From positions 2,751,394 through 2,815,393 of the forward strand of contig CM035310.1 of NCBI GenBank assembly GCA_002900995.3: a DNA stretch of 64,000 bases. Direction: 5' to 3'. Under the pieces are notes generated by a model that worked only from the letters and a program-made list of their open reading frames with translations, was not told where the DNA came from and ran no database searches. The first letter of the stretch is position 1; every line of letters begins with the position of its first letter. Positions 1 through 64,000 of the stretch are shown piece after piece. The translations under genes and the position numbers were made by a program. Source of the DNA: Ganoderma boninense (lineage: Eukaryota; Basidiomycota; Agaricomycetes; Polyporales; Polyporaceae).

Positions 1-502
1 GCGGGCGGGGAGAGAGACACAAAGGAAGCGCAAGCCTCGGCACTCTGGTGTGCTTCATCGTTGAAACCGACAGAGAAGTCCGGCCGAGCGTTTCCAAAGC
101 CACCGGCTCCAAAACAGCACCGGTCGTGACGTCGCGATCCGTAAGTGAAGGAAGAAAAACTGTTCCCATTTCGGCGTTTGTGCGCGACGCCGCCCTCGGC
201 GCCGGATGGAGAACCGCCCTCGTGGTCCTTAGGAGAATGTGTTTCGACACCACCGAAATCTGTGGTCAAACGTGCGCTCCGTCGAAGTTGATCCTATCGA
301 CACGAATGGATGCCATGCATCGATGTCGAGGCCTCCGACGCCTTCTCAACACGCACGGGACCCGGAGCCTGATTCAGTACCAAGGAGCAGGCTGATGTTG
401 ACGACTCTGGCCTCACATCAACACAGACCAACGGCGCGCGGCTACCTCCCCCAAATCCCTATCATCATGCAAAGTTAGAAAGAGCCGCATCGGGAAAGGA
501 AC
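1..502. other. Left edge, no gene recognised
   Basis: I see only short overlapping open frames with no recognisable domain and no convincing splice pattern. It is the downstream flank of the minus-strand F-box gene that ends at 503, so part of it may be 3' untranslated sequence. Confidence 0.5.
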
Positions 503-2265
503 CTACTTACAAAAAACGTCCTCGTTGTCCTCCCCATGATGTCGCAACAACCACTCCCAGTCCTCGCATCCGAAGTCATCGCGCGTGCGGAACTGCACCC
601 GGGAATACGGCCAACGCTCACCAAGCTCCACCATGCCCGCGCCCGAGTTGTCCTCGCGGGAGACCCAGCGCATGTCCTGGTTGTAGCCGAACAGCTCGAG
701 GGAGGGAAGACCCGCCGTGCTGGCGAGGATGCCTTCGATGTCCCTGCGTTCGTGCCCGTACACCGACAGGATGTGGAGATACCGGAGCGAGTCGAGCCCC
801 GTGATCTGCGTCGACAAAGCAGGAGGTTAATCGACACGTGCGGTGCAGAACTCCAAGCCGCCAAGACTCACGAGCCGCCTCCAGTCCCCTGCCTGCGCCC
901 TCGACGACTCCGCAAACACCGTCACCGCCAGCGCAGTAACCGACCTTGGAATGTGCTCCTCCAAGCACCGCATATCGTCCTGCGTGAGCAGCGCCCCGCG
1001 CATGTCGAACCCAAACGCCTCCAGACGCGGGAGCCCCGCCAGGATCTCCAGCACGGGGCGCAGGTCGTCGAGGATCCCGTCGCCGTCCCAGCGCGTCCAC
1101 CTGTCGTTCGCGAGGTCGAGCCGCCGGAGGCGCGGCCTGCCCCGGAGGAACGCGGCGACGGCGTCCATGTGGTCCGCCCAGAACCACGCGCCCAGGAGCC
1201 TGAAGGACGCGAGGTGCGGGAAGGCGGCGGGGTGCGTGTGCGCGCGGAGGACGGCGACGAACTCGTCGTTGGACCACTGCGCGTACGACACGCCCCCCTC
1301 CTCCTCCTCCCCTTGCTGCCCGTCGTAGCGCGCCCGGTCGCAGAGCGTGAACGAGCGGATTGCAGTGCAGCGCTCGAAGATCGCGGTGAAGTCCGGCAGG
1401 GTGCGGGGGTTGATGATGGAGAGCTCGGTGAGGTGCTGGGGCGAAGTGAGAGTGGCGGTGAGGCCGCCCGAGAGGACGTCGCCGTACACGCAGAGCGAGC
1501 GGAGGGTGCTGCTGGCGTGGGCGGCGATGAGCGCGCGAATGGCAGTCATCGCTGCTGCGGTCGAGTCTTCCGTGACCGGCCTGCGGGAGTGGTGCCGTTG
1601 CAGGAACGCTAGGGACGTGAGTCGTGGGAGCGGGTGGCAGGGATTGACATGGGCATTCGAGCTGGACCCAAGACGCGGAGTCAGATACGCGGCGGGTGGG
1701 AAGGGTGACGAAGAAGGCTTTACGGGAGTATTAGGTCAAGGAGGGTTTTGCTGGACGCTTCCCTTAATGTCTCAATAATCGAAGGGGGTGGCGGGGGATT
1801 TGAACCGTACCATGCGAACCCACATAGGCCGCGCAGCAAGGACAAAGCGTCTTCCAAAGGGCCTGAGGAAAATTTCAGCCAATTAGTGAATCGCGGTTAT
1901 TCATGGTGGACACGACGCTCACCGAGGTCCGGCTGTTCATCTGGGGCGTATGCAAGTATGGAGACTTTCTTGACTATTTTTGCGAATTTGGGAGTTCGCC
2001 GGATGTGTTGGAGGATTTCACCTCTGATGCGAGCGTTCCATTGCTTCGTCTCTTCCTGGTGCTCCTCTGCGTAATATTGTATGCCGCTGGCGGTGGCTGA
2101 ACCTTTCCCGTGGGGACACCATGCCCCGAAGGTGAGGCGTATGTGGAAGAATACAGACCGGATAGCGATGTCGTGGAGGGTCTTTGATACGAACAACAAC
2201 GTCCTCTGATCCAGCGTGGAAACTTGTCGAATCACTTCATGCCAGAGTTCTGCGGGGAGAGACAT
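503..2265 (-). CDS. F-box/LRR-like protein (intact)
   Basis: Predicted F-box protein of the large Agaricomycete family, probably a substrate adaptor of an SCF ubiquitin ligase; the substrate is unknown. Four exons close in phase: 2265-1923, 1862-1724, 1661-872 and 805-503, giving 524 residues. The first exon carries the F-box-like segment starting MSLPAELWHEVIRQV, followed by the family hallmark FVSKTLHDIA. The middle exons hold degenerate leucine-rich repeats (for example LRSLCVYGDVLSG and LPRLEAFGFDMRG). The C-terminus has the family signature FGCEDWEWLLRHHGE. Introns are 60, 62 and 66 nt with GT-AG ends. The last codons could instead be removed by another splice at the TGTAAG just before the stop, so the extreme C-terminus is uncertain. 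It is a paralogue of the genes at 58494-60521 and 61348-63080. Confidence 0.8.
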
Positions 2266-4312
2266 TGTGCCCAGGCTATGAAGGACCGTGCAAGATCAGT
2301 GCGGATGAAAAACAGGTGCCAGAAATTGGCTTACTGGTACTTGATATACTGGGATGCCTGAATTTGACGGACCTGTGGCTGCGATCAAATACCGGAATAT
2401 CGAGCAGAGAGACATCAAACATCTGACATATGACAACAGTCTGTTCGACGTTGCGCCCCGCCACCGTCGCCTGTGTTGACATTCCTCCCCACGTTCTCTG
2501 GAATAAAAATTACGACCAGCAGACGGTTGAAGGAAGCCACCTCATCCACAACGATTGATCGGGATATCGACATAAGAAGAGGAAAGGATAAAATGCAAAA
2601 CGCGTAGCTTGATAGCCCAGTGCTCATAAGCTGTCAGAATAGAACATTCAGCACTGAAGTATATATTAAAATCATCTTTAAATGCAAAACATTACATAGC
2701 CTCTTGACGGCGGGATAGGCGTTGGAGAGTCGCGGAGGTGAACTGCAGCTCACCGATTGCAACCGGAGACTCACCACATGCGAGCAACCCACATCAAACA
2801 AGAAATAGAAACCGCACATCAACCCCTGACCGGAAGAAACAGGGCCCAATGACGTGAGTCCGGATAAGATCAGTAATGAGCCTGCATTCTATCTCGTATC
2901 TGAGAGAGGTACTGACTGGATTCGAGGACCCGACATGGGCAAGCCTGGTTGGTAGCCACAACGTCGTCTCCAACTTCAATATATAGTCCTTTGTTAAGTC
3001 TGTCTTGGCCACTTCCGAGTGGCGGAAATCATGCATAAATACAGTGCCATGAGAGGAAGACGATCAGAACAATAACTTCGATGTCAACAAGGGAGCTCCT
3101 TAGGATCCATGGTGCGCCACCATCGACTTCATAGTGATGCTTGAGCTCCGGTCCTCGCAACTGTCATAGAGAACTGTCTTTCGGAGGCATGGCTCTCCGG
3201 TGATCAAGCATCTGACATGGGACGCGCGAGAGCAGTGAGCCCAGGGAGGTCGGCGTCGCCTTTATTGCATCCAAGAGGTGGCGCCGCGGCGACCGGCTTA
3301 TTTGTCACAGTTATTCTGCGAATGTAGTCTGAAAATATAGTTCTCGAACGAAGAAAATAAGTAGGGAGCTCTGGAGCCTGGAAGTAACTGGTTGGCAGGA
3401 CTCACAGCGTTTATCAAATGATCCTGCGTTGTTACCCCTTCGAATGCCGTTCGGTGTATTCTCTGGCACGGGGCACAACACATAGCCAATGGATTGAGGA
3501 TTCTTTGATGTCATTGAAGTGCGCATATGTCACAGAATTCCAGTTTGAATCAGAATTTTTGAAAAACAGGAAGCGTTGGCGTCGGGCGATGGTCAGGCTG
3601 AAAAGAAAATCTTCGCCTCCTCCACAACCGCTGTGCATGAAGCAACGGCGACCGCCGACGGAGACAACCGTGGGAAACACTTGACAAATCCGAGTCCTTT
3701 GGGCGCTTGCCATCTACGTACGGGCGGGAACTGCAGCGACTTCAAACCAAGGTGGCCACGTCCCTCCAGAGTCCCGACATCCATGGCCAAAGTTCCCCGA
3801 CCGCCAATTAAGTATCTCTCTCAGGCTATTCTGAACAGATTAAGTCTCCATTGTCCTCTCCAGTTTTCCTTCCAATCAATTCACACAGACCTTTGTCTTA
3901 CAATTGGAGCAATATCGACTGAGCAACTTGATGCTGCTGGTCTTACCCAATTGCGACTCAGATTTCTTCCCCTCAATCTGCTCTTCTTTTACTCACGGGG
4001 CACACCCTCTGAATATGAACGGTCGTTCTGAATGTGGTCCACTAGCCTTCAATTCTGAGGAGATGAACCGCGGGTAGCAGGTGTCTGGTCAGACCACGAT
4101 GACGTCCTAGACACCTGCTTTCAGCCCGCGGCTGACACATAGGCCCGGCAGATGGTAAGTCTTGATCAAGCATTCGTCATTTCCGCGAGGCTGACTGCAT
4201 AGTTTTTTTAGATAACAGGGCCAGCCCACAGATCCCCGACAATCCAACTCGTCTTCGTCCACGGTCAACACTCCCCAACGCTTCCCCACATCCTCGACGT
4301 TCAACAAAAGTC
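2266..4312. other. Intergenic, nothing recognised
   Basis: About 2 kb with somewhat lower GC than the surroundings. Only short frames are present, none with a recognisable domain, and none that links to another through plausible introns. It separates the divergent F-box gene and the opsin-related gene, so it must contain both promoters, but I see no clear TATA element for either. Confidence 0.5.
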
Positions 4313-5412
4313 ATGGCCAGCGGCAATCAAGCTCTCGACGTCAACCCTCCAAACGCTGACTTCAACCTATCGCGCGGTGGATCCGACTGGCTGTGGACCG
4401 TCTTTAGTTTGTTTGGCGTGTCGCTTCTCGTCATCCTGAGCTGGACCTTCTTCGTGCGTACTCCAACCGTTTCTAGTGGGCACCACGTTAACGCTCAAGG
4501 TCCTCTAGACCCCTCGCGGTACCCGCCTTTTCCACCAGATCGCTATCGTGGTTATGATAATGGGATGCATCTCGTACTTTTCCATGGCCTCGGATCTAGG
4601 TGCCACTCCCATCCGTGTTGAGTTCAGGCGTTTTGGAACCCGCCAGATTTGGGTGCGTTCTCAGGCCCTTATCATTGTTGCATCCTTCTCACCGAATACG
4701 ACCAGTACGTGCGCTACATCCAATGGTTCATCAGCTTCCCCTTGCTGCTCCTCGAGCTCCTCCTCGCGACCGGCCTCTCGCTCTCCGACATATTCACCAC
4801 GCTCTTCATGAGCATCGTCATGGTCATCATGGGACTCGTCGGAGCCCTCGTCCCATCCACCTACAAATGGGGCTACTACTCCTTCGGCGTCGTTGCGCTC
4901 TTCTACATCTGGTACGTTCGTCAACGGTCCTCTACCATCCCCTAGCCAGCTATCTAACCAATCGTCAAATTCTCAGGTACGTCCTGCTCTGGCGCGGGCC
5001 CCGCACCACCTTCTCCGCAGGCGGGAGCGTCCGCGACGGGTACACCGTCGCCGCGGGCTACTTCTCCTTCCTCCTGCTGATGTACCCGATCTGCTGGGCG
5101 CTCTCCGAGGGGGGCAACATCATCACCGTCACCGCGGAGATGATCTGGTTCGGCATCCTCGACCTCCTCGCCGGGCCCGTCTTCCTCTTCTTCTTCCTCT
5201 ACAAGCTGCGCGGCGTCGACTACGCCGCGTTCGGCCTTCAGTCCGGCAAGCACACCGACACCGAGACCGCCCACTCGCACAACGGGCACGAGAAGCCCAC
5301 GAACGGCGTGGCGGGCAATACCCCTGCTCCCGCTGCGAATGGATCGCCACCCGCCACTGGAGGGTCCTCCGTGTCCATGCCGGTACCAGTGCCCATGCCG
5401 AACCCTGCATAG
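4313..5412 (+). CDS. Opsin-related protein without retinal lysine (Hsp30/Yro2/Mrh1-like)
   Basis: Seven-transmembrane microbial-rhodopsin-fold protein of the fungal opsin-related group, expected in the plasma membrane and often stress-linked in other fungi. Exons 4313-4453, 4509-4652, 4706-4911 and 4977-5412 close in phase (308 residues); introns are 55, 53 and 65 nt. Helix C reads VRYIQWFISFPLLLLEL: in bacteriorhodopsin numbering Arg82, Tyr83, Trp86 and Pro91 are kept, Asp85 is Gln and Asp96 is Glu. Helix G reads ILDLLAGPVFLFFF: Asp212 is kept but the Schiff-base Lys216 position is Gly. It therefore should not bind retinal covalently and is not expected to pump protons or act as a photoreceptor. 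The tail after about residue 245 is hydrophilic, rich in Pro, Ala, Asn and His. Assignment to the family is confident; the cellular role is inference. Confidence 0.9.
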
Positions 5413-5631
5413 AATGCATTTGCTACAAGCGTTGCGGTCGTTCGTCCACGTACGGATGGTATGTCTGCATTGGTATCACTTGCTACGTAATGAGTGGAGA
5501 CTTTCTATTACACTACGCTATAGTTCATCGCCCTAATACGTACACTATAATCTTACAACGCGCCCCTTCTTCTCTGCTGTCCATGCCGCCCTCGTCTCCG
5601 CTGCAGCATATTCATATCTTACTGTTTTGCT

Positions 5632-7079
5632 TTAATGCGGCTCCTCGCCCGCACCGAACACCTCTGCGTGCAGCCTGCCCGCGTCCACCCCGCGCGCCTT
5701 CAGGCCCTTGAACACGTCCGCCATGAACTGGTCCGGCCCGCACACGTAGTACTGCGCCGTGGGGTCGTCGAGCTTCAGCGTCCTCCCGTCGAGCGCCGCG
5801 ACGTCGAGCCGGCCGCGCACGACGAAGTCCCTCCCGCTCGCGTCCGCCTCGTCCGCGTCCGAGTAGAAGATCGTCGCACTGACCTGCTCGGGGTGCGCCT
5901 TCGCGACCGCGGCGACGTGCTCGCGGAACGGGTGCAGGCGGCTGCTGCGCACGGCCTGGAGCCACGACACCGCGCGCTGCGGGCCCGCGGCGGGCTGGTC
6001 CTGGACGAGCGTGTTGAGCATCGCGAGGAGCGGCGTGACGCCGACCCCTGCGGAGAGGAGGACGACGGGCGTGGGGGAGGCGTCGAGGAAGAAGTCGCCG
6101 AACGGGTACGCGAGCTCGACCGTGTCGCCCTCGTTGAGCGTGCCGTGCAGGATGTTCGACATCGTGCCCGGGTGCGCGAGCCCCGCCGCGTCGCTCGCGC
6201 TCGGGAGGCCTGCCTCGCGCTTGACGGAGATGCGGTAGTGCTCCGGCGTGGGCGCGTCCGAGAGCGAGTACCTGGTAAGCAAGCGGGCGTGTGTGCAAGC
6301 AGAGGAACGCGCCGTGACTCAGATGCCAGACAGAGTGGAGGATGGGACGACGACGTACTGCCTGTTTTGCGTCGCGCCGAGCTGCGGGACGAAGCGCTGC
6401 ACGGAGATGTATTGGCCAGGGCGGTATGGCGGGAGCGCCTTCCCGTCCTTGGGCCGGAGGTAGAAGCTCGTGACCTCGTCGCTCTCAGGCACCTTCTTCT
6501 CGACGACGAAGTCGCGCCAGCCGACCCAACCCGCCTCCTTGTAGAGCGCGTGCTCGCGGTCGATGAAGACGTACGCGAGGTTCCAGTACGCGGCGATCCA
6601 CGCGTCGTAGAGGTCCCCGGTGAGGACGTCCGCGCCGACGACCTGCCTGATCGCGTTCGTGAGGTACTTGGCGACGACGTCGTAGTGCGCGGGCTCGACG
6701 TGCACGGACGCGTGTTTGTGCGCGATGCGCTCGACGAAGGGCATGATCGGACTGAGGTCCTCGATGTGCGACGCGTAGGCGTAGAGCGAGCGTGCAAGCA
6801 CCTCGGGCTGCTGCCCGCGCTGTTAGAGGGACGTGTCAGAGTGTCGTGCTACGTCATGGAAGAGCGGGGTTCGTTTCGTACATCCTGCTTGCTTTTGCTG
6901 AAGACGTTCTTCAGCGCGGGGTTTTCTTCTAGCATCTGGCTGTACATGAGAGTGGTGATGGTCTTGCCATGCTGCTCGAGGACGGGGACGATCGCGGTGA
7001 TGAGTTTGCGCTGCTCAGCCGTGAGTGGCTTGGGCCGCTGGACCGAAGGCGAGGGCGCGTGAGGGATTTCTCCTGGCAT
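5632..7079 (-). CDS. Flavohemoglobin (nitric oxide dioxygenase)
   Basis: Converts nitric oxide plus O2 to nitrate using NAD(P)H, protecting against nitrosative stress. Exons 7079-6882, 6819-6359 and 6271-5632 close in phase to 432 residues, the usual length. The N-terminal globin domain (about 1-165) has the B10 tyrosine in ITTLMYSQML and the proximal heme histidine in IAHKHASV. The FAD domain begins near WVGWRDFVVEKK, with the flavin motif RQYSLSDAP formed across the second intron (CA in exon 2, G in exon 3). The NAD(P) domain has SAGVGVTPLLAML and YYVCGPDQFM. Coding DNA is very GC-rich. The start was chosen because MPGEIPH is followed directly by the globin helix A region; an upstream in-frame start without a methionine-rich context seemed less likely. 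It is convergent with the opsin-related gene, with 219 bp between stops. Confidence 0.93.
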
Positions 7080-7162
7080 GTCGAGGGTGTATAAGTGATC
7101 GATGGGATGTGTGTATCCGCAGAGGAGTCTGACGAACCATCCCGGTAGGCATTCGCAACAGA

Positions 7163-7169
7163 TTTTATA
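7163..7169 (-). promoter_or_regulatory. TATA box of flavohemoglobin gene
   Basis: On the minus strand the sequence reads GTATAAAATC, about 85 nt upstream of the chosen flavohemoglobin start codon. The spacing suits a short 5' leader. Confidence 0.55.
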
Positions 7170-9487
7170 CGGCGAAAGTTGCAGTACGCGTTCGTTCGCG
7201 GCGTGGAACAAACCGGAAGGAAAGTTTGCAGTCCGGACGAGGCCAGAACCTGGAAAACACAAGGAGGCTCGTTTGGACGACCGTGACCGGGCTAACGTGG
7301 TTCCGCGCTTGGCACAGCATCTGGGCACAGGCGCTTGTGACGCCATCTGCCAAATCCGAGTCAGAGCAGATCGGAAGCTCGCTCACCTGAAAAAAGCCAC
7401 AACAAACCTAGCTAGAGTAAGTTCTGACCATGGCTATAAAAACATTCATAGCGTTCTTGGTTCACAAAAATCCAGCCTAAATACCCACAAGCTTGCGGTG
7501 AACATCGTCAGAATGCCTCTGTCCTTGAAGTCGGCTGACTCCGTGCCCTGGACGTCACTGGGGAATCGACCGGTAAGACTCGTCGTCAGTCTGGCCAACG
7601 GTCCAATCCGCGGTCACGCGTTTCCGTCCCTCGGCCGCTGCGTCAGTTGTCGCCGTCAACCTTTCCGAGCTGGCGCAGTACTGATGGGGAAACCCCGTTG
7701 CGCCTTACGCTACAAGGCTCTGGAACGAAAGGGACAGAACCGGAATGTCGCGTCGTGTTTCGTGGTGACGGGGTCGTCAGCTGCTACATACCAGCCAATT
7801 CACAACCAAAGTCCCGATCTGCCTCGCCAGCAGGCGCGGCTTGCCATCGTGCTGACCGCCAGACGGAGTCATAATGAGGTGAATTCGTCATCCTTCACGT
7901 TGTCGATCGGGCCACACGATGCCTGAATATGAGCTGAGCGAGTGCTCACGCTTTGCTCGTACCAATGGTGGGGCTGTGATTCCCAATCAACGCAGAACTT
8001 TCCATGCTGAGCGTTCGCTTCGTCTTGGGTTTGCGGCATTGGATTCTAGACAGATCTCTTCACTGTCGAAAGGACGTTCAAGCTCAGTGAATCATAGAGG
8101 ACGGAGCATTTTCACAATCTCACTCGCCCGAATACGCCAAGTATTGATTGAGAATTGAGACGAGCTTACTTCCACACCAAAAGTCGAAACGTAGGCACGC
8201 CGCAGATCCATGTGGGCATATCCATGAGGAGTGCAAAGCGCCGCCATTTTTCTTCGTCCCTGTGTGTGCGGATGTCGGGCTCCGCCAAGTGCCTGTGAGA
8301 ATTGTCGGGTTCAACTTGTCCCGGTTGTACGTCCTACCAGCATCATGTTAACGAAAGTTGCGTACGAAGCTGTTCTAGTTGCTCTAAAACTCTCACCCTG
8401 ATCTCCGCACAACAAATCGTCGCCTTCCATTTGAAGAACACGGGGATGATTTTTCGTGACATGTCGTAATGATATGGAGCGCGGAGGATGAAGGTGCGTC
8501 GGAACGACGTGAAGAAGGCGCATACAGGCAGCACGGATCGGAAAAACTCGCGTCGACGAGTGCAAGCTCGGCACGCACCTGCTGGTAGCCATCATACCTA
8601 GACCTGAGGAAGCTCACCAATCCGGGTACCGAAACTTCTTGCCGCCTCAAACACGACCTTCTCCGGTAGCGGCGCGTCCCAAGCGCCTGGAGTGGGTGTT
8701 CGACGCCTTAACGCTCCAATACTCCGGCGTGATCGGCCAGATGACAGCGTATGCTTAACGAGCTGCAGAGAGCTTGAAAGTCCTCGGCCGACTGGAAACG
8801 ACAGCCGCTGCGGATATCCGAGTCCGAGGATTCATTCATCGATTCGAGGAGGGCGGCTCGACGATGCGCATATGGTGCAATGCCATGGTACCAGTGGGCC
8901 TGGAGCGCTGAGCTAACAACTTGCTGGGCTCGGGGAGACTGATGAGTAAAGAAAGTGGCCCATATTTCAGCAGCTTATACCGGTGTTCTACAAGCGAAAA
9001 ACACACCGGCTGTACTTACCATGAAGTAGAAGGAAGCACAGAACACCTACAACACCTTGTATGTTGGAAGTCCTGAGGAATTCAATCGGCACTGAGACCT
9101 CATGTTTTTTGGGAAGTCGAGAAGGCATGCAGAGATTGCTCTCGAGCTTTTGCGGCAGCTAGCATCGGGGTTTGGGGTCAGCCAATGGCCCCGGGAATGG
9201 GTGGTGGTAGGAGCCAAACCCTGAAGTAGCGTGCAGAGGAGAAGTCCTCACATGACCGGAGGGACGGCCCGTCTTACGCAATGTGCAATTGACTGTGACA
9301 CGGGCCGGCCAAAACATATTACATAATGCCAGATGTACGTTTCCGTGCGGCAGGCTCTTGCTGCGTTTGCCATTCGAGATGGCCGGATGCTGACGCTCTC
9401 ATGTCTGTATGTAGCCACAGTGGTGTCTACTACAAACCATAACCATCTGCGCCGCTTCCGATGTTCACAGCGTGTGTGGATGCCTCA

Positions 9488-9494
9488 TATAAAT
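9488..9494 (+). promoter_or_regulatory. TATA box of monooxygenase gene
   Basis: TATAAAT on the plus strand about 105 nt before the predicted start codon at 9597, followed by a C-rich leader. Confidence 0.5.
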
Positions 9495-9596
9495 GGCCGA
9501 GGCATGTCGAGCGACCCAACACGTCGTCGCCCGGCCGCGGATACTCCTCCACACCCCACCCATTTTCCCAATCAACTCTAACGAATCATACTCGTC

Positions 9597-11764
9597 ATGT
9601 CCGACCACCCTATACTTGTTGTACGCCGTTTCTTCTATCTCTTTAGAGCCGTCGTCCTCCGTGTCTGACTTGTCTACTTTTTAGATTGGTGCCGGTCCCT
9701 CTGGACTCGCGGCCGCACTCACGTTAGCTCAGAATGGGGTGCCAGTCCGCATTGTTGACAAGCTCGACGCACACCATACATCGTCTCGAGGCAGTGGCAT
9801 CCACGTAGGCGCGCGTTGAGCACTTGTTACTGGTAGCATGCTGACGTTGCCGTCTCATAGCCCAAGACTGTAGAAATATTCAAGTTCCTCGGTGTCATCG
9901 AGGACGCAAAGAAGTTCGACACGGGCCTTCCCGAAATAAGAGCATACAAGCATCCCGGAGGTACAGAGGTGACAAGGCAATGGAAGGCGTTCTGGGACCC
10001 TGTCGAGATCTCGCCTGAGCGACCGTATGTAAGTAATTCGGGCGGATGACTGAGGTCACGATCAACTTACCGGTCCTGTCTATGCAGGACGTGCTTCTGG
10101 CGAGCCAGTACCACACCGAGGCTGTCCTTCGGCATGCCTCGGGAAGTTTGGTGTGCGCGTCGAACTGAGCACGGAGCCTGTTTCGATGGAGCAAGATGCG
10201 GATGGTGTTACGGTCACTTTCAAGAAGACCGACGAAGTGGGCGGCGAGACCGTCGAAAAGAACCGGTTCCCATATGTCGTTGGGTCAGACGGCGCACGAG
10301 GTATGCCCATCTTATACCTATATATTAATATGAATATTCTACTAATTCCGTTACCAGGAATAACGAGGAAGGTGATTGGGGCCACCTTCGAGGGCCAAAC
10401 TAAAGAAGAGGACGGTCAGGTCTGGGCAGACACCGTGATCGAAGGTTTGGACCACGATGTGAGGAAATTTGAACGAGACGCGGGGCCCTTGATTGCTGAC
10501 AGTATCGTTGCCAACAGTTCTGGCACATGTGGTCCGTTCCTGACAAGTGCGGGTCCGTACACTTCCGTTCCACTGCCGTCCTGGGGGGCGTCGCTAACAG
10601 AGCTCGAGCAGGATCACCGCACGGCCTGCTTTGAATGCACAGTCTTTCCACGTCGGCATCTTCGGTCACAACTTTGATCCAAAGGAGTTGCTCAGCGTCC
10701 AGAAACTCATCGAATTTGTCCGTGAGGAGAGCGGCCGCACGGATCTCGTCTTCAAAGAGATCCGAATGTTGTCGTACTGGAAGTAAGTGCATACCCTTGT
10801 CAATAAAGTAGGAAGCTGCAAGCCACTCACAAAACGACGTGAAGGCCCAAGATGCGCATGGCGAACAAGTTCGCGGAGGGCCGTATCTTCATCACCGGAG
10901 ACGCCGCACACGTCCATTCCCCTACCGGCGGACAAGGTCTCAACACCAGCGTGCAAGATTCCGTGAGTCCTCATCGTCCCCTTGTACTCCAATCCATGTG
11001 CCCTGACCCCTTGTCATATATCACAGTTCAACCTCGCCTGGAAGCTCGCCCTGGCCTACAAAGGCCTCGCCGCCCCAGACCTCCTCGCGTCCTACGAGGC
11101 CGAACGCCTCCCCGTCGTCGCCCAGATGCTCGCGCAGACCTCGAAGCTCTACACACACATCACGTCCCGCAAGATCGAGGACGTCGACGCCGGCCACCTT
11201 GAGACTGCCCCGGGTGACGCGGCGTGGACGAGCCAGACCCTCTACATGCTCGACATCAACTACCGCTGGAGCCCCGCCGTGCACGACGCCCGCGGCACCC
11301 CGCTCGGATCGAGCGACGAGGAGATGAGGGCGCGCGCGTACGCGGGGTACCCCGGCGGCGACGTGCGCGCGGGCGACCGCGCACCGAACGCGCCGGGGCT
11401 CGTCGATGCCCAGGGGGCGGAGACGGCGCTCTTCGACATCTTCAAGCCGTGGCGCCACACTATCCTGGTGTTCGTGCTCGGAACGGAGAGGGCGGGTCCG
11501 GAAGTCGAGAGCATCATCGCAACGCTCCGAGGGTTCCCTGCAGATACGGTCAAGGCTGTCATTATCGGTCGCCACGCGGTGCCGAAGGCGTACGAGGGAG
11601 CTGACGTGTACCACGACGCCGCTGGACATGCTGGCAGGGCATACCACGTTGACGAGGCCGCGGTGACGGCTGTCGCGGTGCGACCTGATGGATATGTCGG
11701 TGCGTTCGTCTACGATACGGAGGGGCTCCAGCAATACTTTTCGAAGGTGTTTCGCTGCGCGTAG
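9597..11764 (+). CDS. FAD-dependent aromatic monooxygenase (PHBH/phenol hydroxylase type), frameshifted
   Basis: Class A flavoprotein hydroxylase, expected to hydroxylate a phenolic or polyketide-like aromatic ring with NAD(P)H and O2. Nine exons: 9597-9620, 9685-9804, 9861-10028, 10088-10300, 10358-10458, 10518-10546, 10612-10782, 10845-10962 and 11027-11764. The dinucleotide-binding motif [18 protein letters not shown] opens exon 2, the DG motif is VGSDGARG, and the second FAD motif is [19 protein letters not shown]. The last 200 residues resemble the thioredoxin-like C-terminal domain of phenol hydroxylases. The exon sum is 1682 nt, one short of a whole frame: in exon 4 the frame changes between VLRHA and LGKFGV near 10137, where one C appears missing. 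With one more base the product is about 560 residues. Either the sequence has an error or the gene is broken. Confidence 0.82.
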
Positions 11765-11941
11765 AGGCGCCCGAACCAACATTTCTATAATGTTGTCTTC
11801 CTGACACTCTAGCCCAGTCCGATAGCCCTGTAACGCAGACTCCCTACCAGATAGCAGCTGCAACTAAATGCACAACACGTAAGATTAGATTACGAGTACA
11901 CTCCAAAATCTATCCCACCTTTCCCCCCACCCTGACTAGTA

Positions 11942-13207
11942 CTACGCTTTCTGGATCCGCAAAACCCCCTTCGCAAGAAATTGAGGGAAGCTTCTCTTCA
12001 CAAAACTTTCGTAGAAAGCATACTCCTCCTCGCGCCCAATCACCTCTGCAGCCAAGCTGCCCGTGGCCGGCGTCGGCTCAGCAGGGAGGTAGTCGCGATA
12101 CTGCTCCGCCAGGCCGTCGTCGCACAGGACGCACGTCAGCGTCTCCAGGCGACCGAACTGCAACAACAGTCGCTCCAGCCAGTCGATGAGCTGGACCCTG
12201 GTGCCCGGGACGAGCAGGTCGTCGAGCATCCGCTCGGTCGCATGCGTGTGCGGCCCGAAGCGCTGGAATCGCAGGGTGATGCGTCGGAGGGGCGCGTCGG
12301 GGGGCAGGAAGTTCTCGAGCTCGCCGATGGTGATGAACTGGCCCCAGAGCAGCACCAGCTGCGCGTCTGGGTCGACGACCCCGGAGCCGGTGAGGTACAG
12401 CTGGAGGTCGGTCAGCGAGGTGCATGGCGGGACGTCTACGCGAGGATCGGGGCGGCGGTCGTAGATAACCAGGTCGTCGGCTGTCGGGACAAGGTTGAAT
12501 GAGTGTGATGAGTGTGATGCCGGGATGCGGTGTACAGCTTCGGAAACGTACTGCCAGGGCCACCGAGCAGCATGGGAATGTCGCCTACGGATCCCATAAG
12601 GTGGCAAGAGAGGTGCGTAATTTTGGACCCGAAGACGTTCAGAAACGCGGGGAAGGAGTGATGGTCGTCGCGACTGACAAACTTGAGGAAAGCATGGATT
12701 GGCTTGGATCCCAGACAGTCCCCGAGGACTCTGAAGAAGGACTCCGTGCTGTCGGTGTAGCCGATGGCACATAGGCTGATGGCGAAAGGTTCGGAGCCTG
12801 GGAGAGAGGCCGCCTGGATGGGTGGATCGTGAGGGCGTGCTTGAGTGAAAAGGGGGACACGCTCAAAGGAAAGTGATTTCATGTTTGGGAGAGCGGATAA
12901 TAGAGGTATGACGTCCTCGGCTGCGACCTCGATCTCCGAGGCGGTTTTGCTGCCGAGGAACTTGAGCGAATGAACGTGGGGTACGACATCAGGAGTCGAG
13001 GATAGGAATGTGGAAAGATGCCGGGGTGATAGGTGCGCGATGTTTGGACGACAGACTACAACATGCAGTAGATGGAGCCGAGCGAAGGACCGCCAGGAGG
13101 AAGAGACGAGAGTGCACACGGAGGGAGACCCAGTCGTCGCCGAGATGGTCAAGAACGGCGTCGATGAGTTCTCCGGGAGTGGCATCTGGGGAAAATTTGG
13201 ATTTCAT
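11942..13207 (-). pseudogene. F-box-like gene X, left copy (2-nt frameshift)
   Basis: Two exons, 13207-12552 and 12480-11942, joined by a 71-nt intron with a perfect GTACGT donor. The N-terminus MKSKFSPDATPGELIDAVLD is an F-box-like start, and later segments (VSSSWRSFARLHLLHVVVC, HVHSLKFLGS) are repeat-like with regular leucines. The frame breaks near 13122, inside VSLR/CTLVSSSW. The inverted copy at 63743 has two extra bases there, and the exon sum (1195 nt) lacks exactly two to close, so a 2-nt deletion is the simplest reading. Corrected length would be about 398 residues. This is a different subfamily from genes Y and Z. It lies divergently 667 bp from gene Y, and the same pair occurs inverted at 63 kb. 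Confidence 0.7.
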
Positions 13208-13874
13208 CGTGTATCTGGGCTCAAGAAGTGAGGTTCGATTTCCACATGATGCACCACCACACGTACGCTCACCAATCGAGGGAGGTATTGAATGAATATT
13301 GGTTGAGTTGAGACTCCGGTCGTGGCACTGAGTGGCCGAAACTTGAACTGCGTTCAAGTTTTCTATGACAGTGGGGGCAGTTTACCACTGGTCGTCTCGA
13401 GGAAGTAAAGAAAGACGGGGCAGTGAGTGTAGTCACGGTCCCCGCGATAAGATGCTGTACAAAGAGGCTTACCTAAGTACAGCAATCCGTTCAACTGATG
13501 GCGATGCCTTGGTTGAATAAGGGGATTATGTAACATTCCGCAGCCTCTTCCGCGCGCTTAGCGGGTCGCAGTTGATCTGAGATCCGAGGCTTGAAGTCCA
13601 CTGAAAACCACGGCGGAGTGAAATAGTCGTCTGCCATGCTCCGTCCACACTCTACCAGGGACTCACACTCGGTATTTTCTACTTCTTTTACAGCCTCCAA
13701 ATTCAAGGATTACTTCGACAACGCTGTCCCGGCTGTTCTATTTGGGCCTTCGCTGCCAGTAACGATACCCACGCCGCAGGAGTCCGCCACCTCGGACTCA
13801 CGCGGACTTGCTGCATTGCTCTGCTCTAGTACTTCCTGGAGCTGCCCACTTCCACCGCCACCTCACACTACAGC
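13208..13874. promoter_or_regulatory. Bidirectional spacer between genes X and Y, left copy
   Basis: A 667-bp divergent intergenic region with a near-equal-length inverted counterpart at 63081-63742. No open frame of note. It should hold both promoters, though I see no clear TATA element. Confidence 0.5.
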
Positions 13875-15660
13875 ATGGAGTCACTTCCTCCTGAGCTCCT
13901 AGTACTCATAGTCGACAGCCTCCAGCGCAGGGATCAAAAGACGTATCGTCTCCTCTCCAAGCTCCACCATGAATTGGCTACCAGAGCGCTCTTCTCCCAC
14001 GTCAAGGTATATTTCGGACTCTGGATGGTCTACAGTCGCATCTCTCAATCGAACGAAACCGTTGCGGATCTGAGACGCAAGAGCAATATCACTTGGGAGA
14101 TCCTCCAACACATCTCGAGTTGCCCTGAATTTGCGGAGGCAGTGAGGGAAGTGACCGTTTTCGCCCACCTAACGGTCGCTGGACATGGCCTTGGAGAGGA
14201 TATATTTCACATCAGTGAGCCTTTTTCGTCCTCATGGCGTCCTCGGGCGCACATATTGCGCTCTAACCTCCGTAGGAACTCTCATCGCGGCACTTCACTC
14301 CCTGCACAATCTTCGTGTCTTCCGTTGGCATGGTCATTCTCCGACGCTGAGCCAAGACGTCCTCACGGCCCTCGCTCAGTCTTCCAGATCTTCTCTGAAG
14401 CGATTGCACATTCCGTACGCTCCTACTATCTCTTCTCTCTGGCTCTCGGAGCGCTTACCCATCTGAAGGATTACAGCAGCCACGGTCCACTGTCTCTCGG
14501 CGTTCAATCGCCTTGAAGAGCTGCATGCAGCCGACGGAGTTCTCTACTCTGGCTTATCGCCCGAGGATGAGCGCGCGATCGCGCTCCAAGTGGCTATCGA
14601 TGGCATGGCGCACACCCTGAGGCGGATCGCTGTCGTTGGCGATGCGATCTGGAGGTGTTGCTTCCAGTCTATGGTCAACCTCCAAGAGCTCGAGATCGTC
14701 CTGCCTAGGACCGCAGAGGGTCTATGTCTGGTCTTTGAACACTGCGTTTCTCTCCGCTCCCTCACCTTGTTCACGCGGACACGGGACGAGTTTCTTTCCG
14801 CCTTACAGAGGAACGCGAAAGCGCTACCGGATTTGCGGGCGCTGAAGTTCATCTACTGGCCGACCCAGCACGCGCCCGGCAACCTCCAAGCGCTAAGCCT
14901 GGCGAGGTTCATAGAGAACAAGAAGAAACTGGTCTTGCTGGATGTGGAGATCAGAGGACTGGGGTTTCTCATGTGCGACGAGCCGCTGCTAGAGGCTGTT
15001 GCGCACCTTCCACAACTCGAAGTCCTCGGATTCCCCCTCATACGCTCTGCATGGGCTTCTGGAGACATCCAGTTCTTCAGGAAGCACCTTCCACGCAGCC
15101 TGACGGCGCTCCGTCTCTCTATCTGTCTCGAACAAACGCGCAATGACGTCTTTGCCCAGGAGTGGTGCGATCTCGTGCGTACTCAGGCTGCACCCTGTCT
15201 AGTATCTATTTGTTCCACTGATCTCTAACGCTATGCCATGGAAATATTTCTTCCAGATTAAGAGTCTCCCATCCCTACGCTACCTCCACATCTTTGACAG
15301 GCACGACACATCCGGCCTACACCCACGAGTGTCCGTAGACGCGCCACCCTCGCTTCAGCTGTTCGGATTCGGGGCGTCCCTGCGCTGGCTCGTGCGCAAC
15401 CCCGGCCGTGACCGGGATAGATACCCACGCAAGTACACCCAGTGCTGGTAGCCGTCGAGAGTCAAGTTCAGGTCGGCCAGAGATTTTGGGTGCGCTGAGT
15501 GGGAGTGGCTGCTGCGATGGTACGGTGCGTGCGCTCACTCACAACCTGTTCCGAGTTGTTTTACTGGTTGGGAGGCTGATGGATTGCCAGACGATGATTT
15601 GACGCCGCATATATTCGACTGGGCCGCCCTGCATCGTGTCATACTGCTCACAAAGTGACT
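13875..15660 (+). pseudogene. F-box/LRR gene Y, left copy (disabled)
   Basis: Starts MESLPPELLVLIVDSLQRR with the family pattern LLSKLHHELATRALFSHV. By comparison with the intact inverted copy at 61348-63080 it has at least three disablements: a frame change in 14215-14260 (after HISEPF), AGA to TGA at 14464-14466, and TCG to TAG at 15449-15451. There is also a 3-nt in-frame loss in the LSAL-QRNAKALP region. The single intron is preserved (15175-15256, GTGCGT donor, TTCCAG acceptor). Repeat-like segments such as LQELEIVLPRTAEGLCLVFE remain readable in pieces. No full-length protein can be made from it. Confidence 0.85.
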
Positions 15661-15985
15661 CTTCGAGGTTCAATGACCTGTGATGTGGTATTTGGTACTG
15701 CGAATAGTTTAAATTCACCCCATTCCTGCGATTGGACTCATACGACTACCCTCAAAGATCTATGTCGTATTTGTCGTTGTCGCTGTTACTGAGGTGGTAA
15801 TCATGTAGAGTACATCTTGTAAGTGTTTTGAAAATTGCGAGACATCCTGCCAGTGGATGGATCGCTTGTAAGCCTCCCCCTACTCGGACTTCATCGCCCC
15901 ACTGTCCATACACTCCGTGCCGCAGCACGCCAGTCCGGAAAAAATCTGTCCATCAAGAAGCATCAGCATACACCACCATTCCCAC
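15661..15985. other. Spacer between Y and Z pseudogenes
   Basis: Non-coding and part of the left inverted arm. It matches 61130-61330 and 60945-61112 in reverse orientation, including a stretch ending GCGAGACATCCTGCCAGTGG. Confidence 0.55.
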
Positions 15986-17059
15986 TGCCGGCGTAGTATC
16001 ACTGAGTAGCACACGCACCCAGACCGTTAAAGTCATGCCACCGAAACAGCCACTCCCAGTCCGCACACCCAAAGTCCTCCACGGTCCTGAACGCAATCTT
16101 CTCTAATGACCAGCACGGGCCAAACGTTCCGTCCTCGGAGCGACTCGGACATGCATCCAAGTTGGCCTCGTTGTGGGACTCCCGTATTAACGGGTACACG
16201 TCGGCGAAGAGCTCCCGTGATGGCGGCACAATGGACCAAGGTCTCTCCTAGACCGTGGAAAGTGTTCGTATAGATGAGCTCAAGCTCCTGGAGTGCGCGG
16301 AATGAGTCCAGAGACTGGCAGATCCAGAGTACTTCGCCGGAGACGGAGAGGTGAGTGAGGGTAGGGGCCCTAGTGTGGTGAATGATGATGTCGTCCTGGG
16401 TGTTTACTTCTTTGTCTTCCGGAAATACTAAAGACAAGAATCGGATAGACAAGAAGCGGTGGACTGGCTGGAGCAGGGAGGCCATGTGTTCGAACACTCC
16501 ATGAAACGGTAATCAGAGGTGATTAACAGGCTTATGGAGTATTGAGCATTTACGGAATACGTAGCTCAGACAACATTGTCGACGATCTTCTTGCAAGAGC
16601 CTCCAATACCTTTGAACATGGAGTTGGGCGTTCTCCGTACCAGCGAAAGGCACAAACATTTCAGAGGCGCTCTAGAGCTTCAATCAAACACCCTAGAAGA
16701 AAATTGACCCTGGTAAGCATGTCTAAACATCGTCCAATCAGTGCAGTGAAAGACGCACGCATCTCGAAGGCGTACGCCCTGTCTTCCCAAGAGTAGGCCC
16801 GAACAGTAACCTCTTTGATGAGCTTTGCAAAATCCGAACGGCATGCGATTGCTCGCATCGAATGGCCTGCATATCTGGACTCCCGCCATAACCAGGGTCC
16901 GAATGTTACTGTGATATGTGAAAATAGAAGCGAGAAGGAGATGTCGTGGTGTGTTCTGGAGAGGAAGAGGCAAGCTTTCAGGTCACAGCGTGGGAGGGAA
17001 CCGACAATGAATGTCCATATTTCCGAGGGGAGCCTAGGTACCGTACGCCGCGCCGGCAT
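15986..17059 (-). pseudogene. F-box/LRR gene Z remnant
   Basis: A decayed relative of gene Y read on the minus strand. The F-box exon (17059 to about 16680) begins MPARRTVPRLPSEIWTFIVG and has FLSRTHHDISFSLLFSHI. Repeat pieces follow at 16497-16240 (SIRFLSLVFPEDKEVNTQDD, LTHLSVSGEVLWICQSLDSF), and a C-terminal signature FGCADWEWLFRWHD lies at about 16030-16060. The pieces are in different frames without splice sites to connect them all, so it is unlikely to make a complete product. The inverted-duplication boundary near 16555 falls between its F-box exon and its repeat exons; the right arm carries only the repeat part. Confidence 0.7.
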
Positions 17060-17191
17060 CCTCGTACAGGTACTAGCGATCGAGGCAAATCTTGCTACGC
17101 CGAAGACTTGGAAGCTTAATATCGTGCAGGTAAGAGGTGAGAGAAAGGCGGAGGTACAACAGAGCGTGCTCAGCCTCGGCAGCGTTGGGTG

Positions 17192-18281
17192 TTAGAACTC
17201 AGGTGTCTCGTGCCGCTCTGGGCGCACAGCGTCCGACTCCTTCGGCGATCTAGACATTGTCTCTCCGGCTCTCCGACGCAGCGGAACCACCGTCAGGACC
17301 GAAATCCAAGAAANNNNNNNNNNNNNNNNNNNNNNNNNNNNNNNNNNNNNNNNNNNNNNNNNNNNNNNNNNNNNNNNNNNNNNNNNNNNNNNNNNNNNNN
17401 NNNNNNNNNNNNNCGAAGGAGTTTCGTCCTCACCAACGTCCCCGAAGCGCCTCTGGCGCGTTCTACGGTCCTCGTTGAAGGATTCGGGCTCCAAAGTTCG
17501 TTGCTTACTGTTTCTTTGAGGCTGTTTTGCTGAATTAGAAAAACATAGGACGATATATGTACTCCTGCTCCAGTGTCACATACGATCTACGAAGAAACCG
17601 GTTCCATCCTGGGAGGCATTGAAAGGGTACACGTCACGTACTGCGATAGTCCTGCGAGCGAGTACCATTCAATAGTATGTCTACAGAACATGGAACCTGC
17701 CATCAGGAAATTTCTAACCCCATGGAAACCTTAGGCTTCCGATCCCACCGAGGAGCTGGACATCCACCTTGCGTTCTGCTTACCAACAGAGTCGTTGATT
17801 GAGGACTCTACACAACACACGCCGCTCGAGCTTTCATCACCCCGCTCCTCAATAAGGCCAGACTTCCAGGAAGAATCTTCACATGCGGTGGAGCAAAAGG
17901 TATGAACGTAGGAGGTCCGTTCGAATGCAATCTTACATGTTTACGACGCCCTAGGATCTACCTCCAGTTGACCCCGCGTACAGGGCACTCCTGCCAATCG
18001 TCTACGGGCTCGAAGATATCACTTTCAACCCCCGGCGGCGTTCGCTCGGAGAAGAATACGAGGATGAGGACTATGCCGAGTTTTGGGAGACCTTCGGCCA
18101 GCTCTCTGCGAAGGAGGTCCTCCAGGCAGTCTATGCCATTCGTTCGGGCGTATTAGACCGTCCAACTGCTGGACCTCCAAGTCGACACTCACCGGACGCG
18201 TCCTTATTGACTGTCTTCTGCGTCTTGTGGGCTGGACTGGCGACGGTCCTAGTCTTGTATTTGTATTTTTGCTTGCGATGA
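17192..18281 (+). CDS. Unrecognised protein with C-terminal membrane anchor, interrupted by gap
   Basis: I do not recognise this family. After the gap the exons 17414-17495, 17574-17674, 17735-17899 and 17955-18281 close in phase with introns of 78, 60 and 55 nt. The last exon has no internal methionine start, so it is easily missed. Features: an acidic stretch LGEEYEDEDYAEFWETFGQL, then KEVLQAVYAIRSGVL, a short linker, and one hydrophobic segment ASLLTVFCVLWAGLATVLVL followed by YLYFCLR at the stop, suggesting a tail-anchored or type II protein. A plausible coding frame before the gap (ASDSFGDLDIVSPALRRSG, ending at 17313) may be the preceding exon. The true start is not visible. Tail-anchored topology is inference. 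Confidence 0.6.
17314..17413. other. Assembly gap (100 N)
   Basis: Exactly 100 N, a conventional size for a scaffold gap of unknown length. It falls inside the gene at 17192-18281. Confidence 1.
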
Positions 18282-19475
18282 GGATCATCTGTTGGTCGTC
18301 GTCCTCGGACCCCGATTTCGCGACTCAAAGGACGGGATAATACAGAACAGCAGGCGTGGCTGCTGAGTTCATTGCTATCAGGCAGCATTAAGAGCTGAAG
18401 GTGTCGTTGCACTGTTGTGATACTCGAAATGTGTCGAAATGGCCACACCCGGCGACACCAGATATCGGTCGCAGGAGAACGTGCAGTCAACGACCTACAT
18501 CGCGCCCAAGCATTTGAGTCGCTCATTCTTCCAACCTCCTCTAGGTCCGAGTCAGCCCTTGACGCACACATAGAGGCAAATTTTCCGCTGCGGTCTCCCT
18601 CCTAACTCCGACTCGACCGTCTACTGAAAGACAGCTAGCGCTCTGGCGTCCGAAGCGGAGTTGCTCATGGGGGTCAGCATGAAATGCTGCCCTCTCTACC
18701 TGCCCCTGAGACAACTTCTGACAGCGCGTCCTGACGCAGATTATGGTGCGGGACATTTCACGCCGTTCAGTCGCTTCTAGTTGTCTGACTATGCGGTATG
18801 CCTGAGTCTCCCTTGCATCTGGGCCCACATACAGTGCCCGTGCCGGCATAACTTTGTTTTTGCAGGCTATCCAGGCGCTCCTGTCTTAATGGAAGCACGC
18901 GTTGGTGGGGAGGTCATCTTTGTCAGCGTTTCTCATAAAGCCTCATACGCTAAGTTAGAGGCTAGGGTTGAAAGATATGACGGCGATGAGCTATTGAGAC
19001 ACTGGCTGGAAAGGAGCTGCGTTTGTCTACGAACCTATGGTATGCACGCAACGGTCCTTAAGTACACTCAGCTCGAGGATGGCATCGTTAGGTCGAGTCA
19101 AGCAACGCCGCCAGTAGGAACAGAAAGCCTGAGCCTCCAGCTCGAGCGCATTTGAGTATCCGACAGCGTTTCAGCCCTATCCTGCCTCAGGCTCTTCCGC
19201 AACTTGTCTGGGTTTAAGTTCAAGTTCAAGCCATGGGGTCGCTCTATGTTTACGCTATGCACCACCACATTGTGGCGACATCGCTTTGCTGTAAACAAGG
19301 AAAAGGTAGATGGTACGTCTTGCGTCAGTACTAGTAGGGCCCGAGTTAACGTCTGACTCGTACCGTCCTAAAGAGCATTGTTAAGTTCTGAGCAAGTCCC
19401 TGGCTGCGGGGGGCCGGCATTAACAGTAGAGCCTACGTCGTACATCATCATGAGCGTCTCTCGTAAAAACCATCA
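18282..19475. other. Intergenic, nothing recognised
   Basis: About 1.2 kb. A frame at roughly 18865-19155 on the plus strand (YPGAPVLMEARVGGEVIF onward) follows a good TTTTTGCAG acceptor and could be a relic exon, but I find no partner exon and no recognisable domain. Confidence 0.4.
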
Positions 19476-20077
19476 TCATCTCGTCAAAGCAAAACCCGAC
19501 CAGTCTCCAAACAAGCCCCAACTCCTCTCCTCTCGTTTAGGCAGAGTCCAGCTGATGCCGTGGAGGCGGCCGACCGAGAGCGGCGCGAGCTGCTGGAACG
19601 CCGTGGGCGTGAGGTCGACGCTGCCGGGCGCGCACCCGGGGCAGGTGTCCGCGACCGCGACGGTCACGGACTTGCCGTCCGCGGTGGTCACCTTCATCTG
19701 CCGGCCGCACATGGGGTTCCTGTCATGCTCATGTCAGTACACCTCGGCTCACTAGCAGGGAGAAGGCGAAAGGCAGAGGGACGGGACATACGCGTTGGGG
19801 TTGGCGGTCGCGCCGGGGAAGGACTGGATCGTCGCGATGTCGACGGCGACGATGAAGTCCGTCTCCGTGTTGAAGTGGCCGCACGAGCCGAGGCCGGGGG
19901 TGTAGAAGGTAGCTGTGCATGCGCAGAGGCAAGGGAGCAATGCCAATATCAGTATTCACGTTTGGGGAGCGGCGACAGGAGGAGAGCGCGCGCACCATCA
20001 CCACCGGACATGGCGGTCGTGGCCACAGCGGCGGAGGCAGCGGAGAGGACGGCGAGGGCGGCAACGGCGAAGCGCAT
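19476..20077 (-). CDS. Small secreted double-psi beta-barrel protein (barwin/expansin-like)
   Basis: Predicted extracellular protein with a single RlpA/barwin-like double-psi beta-barrel, a fold shared by expansins, cerato-platanin-unrelated barwins and plant-wall-loosening proteins; enzyme activity is not implied. Exons 20077-20002, 19912-19792 and 19719-19476 close in phase to about 146 residues (the first donor could shift by 3 nt). The N-terminus MRFAVAALAVLSAASAAVA is a signal peptide. Core motifs are ATFYTPGLGSCGHFNTETD, NPMCGRQMKVT and VADTCPGCAPGSVDLTPTAF, with the paired cysteines and the DLTPTAF strand typical of the family. There is no cellulose-binding domain. The last 25 residues beyond GRLHGISW are unusual and might hide a further intron. 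Confidence 0.85.
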
Positions 20078-23000
20078 TTTGCTTATTTGAAAGGGGGGCG
20101 ACGAGAAGAAGAGAACGAAAGAAAGTGGTATGTGCGAGTGGGGAAGAGGCACCGGGCCTGGGACTGCAATGGGAGAAGCGAAGGTGAGTTGAAAACTGAG
20201 GAATCCCCGAGGGATGGGGGCGCACCTTATATACAGCCCCCGTCCGGACTGCGCAGCCATGGCGCGCGCCGAGGGCTCGAGCTCGCTCCGTCTGGAATCG
20301 GGACCGGGGGCACGAGACAGACGGCGAGGGCCAACGCTGATACGGCCAACGCCAACGCGCGGGGCGGCCATCCGTCAGGCATTGATTGATGACATGGGCT
20401 GTATGCCTACGCCGGGGTGACAGTGAGGGGGTTTCAGCGTTGTGATGCGCATCGCGCAGATGCTGTCGGAATGCGTGCGTTGCCGGGGCCGTGGCCACGT
20501 CGAGTTCTTGCAAGCCTTGATATTAGGATGGCTGTGCGCGATGACGGAAGCCAACTGGGGCCAGATGCTTTTGCAATGAGCGAAAGGAAGACACGGCACA
20601 ACGGATATCACAGTTGGGCATTGCGTGCTTCGGATTGGGAGGGTCTCCGAGCAACCGGACTCAAAAAAGATGGAAAGGGCCGCGCATCTACTAGACGCTT
20701 TCATGCAACATTGCATCCGAGTCGGAGGGGATGGTCATCGGGTGTAACTACTTTGCTTTGTGTGGCCCTAGTTGCAACATTGACAGAAGTGGTTCAACAA
20801 TTGCACTTACACAGGCGATAACAGTAGAGAGAGTGGATACTCCATTGAAGACCCCGCCGGGCGGCGGTCCTAGTGTCCACTGTCGAGCCTTCGGTAAACA
20901 TGGAACAGGCGCTTACACTGTCTGATGCAGATGGAATCGAGGGGCATGGTCACAACGGCGGACTGCGCAGTGTATATCCGGTTGTGTGGGAGGCAGCAGA
21001 ACCGCCTTTGCATGATGTTGTCGCTGGATGAACTCGGGTGGGCGGATGAGTGGTAACGAGTAGTCTAGAGCCAGCGCGCGATGGCAGCGGTGCAGATATC
21101 TGAATTGTGGCATTGGTGAAGATGAGGAGACCAAGAATAGTGTTAAGAATACTCACACAATGGCATGGCAAGAAAATGAATGCGCACGACGAGAATCAAG
21201 TTGGCCATTCCGGAAGTTGCGATGTCGAGCTAAAAGAATGGTAGGTCCTAAACAAACCCCGCCTCCTAACGCGCGGGAGGTCTTGGTACGAGACTAAGAA
21301 GAATGGTGGGTGAGAGCACTCAAAGCGATGGAGCAGGAGATGCGGATTTGTGCCACAACCGCCGACTTCGAGCGGACACGTCACGCCTCCCCCAGGCTCT
21401 GCGAAAAGCAGCGACTGATTTGTATCTAGCAGCCGCCCCGAAGAAAAGGTCGCGTTAGATTCAATCAAACCATACACGCATACTCATCGAGGTAGGTGCT
21501 TACATGTGGCAACGACAGTCGGCGAGAGCAGGCGAGAGAGCAAAATTCGAATAGTCGATCGTCAACGGCACCTTCTGAGAGCGGCCGCCCGGCAACCTTC
21601 TCATTCCCGAATCCCGACACACGCGTGTGTCACGTTGTGACCATCAGGCACGTGGACGTTCCGCCAACGAGGCACGCGCGCCTGTGAGGAGGCTTGTTCC
21701 GATTGTGGCGGGTGTCGCCGTTGTGCCTCGACTCTTTGCCATCGTGTGCGACGACGAGCTCGCCACTCCCAACAACTCCTCATACTCGACTCTACTGCTT
21801 GACTGTCCCCCAAGGCCGCCATCCTTCGCTTTCTCAAGCATCCCAGCCCTCGAAGGGCGTCCAGTAGAGCACTGCAAGCAGGCCCTGAGACAAAGGGGCG
21901 ATCTCTGCGCGAAAACGATAGATCCTTGGTGAGTCCTTCACTTTCCCTTCGTGAGAGTTCGGCATTATTCTCGAGGTCTTCTGGGCGAAATCCTCTGTCA
22001 AGGGACTAAGACGGCGTGGACACGGCGGAGGAGGGTGTTGCAACAGCAGATTCCTGCCTCGCCGCAGCAAGAACGCCGCATACAGTCTTCCACCGCCCAG
22101 AACCACTGTCTTCTCCTTGAAACAGTCATTCAGCTATCCATCCCCAATCGTGGCGGTATCGACGCCGTAACGGCGGGAACTATGTCTCCTTCCTTCACGT
22201 TACGGCATCTTGCTCACCAGCCACAATCTCGTCATCCCGGACTTCCGCAAAGTCGACTTCGCGCTTGCTTTGCTTGCCGTCGCTTTTTGTGGTCCAGGAG
22301 GAGCGCTGTGCATGATTTCATCCATTGCGGAAATGACGTGGTGGAGTGCGTTTTGTCAATGTCACCACGCCGCATCGGTCATGCACGCGCTCCTTCTGGT
22401 CCCTGGGCTGCGTTTCGGGAAGACGGCTTTCCTTTGTGGGTTTCAGACGCCATCATATTCACGGTGCCGCCACTTGGCACTCATGTGGCCGCATACGTAT
22501 GCGCCTATCCATCACACTCGGCGGTTGTGATAACTCCTTACGCTGGCAGGGTCGCAGGTTCCAAACCCGATGAGCGAGAACGAGAACAGGGCACCGGTCG
22601 AATGGCTCGATAGCGGTTCATTTTGTCGGAGCCTAGTTGGACGGGATCGCGCTGTGAAAGCGCACCAGGTACTTGTGACCAGGTCGGAAGTTGACGGGCT
22701 GGTCGTCCTGATCCATCTCGACTGACGTTGCAGCTAGTACGTGGCTGACGCTGTTGCCCTGCTCGAGAGCTAGCTTCATTGCGCCGCGAGCGTGTCCGCA
22801 GCGTTCGATGAGATGCAGGACAGACCCACCGCAATATCTAAATTTGAATTATATCCGTTCAATGGTCGCTGATGACCAACCATATCCACCTTGCGCCGTT
22901 GGGACGCCTGCTCTTGCGGACGAGGACGATTGGCATCTACGCAATCATCTGTCTTGTGTGCATGGCTCCCGACGAACGGGCAGGAGATGGCCTCTCACCA

Positions 23001-23512
23001 GATTTTTGGAGACGCTGTCAGGACATTCATCGCCTGCGGTGGGTGATATATCGCAGCATCTCACCGTCAGGAACCCCGTTGTTTGTTACAGCGACCGATG
23101 TCAAAGCGTTTCACTGCGGCCTACCCACCTATCTTCCTGAATCAGCGACCCAGCCACGGCGAGGGTCTCGTCGACCGTTTACGACGGCGCAGCGAGCGAC
23201 TTGGACGCTGAGACAGCCAAGGCTCTGTCCGAGGCTGCTCCAGAGGCTGTGGTCACCAGCAACTCAGCGACATGCTGCTGAGGGCGCCATAGTGCTCGGA
23301 TCTGTCGGCACCCTCTTCGGACTCTCATGGTGTTGGTGTTCTACGCATGGGACACAAGGCCACAGGTTATATATGCGTCGTCTTGTGCGCGCGCTCGACC
23401 TGTTGCCGCTGTCGTGAATCACTCTTCCCAACGATGTTCTTGCCCTCGTTTCCCTCCTCCTGCTCGACTTACGTCCCGAACGAGCTTTCGCTGACGCACT
23501 GACACGACAGCC
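20078..23512. other. Long intergenic region, only a weak open frame
   Basis: About 3.4 kb with no recognisable gene. One minus-strand frame, 22852-22633, is open for 73 codons without a start codon and ends GHKYLVRFHSAIPSN; it follows a possible AATTTAG acceptor and might be a terminal exon, but no upstream exon was found. Other frames are short or compositionally odd. Confidence 0.45.
20226..20233 (-). promoter_or_regulatory. TATA box of barwin-like gene
   Basis: Minus strand TATATAAG about 150 nt upstream of the signal-peptide start codon, leaving a 5' leader of roughly 120 nt. Confidence 0.55.
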
Positions 23513-26500
23513 ATGGACCGGCATGTGATCAACGTCGACTCCCCAGACAACTCACCAGAACGCGCGGGGCCCAGCAGGATCACGCGCGCGTCCTCAAAGG
23601 CGGCAGCAAGGGCGAAGCCGAAAGTCTCATCCCCAGGCCGCACCCGAAACCGAAGCGCGCCATCCCTTCAGGGGACGTGATCGAGCTGACGGACTCGGAG
23701 GACGAGAAGCCGCGTGCGGGGCCGTCCCAGCAAAACCTGAACCACAACGTTCAAGACCGCGCGGGCTCTTCGCAGGCGAATAGAGCGATGCTGCTGCCGC
23801 CGCAGCCGAAACGGGTAAGGGCGGGTGCGAGGGACGGAGAACCAGCCGGGGATGGAGACAGGCTTGCGGCAGGGATGCAGCCTATCGAGCGTCTGCCTGG
23901 ACGAGGACGTGGGCATGGGCATGGGCAGGCGAGGATGCCGTTGTTTCTCCCGGACGACGGCCTGGACGAGTTTCTCGACGACGACGAGGCGTTTTTTCTC
24001 GGGTTGCCTCCGCCGGCTGCTGTGCTGCCGCGAAGAGTGCAAGCTGGACAGGTACCGGCACCGGCGGTGCAGGATCCCCTAGAAATATGGGAGCCTCCAG
24101 CTGTGCGGCATCCTCCAGCAGTACGGGGACCTCAAGCTGTACCACCTCCAGCAGTGCACGCGGTACGACGAGCCGTACACGAAGTGCGGCCACCTCCAGC
24201 GGTTCCAGCTCCACTTCCAGCGGCAGCCATGCATCCACCAGCTCCGATGGCTGCTGCTTTACCTGATCTCCTGCGGGACGATTCTGCCCCGCAGGAGGAC
24301 AATGCTCAGGCCGCCCAAGATGACGACATCCCGTACGACGTCTATGTCGCACAGGTCTTGGAGATCATACCGGATGTCCTCCCCGCACATGTCGTCGCGC
24401 TCATAGAAATGCATTACCCGAGCTTCAAGGACAAGGTCGTCGAGCCTGTCTTGCATACCCTGTTCGAGAACCCCGACTACCCGAAGGCGGAGGCGAAGGG
24501 CAAGGGCAAGCGGAAGCGGGAGGACGGCGAGGAAGAGCAGCTGCAGCGCGCTGTTAAGGTGAAGATCGACTACGGCGACAAGAACCGGAGGCGGGAGGGA
24601 GGACATCAGTACGTGAACCTGGCACTGGTGAGCTACTTGTCGCTCGTCCTGTCGACTTACGTTGACCGGGTGGTATGGCCGCAGGAGCAACTGGATAACG
24701 ATTTTGTCTTTGTGCCGTCTGCGCATATCCGATTCGTTTTCGGTGTGAACAATGCGCTGTATGCGCCGACTTATCTTGAGCTGCACGAGCAGCAGCAGCG
24801 CGTGCCCCTACCGTACAAGCCCATGTTGCGGCCGCGCAACAAGGGCAAGGGCAAGCGTGTGCAGAGGCACGACGACGAGCTGGAGCGGGAGATGGCGTGG
24901 GTGCGGCAGAAGCTCGACGACGACGAGGCGAAGCGGGCAGAGGCGGTCGAGGAGGAGGAGAGGATGCAGGCCGAGGGCGGGATCGAGTGTGGGTGCTGCT
25001 TCTCCGAGTATCCGTTCGTGAGTGGTTTGCCCGAGGCCGTCTCCCTGCGTGTGCGTGTCCCATTGAACATCATCGTCGTTGTGGCTGCGGCAGGACAAGA
25101 TGGTGCAGTGCCCCGAGGCACACCTGTTCTGCACGTCGTGCATGCTGACATACGCGGAGACGAAGCTGGGCGCGCACGACGCGCGCATCGTGTGCATGGA
25201 CCAGTCCGGGTGCAAGCTGGCGTTCCCCGAGTCGGAGCTGCGCCGCTTCCTCACGCCGAAGCTGCTCGAGCTGTACGAGCGCGTCAAGCAGCGCAAGGAG
25301 ATCGAGGCGGCGGGCATCGAGGGGCTCGAGGAGTGTCCGTTCTGCGAGTACAAGGTCGTCATCGAGAACGAGCAGGAGCGCCTCTTCCGCTGCGAGAACG
25401 AGGCCTGTGGCGCGGTGACATGCAGGAAGTGCAAGAAGCCGGTGCGTGCCTGTTCGTCCGTCCGTCTTCGTTCGTATCTCGTTTCGTTTCGCCCGAATCG
25501 AAGTCCGAGACCGAGAGACCGAGCCCGCCCTCGTCTTGTCTGGATCTGGACCCCTGCGCTGGCAGGCCGCCAGACTGCAGCGTTGCTGAGTTGGAGAGTT
25601 CGCATAATACCCATCGTGCTTCGTGCCTATCAGTAGGCTGCGGCCATGCCTCAGTGTGGGCCCGCGACTCGCAGGATCAAGTTGAAACTCCTTCGACCCC
25701 TTTTCCTTGTCCACTCCGTGCACCTCGGTCACTTTGATTGTTATCGGTATTCACTCCGCTCCGATTTGGTTGACTGTTCTCGGCGTTGGGTATGGAAGCT
25801 GACCACAGCCCTAACGGTTCTTTTGCACGCTCATAGGACCATCTGCCGAAGAGTTGCCAAGGTGCGCAGGGACTAGGTTCAACGTCGGGTCTGAGCTGAT
25901 TCGCTTATTGCGCTCCTTGATCCACCGATGTTGCAGAAGTCGAAGACGACAAGAAACTCGACGTGCGACATGCCATTGAAGAAGCTATGAGTGCGTGACT
26001 GTCGCTCGCCTCCGCAGTTTACTATCATGGTTGGCTGACAGGCGTGTTATAGCCCGCGCGCTCATGCGGAATTGCCCGAAATGTCAGAAAGGTGTGTCTC
26101 TACCGCTATTCGGCTGGGCTTCCATGTAACAAGTGACTGGCGCATCCGGCGATGGCTGGGGTTTGGCCTTCGTTCAGCGTTTATCAAGGAAATGGGGGTG
26201 CGTCTGCCGGTCGTCTGGCGTGTTATGCCCGTATTTGCCCTGGAAACTAACCTTCGCCGACGGCATTTCTCCTCCGAATAACAGTGCAACAAGATGACTT
26301 GCCCGAACTGCGGCACTCTGTCATGTTACGTTTGTCGCAAGGTTATCATCGGATATGACCATTTCAACCAGGTGAGTCGCCGTGGCATTGGTTGGCCAAG
26401 CGCACCTTCAATACTCAATGTCAACCCTTTGTGTCTCCAGCAACCCCCCTATACGCAGAAGGCGGATCCGAAGAAATGCGCCCTTTGGGACACGGCGGGC

Positions 26501-27035
26501 GTCGAAGGCCGTCATAGCGACGAGGTTGGCCCTTTCATATCGCTGTCCAAGACCACTTCTCATTGTATGCTATGTGAAGGTAACCGCGGCCGCCAAGAAG
26601 GCGCTTGAGGAGTTCAAGCGAGCCCACCCCGAAATGGACGAAAAGGATCTCCATGTCGACCTGCCGCCGCCGCCGCCGGTTGCAGGGCCAGCTCGTGGGG
26701 CGCCGTACGTCCATGTTCCCCCTATGGGACTACCCCATGCGCCGCCCCAGCCCCAGCCCGGCCTGCAAGAGATCCGGAGGGCACATGCCCATGCTCATGC
26801 GCATATGATTGCAAGACATCGAGCGCAATGGGACGTCTTACAAGATATTCCAGCTCCGCCGCTCATGCAACCACCCGTGTTCAACGTCCAGGTGCACATC
26901 AACCACAACCAACCACCCGCCGGGCCGGCGTACCCTCCGGCGGCGGCGGCGGCGATGCTGGCAGCCGCTCACCCTGCTGCGCCTGTAGCCCGCCCTCGGA
27001 CACGCAGGTCGGCTCGCAATCGCGCGCGGAGATAA
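23513..27035 (+). CDS. RBR-type E3 ubiquitin ligase (RNF216/TRIAD3-like)
   Basis: RING-between-RING ligase that should accept ubiquitin on a RING2 cysteine before transfer. Main exons: 23575-25017, 25094-25441, 25837-25861, 25937-25990, 26053-26091, 26178-26197, 26285-26371, 26441-26524 and 26580-27035. RING1 begins CGCCFSEYPF and continues with CPEAHLFCTSCMLTYAE after the intron; the IBR has CPFCEYKVVIENEQERLFRC and CRKCKKP; RING2 reads CPKCQKAFIKEMGCNKMTCP then CGTLSCYVCRK, with the likely catalytic Cys in MGC. The VIIGYDHF ending closely resembles RNF216. A coiled, charged region EREMAWVRQKLDDDEAKR precedes RING1. A 12-nt first exon (MDRH, 23513-23524) plus a 50-nt intron closes the frame to 855 residues; alternatively the first frame (VINVDSPDNSPE) is real and a base is missing. 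The C-terminus is Pro/His/Ala-rich. Confidence 0.85.
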
Positions 27036-28726
27036 CCGTGTCACAGTCCGTATTCTATGGAGATGTGTGGCAACTCAGTTTGTTCTGGGGACATCCAGCT
27101 GCGCATCCCGCACCGATGTCTCCGACCTCGCGATACCCACCCCAGTCCCCATCTCCATCTCCATCTCCATGGAGACGCCGAGGTGCGCCACATTTGTCGC
27201 ACAATCTGCACCGTACTTTAAGATATGTCCTGTTATTGACTTGATACCATACTTGTGCTTTTAATCGTCGTTATTCCTTTTAACTTGACGTGCAGTACTA
27301 GTGTAACCTTGGCGCCGCATCCAATTCACCGACCCTGGCCGCGGCGGCGGCGTCGAACTGCGTTTTCTTATTTCTGCTGGATGCGGACGATTTGACGGAC
27401 TTGGCTCGTGAGGGGACCGCGCAGCCCGAGATTCGGGTTCAGTGAATGCAGTCAACATACAGTGGAGCCAAGCAGCCAAGCCCGTGGGCGTGCGATGCCA
27501 AGTCTCGTCGGAGTCTAGTGAGCGGAAGCCTCATCCGCGATGGATGTAGCAATCAATTGCTTGCAGAGCCCATGGATTTAGCATATCGTTTCAGACGATT
27601 GATTGCTTGCTTCTTCCACGCAAGGGCTTGCGACACGTCGTGATTTGGCAGCCAGAGCATCAGGTTCTGGTGTGCTACGAGTCTCCACTGCTGGGTTCGC
27701 GCCTCTCGTTCCATGGCGACGATATCTTCGACGGAAGGTCATTGTGTTCACCGAGCGGTATCGATGACGTCCTCTCCTCTCGTCCGCAGCAGAGAAGGGC
27801 TCGGTATGAATGTCGAGGAAGCGGGTGAACATAATTGATCGAGGTGAAGCCGAGCTGGATAAGGCAAGCGACGCCAGCAAGCAGTGGTAAGCGCTGTATA
27901 TTCCTCGTCCGGTTACGGCAATGGTCTCGAAACTGACCTGCGTGTTTAGCGCTTATCTCTCTCACCTCAGCCCGTCCAGGCGCAGCTGGAGACCACGCCT
28001 TTCCTCATGGACCACTTCCAGATACTTCTCGAGGACACCACGCTCGAGGACACCACGAGCATGCGACAGCCTCGTCACTGGTTCGCAGCACTGGGCAACC
28101 CACGACTGCGCTTGGTGATTGGTGTGGCTCGCAGTGCCGTTACTCGTGAAATTTGCGTCTTCCTGCTTGGGTAGAGATACGGCGAGTTGCTACGTATTGG
28201 CAAGCCAAGCACAACCCCCCGATATGCGGACATGGAAGAAGACCGCCAGACGTGGCTGCGGAGGGGCATCACGTCTCAGCTCTGCAGCTAGAGTGTTGTA
28301 TCGGATGCTTTCACTCCAACGACCAGCCTTGGCTCGAGCCCGCCATTGGGCCATGCAGTTCTTGGCGCCACCGCACCGCCGCCTGCTCTGGAATCAACGA
28401 CGCGCTTTCAGTCCGCGAGCCTCCACACGGCCTAGCCGATGGTCTGCGCGGCCTTGATCAGCATCGTTTATATGTCGGTAGAGGACGAAGCGAACCCCGT
28501 CGTGGAGCACGCTGAGCGTCTTCCCCCCCCGCCTAGTGCCCGCCATTTCTCTCTACCGTCTCTCTCTTCTCGTCTGGGCTTGGTCGCGGCTTGGTCTGCT
28601 TTCTGCTACACGTCGCTCTTTGTCTTCCTCGGTCTGGTATAAATCTGTGCCCGACCTGCTGTCTGCGCCCTCCTGCCTGCTCTCCGTATACACTACTACT
28701 AGCCGCCCTCCATCCGGTTCGATACC
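27036..28726. other. Intergenic, nothing recognised
   Basis: About 1.7 kb. A short CCATCT hexamer repeat lies at 27149-27171. No recognisable coding sequence; the right end contains the promoter of the transporter gene. Confidence 0.5.
28638..28644 (+). promoter_or_regulatory. TATA box of TDT transporter gene
   Basis: TATAAAT on the plus strand, 83 nt before the predicted start codon at 28727, after a pyrimidine-rich stretch. Confidence 0.6.
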
Positions 28727-31455
28727 ATGGAGTACTACTCGAACAACTACGTCCACCACGACAACTACCAAAGCCACAACGTCACGCTCCCGGAGTGTGC
28801 TGGTCAACCGCTTCCACCCGCGGAGATGGAACCACCAAAAGTCAGCTCCCTCGCACGACGCATCCATGGCTGGAGCTGGCAAGCGGTGAGTGGCCCTGCC
28901 TTTCTATATCGAGCGCACCCCGGATTGAGTACGTTATGCGACATTGCAGTTTCCCATCGGTATGGGCACCGGTGCAGTCTACGTGACCCTGTCCGGCCTC
29001 AAGGAACACTCGGCGACGCTGACCAACGTCGAGACGTTCTTCTTCTTCCTCAACATGGCTCTGTTCCTGCTGAACGTCATGACGCTCGCCATTCAGCTCG
29101 TTCGTGCGTGGGCCTGCGTGCATCATCTGCCTTCTGCCGTAATGCGGTGACTTACGTGCAGTAATCAGTCTACCCGAAACAGTCCTTGCGGCTCATCAAG
29201 GACCCCGTCAAAGGCATCTTCGTGCCCTTGGTCGTCCTCTCATTCGCTACTATCATCATCGGCACCATCAAGTATGCAGTTCCGACCGGCCATGTACACC
29301 CAGGCTTCGTCTATTCCCTGTTCTGGTACGCTTTGCTCCACCGCACGTTTCAATTTATGAGCTAGGCGAGGTAATCTATCTCTTAATCCATCAGGGTTTA
29401 CGTGGTCTTCTCCATCCTGGTCTGCTTCCCGATGCTTATGGTCTGGTTCAATAACCCGCATGACCTCACGACGTTCACTCCCGCCTGGGCTTTCTTGGTG
29501 CGTCTTGCACGCCGCGTTGCTTTATAATGACAAAGGCACTGAGTGAACCGGCCCGGAAACCGCCGCCTTCTGGGTACGATCCAGATCTTTCCAATGGTGA
29601 GGACAATCATTCCGTGTGGTATCGGAAGAAGGCACTGAATAAGAGCGGAGGATTAGATGCTTGTCGGTGTGGTCGCGTTCAACGTGCTCGACGTGATCCC
29701 AGCGAGCGAGGAGCGGGCCATTGGTGTCCTGCTCACAGGATACGTCTTCCAAGGTTTGCTTTGATCACCCCTCGAAGTTCTCGGAGATGCACCGCTAAGC
29801 GGTCCCCAATTTAAGGCCTCGGGTTCTTCATGACCTTCTTTTACATCTGCATCTACATCATCCGGTGAGTCCCCATCCCCGGACGCCTGCTGCTGCTGCT
29901 GCGCGTGGGAGAAGCCAATCGCTGATGACGTCTTGCGCCGCGAAGGATCATGACCGTAAGTGCCACTCCTCCCAGGCGCGCCCTGATAGCGTTTGCGTTC
30001 TCGGGCGCCCGAGTATTTCCGCCACCCGCCTCCGCCCGTCTAATTCTGAATCTCAATTTCTGACAACCCGCTTTTCCGCTCCAGACGGGGTTCCTGAACG
30101 GGCACCAGGCGAACGGCGCGTTCGTCGCGGTGGGCCCGCCCGGGTTCACGGCCCTCGCGCTGATCAAGCTCGGCCAAAAGGCGATGGAAATGTGCGTCCA
30201 GCCTAGTCCACGTTATCGTTGTCGTGCACTTGTGCTTAGATATGCCCTCTTCTGGCGGGTTCTGTGCGCATCTCATCTGATTCCGACCACCGGTGTTTGC
30301 GCGTCGCTTGGCGCCCGCTGCAGTCTGCCGTTGCACGGTCTCGTGAGCCAGTCGGCCGGGGAGGTCTGGTACGCGGTGTCCGTTATGTCAGGGCTCATGC
30401 TCTTCGGGCTCGCCGTGTTCCTGTTCTTCTTTGGCCTGCTGCCCTACTGGTTCAAGCTCCACAAGCACCTGCACGAGATCCTGGGATGTGAGTCGCGCGC
30501 GATCTCCCGGAGCCGCCCAACATATGCACTGACCGCGATTCGCCTCTGCCTGCAGGCTGGGCGTTGACGTTCCCTAACGGTACGCACCTCCCGTCTCCCG
30601 CGCAATGTATCTGCACCTTCTAACCGAGCTCGTCGCCCTTCAACCCCCCCGCCACACCTCACACTCCCCGCGCACCGCGCGCGCTCTTCTTGCAAATCTT
30701 AATCTTCTTCCGACGCCTTCGAAACCTTCGACGCCTTCGGACGCAATGCGCGAACCGAACCTTCAGTGGGGTGGATCTCGACCGTGCGCGTGCTCGGCGA
30801 CATCTTCGGCCTGCGCGGCTTCTTCACCTGGCACCTCGTCATGGCCATCCTCATGTGCGCCGTGTGGCTCGTCCTCTTCGTCCTCACGCTCTGGGCCTTC
30901 GCCAAGGGCGAGATCTTCATGGCGAAGCCCGAAGACGTCATCCACGACTCGCTCGCCCACCACAAGTCCCCCACCTCCTCGCCCTCCTCTCCCTCATCGT
31001 CGACCCGCTCGTCCTTCGCGATCGTCCACGGGCTCCCCACCGCCGCCGACGCCCCGCGCGAGGGGGCGCGCAGCAACATGACACGACCACGACAACGACC
31101 ACGACCAGGGCGCGCGCGACAAGGAGGCGCGCGGGATGGGCCAGGAGCAGGTTTAATTTCCGGTCGCGCGTGCGCCCTCGGACGGTGCCTTGTCCAGGAA
31201 GCTTCTTCTTCGACTTCCTGCTTGGCCCCCCGGGGCGAACCTTCTCCCTGCCCCCCTGCCCCCCGCCCACCGCCCACCTCAGGCTGGGGCGACGCGGGGG
31301 GGCCTTCTCGCAGGGATCGTTCTGAGCCGGGGCGAACGCGCGCGCTGCGGGGCTTCGCCGCGGCACCGGCTGTGCGTCCTGCGAATTTTTCTTTTTGCTG
31401 GTGCTGTCGTTTTTGCGTGTGCATCGTTTCTCCTTCTGGACCCGGACTGTATTGA
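28727..31455 (+). CDS. TDT-family transporter (Mae1/Ssu1-like dicarboxylate or sulfite carrier)
   Basis: About ten-helix plasma-membrane carrier of the tellurite-resistance/dicarboxylate transporter family, expected to move malate-like dicarboxylates or sulfite. Twelve exons close in phase: 28727-28885, 28950-29103, 29169-29325, 29395-29497, 29585-29596, 29657-29753, 29816-29864, 29946-29955, 30085-30191, 30324-30487, 30556-30579 and 30767-31455. Signatures: FPIGMGTGAVYVTLSG in helix 1, LYPKQSLRLIKDPVKG, IFPMMLVGVVAFNVL, GPPGFTALALIKLG and WALTFPNVGW. The TFPNVG motif is closer to Mae1 than to Ssu1 by memory, so malate or C4-dicarboxylate transport is favoured. Two exons are only 12 nt (IFPM) and 10 nt. 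The tail after about residue 415 is low-complexity and its end is uncertain. Confidence 0.87.
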
Positions 31456-33887
31456 ATGGATGGGTGCAGCAGCATCGCCCGTGAATCCCCAGGTCGCGAT
31501 CGCGATCTCGGCGATTGATGCTCAGATGCGCATTCGTGGACTTAGGGTGCCGCGCGCTGGACATATACCTTTTACTTTACTTTACTTTACTACATATGAT
31601 ACGGTTCACACTCGGACAGGGACGCTCGTGCGCTCGGATGTCTGGCTGCCGCAGGCCGGAGTGGAGTAGTGGGAGATGGAGATGGAGGAGATAGAGTTGG
31701 CGGTACGCAAGTAAGTACTGGACAGCCTTGGGACAGCCGTAGGCATTTAGACTAGACCCTACTTAGGCCCGCATCACATTATGGCCAGATCAGGAACGAG
31801 CGTCGTGTTCTGCACGGACATTCTTTTCATACGTACATGGTACCGTACCGCACTTGCGAGTCTCGACGCGCACATACGCACTTAGTATACTTAGTCACAT
31901 CATTACCTTATGGGACCCATATATCACTCGTTTACGGACTCTGCGCGTGGATCTGGAATCTAGATACAGATACATGAGTCGCTCGTCCCGTAGATAGGCA
32001 ACCCCCGTATAACGAATACCAGGATATATCCCGTGGAGGCTCTTGCGCCGCCCTGGCGGAACGCCATGAAGAAGTTTTACATTGACGAGGAAGGGGTCAC
32101 TAGTACAGCGGTCGACCACAACGTTCGCAGGGCGCAGCGAGGCCTGTTCCTTAGGCTGATCTGATACGCGCGACGCGCCGCGGAGTGTGGAGAAGACGGA
32201 TCGGGCGGGAGGAGGTTGGTATCGTCCGCGTCGAAGGTCCGCGAAGCGTGGAGCTGTGGTCATCGCCAGTGGACATCGCTCTGGCACAGCACGCCCACCC
32301 CAGCTCTGATCGGACGAAAATCAATCAATTTGGACCGGAACGCCCGCAGCCTCGTCTCCTCAAGTTCCAGCTCCAAGTCCCAAGCCTGCGACTCGCCCTG
32401 CCCTCGCCTGGGATTTTCTTGTCGGGCTTGCCGCATATGGGCAAACTGCCCTCCGTACGCGGGTCGGACCGCAAGTGCGAATCGCCGGAGAGGCTGCGCT
32501 GCGCTCCCGAGCGAGGCAGGAGGCTGCTCCCCTTGGGCCCTGGGTGCAGATGACATGGACGGTGCTCGGCTGGCGCCCTTGTCTCTCGCGGGGGGTGATG
32601 CTCTCGCTCTAGATCGTGCGCGGTGCGGCTTGCGGCGCGAAGCATACGGGGCCAGGACGGCGCAGCGGGAGCGCAAGTGCCACACCGACGCGCTGTATAC
32701 GATTCGCCGATGGACGCGATGATGATGAAGCTTTGAAGGCTGGGTGCGATCCCCGCTGGGATTCGCTCGGTCGGGGCTGCCATAGCTGGACGGGAGCGTC
32801 GATGGCCGACCGAGATCGGTGTGGCAGATGGGGCGGGGAAGCGGCGTTGGGAGCTGTCTGGTGTGGTCGGGGCTGCCAGCTCGAGGTGCGGTCGCTGTCG
32901 GCTGGGGGAGGTGAGTGAGAAATGTGTGTTGTCGATGTCGGCCGCCGGTGGGCATCGTCGGCATCGTTGCACTCTGACTTTGTGGATCAGCAATTATGCC
33001 AGCATCACGCCTGTAACGTGTTCTGCCACAGCTCGGGCAGAAACGATCAGAGTACGGTGGGCAGGAGCGTGCATCATATCCACGCCTTGTGCCCAGGCGT
33101 CGTGACCGTGACTGGGAGCTGAGAGTCTCATTGAGAGAGGCTTTCGGGCGGCGGCAAACGACCGCCGCAGATTTGGCAATGGCTCCCAAAACTGAACTCG
33201 CTCGCGGGCGCCTGTGTGAGTGGCAGGAGACATGGAAGCGTTCGCGGCTGCATAAGCGTCACGGGCAGGCTCATCGCTCTGTCGCATCTGGCCATCGTCG
33301 AGTCGCGTGGGCTTGTCGCAGCCCACGCTCAGGGTCAGCGCGAATTCCATTGTTGTCCACCGGCCGTCCAATCCGACTCCACAGCAATCCGGCAATCCGC
33401 TCTCAGCCAACGTCATGCCCTCCTCCGTCCCCCTTCCCCCGCTCCTCCCGGCAGGCCCTACGGATCACGATTTCGATCTCACTTTATTCGCTCTTCGGAC
33501 GCTTTGGGCCTCCTCGTCCCAACCGCAACCGCGCTTCATTACCTTTCATTACACGATTGTCATGCGGTGCTTCCTCCGCGTCTCCCTCCGCGTCTCGTCC
33601 GTTTCCGAGAACCCACCCACCCCTCCACCTTTTCATCGTGGGATCCAATCTCCCGGCCCAACGATCTCTCCTCTGAACAGATTCACCTTCCGCAACCGGC
33701 TACTTGCACCGATCGTCCACAAACTTTCATGCCCAGGGTCCACCCAGACGCCCGCTTCTCCTCAAAATGCTCCCCTTCGAGACAGCACTTGTCCTCACCA
33801 CAGTCCCCCCTCGGATAGCCACTCCTCGGCCCGCTCCTCCCCCAAACCCTTCTTCACCCTCCTTGTCCATCTTTGGCTCCCGACAAC
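31456..33887. other. Long GC-rich leader/intergenic region of the TEA factor gene
   Basis: About 2.4 kb, no recognisable domain in any frame. The last kilobase is strongly C/T-rich on the plus strand, as expected of a long 5' leader before a transcription-factor gene. A short TTTAC tandem repeat lies at its left end. Confidence 0.5.
31570..31592 (+). repeat. (TTTAC)n short tandem repeat
   Basis: Four copies of the pentamer TTTAC in a row with slight end variation, in the 3' flank of the transporter gene. Confidence 0.9.
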
Positions 33888-35726
33888 ATGTCCCACACTC
33901 CTCTCCCCGTCCCCAGCTCCTCCAAGTCCAAGTCCAACTTTGAGTCCATCCTCGCCGGCCGCAAATGCTATCGCATGTCCAAGGAAAAGAACGAGGTCGT
34001 CTGGCCTCCTCACCTCGAGCAAGCCCTCATGGAAGGTCCGCTCTTCCCTCCGCCCTCCCTCCGATTTCTCCAGCTCAATCCTCTCCCATATCATAGGTCT
34101 TGAGAAATACACCCCCGCAGAATCAAAGTCTCCCCGCGGACTCACCCGCTTCCCGAACCGTAACAAGTTCATCGCAGAGTACATCCTCAAGAAAACCGGA
34201 GAGATCCGGACTGCGAAGCAAGTCGGCAGCCGCATCCAGCAGCTCAGAGACACCAGCGCAGGGAAGACCAGTAAGCCTCGAAATCGATTCTCCGGCCTCT
34301 CACTGTTCGCCTGCTGATCCCCAACACCGCTTCTTTCTTCGCAGTAATGAAGGCGATTTCTGATCGTCATTATGAGATGATGCATCCGACTCGCCAAAGC
34401 GAGTCGGCTCAGGACATGGCAATGTCCGACGTCTACTTCAATGGCACCATGGTTCCGCCCATGAATCAAGTCATCCACGTTTACATCAGCGTCTCATCTG
34501 CAGCCTGGGCCGACGCCTACCCCCAGCCGTCCCGTCCCACGGAGGTCAACGTCCTTTCCAGCTCCGCATATTCCTGGGGGGAGGCCCGGCCCCTCCGCAC
34601 CATCGACCCGACCGTGACATTCACGTCCGCCGCCTTCCTCACGCTCTACTCGAGTTTCACCGTCTACTGCGGCTCTACTGTCATGCACATCGACCAGCCC
34701 ACGCCTATGCGCTCCCGCTCCTCGGAGGAGTTCGGCGCGGGCCCGTACCTACACTACACGTCGCTCGCCCCAGGCTACTGGGAGAGCCTCTGCCTCTGCA
34801 CAGGTGCGTTGTGGCTCCCCCATGCTCCCCATACCATGTCCCGCCCAGTCCCGGCATACTGTCATGTCACGAGCAGACTTCCCTGACGCGTTGCGCCTGT
34901 TTCTGTCTGCAGACCTGTCACAGTATGTCATCGTGCAGGAGATCACGAAGCAGCCGGCAGCCCCGACAGAGAAGCCGATCCCGGTGATGCGGATCCACTA
35001 CCACTTCAACACCGCGCCCAGCGTACCGCCGCTCTCGCCGTTCGCGCTCCACGACGACGAACTCGAGGTGCGCACAATTTTTAGTTTGCCGGGATCCCCA
35101 CCCCACACCCCTCCCCCTCCCTCCCTCCGCTATCCCCACCCACGCTTCCTTCGCCGGCTCCCCGTTCCCTTCTTCCCTTCTTTCTCCCTCCCCATGCCGC
35201 AGTGCCGGGCGCCCCCACCTCACCCCATCCACCCCTCCCTCCTGCCTTCCCTCCGTGCGTCTGCCCGTCCACCGAGCCCCGCTGACGCCCCCGCTCCTTC
35301 TCCCGCGTCGCACGCCCACAGGTCGACTACGAGACAGACGAGCTGCTCGCCTCCTCGCACGCACACGCACACGCGCACGCGCACGCGGCGCTGAGCACGA
35401 GCTCCGCCTCGCCCTACACGAGCGACCGCTCCTCGTCCCCCGCCTACTCCGTCCCCGGCTTCTGCTCGCAGCCGCTCAGCCCCGTCGACTGGACCGGGTC
35501 GTCGTCCTCGTCCGCCTCGTCGGGGGGCTCCGCAGCGGCGGCGTGGGCCTTCCCGCAGGGCGCGATGTCCGTGTCCGTCTCGCCCGAGGGCCCGTGCCAG
35601 GTCCAGCTGCCCCTGCCCGTCCCGACGGTTGCCTACGGCCACCAGCACCACCAGGCGCAGGGCGGGGGCGCGTACGGGCTGCAGTCGCGCGGGAGCTGGC
35701 CGGCGGGCGGGCACTCGGGGTTCTGA
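33888..35726 (+). CDS. TEA/ATTS-domain transcription factor
   Basis: Nuclear DNA-binding regulator of the TEAD/Tec1/AbaA class. Exons 33888-34035, 34097-34270, 34345-34803, 34913-35067 and 35322-35726 close in phase to 446 residues. The TEA domain spans about residues 30-110: VVWPPHLEQALMEGLEKYTP, then RFPNRNKFIAEYILKKTGEI and RTAKQVGSRIQQLRD, the last being the DNA-recognition helix 3 with the typical RT-KQV-S-IQ pattern. A central domain (FNGTMVPPMNQVIHVYIS onward, ending with ITKQPAAP) resembles the conserved ligand/partner region downstream of the TEA domain. The C-terminus has a His-Ala run (SSHAHAHAHAHAHAALS) and Ser-rich, probably disordered, sequence ending GGHSGF. AbaA and Tec1 control development and filamentation in ascomycetes; the role here is unknown. 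Confidence 0.92.
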
Positions 35727-35835
35727 GACCTGGGTTCCTGGTTCTGCCTTCTCGCACTGCATTGGATTGCATTGGATTTCTCCTCATCCTCATTGTTCGT
35801 TTGCATGACACATAACATGTTGCATCCCCGTCGGA

Positions 35836-35868
35836 CACACCACACACACCACACACACCACACACCGC
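35836..35868 (+). repeat. CACACAC-type microsatellite
   Basis: Three to four units of CCACACACA in tandem, 110 bp after the TEA gene stop. Confidence 0.9.
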
Positions 35869-36039
35869 CAGCTCTCCGACGGGAGTCCCGTCGGTCCCGC
35901 ATGCTCCGTACATTATTCGCGCCTAGGTCTGCCATTGCTATTGCTTAGATATGTGTCTCTCTCCCTCACCCCGCCCCCGCCCCTCCAGCACTCACTGGCA
36001 TTGTATACGCATACGCATACGGTTTTGCTGTATTTATTT

Positions 36040-36116
36040 CATCTCTATCTTTTCTCTGTCTCTCTCTACCTCTCTATTTCTCTCTATTTTTCTGTCTCTC
36101 TGTCTCTCCATCCTCG
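36040..36116 (+). repeat. CT-rich low-complexity tract
   Basis: Almost pure C/T for about 75 nt, mainly CTCT units with short T runs. Confidence 0.85.
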
Positions 36117-36707
36117 CTCTGTTTCCTTTCTTGTACTAGTATCCTCTCCGGTGTATCCTCCTCGCATTGCTTTCGCTGGGTCCCTCTCGCTGTCGTCACT
36201 CTCACTCTCTCACTCTCATCGTCGTCTACTATGCATATGGAGCTCATGCATACCACCGAGCACTAATTCAACCGCGTTTCCGAACTCGAATTCCCTCGTC
36301 CGTCTCGAGAGTCCGGAGTCCGTCCGTCCGATCAAGCGCTCGTCAGCCACCCTGCACCAAATTGGGAGTCCCGACTCTCGGACTCGGAACGTTCGAACCT
36401 GCGGACCTCGCGCGCGCCAGACAGCTACTTAAGTACTTACTACTGCAAATGGACTGGGCACTGGAACACATGCGCGCCAGGCACGCGGTGGCTCTGAATC
36501 TACTGGTACTGAACGCACGCCGGGACAGTACACGCCGAGGACGTCATCCCGCGTCAGCGCGTCAAACCCTCCAGCCTCAAGGAAGTATTACTACTACTAC
36601 TATACGAGACTCGAGTACCATCGTCTTCTTCCGGCGTCTGCCCTGCGAGCGGCAACGGCGTCGGTAACTTACCGCATTGCCAGAGCCCCGCCTGCGCGCC
36701 CGCGCGC

Positions 36708-36741
36708 GAGAAAGAGAGAGAGAGAAGAAAAGAGAAAAGAC
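36708..36741 (+). repeat. GA-rich low-complexity tract
   Basis: Purine-only stretch of GAGA and GAAAA units, the complement in type of the CT tract 600 bp upstream. Confidence 0.85.
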
Positions 36742-39483
36742 AACTTCAGAGAAGCAAGGGTACTTCCGTACGGCTTCGGGCCTGAGGCCTGAGGGCTTGG
36801 CGCGCGCTGGAACCTGGACGTCGACTCTCCGGAATATTCATACTCAACTTCGCGGGGCGTGCGCGTGAATCGGCGACTTGGTGGATGGCATGCGCCGCTC
36901 CACGGCCGGCGCTGGAACCTGAGGCCTGAGGTCTGAGGCCTGGGGCGCGCCTGGGGAGGTGCTTCTGCCGCGACTGCTGTAAGGCGCTAGATAATCTGCT
37001 GGGAGGAGGACGCGGCGCCTGGGGCATGGCGGACTCGGAGCAGGGTCGGGACTCGGGATGCGCGCCCTGGGCGCCGAGCACGCCGCAGAAGACTGAAGTT
37101 ACTTGACAAGTTACGAAGCAGGAGTCCCGGCGCGAGGCACTTGCAATACGTTGATTGTCGTTATGCTATTGTTGCAAGTACAGCGGGGTGCTTGGGAGGC
37201 TGCTGCCGTGGAGACACGGCGGGGAACTGAAGGGTATGTGCTGGGCACTAGACTCGGAAACGGTGACAGAGAAACCAGAAACATAAACGAACGCGGAGAC
37301 GACGGGGCAGAAATAGAACGCAGAAACAGACACACAGGCTCCGACACCGCTCTGGGGCGCACAGCGGCGGGGACGTCGTGGACAGCAGCTGGGAATTCGA
37401 AGGCGAAGAAACGAGAATCGCGGGATCCTGGATCCTGGGCCAGCGCGCGTCCGCGCAAGCTCAACTGACCGAAGGAGGACGTCACTCGCCCGTGGCATAG
37501 CGCCGTGCACGCCAGCCCTTGAGGGAATGTATGTAGTGCGTCATCGCACGCTCGGCTCCTAACTAGGAAGCCAGCATCCCGCCCAGTGTGGCAGCAGAGT
37601 GCGCGCGAAGGACGTGTGCGGACGTCACCGCGGCCGAGTGCGAGCGCGGGTGCATATGACGGCACTGGCATATGACCCAAGTCTGTATGGCCTGCCAATG
37701 GGCCCAGAACGAGAAGCCACCCGCCGTGACAACACGACGCACCTTCGCAAGAGCAAGAATTCGAAGCTGGGCGCCGGGGCCAGCGTCGCGTAGGCGCCCG
37801 TGAGAGCAAAGGCCGGGGGTGGGTCTAATCCCCGGCTTCGCGCGCGGGCACACAAACGATCCGCCCTCGTCGCGGTGCGCCGCTTTAAAACGCCAACGTT
37901 CGACGTCAAGTGCGCGTGCGCATGTGCTCCACACACACACAGGACCCGGCGCGTTCGAAGAAGAGAAGAGAAGGCGGCCGTCGACGAGCTCGAGATGGAC
38001 GGCGCGTGCAAATTCGAGAATTCGTGATCATGATGGCCTGCCGGGGGTCAGCGGTGCGGGCCGTCGCTGTCAGTGTCATGGCGAGATCCCGGGGCAGACA
38101 TGCACAGATTTCACGGGGGAAGGCAGCGGGAAAGGTGGGGCCCTGGCAATACGAAATCGTGTCGACGCTAAGCGGAGCGCGAGGGAGGGAAGGGGCGAGG
38201 TGCTGTGCGAGATAAATTCGGTCGCGAACCACCTCAAATTCAGACACGCTGCACCGGGGGCTGCGTCCGCCGTGCAATATACGGACGCAAATACGTTACA
38301 ACCATGTGCGCCCACAGAGTGGGGGCCTGAGTGTGTGCGAGACGCGGCCCGCGATTGATCGATATTAATAAGTAATCGCGCACACACATTCGCACTCGCC
38401 TGAGTGTGATTTTCGGTGAAACGGGGCGGCTTCTAGGCCCCGCGGAGTGGCATAGGACGGCCCTGAACTCTGATTTCTGTCCACATTGGCACGAGAGAAT
38501 ACAATAGCAATCCCGAGAAACGAGGACAACAACAAAGACACGCCGGCTCCGTCGCTGTGGACGCGAATTTCAACTTACTTTCAAGTAATTCGCTCACCCC
38601 CGGCCCACCTACTAGGACTTAACTTAGAAAGTACGACAAAGTTGAGCCCAGCTGCGAACCTTGTAGTGACACTACTGACAGTCCCCTCGCATCGATGTAT
38701 CTGTATCGCGATCGAGATCCCGCCGAACCACACCCGCTCACACACAGGCGGGGCCAGCTGGGCTTCGTCCGACTCCACTCGCGAGCCCGGAGTCGAGCAC
38801 TGGCAACCTCCTTCTCCACACTCCACACACCTGTGCGCGCGCGAAGCCCGCGATTGACGGACCCGGACCAGCTGGCCAGGACGGCGGGCACACGAGGCTG
38901 GCTGGGGCTCCGCCACGCGCGACACATGTACCTGCCAGATACGTATACGTACGGAATTCCGATTCGCGGTCGCCGGTGCGTGTAGTATCCCGATGCGTCG
39001 AGTAGGATTACGATGTCTGACTATTACGATTACTTTGCCGTGCGGCGCGAGGCGACAGACGGTGACAGGTCCTGACTTAGCCTTCAAGAGCGAGCCAGGT
39101 CTGAGGCCTGAGGTCACGGTGCCGGACAAGAGAGCCAGACGTGCACGGCCCTGCGCACCGGGTTATTCGCGCACCGGGTCACGTACGCGCATGCCAGTGG
39201 GCAGACGCCCTGGCACGAGCCGCATTACAGCATCTGAAGTATAAGAAAGCAGTATTCCGAGTCCGCCGCGGAGGCATGAACTAGCTCAGAAAGTGTTGTA
39301 CTGTTCCTCTCAGCTCAGCAATACGCAGCTCACTTGACCAAGGCCCTACTGAGTTCCAAACTGACCCTGCCACTGACCGCTGACGCAGACGGTGTCAGTT
39401 TGGCTCTGGGTTGCGAGCGCGCGCTCGGAGTCGCAGGGCCGCGAGACGGCCGGCGTGCGCGTGTGCGGACGGATCCGCCCGAG

Positions 39484-39497
39484 CCCCCCCCCCCCCC
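39484..39497 (+). repeat. C14 homopolymer
   Basis: Fourteen consecutive C between GAG and GGT; length in the assembly should be treated as approximate. Confidence 0.9.
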
Positions 39498-39777
39498 CGG
39501 TCCCCCAACTTCTTTGCGAGGGCTGAGCGCTGGGAGTGCAACGTACAACGTAGTTCGACGTCCTTTCCGCTCACGTACAGCAGGCACGTTGGCCGCGCGT
39601 CGCGGGAACCTCGGCGCTCGACGGGGTACTTACTCGGGTGCGCGCGCGATGCATTGAGAGTGAGAGTGCACGTGCGTGTCCACAGATTCAAAACAAGAAC
39701 AAGACCTAGAACGGATCAGCAAGGCGCGGGGTTCCCGAGAGGCCAGCGTGCTTTCCAGGGCCAGTGCGAGCGCACGA

Positions 39778-39788
39778 GGGGGGGGGGG
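39778..39788 (+). repeat. G11 homopolymer
   Basis: Eleven consecutive G, 280 bp from the C14 run. Confidence 0.9.
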
Positions 39789-41572
39789 TCAGGTCTGGAA
39801 AGCGAGGACCGCGCGCGACGCGAGGCTCGAGGCTCGAGGTTCGACTGCGACTTTCGACCCTCAGACTTCCTCACGCCGAGGTCGCCGTGTATGCCACCCG
39901 CGAGTACTCGTGCGCGCCTGGCTGGAAGAGGCGTGTGCGTGTGTGTGTCTGGGGGGGGGACGGGTTAGGCGCTGCGAAAGTGAGCACTCTGCGACGGCAG
40001 CGCAGGAAACGTGGGTGTTGAACCGTTGAGCCGTCGCAAGTGGAAGTTGGTCGCGGGAGCGCACTCGTGCGGCGCCACAGGATGAGCCTCCCTCGCAGTC
40101 TACAGTTCCAGAACCGGGGATGCACGGCGAAGACGAGCGTCGTCGTCGCGCGCGCTTGAGAGCTCGAGGGCGGGTGGCCAGTTCATCCACTTGCTTGCGA
40201 ACCGGGATGGTGGGTGTCCCAGGCGCCAGGTGCCAGGATGCTGGAATGAGCCGCGGCGACGGGGGCGGCGGAAGCGGACGATGGGGCCGATGGGATGGGG
40301 ACGATGATTGCAAGGTTAAAGTTTGGGTGCCTAGATTTCGGAGAAAGCGCACTTTTTGCTGTGCGAGGCGGGCTCGTGGAGACTTTACTTACGGGTATGT
40401 TGGCGTGGCGAGAGTGTTGCTACGGTATTGTCGATGCGAATGCCTCGACAGGAATGGAGGCGCCGGATGTGGTCGTCCTGCTGTGCTTCGGTGCGTGTGG
40501 AGACGAGTGCTGACTCAGTACTAGGACTGGCTTCCTCTTCGAAATGATATCAGGTTGATATCACGACCGCAGGAAGTCGACGTTGAAAGCTTTTTGCGTT
40601 GATGCAGGGACGCCGATGGATGGCGAGTCGTTGTACTCAGTGGATGATGTGGGGCGCGCGAACGACGGCGGGAGCAGTGCTGGCCACTATGCTGGGTGTG
40701 CGATCGGCCCGGACCCAACCCCCGTGGTGTCTGTGCACCTCGCGTCAGCATGCTCTGCGGTGCCAACTTCGCGGGACTATCCACGCGTTGAGAAGGTGGA
40801 CTCGGAACGCACAGGCTCAGTGTTATCGAACGCGCAACGGATGGGGAGGGTGGTTCGATCGGGTGTGCTGCTTGTTCGACGACTGGTGCGCGTGAGTGGA
40901 GAGGACATGGCAGCTTCTCCCGGATTGGAAGGTGTCACTCCAAGCCTGTTCGGCGTATCTTGTCCGTAAACGCGGCTCGTTATCGCGAAGAGTGGCAGAA
41001 CTATTGTGTGGACAACGACGTCGACACGTGTGACAAGCAACCGGGAAGAGCTGTTGGCTGAGGTTTCTGTGGGTTGTGGTTCGTGGAGGGTCCAGCGTTA
41101 TTGTGGTCTCCGAGTAAGACCTGTAGACGGAAGTCCCGGGTGCTACTGAACGTTAACCTTGAACTTATGGCCGCTGCTCGCAATCTTGTTGGTGTGCATG
41201 ATCTTCGGACCTGCAGTATCAGAACCCTCGCAAGACTGATCAGACAGTACGCTGCATTGTTACATGACACCACTCGGCCGTAGCCCATGTAGCGTCTTCA
41301 ACCCGAGACCCGATGCTGGCTGCAGCGTCGGAGCCGAGGACGGGCACTGTGAAGAGTGTAAGCTGGTGATTGTTGCTTCTTGTTCGAAGAGCCCCGTACC
41401 ATGTCGGGGACACTCTTGTGAAAAAGCGTTTACATCTGCAGCGGAAGATGATCCGTCGTTCGCGAGGGCTTGAGCACGCACCTCCGCCCGACCGCCACGA
41501 TGTGGGGTTAATCACGATCAATCGGTGTGGATGTAAAAGGCGCTCCTGCCCGGCTGGGAATGTATGAATGTT

Positions 41573-41836
41573 AGTCATCTGGATGGACGTCAGGGACGCC
41601 GTTGTATAGATGGTCGCTAACCACATGTAGTAGGGACCTGGTAGGGACCATCCAGAGCGGACGTGGTGTGGCGCGAAAACGGAAGTATGTTTGAGGGTAT
41701 TTTGATAGATCGGGTCGCCAATCTCATCGGCAAAATAAGTATTCAACTGCCTCGAATTTTCATGGTCGACGTACCGATACGCGTGGACCTTGGAAACGTT
41801 GTCGAGGGGGAGAGTTAGAGGAGTTCGAATGAACAT
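41573..41836 (-). CDS. Weak open frame, possible degenerate GFA-like fragment
   Basis: A minus-strand frame beginning MFIRTPLTLPLDNVSKVHAY has balanced composition unlike its surroundings. The piece TYFADEIGDPIYQN resembles the zinc-binding core F-C-x-x-C-G-S-P-I-Y of glutathione-dependent formaldehyde-activating (GFA) proteins, but both cysteines are replaced (Ala and Ile). No N-terminal GFA motif was found upstream, and continuation beyond about 41630 may use an intron. It may be a chance frame or a relic. The family link rests on one short motif only. Confidence 0.2.
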
Positions 41837-42427
41837 GAATGGCGACAGAAGGCGGATGGCGCTAACGGTTTATTCCGGTCTTTCGGGAATCACCATATCG
41901 ACCGGCCACGGGGTGAGGTGTCGCCGCTATTCCATGGGTATGAATCGAGCCCAATACGCTCGACGCAGAGGGCGAGAATGAGAGCTTTGAAGCTGAGATA
42001 GCAGTCACAAACTGAGGACAAGTTACGGCGAGGTGCTCCGAGTCCGAGCTGGCCGAATCGGGGCGCATCAGGCACATGACCGCGACATCGGCAGATAATG
42101 TGGCGCGTACCGGAACAGCTCGAAAGCGCTTGCCACCGTCGACGACAAAGACGGTCGTCAACTCAGCATCGTGCCCTCGTCACCTCTGCCGTCCTTCTCG
42201 CTGTCTTCACGCGCCCCTGAGCTCCACCCAACTCATCCTGCACCATTGTCGGACGTTGTGCACCGTCAGCAACGTTCTGGAACCGCGACAAGGTTCAGTG
42301 TCTGCTGGCTCGGTACCGCCTCGGCCCGTTTTGACGTCCTCCTCCGGCTTATTCCCCGGACGCTCTCGACGGTGCCGCTCTCAGCATTCCCCACCTCCCG
42401 CGTCGTCGTCGTGCTCGTTCCCCACCC

Positions 42428-45400
42428 ATGTCCAACGGCGATATCCTCCCCGGGGAGCTCAAACAGGCACCCGCCGCTGAAATGGAGCCCAAGCCCGACG
42501 AGCTCTGGGTCACGCCCGCCCCACCACTGCCGAAGGGCGCATACCGGGCGGGGAAGGCTCTTGAAGATATCCCAGCGATCAAGTATGCGCTGCACGTCTT
42601 CCTGCGCTCGCACATGCACGAGTCTGAGGACTACTGCAAAGAGTACGACCCGAAGATGTGAGTTGCCATATGCGGTCTTCGTCGTCACTATTCGCTTATG
42701 CACGCTCCTCGCGCTTCCTCCTTGTGCCTCGACCCCGATATGGCATGCCGCGAACCCTTCACGGCCTTATTCGCGTTGTATCGGCGCGGTGCGACGGTGC
42801 AGGGAAAGGCTGTATGTCGCCACCGGGTTCGGATTAATCCAGTGCGTCAAGGGCCTAATGTCGTTCGCAGACGAGGTGAGTCTCATTCGGATCCATTCGT
42901 GAGTCCCCATCGCCGTCTCCAGCCCTGCACTTCCCTTCCCCACTCCGTGCGTTTATCCGCCCTGTTTCATATCCTATCACATCACTCTCCATTGGCATCT
43001 CGGTTCCTCCACATTGGCCGCGGCACAGAGTTTCGAGGCTCGTTCTTTCCGCTTGCAGCTGGCACTTTCTGCGAAGCGTGCTCGCATGACAGATCGCCGT
43101 ATGTCACTGCGCGCGGGTTGTGCGTGAAGTTATGCGAATGGGACAGGCCCATGTCTGGATCCAACGGCTCAAATGCGCAGTAAAAGTTCAATATCTTGCA
43201 AATGGCAAGCTGCTTTACCCTCACCTTGCGCAGGTGGGTCGGACCATGCAATGGAACTCGTGTTGTATGCTTGTACCCAAATGCGGAGATGCGGACGTCA
43301 TCGCGTCCTCGTATTTCCGCGCGCCCTCAGCCGGAGCTGAAGTAGACAGAACTAGATGTCAAGATGCGCGTAATATCGCCCACGAACCCGCAGAGATGCG
43401 CACTGTATCGCGGGGACTCTGCAGAACGATCGATGCATGGTTAGAGACGTGAAATGCGAGTTCGTGCGCGGTATACGTATCGCTTGTGGTCGCCCCGCAT
43501 GCTCGTGCCGTCCTCGATTTCATTACGTGCGAATGGCGCAGAGTTTGGGGTAGTCCCAAGGCCTGTAACGGTTCAATGTGAAGATTTTGCGGGGCAGAAG
43601 ACCCCACCCCTTCGTCCATCTTCATTGTGGCGCGGCTGCTTAGCCCCCGAATGGATTGGGGACTCATGGGACCTGCACCGCCTTCGGTCGATACCTCACG
43701 TTCCTCCGACGGAGCAGTGCAGTGTATCTCTTGGCGAACAGACCTTTTACAACCTCGGTACAACCTATTAACGTTCAAACCCCATGGCGGCGCGAGAGAA
43801 ACGAATTGCGGACGCGAACTCTGCGCGTCTCGGGATCTGTGATATGTCGCTCTATCGCCAAGCGCTCGCGACATTGTTCGCCAGGATATCTTGCTCGTGG
43901 ACCGTCGGTTGTCCGTATTTGTCCGTAAACTGACCATGGGGGGTGCACGAACGTATACGCCGACGCCTGTCTGCACATGGTCCTGGCTAACTGTTTCGCC
44001 GGTGGCACTCTGTCACAGTTGGCGGGCGGGCTGTCTTCCTGTGTCCCGCGAACGCCAGTCAGCATGGGCACCGCCTTCTGTTTGGGGCAGGCGTCCGACC
44101 TACTGGGGAGTCCCCGGCTGCAGACGTGCGCCGTATGTCGGCGAATCGCGCGCTGTACCGATATACCTGGGACTCTGGGGTGCAAGCTCCGAAACGTTTG
44201 CGCGTTCTTTTGATACATAGCGGCTGTCCCGCTCTTCTGGATAGATATCTGGGCTGCGCGTGCAGGGCGAATGCGCAGCGCCTGCCTTTGGGGGCAGACG
44301 ACGAGCCGGCTCGTTGTCTGTGCAGCTCCCTGCCCTCCGATGCGCCGACCACAAACCTTCTTTCGTGCCTAGTTATCCAGGTTTTCCGTTTTGGGCGGTG
44401 CACGTGAGGGCTGTCCATCGTACCCGCGACGCTGAACTTGGCGCACTCTCTATTTTCGGTCCGACACATCGGGTTTCCGTGCTCCAAGCCCTCCTGTTCT
44501 CTGTTTAGGCTGCTTGCTGACTGACCTCGTCACGTGTGCAGGACTTGGTCGACGCAATTGCGAAGGTCCGGCATGGGAACAGCATCGCGAGCCAGCACCG
44601 GAAGCGAGCGGCGTCGTTGCCGACCCGCCTTGCAGGCCTCGTCATGGGGTCCCTCAACACGTCCGGTGTCGGATTCATCAGGAGCATGACACCCGTGGAG
44701 CGGCACGCTGAGCTGGTGTATGCGGAGAGCCTGTTCGAGAAGGTGCGTTTCTGGGTTCTACTTTTTTGTTTCCGTTTCGGGCGCGGTTCTTGGTTCGGTG
44801 TGCACGCTGTGGTCCCGTCTCTGCGTGTCTGTGTCTGCGACCGAGGTCTGGGCTCGCATCCTCGGCTGGTACCGAGCGGCGTTCGCGTTCGAAAGAGGGT
44901 GGTGGTTGTGGTGTTCTGGCGGACCGGATGCACCAAAATCCACATTCAAGAAGCGCGACGCAGAACTCGCGAATTCGATCCTACGAGTGCACCCGTAGGC
45001 CAGAAGCGTCCGGGGCAGCGGCGGTAATAGCTGTCGTGCCGCCCGCAGGAGAAGGTCTGTGCGCAGTGGCTTCGGTGGATCTCCTTGCATGGAGGGGTGC
45101 GGGTCGAGTCGTGCAGACAAATGCAGCGAAAACATCGGGGACGGTTCATTAAAACCACCCGAACCTTCGGTCGTGCGTTCTAGAACAAGACGCTCTTCCT
45201 GCACATCGTCTCTTCTGTCGTCGCGTAGTGCGGCCTTGCGGTGCTTCGACGAGGCTTGGTCATGATATATGCCCCGGTACATATCAATCTGCGGCCCCCG
45301 AGCGTATGGGTGCTATCAAGCGGAGCGCAACCACACCCCCACCTTGCAATCTTCGGCCCGCCACGAGCCACGGGCGCCTCGAGCGTCGGGGGCACCGCCA

Positions 45401-48400
45401 CCATGCCTAGCCTTTTCCCTTTTTGACGGATCGTGGTTGATTGCAATGGAATGGGTGGTGCATAAGGCAAGGCGCGGCCCATGGATCAGTTCTTGGCAAA
45501 CGAAGAATCAGACTACACCTGGTGCGCATTCATACCCCACTAAGTACTTATGTGGCCTTTTTCGGTGCAGCGGGCCAGCCGCCGGCCACCGGCCCACATG
45601 GGCTATGTACTCTCCGAGCATCAGTACGACCCCTGCCGCGGCCGGCCTTGTGGAATTGTCGCCGCTGTCTGATTGGGGATGGCTATCAGACGAAGCGGTG
45701 ATTGGTGCGAGTTCGACGGCGCACGCCGTCAACGCGTCGATCTTCTGTGGCTAGGATGGGGTCACGATCGGCTCCCTGTGCAGAAGTTCGGAGGTGGCAC
45801 CGTGCGGGGAAGACTGCGCACGGCCTTTGTAGAGGGGTGTTCGCCCCGTATGCTACGCCCGACGTTTCTGCGTCGTAGGCTTCTGGTCGAATGGACTACT
45901 ATCACTATCAGAGATGTTTCTTGGTCGGCGAGGTCTATCCTGCTTCAAGCTCCGTGGACAGATGCATGGCGGGGGTCTGTTGCAATGTTCTGTTTTGCCA
46001 CGGTGAGCTGCGGCGTTGTGCACCCGTGGGTTGTACTCGGATAAGAGAACGGCTACATCCTTGAGCCAGTGCTTCCTGCGCAGCTTTCCACCTACCCAGA
46101 TCTCAGTGTGGTTTGTTGCATATCAGGCACAGCGGCGAGGGCCGAATTGTGTGGCAGTCTCGCGTGCCCATAATTTTTTTGCGTAGTCGTATTGCACTAT
46201 TTTGATAATATGATCTCCACAGGCCCTACTTGGTATCGTCTACTCGGGCGACTGGCTTGCCTTCATCAAGGAGGCGTGAGTATCTTTCCTTTCACTTCTA
46301 TCCTCTCCCACCGCTCTCGTCGATTTATCCCCGCCGCGTTTCAGACTGAACATGAGGACCACAATCAACATCTATCGTCAGCTTGGGAAATATCTCGAAG
46401 CTGTCGACGCGGAGGCCCAAGCCCAAGGCAAGGGGCCCGAGGACTTGTCGGTTGACGCAGACTTCCGTTCAGGTGTCTACCTTGGTGTTGGGCTTTCGAA
46501 CCTGGTACTCTCTCTGATGCCGGCAAAACTCCTCACCATCGTCGAGCTTTTCGGGTACAAGGGCGACCGTCACGCGGGCCTCGCGTATTTGCAGCGCGCC
46601 GGGGGCTGGACAGCTAATTCGGCCGTGCCCTCGGTCGACCTGGGTGCGTCCCTTCCATTCTTCGCGTCCTCGCGTCCTCGTATCCTCCCATCTCTCTCAT
46701 CTCCTATCCCCGTGTCCCCCCTTCCTCCTTTGTGCTGATGCGCTTCGCCTGCCGTGGGAGTAGCGCGCGAGGGCGTGCGACGCACGATCTGCGACATGTC
46801 GCTGCTCATCTTCCATCTCGTCCTCTCCAACCTTACGTTTGAAGGGGTCGATATCGGCATGGCACAGAAGATCCTCGATTACCACATCGAGCGCTACCCG
46901 AACGGTGCGTACGCCCCTCCTCCGCCTGAGTTGCCGTTCGGGCACGTACGTAGCTATTCTATCCTGCGCGCTCGTACCCCGATCACGCTACGGATGGGCG
47001 TTCTGCCATGGAGCGCGCGGCCTTCCGTCTCGTCCTTCTCTTCGGTGCTGCCAGGGTTGATTTCGTTGCGTTTTGTATTTGGAGGACTCCGACCTGTTGC
47101 TTCGTGAGGCGCTGATGTCGTAACCTTTTTTTTCGGTCGTTTTGGGCGCGCCGCAGGTGTTTTCTTCTTGTTCGGGCAGGGTCGCCTGCACCTAGTGCGG
47201 AGCCAACCTAAGGCGGCGATCGAGTACTACGAGAAAGCCATGGAGGCACAGAATCAGTACCGGAACTTGCATCACATCTCGTTCTGGGAGATTGCGATAG
47301 CAAACCTTGCACTGTGGGACGTTCCTGCGTCCCTGGAGCATTGGCGCACACTCGCTGAGGAGGCTACGGTACGTCCATTACTCGGTCTCAATCCCTCTTC
47401 TATTGTCCCTGCTTTCATGCCATGCTTCTCCAACGCGGCTGTACTGTTGATCCACATTCCTTGCCAACGTCTGGCTTCTGCATTTCCACCTGCCCGAGAT
47501 GGCCCTGTTGGAGAACATGGGGATGATCGTGCATGGCGCTAAAGGAAAAATACGTGGCTAATGTGGCGTCCTCCTGGGGCCCGTAGTGGTCGAAGTCGAC
47601 GTATACGTATGGCGTTGCGGTCTGTCTACTGCAGATCGGCGGCGAGAAGCACGCCGCGGAGGTTGCCGAACTCATGGAGAAGGTCCCAGCGCTACGCCAG
47701 CGTATCGCTGGCAAATCCCTCCCCATCGAGGTAAGTCGCGCGCGTCTGCACCCCTCGCACGACATTGCCTGCTAACGCACCACATCAAACCTCTTTGCGC
47801 CACTTCTTCTCTCACCCCCCTCGCTCGCCGTGTGCTCGCCCTACGCATGGCCCGCGACCCCTGCCTTCTGCCGCCGTACTTACGGTTTCGCGGGCCATCT
47901 TGGGGTGCTGGCTCTGCACATGCACCCCGAACTCTGATACAGAAATTTGCAGCCCGCAAGGCGCGCAAGTTCAAGCAGCAAGGCGGGCGCCTCGCCCTGC
48001 CCGCGCTCGAGCTCCTGTACCTCTTCCTCGGCATGGCACACGCGCCGCGCAGCGTCGTGCACAAGCGCATGTTGCCGGTCGTCGACGAGCAGCTCGCCGA
48101 ACTCGCGAAGCACGCCGGAGACCCAGCCGGGTACGGGCTCGGCGCGGGCTCCCGCGACACGCGCGGCGCAAACGCAGAGGACGAGTTCTGGGACGACATG
48201 TGCCTGGCGCACTTCCTGCGCGGCATCTGCCTGCGGTACCTCGCGCACCCGGACCCGGACGCGCTCCTGGATTCCGGCGAGGAGGCGGAGATGCGGGCGT
48301 GCCGCGCGGAGAGCGAGCACGGCGCCAAGGAGGCGTTCGAGGCCGTGTTCAGAGACGGGCCGAGGATCGTGTACGACCATTATCTCGTGTACTACGCGCG

Positions 48401-48993
48401 TGAGTCGGCCTCTTTGTCGTCGTCGCCATTGTGGGCTGCTTCTCCCGAAGTGGGGACCGTGGTGCTAACGATAATCATTTCATCGGCGTCCCGCGACGAT
48501 GTAGATTTCGAGTACGCAAGGCTGCTCGCATGCATGGGCGACAAGGACGGGGCGCGCACGCACCTCGATATGGTGCTTTCTGGTGAGCTGCGGTTTCCTT
48601 CTGGTCTCGTTAGCCGTGTGGTTCCCCCCCTCCTTCCCCCTTTGCCTCCTACGCTTGGTAGCTCCATCCGACCAGGGCGGGACGTTGACTCAGCTCCCTG
48701 CAGGCAAGCCCCTAGAGGTCGCTCCTGGTGCGCGAAAGGTGCGGCTGATTTGTGTGCCTGCCCTCTGGCGGGAGCATGGTGCTGACGAGTTCGTTTCCTC
48801 TTTTTTGCCGGTGGTGTCGCCGCTCAGGGCAAGTTCAGCATGGAGGTACGTGTGTGTTCATTTCCGCGCCTTCTCTTTTGGCTTTCAGGGTGCTCAATAC
48901 GGCACGTTTCTGTGCGTGTTGCCCTTCCAGAACCAAGTGCATGTTCGAGCGCACGCCGCCTTGGAGGCACTCGATCGGAATCAGCGGCTCTAG
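42428..48993 (+). CDS. Iml2/TTC39-family tetratricopeptide protein
   Basis: Member of the Iml2/TTC39 (DUF3808) family; the yeast protein is linked to lipid-droplet-dependent clearance of inclusion bodies and is found at mitochondria or cytosol. Thirteen exons close in phase to 667 residues: 42428-42657, 42803-42875, 44542-44742, 46223-46275, 46345-46643, 46764-46904, 47157-47368, 47587-47730, 47943-48399, 48505-48582, 48704-48738, 48828-48845 and 48931-48993. Motifs: YVATGFGLIQCVKGLMSFAD, HAELVYAESLFEKALLGIVY, VYLGVGLSNLVLSLMPAKLL, GRLHLVRSQPKAAIEYYEKA (TPR-like), and the C-terminal EYARLLACMGDKDGARTHLD. Introns 2 and 3 are 1666 and 1480 nt, far above the rest (69-252 nt). One exon is only 18 nt. 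Confidence 0.88.
42876..44541 (+). other. 1.67-kb intron of the Iml2-like gene
   Basis: Joins SFADE to DLVDAI, which are contiguous in the family, so nothing coding is missing. It has a GTGAG donor and a GTGCAG acceptor. I found no recognisable gene, terminal inverted repeats or target-site duplication inside it by eye. Confidence 0.6.
44743..46222 (+). other. 1.48-kb intron of the Iml2-like gene
   Basis: Joins LFEK to ALLGIVY, also contiguous in the family. GTGCGT donor, CTCCACAG acceptor. No recognisable gene or transposon inside. Confidence 0.6.
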
Positions 48994-49666
48994 GGGCTTT
49001 TCCTGGACACTGCGCTCGGCAGAATGCTTCGTTCCGCCGCGTGCCGAGGAGACCGGTTACACGACACATGCTACGACGACGATCACGAGAAGGTTAAGAG
49101 CTATCGATGTTGTATCTATATACCCGCCGGCGCGTATACGGCGCCGTGCTGATCTGTGACAGGCTTTCTTGACTAAATGTTGCAACCTGCTGCATGTAAC
49201 ATACCTGGATAGACGACTTAAACTCTAAGGACATTATTTGTTTTTGTTTGCTCTATCTGCAAGGTCGTGTAAAGTTTTGTTTGGTTGGAACCTCTATGGT
49301 TTGCTCCATTTGGTATCCCATAACCTTCGTGTGTCAGCGCGGCTTGGGGAAACGATATGTCATCGGAATACTTACGAAATCCACATGAAAATGCTTCCGG
49401 CATGCTTTTCGGAAAATAGAGATTGATCGGCATGAGCCTGACTCTGCCTTTTCAAGTTTCAAGCTTCGGGCTCTGTTGACAATGCTCGTAGACTGCAGGT
49501 GGTTGCGATTTGCTTACGTACTGATCTTTGTGGCGCAGCCGGGCCGGCGGGAACCCCACAGCGTCTATTAGGCGCGATCACGGCGTCGTCGGCGGCGGCG
49601 ATCACGACGTTGGACAACTGCGCTTGGTTGTCGACCGCCATCCTCGTCTCACAGCGCTTTCCGACG
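48994..49666. other. Intergenic between Iml2-like and alpha-mannosidase genes
   Basis: About 670 bp, lower GC in 49160-49480. No coding sequence recognised; should hold the mannosidase promoter and 5' leader. Confidence 0.5.
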
Positions 49667-52600
49667 ATGGCGCACTCCCACCACCATCACAGTCACCCGC
49701 ATGCCCCTGCAGAGGCCTCGAACTATCCGAAGGAGAACTATGGCCCTGGCGCGAAGTGGATCAAGCATCTCACCCAGAACCGCCTGGGAACGTTCAACGG
49801 CGGTCACTTCTCCGACGTGAACTTGTCGTCGGTGCTCTTTACGCACAGGATTGACAATGAAGAGCATGTCAAGCTGGAGGTCTGGAGCGCTCCAGGGCTC
49901 ACGAAGCCGAGCTTCGAAGAGGCCATGAAGCAGAAGTTCAGGCCGGCCAAGAAGGGGGAGAACTTTGGGCCTTCTTGTGAGTGCTGCGTCGCGCCTCCTG
50001 CGATAAGCACTCTGTGCTGATCCATTGCAGGGGTATGCAGATTATGCAGGATGTATGCGCTATTCTGCTGATGAATTGCGTCTAGACGAACCATTGGTTC
50101 AAGGTCTCCCTGACCATCCCCTCGTACTGGGAACAGTATGATCGGGTTCAGTGTACGTCTTATCACCGCTCCGGAAGCGTCAAATCCTGACTCGTGGCAT
50201 AGTTGAATTTGATCCCGACTGCGAGGCCATGATCTTCACTACCGACGGCACGCCCCTCCAGGGGATTACTGGCGGGTACGGTGGTGATCGACGCGTCGAG
50301 TACATCATTCCTCGCAGCGCTGTCAAGGCTGGCAAACATGAATTCGTCATTGAGTCCAGTTGCAATGGCATGTTCGGCGTTCCTTGGAATGGCGACACTA
50401 TCGCTCCTCCCGATGTAAGTATCCACAGAAACCTTTCAGTTTCAGTGTTGCCGCATTCGGTTTGGGAAGATTCCTCCCTTTCTGGTGTTTCGCACAGAAA
50501 CCAGCTTGCGTCTCACAATTCTAGTTGACGAAACTAGTGGGATATGCGACGCCGCGCTAGTTCTTTGTGTTTGAACGCTCGCGCTCATGATATCGTAGAT
50601 GAACAGGTACTTTGGCCTCCGTTCCGCGGACCTTGTCGTGCCCAATATGGAGGCTTGGCATCTGCTCTGGGACTTCCAAACCTCCGCGAACTCACAGATT
50701 CGCTCCCCGGCAATACCGCGCTCCAGAACAAGGCACTCACAGTGGCGAACGAGATCATGAACGTATTCGAGAACGGCGACACTGCAAGCATCGGACGCGC
50801 ACGGAAGCTTGCCGAGGACGTCTTTGGTAAGCACTGGGAAAAGAAGGGCGAGAAGATCTACCAGGAGGGCGCGAAGAAGGCACAAGTGTGGGGCATTGGT
50901 CACTGCCATATCGACACAGCTTGGTGAGTTAGGGTGGGCGACTCAGGAACCATTGCTGAAAGGAGCTGTAGGTTATGGCCTTATCGCGTCACGCAGCAGA
51001 AGGTTGCGCGTTCGTGGTCTACCCAGGTAGACCTTATGGAGCGATACCCCGAGCACCGCTTCACTTGCAGTCAGGCACAACAGTACAAGTGGCTCGAACA
51101 AGTACTGACATCGTCTCTACCCTCCTGATTTACGCTAACTGCAACAAACTTCTCCAGCAATATCCACCACTCTTCGAACGCGTCAAGGAGAAGATCAAGG
51201 AGGGCAAGTTCCACCCTGTCGGAGGATCCTGGGTCGAGAACGACTCGAACATGCCGTCGGGCGAGGCGCTTGCTCGGCAGTTCATCCTCGGGCAGCGATA
51301 CTTCGAGTCCCGCTTCGGGATCCGCTGCAAGACGGCTTGGCTACCCGACTCGTTCGGGCTCACGGGCGCGCTCCCGCAGTTGATCCGCCTCGCGGACATG
51401 GACTACTTCTTCACCCAGAAGCTGTCGTGGTGAGTGCTAATCTGGCATCGAAAATCGGGATCTGAGGTGTGGGTCCTTGCTGACGATACACACAACGCGC
51501 ACGTAATTTCACGGTTCGCGATGCACGACGGCGGCGGCGTGAATCAGGAACAATATGTGCGTACATAACCGTCGATCCACTCGGACGGAAAGGAAGAAAA
51601 AGTATATCTGAGATCTGTTCGTGGACAGCAACAACTTCCCGCACTCCACGTTCAACTGGGTTGGCATTGACGGGACCCAGGTTCTGTGCCACATGACGCC
51701 CGTCGGTGCGTGCTTGCTTCCCAGCTTCTCATCATTCGCATATGCTGGGCACTGAGTGAAGCTTGTACGGCGCAGACACTTATACCGCACAGGCCACCGT
51801 TGGAGACGTGAAGAAGGGTATTGAGAATCACAAGGTGCCATCGAGACACTATTTTTAATCAGTAGACGGTCCCGCTTATGTTCTGCACCCCCGCCAGAAC
51901 CTCGAGTCCTCCGAGGTCTCACTCCTCGTTTTCGGAAATGGCGACGGTGGCGGAGGGCCCCTCGCCAAGATGCTGGAGAACGTAAGTGCTTCTTTCTTGC
52001 TAAGGTTTTGTGATAATACCCCGAACTCACCGCGGAAGCCCCGCCTCGTGCAGTTGCGGCGCATCCGAGCAACGTCCAACCACTCACGCGACATCGCGCC
52101 CGTGAACATGGGCCACTCCGTTGACGAGTTCTTCGATGTCCTTGCTGAGGACTCGAACGCTGGCGCTAGGCTCCCCAACTGGAGTGGAGAGCTGTACCTC
52201 GAGGTATGTAGCATCCTCGCCAACCGGTGCAGGACAACGCTGACGGGACGGTGGCGAGCAGTTCCACCGCGGAACTTACACTTCGCACGGTGCGTACACC
52301 ATCCGTCGTCCGAGAAGCACGCGCAATGGGCTAAGCTGAGTTTATTGTCCTCAAATCTAGGCTCTATCAAAAAGGGCAACCGGAAGTCCGAGATTCTGCT
52401 TCGGGACGTCGAGGTGCGTATGGCATCGCCCGTGCTTACCGGGCTGGGTGGCGGGTACTTAAGCAGGAGCGGGCGACGTGGTTTTACAGATCCTGTCGAC
52501 GTTTGCGAGTTTGTTCAGGTTCCACAAGGCGGACTATGAGTACCCGAACGCGAGGATCAACGATTGCTGGGAGAAGGTGCTCCTGAACCAATGTGAGTTT

Positions 52601-54703
52601 TTCGTTCATCGGATGTTGAAAGGATTCTGACCGTAGTCTCCTCTGCCAGTCCACGATGGTGAGTACCTTACTGGAGCGCCATGGACGCTGCTGATGGTTT
52701 GATTCCAAGTTCTGCCGGGATCTGCGATGTGAGTCGCATACCCACCGCACCCCCTGTTAGTCTTTCTGACGGCGTCGAATCTCAGTGGCATGGTGTACGA
52801 TGATGCGGAGAAGCTCTACGCCGAGGTCCGTAAGGAAGGTAGGACGCTCATCGAGGAGGCTTTCGAGGCGATGTTCCCCTCCTCCGTTGCGCTCGACGAC
52901 CCAAGCTTCAAGAAGAAGACGGGCACGCTCGTCGGCTACAACACGACGTTCTTCCCTCGCCGCGATATTGTCGAAGTTCCTCTCGTCGGCGGGGGCGCAT
53001 CGAAGCTCCGTTCGCAAGTCGTGCAAGCGTCCAAAGACGGCACCGTCGGGTTCGCTCTCATGGACTGTGCGACTGGTGGGGGCGTCGCGTTCGGTACGGG
53101 ATGTACGCGGATTGCCGACCTGTCTCTGGTATGTGTTATATTTGGAGATGTGGACGTTCAGGTGATTCATTTAGACTTCTTCAGTTTCGCAAGTGGCCAA
53201 GGACCACTTCGTGCTGAGAAACTCGAGCGTCCAGCTGACGATCGTCGATGGTCGCATCACCAGCCTCTATGATGTCGCTCTTGAGTATGTCTGCTGTCTG
53301 GGACCTCTTTACTCTGGACTGACATGTGCTGTAGTCGCGAACTCATTCCGACGGGCGAAACTGGTGGTCTGATCATCTTCGACGACAGGCCGAACTACTG
53401 GGATGCTTGGGGTATGGGCTATCCTTTTCGTATGATATATCCTGTCTGACTTGCTGTAGATGTCGAGATCCACCACCTCGAGAAGTTCCAAAAGCTCAAG
53501 TTCGAGAGTATCTCTATCGCTGCCGAGGGTCCTCTCCGGGCATCGCTGAAGGCGAACGTCAAGTATGGTCAGAGCACTATCAAAGTCCTTGTATGTCACA
53601 CCTTCCTTCGCGAACGATATCCTCGAGTTGAGTGCTCGGGTATAGATCTCCCTGGACGCGATCCCGGCGACAATGAAGAAAACTTCGCGCTCGTTCTTCC
53701 GCTTCGAAGCTGAGGTCGACTGGCATCAGCGCCACGAGTTCCTCAAGTTTGAACTGCCCCTCAATATTAAGAACGACTACGCGACGTACGAGACGCAGTT
53801 TGGACATGTCCAGCGGCCGACGCACAAGAACACGACCTGGGATATGGCTAAGTTCGAGGTCTGCGGTCACAAGGTACGTTCGCTTCTCGATTGCATATCA
53901 TGAGTTGGTTCGCTGACTTCAGGGTGTTTTAGTACGCGGACCTGAGCGAGTACGGGTACGGCGTCGCCATCCTCTCCGAGTCGAAGTACGGGTTCTCGTG
54001 CCGCGGGAACGTCCTTCGAATTTCGCTGCTTCGTGCGGCTACTGCGCCAGATGCCGAGCAAGATCAGGGCAAGCACGAATTCGCGTGGGCTGTCATGCCT
54101 CACGCGGGGTCGTTCTTGGAGTCCGACGTCCCCACCGCCGCGATTCTGTTCAACTCGCCGCTTCACGGTGAGTTCATTCATGAATGTTGTGTCTATGTGT
54201 TTCTTGTCTCACAAGTCATCCTAGTGCGACTCCTAGAGGACACCAAGGAGGCACCGCTCCTGAAGACCAAGCCCCCGTTCATCATCGAGGGCGCTCCCAA
54301 CGTCTTCCTCGAGACTGTGAAGCGCGGATTGGATGACGACTTCGACAAGCACGATTCGCGATCGATCGTCCTGCGTTTGTATGAAGCCTTTGGCGGACAC
54401 GCTGCCATCAAGCTAAGGCTCGCGCCTCAGCTGGGCATCGAAAAAGTTCTTGTGACGAACTTGCTGGAGGACGAGATCGAGGAGCTCAATGTGTCTCAAG
54501 CCGAAGATGAGACCGTCGCTCGTGAAGCTCGAGTTCCACGGCTTCGAGGTCAAGACTATCAAGCTTGTGCTGGGCCCAAAAAAGTACGCGCGGCGTTTTG
54601 ATTTGCATAAAAGGCACGACTATGGGGCTGACGATCCAGTCTGAACAGCGCGGCCCCGAAGAGGGAGAGTTGGGTTACTGTCGAGAAGCCCGCCTTGATC
54701 TGA
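49667..54703 (+). CDS. Vacuolar-type alpha-mannosidase (GH38, Ams1-like), two apparent indels
   Basis: Class II alpha-mannosidase, expected to trim free oligosaccharides in the vacuole or cytosol. About 25 exons: 49667-49976, 50031-50032, 50086-50152, 50203-50414, 50599-50923, 50972-51101, 51158-51429, 51548-51556, 51629-51705, 51776-51834, 51898-51981, 52054-52203, 52262-52289, 52361-52413, 52490-52592, 52650-52658, 52710-52728, 52786-53128, 53202-53284, 53335-53411, 53460-53590, 53646-53873, 53933-54167, 54225-54583, 54640-54703. Starts [12 protein letters not shown]. Catalytic motifs: [14 protein letters not shown] (metal-binding His/Asp) and [12 protein letters not shown] (nucleophile Asp), then QFHDVLPGSAIG. 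The frame slips near 50682 (one C short after WDFQT) and 54519 (one C extra before VKLEFHGF). With both adjusted the length is about 1142 residues, ending [14 protein letters not shown]. The acceptor of the exon near 53185-53202 is ambiguous. Confidence 0.88.
50031..50032 (+). other. Putative 2-nt micro-exon in the alpha-mannosidase gene
   Basis: Exon 1 ends GGG CCT TCT T, followed by GTGAGT. A 54-nt intron ends CATTGCAG, then GG, then GTATGC begins a 53-nt intron ending GTCTAG before ACG AAC CAT TGG. T plus GG makes the tryptophan of GPS-W-TNHWFKV, expected in the family. Both introns have a CTGAT branch-point-like word near the 3' end. No single-intron parse that I tried keeps the frame. 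Confidence 0.7.
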
Positions 54704-55308
54704 AGTGCACATCATCCGCTTTGAACCTACAGGTTCATCATCTTGTTGTAAGCCCCTGTGGTGTAGGATAGTGTTGGACGATTGGACGATCACATACGTT
54801 GTATGTGAGTGGTTATCGTTGATACTCAATGGACAAGGATACTTTTGAGTCCAGGAACCGATGGTCAGAACAACTCCAACGAGTTTAGGAGTAAAGTGCA
54901 AACCTTGTGCTTTCACAGTTTCATGTGTGTTCTTTAATAGGCACTAGACGCTCCATAGTCTTTCGTGCAGGGTTCAGTAAGCCTAAGCCTTCCTTCGACC
55001 ATTACGATGATATGAGAACATCCTATGTAGTTTATGTGTATGTGAGAGTATGGAGTACTGGTGGAAGTGGGCTGGCCGAGAGTACATTAAGTATAGAAGA
55101 GCCTGCGTTCGAGATCGCTGCCGACCGGCATGGCTGAGGCAGGGCGCTGACGGTCGCAACGTTGTATCCCGCCCTTCACCACAGCCCACCACCCACTCAC
55201 CACCCTCGCCATGACCTTGACCTAACTTTACGATCTTTCACGACTCTCCCGTCGTCTGGACGCACTACGGGCTACAGCCAGCATTCTGACGAACTTGGAA
55301 CTACCACC
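54704..55308. other. Intergenic between alpha-mannosidase and TLDc genes
   Basis: About 600 bp, relatively AT-rich at 54770-55100 and C-rich just before the TLDc start. No coding sequence recognised. Confidence 0.5.
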
Positions 55309-57154
55309 ATGAACCGACCGACGGCGCAACAGTCGTCGTCCGATCCATCTTTCCCCCCTGATCCCACTACAGATACATAAAGGAGAGGACAAGGAGGACT
55401 TGTTTGCAACACTATTCTCCCCGCCGACCCCTCGCGCATCGCCTACAAGAACCCCTGAACCGAACTCGGGTTGGTCGGCGCGGCATGCCCGCCAAGAGTC
55501 CTCGGATTCCGAGTTCGGGGCGTTCGTCTCCGTGCCTGCGACGGAGGATCCGCTCCGCTTGGCGGATGGACCAGACCTGGGACCATACGACTCGCAGCAG
55601 AACTACGAGTTCTTCGACAAGTTCACTGAGGATGCGAAGACTGCGTCGCAGAAGAGGAGGAGCCAGGTCCTGGACGAGTTGTTGCAGCACGAGGATGATC
55701 CTCTCTACTGGTTGCAAGGTACGAGCTCCGTTGACGCTCCTGCATCCACCACCACCCCGCAGTCCTCGCAGCATGCTTCTGCAATCGACCTCTCAAAGTC
55801 CGTCGGGGATTCTCTCATCGACCTGGAATCGCCGTCCGAGACAAACAGGTCGTTTGTTCCGTCAGCATCCTCTTCATCCCCTGAGCCCTCATCATTACCC
55901 AAACCTATTGCTGCCTACGACCGCTCGTTATCCGACGACGACATTGAGTATTTTGACGATGCCTTGAACGGCGATCGCCCATCGCGGCAGCGAACGCACA
56001 CGAGCCCCCCTGCCGTGAGTGCTGCCGAACGGTCGTTCTCTCTCCCACCCTCGTCACCCACGCGCCCTGCGGATCCACAAATACAACGGACCCAGCCCTC
56101 GTACTTCACACCGCAGTCAATCCCGTCGCGCTGGGTCTCCAGCTTCTTGAGCTCCACCATCCGCGGTGCCCGCACGAGCCCGCCAACGCCGCCCGCGGAA
56201 TCGAGCATCGCATCGCTCTTCGCGTCCATCTCGGAGGAGCCTCTACCCTCTTCTTCCTTGCGGTTCAGCACCTTGTCTCAATCTGCGCCTCATTCACGCG
56301 CACCGACGCACTTCGAGAGTGCTCCGCCCTCAGTCGACTCAGCGATTACGCACGGGACCCCGTTCGGGTCGCAGCCGTATAAAGCGCCATCTGGGGCGCC
56401 AGGCTTCGCTGGGGACCGCATGTGGGACAAGGGGTTCGAGTTCAACAGGGCGCAGGTGGAGCGCCAGAGCGTGCGGCTCGTGGGTCGCAGGGAGATGACG
56501 GGCGTGGTGCTGACGGTCGAGGTCGCAGACATGGTGAGTGCGGCCGGACACAGTGCAGCTGTCTTGCGGTTGGCTGACCCAGCGCTGGACCCGACAGCTG
56601 CGACCATTCCTCCCCGCACTCGCGCGCCTCCCAAAGCAGTGGACGCTGCTCTACAGCCTCGACCAGCACGGGATCTCACTCAATACCCTATATGCACGCT
56701 GCCAGGACTTCAAGGGCAGCACGGTTTTCGTTGTGCGGGACTCTGGTGAACGTGTCTTCGGCGCGTGGATGGGAGAGGGCATCCACCCCTCCAAGGGCGG
56801 GTACTACGGCAGCGGGGAGTCCTTCCTCTGGCAGATGGCTGGGAAAGACAGCCTGCGCGTGTTCAAGTGGACTGGGCGCAACGACTATGTCGCGCTTTGC
56901 GAGCCAGACTACATCTCGTTCGGTGGCGGGTAAGTGTGCCTGTCTATGTCTACTTGAGTCTCAATAGCACTCATGAACGACGTCGGATGTGCAGGGATGG
57001 GCGGTATGGCCTGTGGCTGGACGAGTCGCTCATCGACGGCTCGTCGGCGCGGTGCCTGACCTTCGACAACGAGCCGCTGTGCTCACCCGGGCCGCGCAAG
57101 GGCGACACCGTCACCTTTGAGTGTGTGGGGCTCGAGGTCTGGGGCATTGGCTGA
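55309..57154 (+). CDS. TLDc-domain oxidation-resistance protein (OXR1-like)
   Basis: Protects against oxidative damage in yeast and animals; TLDc proteins also interact with the V-ATPase. Exons 55309-56533, 56598-56929 and 56995-57154. The N-terminal 400 residues are Ser/Pro-rich and probably disordered, with an acidic segment SDSEFGAFVSVPATEDPL and a helix YEFFDKFTEDAKTASQKRR. The TLDc domain starts near RPFLPALARLPKQWTLLYSL, continues with STVFVVRDSGERVFGAWMGE, GSGESFLWQ and NDYVALCEPDYISFGGG, and ends TFECVGLEVWGIG, the typical C-terminus. The best start (MNRPTAQQSSSDPSF) is one base out of frame with the rest: the run of six C at about 55348-55353 would need five to give SFPLIPLQ. Either one C too many was called or the start lies elsewhere. 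Confidence 0.88.
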
Positions 57155-57555
57155 GCCTGCTTCACCGGCTCCCGCATCCTTCCGTGTCTCCGTCTGCTGA
57201 TGAATGTAGCGATCCCATGGCTCCCAGATAGCTCTTGTAATCGGACTTTACCCTGTATTGCTCCCATCTTCATCTGTTAGCTCGCACCTATACCACAACT
57301 CACATTTCTGCTAAGTTATCTGTACAAATGGAACGAGTGCACATTTTTCATGATCACTTTACGGTGTATGCACCCCGAGGGAACCCCGCACTGAGTATAC
57401 TGGTCCCAGAAGAATTTGCGAAAGCTGGAAGATGAATAGGCGCAACCTCACATGATAAACTTGTGGTGACACAGAAGCAGGGCTAGTCTCGAATGGAGGT
57501 TTGAGTTTATGTGCGAGGAATTGGTTGCGAAGGAGATATCGGTCGCTGCTGTTCA
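57155..57555. other. Intergenic downstream of TLDc gene
   Basis: About 400 bp between convergent genes, low-GC, no coding sequence recognised; likely 3' untranslated sequence of both neighbours. Confidence 0.5.
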
Positions 57556-58420
57556 TTATCGTGCTTGGAGTAGTGTTGGGAGGGTGAGAAGCACCGAGGT
57601 GAGTGACCTTTTTGGACTCTGGCCCGGCTCCCGTACGACTGGATGCATGCACAGCCCGTACCCGTAGAGCTCCAGCCAGCTGGACAACTGTTCAATACGT
57701 AGCTGCTGGAGCTGGAGGGCGGTCTCGATTTCGGGCGGTTCGAGGAAACTTTGGAAGACGTGCAGATGGTGCAAAGCCATGCGCAATTGAAACTGTCCGC
57801 GTGCCGAGGGCGACAGGAAGTTGCCAAATGTGTACGCTGGGTCAGCATTCGATCACGCTAGTGGCGAGTCGGAGGGACGCACCAGCTTGAGCCATTCGTC
57901 GCGATAGGACGCACGGGGGTCTGGTTCGTGCACGAGCACGAGCTGTCCAATGCGAAGGGCAGAGAGACGGGCCGGGATGACGCGGCGCACTCGAAGAAGG
58001 CGATATCTTCTGATGGTATCCAGTCGCCCCACGTAAAGTCGAACCCTCGCGCCTCGAGCGCAGGTAAGTCGCGGAGGAGCTCGAGGAGGGGATTGTCCTC
58101 TTCGTCCTCCGCTTCCAGCGCAACATCCAGGCACCGCCAGGTGCCTCTTGTTCCTCAGGAAATCGCAGAGGGCGGCGAGATGCTCGGGAGTGGTCGGAGG
58201 TTTCGCTCTCGCCTGTTTGAGATACTCGAATGAGGTGAGGCCATTCGTCTGCGAACGTCCATGGGCACAGGAGCTTTTTCTGGGGCAGCCTCAACTTGTC
58301 GAGTAACAAGTTGAGAATGTTCGGTTTCCGGCCCGAGTCGCCACTCGCCTGAAGCATTACGTCATCGTGTGGCCGCCGGGCTTGTCCGAAGACTCTGAAT
58401 TGTACTGTGTCGTCGTTCAC
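57556..58420 (-). pseudogene. Truncated F-box/LRR relative (gene W)
   Basis: Minus-strand pieces match the repeat and C-terminal parts of the neighbouring F-box family: LCPWTFADEWPHLTSFEYL, FLRNKRHLRCLDVALEAED, LLELLRDLPALEARGFDF, RVIPARLSALRIGQLVLV, and after an intron LHHLHVFQSFLEPPEIETAL with LELYGYGLCMHPVVREPG. The frame shifts at least twice (near 58135 and near 58000) and there is no room for an F-box exon before the divergent gene that starts at 58494. It is probably a relic, although indel errors cannot be excluded. Confidence 0.6.
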
Positions 58421-58493
58421 GCGTCACGTCTCCCGCTCATGCATCTCCTCAACCGCCCGCTCCTAGAACTCTCATCTCTTGTTCCTAGAAAAT

Positions 58494-60521
58494 ATGGCCG
58501 TGGAAAAGCAACTACCGACGGAGCTCTGGTACCGCATCATCCAGTTCTTACCAACCGCGCACCAGAAAGCCTGTCTGTCGGTCTCCAAGATGCACCATGA
58601 CATCGCCGTGAAATACGTCTTCTCACATGTCATTATCTCTCTCGGGATCTGGAGAAGCGATGATGAATTCGAGGACGACAGCTTCGTCCCGACCCCGGAC
58701 CAGGTCCTCGTAACCAAGAGAGTGTCTCGTGCCAATTATGCGCTTCTCCGACATATTATGCGAACTCCCGACTTTGCCCGGAATGTCAAGAAATTCACTG
58801 TTCAAGCCTACTCGTTTCTCGAAGAGAACCCCATGGAGTATGAAATTGGTGAGTCTTTGCCGCCGATGACTGTGGTTAAGTCTTCCGGCGGCGTTTCACA
58901 TTGGAGGAGAATAGTCGCTGAACTCCGGGAGCCAAGGGGCGAGACCTGATCATGACCGTGTGTCGAGGAAGCTTGTCCATCTAATTAGAGATCTATCGTC
59001 ATTGTCTTTACTCAGGACAGTATATATAGTTCTCGTGGTCTCTGCACCAAACTACGCCTGGGATTGCCTTGCTCACGGCGGTGGCAGCGTGAGCTCCTGC
59101 TCAATCACGGCTAACATCATATTTTCAGGTACCCTGGTCGATGCTATAGAGGCACTTCATAATATAACTTCATTTGCCTGGGTTGGGCCGCTTCCAATAC
59201 CCCCTCCGAAGTCATGGATGCCCTTCGCCGCTCATCAGGACAAAAGGTCGTTGACATCCTCCTTCAGTGAGTCCCTTCAGGTCGCATCCAGTTGCGCAGA
59301 TGGAGCTGACAGTTACACGCGCAGCCCAGAAATACCAGAGGACATGTGTCTCCCCGCTTTCACTCAGCTGAAGTCTCTCGTGTTCACGCACAAATACGTT
59401 GCGAATTGGCCAGTGATGCACGCCGTCCCATACCACAAGACCATACACGCGGCGATTGCGGCGAATTCCACGACCCTCCGCCGACTCGATGTCTTCGGAA
59501 ACGTTCTATGGGGCTGCCCGCCGGAATCATATTGCAACCTCCATGAACTCACCATCGTGTTTCCCAGTACAATCGACGGCCTCCATTCCGTCTTCGAGCA
59601 CTGCCGCAGGCTAGAGGGCTTCACGCTCTGCACCGAGAACGACAGCAGAGACTTCGGGGCGATCCTCACCGCGCACCCGGACGCGTTCCCGAGCCTCACG
59701 TCGTTCAAGCTGCTCTCCGTGTTCGACTTCGACGACGAGGTCATCGCGGAGCTCGCGCGCTTCCTCAAGAAGAAGACGCTCCTGCGCCGCCTGGACGTCC
59801 TCACGCGCTCGGAGAACATCGTACCCGGGCTCGCGAACATGCCGATCCTCGAGATGCTCCCGGAGCTCCCCCGCCTCGAGGTCCTCGGGCTCGACATGCG
59901 GCCGCTGAGGCTCGGCCCCGCGCACGTCGCGCTCCTGCAGAAGTACGTCCCCCGCCGCGTCACCGCGCTCTGCCTCTTCCTCCAGGTCGAGTCGTCCACC
60001 GCGAAGGTCGCGGACTGGCGCAACTTCGTGCGTCCCCCATCATCTCTGTCTTGTCTGTTCCTCCGCGATCCGACGCTCACCCGCGCGCCCGCGCACTGAC
60101 GTAGTTCGCGGCGCACGCCGCGCTGCGGTACCTGCACATCGCGACGTGCGCGCCGCAGACGCGCTCCCTCGGCGCGGCGCTCTTCAAGCGGCCGCCGCCC
60201 GCGCTCGAGCTGCTCGGGTACAACAGCGGCCTGCGCTGGGTCGCCGCGCGCGCCCTCACTGCACCGACGGTGGCGTACTCGGCGTTCTGGCCGCGCGCGA
60301 GGGCGTACTTCCGCACCGTCGAGGACTACCGCGGGTGCGAGGACTGGGAGTGGCTCGCGCGCCACCACGGGCAGGACGACGACGACTCCAACATGTGTGA
60401 GTGCATTTGCGGTTCGACGTTCGTGATGTTGGCAGTGGTTGGGGGAGAGAGGGTGCGGGTGTGTGGGGTTGCGATTGCGACTGCGATGGCTGACGGCAGG
60501 GAACTTGAATTTGATACTTAG
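58494..60521 (+). CDS. F-box/LRR-like protein (intact)
   Basis: Putative SCF adaptor. Exons 58494-58848, 59129-60027, 60105-60394 and 60500-60521 close in phase to 521 residues. The N-terminus MAVEKQLPTELWYRIIQFLP and SVSKMHHDIAVKYVFSHVII form the F-box region. Repeat-like segments include LRRLDVFGNVLWG, LHELTIVFPSTIDGLHSVFE and LPRLEVLGLDMRPLRLG, each with a counterpart in gene Y. The C-terminus has the signature FRTVEDYRGCEDWEWLARHH and ends SNMELEFDT after a small last exon. Intron 1 is 280 nt, longer than usual, and the region PFAAHQDKRSLTSSFSESL in exon 2 could contain an unrecognised intron. Strong third-position GC in the second half. Confidence 0.8.
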
Positions 60522-60694
60522 GGTCGATGGAGCCGCCGGACGTGTGGACGCGCATGGAGGCTTGCGAGGAGGTGTGACTGGGAGGCTCAGGCTCGAGGGC
60601 GCGGTCGCGGTCACCTTGTTGTCGCGCTCCCCCATTTTGTTCCACCAGGCAATGCCACCAATCAAGGCGGTCCAGATTGTCGGATCGAATTCCG
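60522..60694. other. Spacer before right inverted arm
   Basis: Short 3' flank of the F-box gene; it does not match the region beyond the left arm. Confidence 0.4.
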
Positions 60695-60744
60695 TAAATG
60701 CTCTCAACTCCATAGGCCTGTTGATCACCTCTGATTACCGTTTC

Positions 60745-61112
60745 ATAGTGTGTTGGAACGTATGGCCTCCCTGATACAGCCAGTCCATGGCTTCTCGTCC
60801 ATTCGACTCTTGTCTTTAGTGTTTCCGGAAGACAAAGAAGTAAACACCCAGGACGACACCGTCATTCGCCTGATCGACACAAGGGCCCCTACCCTCACTC
60901 GCCTGTCTGTCTCCGGCGAAGTACTCTGGACCGAGTGATACGCCGGCAGTGGGGATGGTGGTGTATGCTGATGCACCTGGATGAACAAATTTTTGCGGAC
61001 TAGTGTGCTGCGGAATGGAGTAGCGGGCGATGTCCGCGTAGCCTGACGGGAGGCTTACACACGCCCTGGTGCGGCTTTCGAGCGATGCATCCACTGGCAG
61101 GATGTCTCGCAA
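60745..61112 (+). pseudogene. Gene Z repeat-part fragment, right copy
   Basis: Plus-strand reading MASLIQPVHGFSSIRLLSLV then FPEDKEVNTQDDTVIRLIDT and LTRLSVSGEVLW, the counterpart of 16497-16240. It has no F-box exon and no C-terminal signature. Note that the gene Z sense strand here is plus, opposite to the left copy. Confidence 0.7.
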
Positions 61113-61347
61113 CTTTCGAAAGGGTTACAATATGTACTCTATATGATTACTACCTCGGTAACAGCGACAACGACAAATACGACATGGATCTATGAGGGTA
61201 GTCGTATAAGTCCGATCACAGGAATGGGGTGAATTTAAGCTATTCGCGATACCAAACACCATCATATCACAGGTCATTGAACCTCGAAGAGTCACTTTGT
61301 GAGCAGTATGACACGATGCAGGGCGGCCCAGTCGAATATATGCGGCG

Positions 61348-63080
61348 TCAAATTATCGTCTGGCAATCCATCGGCCTCCCGGTCAGTAAAACAGCTTGAA
61401 CAGGTAAGTATGAGTGAGCGAACGCACCGTACCACCGCAGCAGCCACTCCCACTCAGCGCACCCAAAATCTACGGCCGACCTGAATTTGACTCTCGACGG
61501 CGACCAGCACTGGGTGTACTTGCGTGGGTATCTGTCCCGGTCGCCGCCGGGGTTGCGCACGAGCCAGCGCAGGGACGCCCCGAATCCGAACAGCTGGAGC
61601 GAGGGTGGTGCCTCTACGGACACTCGTGGATGCAGGCCGGATGTGTCGAGCATGTCAAAGATGTGGAGGTAGCGTAGGGATGGGAGGCTCTTGAGCTGGA
61701 AGGAATATTGCCATGGCATGGCGTTAGAGATCAGTGAACCAAATAGATAGATACTGGACAGGGCGCAGCCTGAGTACGCACGAGATCGCACCACTCCTGG
61801 GCGAAGGCCTCATTGTGCGTTTGTTCGAGGCAGATAGAGAGACGGAGCGCCGTCAGCCTCCGTGGAAGGTGCTTCCTGAAGAACTGGATGTCCCCAGAAG
61901 CCCATGCAGAGCGTATGAGGGGGAATCCGAGGACTTCAAGTTGTGGAAGGTGCGCAACAGCCTCGAGCAGCGGCTCGTCGCACATGAGAAACCCCAGTCC
62001 CCTGATCTCCACATCCAGCAAGACCAGTTTCTTCTTGTTCTCTATGAACCTCGCCAGGCTTAGCGCTTGGAGGTTGCCGAACGCGTGCTGAGTCGGCCAG
62101 TAGATGAACTTCAGAGCCCGCAAATCCGGCAACGCTTTCGCGTTCCTCTGTACTAAGGCGGAGAGAAACTCGTCCCGTGTCCGCGTGAACAAGGTGAGGG
62201 AGCGGAGAGAAACGCAGTGCTCAAAGACCAGACACAGACCCTCTGCCGTCCTAGGCAGGACGATCTCGAGCTCTTGGAGGTTGGCCATAGACTGGATGGA
62301 GCACCTCCAGATCGCATCGCCGACGACAGCAATCCGCCTCAGGGTGTGCACCATGCCATCGATAGCCGTTTGAAGCGTGATCGCGCGCTCATCCTCGGGC
62401 GATATGCCAGAGTAGAGAACTCCGTCGACTGCATGCAGCTCTTCAAGGCGGTTGAATGCCGAGAGACAGTGGACCGTGGCTGCGGTAATCCTTCTGATGG
62501 GAAAGTGCTCCGAGAGCCGGAGAGAAGAGAGAGGAGCGTACGGAATGCGCAATTGCTTCAGAGAAGATCCCAAAGACTGCGCGAGGGCTGTGAGGACGTC
62601 TTGGCTCAGCGCCGGAGAGTTACCATGCCAACGGAAGGCATGAAGATTGGGCAGGGAGTGAAGTGCCGCGATGTGAGTTCCTACGGAGGTTAGAGCGCGA
62701 TATATGTGCCCCAGGCCGCCGCGAGCATGAAAAGGCTCACTGATGTGAAATATTTCCTCTCCAAGACCATGACCAGCGACGGTAAGGTGGGCGAAAACGG
62801 TCACTTCCCTCACTGCCTCCGCAAATTTAGGGCAACTCGAGATGTGTTGGAGGATCTCCCAAGTGGTGTTGTTCTTGCGTCTCAGATCCGCAACGGTTTC
62901 TTCAGATTGAGAGATGCGACTGTAGACCATCCAGGGTCCGAAATATACCTTGACATGGGAGAAGAGCGCTCTGGTAGCCAAGTCATGGTGAAGCTTGGAG
63001 AGGAGACGATAGGTCTTCTGATCCTTGCCCTGGAGGCTGTTGACAATGAGTACCAGTAGTTCAGGAGGAAGCGATTTCAT
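61348..63080 (-). CDS. F-box/LRR gene Y, right copy (intact)
   Basis: Putative SCF adaptor, the functional-looking partner of the pseudogene at 13875-15660. Exon 1 is 63080-61782 and exon 2 is 61695-61348 (intron 86 nt, GTGCGT donor, TTCCAG acceptor), giving 548 residues. Begins MKSLPPELLVLIVNSLQGKD with LLSKLHHDLATRALFSHV. Repeat-like units include LHSLPNLHAFRWHGNSPALS, LQELEIVLPRTAEGLCLVFE and LPQLEVLGFPLIRSAWASGD. The C-terminus has SLRYLHIFDMLDTSGLHPRV and FGCAEWEWLLRWYG. An extra intron near 61415 could change the last 20 residues, since another frame continues PHIFDWAALH after it. The start at 63080 was chosen because it aligns with the left copy's first methionine. Confidence 0.8.
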
Positions 63081-63742
63081 GCTGTAGTGTGGGGCGGTGG
63101 TGGAAGTGGGCAGCTCCAAGAAGTACTAGAGGCTAGAGCAGAGCAAGCAGCAAGCCCGCATGAGCCCGAGGTGGGGGACTCCTGCGGCGGCGTGGGTACA
63201 GTTATTGGCAGCGAAGGCCCAAACGGAACAACCGGGACAGCGTTGTCGAAATGATGATTGGATGAATTTGAAGAGACTTGTAAAAAGAAATAGAAAATAC
63301 CGAGTATGACTCCTTGGTAGAACGTGGACAGAGCAGAGCCCTACTTGTTATCACTCCGTTGTAAGTAAGTAGTTTTCAGCGGATCTCAGATCTCAGACCT
63401 CTTGCGACTCGCTAAGCGCGGAACTGCGGAACGTTACATAATCCCAGCTGCTCAACCAAACCATCGGCATTGAACGGATGCTGCATGTAAGCTTCTTTGT
63501 ACTTACAACATGTTATCGCGGGGGCCGTGACTATATTTACTGCACAGTCTTTGCTTCCTCGAGACGGCCAGTGGTAAACTGCCCCTACTGTCATAGAAAT
63601 CACGGTTTCGGCCACTGCTGCTCCGAGTTGGACCGTCTCAACTCAACCAAATTACTTCCCTCAGGCTCGATCGAAGAGCGTACGTGTGGTGGTGCATCAT
63701 GTGGAGATCCGAGCTTGCACCTTGAGCCCAGATAAGTACACA
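63081..63742. promoter_or_regulatory. Bidirectional spacer between genes Y and X, right copy
   Basis: 662 bp, inverted counterpart of 13208-13874. Contains shared blocks such as the GGTAAACTGCCCCTACTGTC stretch near 63573. It should contain promoters for both genes. Confidence 0.5.
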
Positions 63743-64000
63743 ATGAAATCCGAGTTCTCCCCCGATGCCATTCCCGGAGAACTCATCGACGCCGTCCTTC
63801 ACCATCTCGACAACGACCAGGTCTCCCTTCGTGCATGCACGCTCATCTCTACTTCCTGGAGGTCCTTCGCTCGGTGTCATCTACTACATGCTGTAGTTTG
63901 CCGTCCAAACGCTGCACACCTATCCCTCGACGTCTTTCCGCATTCCTGTCCTCGACTCCTGATGTTGTACCCCACATCCATTCGCTCAAGTTCCTCGGCA
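63743..64000 (+). pseudogene. F-box-like gene X, right copy (1-nt frameshift, runs off window)
   Basis: Begins MKSEFSPDAIPGELIDAVLH and reads through CTLISTSWRSFARCHLLHAV, the region broken in the left copy. Near 63921-63935 it is one base shorter than the left copy, and the frame then leaves the expected HSLKFLG reading. So this copy also appears disabled, by a different change. The rest lies beyond the window. Confidence 0.65.

Follow-up and report, generated by a model that had tools for sequence, protein, structure and literature searches.

Can two nucleotides stand as an exon of their own, bounded on each side by a complete spliceosomal intron? The question is raised by a 64,000-nucleotide stretch of Ganoderma boninense DNA (here called the window), in which the dinucleotide GG at positions 50031..50032 lies between two short putative introns of an alpha-mannosidase gene. 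We examined the splice signals and the reading frame at this site, the way in which protein models of homologous genes behave at the same codon, and the order in which two introns so close to each other could be removed.

The mannosidase gene and the segment GG

In a model built by hand the gene occupies positions 49667..54703 of the forward strand, on which all features given below lie, and is divided into 25 exons by 24 GT-AG introns. One acceptor was later corrected; recalculated by hand, the median intron length (57 nt over the 24 introns of the model) is unchanged. By sequence comparison the product is a GH38 Ams1-like alpha-mannosidase, with its activity and vacuolar place predicted from homology only. 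This agrees with the identity given by the first-pass annotation: the first 224 residues match the Pfam jelly roll domain PF22907, typical of the Ams1-like N-terminus, with 78 bits against a cut-off of 27, and the sequences of Ams1 structures match the N-terminal part (four hits). When the first 500 residues were searched, the closest protein among the matches listed was a GH38 protein of Ganoderma leucocontextum, 94% identical; this protein carries PF01074, PF09261 and PF07748, and its full-length alignment with the predicted product covers the GH38 catalytic part. DNA and protein searches of the organism's own genome (55.6 Mb in 74 contigs), with the best candidates scored, gave no paralogue or second allele beyond this locus. 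Reading by eye located three single-base breaks of the frame within the assembly's coding exons, near 50680, 53106 and 54510. All three positions are continuous in the G. leucocontextum protein and, since the rest of the gene is well conserved, the breaks look more like sequence errors than like marks of a dead gene.

Exon 1 (49667..49976, 310 nt), placed in the gene model and with a translation that matches GH38 homologues, ends in phase 1 with GGG CCT TCT T. It is followed by intron 1 (49977..50030, 54 nt, GTGAGT...TTGCAG), the dinucleotide GG (50031..50032), intron 2 (50033..50085, 53 nt, GTATGC...GTCTAG) and, in the gene model, exon 3 (50086..50152), which starts ACG AAC CAT TGG TTC (T N H W F). 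Both introns are supported by the sequence, the gene model and splice-site scoring; the assignment of GG as exon 2 is supported by the model, by parse enumeration and by comparative evidence. The putative exon is thus bounded by a complete GT-AG intron at both sides and completes a tryptophan codon (T|GG) in GPS-W-TNHWF, codon 104 of the protein, so that the predicted mRNA junction reads CCTTCT-TGG-ACGAAC (CCTTCTTGGACGAAC). Coordinates, lengths and intron ends are in the sequence as the first-pass annotation had them, and the lengths that it took for the local norm lie close to the median of the gene. The CTGAT branch-point-like words that it reported were located at 50017..50021 and 50068..50072, 10 and 14 nt from the ends of introns 1 and 2, respectively. 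Of the gene's 22 other introns, ten have a YTRAY word no more than 20 nt from their end and 12 have none there. The model contains further tiny exons, two of 9 nt, GAACAATAT (51548..51556, in ...LSW-NNI-NNF...) and TCCACGATG (52650..52658, in ...NQ-FHD-VLPG...), and one of 19 nt (52710..52728).

Splice sites were scored with matrices built from the 22 other introns of the gene, each of which was left out in turn for its own score. The donors of introns 1 and 2 obtained 7.9 and 4.8 bits (-1.8 to 11.0 for the 22) and the acceptors 5.7 and 6.0 bits (-0.3 to 6.7 for the 22). The values of both flanking introns therefore fall among those of the 22, with the donor of intron 2 towards the weak end. 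Two alternative 3' sites, CAG at 50040 and 50049, obtained 5.5 and 4.6 bits, about as good as the 5.7 of the site used; with only GT donors, neither would preserve the frame. As a separate question, the two introns were considered as possible products of mutual duplication. Their best local match has 13 columns, 11 of them identical, around the branch word, and ranks only 11th of the 276 intron pairs of the gene; the match is not special and this origin was rejected.

The frame was then followed through each way of splicing the region. Skipping the exon leads to a premature stop at codon 122, retention of intron 1 to one at codon 118, and retention of intron 2 to one at codon 117. The segment GG is needed for the reading frame, and as skipping or retention yields a stop it cannot act as an in-frame cassette.

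All parses from GPS to NHWF were enumerated, allowing GT or GC donors, AG acceptors and one or two introns, none shorter than 40 nt. Thirteen are in frame, and two of these use GT donors throughout: the one with the GG exon, and one with a single intron at 49988..50085. The statement of the first-pass annotation that a single intron breaks the frame is consequently right for the good donor and too broad as a general rule. Splicing of 49988..50085 as one intron keeps the frame, replaces W by CECC, and finds some echo in the public G. leucocontextum model, which has the similar run-on CECRV. That model fails at the two-nucleotide exon and also drops residues at both 9-nt exons, and is therefore a poor guide. 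The donor required, GTCGCG, obtains -9.8 bits, far below the -1.8 to 11.0 of the gene's other donors, and the product loses a Trp found in every transcript-like homologue listed (see below). We regard this parse as hardly credible.

How readily chance produces such an arrangement was estimated by dinucleotide shuffling of the span, repeated 20,000 times. Exons of 2-20 nt that restore the frame appeared 1,714 times and those of exactly 2 nt 670 times; GG was seen in three cases, in none of them together with a good donor and YAG. Given the 670 cases in which some two-nucleotide exon restored the frame, it is the Trp that makes the case. The shuffles also bear on a different reading, considered on account of the three frame breaks in the assembly, by which 49977..50085 would be one intron of 109 nt and two coding bases would have been lost, through assembly error or real mutation. 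Its length would not be foreign to the gene, whose model includes introns of 118 and 184 nt. It requires, however, that the two bases be missing exactly at the junction, and that AG-GG-GT occur by chance, at a frequency already low in the shuffles and zero once good sites are asked for.

Protein models of homologues at the Trp codon

Two protein searches, of which the best 120 of 4,521 and of 5,574 matches were listed, gave 131 distinct homologues; the second search was made from a Sistotremastrum protein and contributed 11 of them. The named homologues recognised among the 131 belong to the Agaricomycetes, and the second search added no recognised name from outside this class. Eleven of the 131 were labelled transcript-like, their source tag being lgn or jgi only, their longest contig 3.5-6.2 kb and their frame 1,128-1,280 residues, because so intron-dense a gene could hardly hold such a frame unspliced; the label thus depends on that argument. 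The remaining 120 were labelled genome-predicted. All 11 transcript-like proteins have GPS-W-[TS]N intact, as would be expected from the first-pass claim that GG completes a Trp typical of the family, whereas 64 of the 120 genome-predicted models listed are broken at this point and 56 are clean. The clean models may have been guided by RNA, or may come from genes without one of the introns.

The concentration of failures at this codon was measured over 931 seven-residue segments that are invariant among the 11 transcript-like proteins. Places where these proteins vary, chiefly the variable C-terminal part and the surroundings of residues 680 and 707, were left out, and failure counts there are higher (116-118 of 120). 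Among the 931, gap-type failures are most numerous in the segment with the Trp, where 57 of the 120 genome-predicted models listed show one. The second- and third-worst spots are the two 9-nt exons, at 51548..51556 and 52650..52658, with peaks of 35 and 34 of 120 and counts of 34, 35, 30 and 30 at their four junctions; from these counts, the 9-nt exons too are probably conserved and misannotated. In the 687 segments lying more than six residues from any junction there were at most 18 failures, with a median of one.

The manner of failure is informative. GPS is retained in 54 of the 64 broken models, where it is followed by Cys in 27, by Trp in 11 and by another residue in 16 (F 10, S 2, L 2, Y 1, G 1). 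Continuation with Cys fits a run-on, T|GT, into the donor of intron 1. Seven of the 27 (P0020, P0041, P0090, P0092, P0111, P0126 and P0127) have the Cys alone, with no run-on or change of length, possibly the work of a spliced aligner that laid the GG of a transcript on the genomic GT after exon 1. In the models that continue with Trp, Val follows in 10 of 11, which fits TGG|GT, a run-on into the donor of intron 2; with a Val background of 7% the binomial P is about 3e-11, a value uncorrected for relatedness. The eleventh, P0078 from Gloeopeniophorella, has the run-on WARC, and a GC donor for intron 2 is possible there. Several of the broken models without GPS are also without the eight residues before TNHW, and four models seem to pass directly from exon 1 to exon 4. 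Failures of this kind at the Trp codon are not what one normal intron should produce; they point to a pair of donors offset by two bases.

Looking up the taxonomy of one species each places broken models in eight orders: Polyporales, Russulales, Boletales, Agaricales, Gomphales, Geastrales, Corticiales and Phallales. The run-on is clear in six and unclear in the Corticiales (Cys only) and the Phallales. That models from other orders break at the same codon, in what appear to be read-throughs of two donors two bases apart, stands against the 109-nt intron with lost bases, which we judge to be very improbable.

Evidence on the Trp was sought outside fungal gene models as well. Searches of genome contigs gave 19 related loci, all with bacterial titles and none fungal, and viral contigs searched for DNA of relatives contained no related locus. 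The bacterial loci served as intronless markers: of the 19 submitted to local tblastn, 14 gave a hit, two of them spurious (E 2.9 and 7.0), and in the 12 with a credible local alignment the site is Trp in 11 and Phe in one. These bacterial Ams1-like mannosidases (loci L002-L020) are 29-36% identical in their best segment. Both Ams1 structure sequences for which an alignment was printed, two of the four hits, have the Trp in gap-free alignment. In an alignment of 22 proteins the Trp is invariant, which is no evidence, since the 22 were chosen from models that already had it.

The splice signals, the constraint set jointly by frame and Trp, and the annotation failures of relatives that fit both donors are directly observed. 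We propose, as very probable, that GG at 50031..50032 is a real, constitutive two-nucleotide exon between ordinary short spliceosomal introns, that it completes a conserved Trp, and that it would have been inherited in many Agaricomycetes, where gene finders would often miss it.

Order of removal and age of the two introns

With introns of 53-54 nt on either side of an exon of two nucleotides, intron definition is the natural mechanism to consider: each intron would be recognised by itself. The geometry of the site bears on how the two could be processed. The last G of the AG of intron 1 is position -3 of the donor of intron 2, and the usual footprint of the U1 snRNP on a donor extends from -3 to +6. 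A U1 snRNP seated at the donor of intron 2 would therefore cover the 3' splice site of intron 1, and both sites would probably not be fully occupied at once. The likely route would be sequential removal of the two introns rather than their removal together. If intron 1 left first, the donor of intron 2 would become TTGG|GTATGC; if intron 2 left first, the acceptor of intron 1 would become TTGCAG|GGACG. Either looks usable.

A fixed order could also be imagined, a recursive, ratchet-like removal in which the chief role of GG would be to restore a donor once intron 1 has gone. The mRNA would be the same and this mode is compatible with a constitutive GG exon. The sequence AG-GG-GT does resemble a recursive splice site at which two bases are kept. 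Each intron possesses its own donor, branch-like word, acceptor and normal length, so either order is possible, and we consider this recursive mode unlikely. Nor is the locus a stwintron, the arrangement of an external U2 intron whose donor is interrupted by an internal one, as described in the part of the paper cited here (PMC12403724). Like stwintrons as described there, two U2 introns leave one place; here both are complete, two coding bases stand between them and no external intron is interrupted.

The structure of two introns around GG can be given a tentative age. The model of Ramaria (Gomphales) has the run-on CAC and that of Sphaerobolus (Geastrales) the run-on WV; both genera belong to the Phallomycetidae. 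Because their models show run-ons, the structure probably predates the split between Phallomycetidae and Agaricomycetidae, as far as protein models allow it to be read. We think it fairly likely that the GG exon was present in the common ancestor of these two subclasses and has been kept in many lineages, with obligatory one-by-one splicing because the sites overlap. The exon is probably old in the Agaricomycetes and often misannotated there; as conservation is read from protein models, single species may be without one of the introns.

Other ultra-small exons and the meaning of the present candidate

Constitutive exons of minimal size have been described before. Arabidopsis APC11 has a single-nucleotide exon, located 333 nt into the former intron, that restores the frame and was missed by annotation, as cDNA and constructs established; when changed to TT, the exon was spliced as TT in Arabidopsis and mis-spliced in rice (PMC4674806, passages cited here). 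The candidate exon of the mannosidase gene resembles it, on that description, in restoring the frame from between GT and AG ends, and differs in having 2 nt, in being flanked by introns of 54 and 53 nt, and in being read from DNA, with a spread across a fungal class that is a deduction. In Fusarium, genes of the CYP621A P450 family have a one-nucleotide exon supported by RNA reads and, according to the abstract, present in 20 orthologues (PMC12940212). That case, in the portion of the report considered, is also a fungal ultra-small exon that belongs to a codon of a conserved motif and gives wrong gene models at its site; its core is AG-G-GT rather than AG-GG-GT, and it comes from an ascomycete, unlike the present basidiomycete enzyme with broken models in the eight orders looked up. 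According to the introduction of the same paper, which cites another, exons of 2-5 bp have been reported from Arabidopsis, Drosophila and human, and the size by itself is less novel for that reason.

From basidiomycetes, intron-dense genes in which introns are short and some exons tiny are likewise on record. The shortest micro-exon is 6 bp in the P450 genes of Phanerochaete chrysosporium (PMC1184071) and the shortest exon 5 bp in the bglA genes of basidiomycete yeasts (PMC9142197), and an 8-nt exon of P. chrysosporium is mentioned as well (PMC12940212), in each instance within the part of the source cited. The P450 and bglA genes are alike in kind to the mannosidase gene, with 5-6 bp in place of two. 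Among the matches listed from the open PubMed Central literature, none described an exon of two nucleotides in this gene or in any basidiomycete. One-nucleotide exons are already in print; what would be unusual here is the breadth of the apparent conservation.

If confirmed, the mannosidase gene would provide a naturally occurring two-base exon that has persisted in many mushroom orders, to be set against the one-nucleotide exons of Arabidopsis and Fusarium. As a natural substrate it would allow one to ask which of two overlapping splice sites acts first, a matter that Guo and Liu left open for the APC11 exon in the passages of their paper cited here (PMC4674806). Confirmation would also mean that 64 of the 120 genome-predicted models listed are wrong at a single codon, and a search of protein alignments for this signature could then serve to look for further ultra-small exons.
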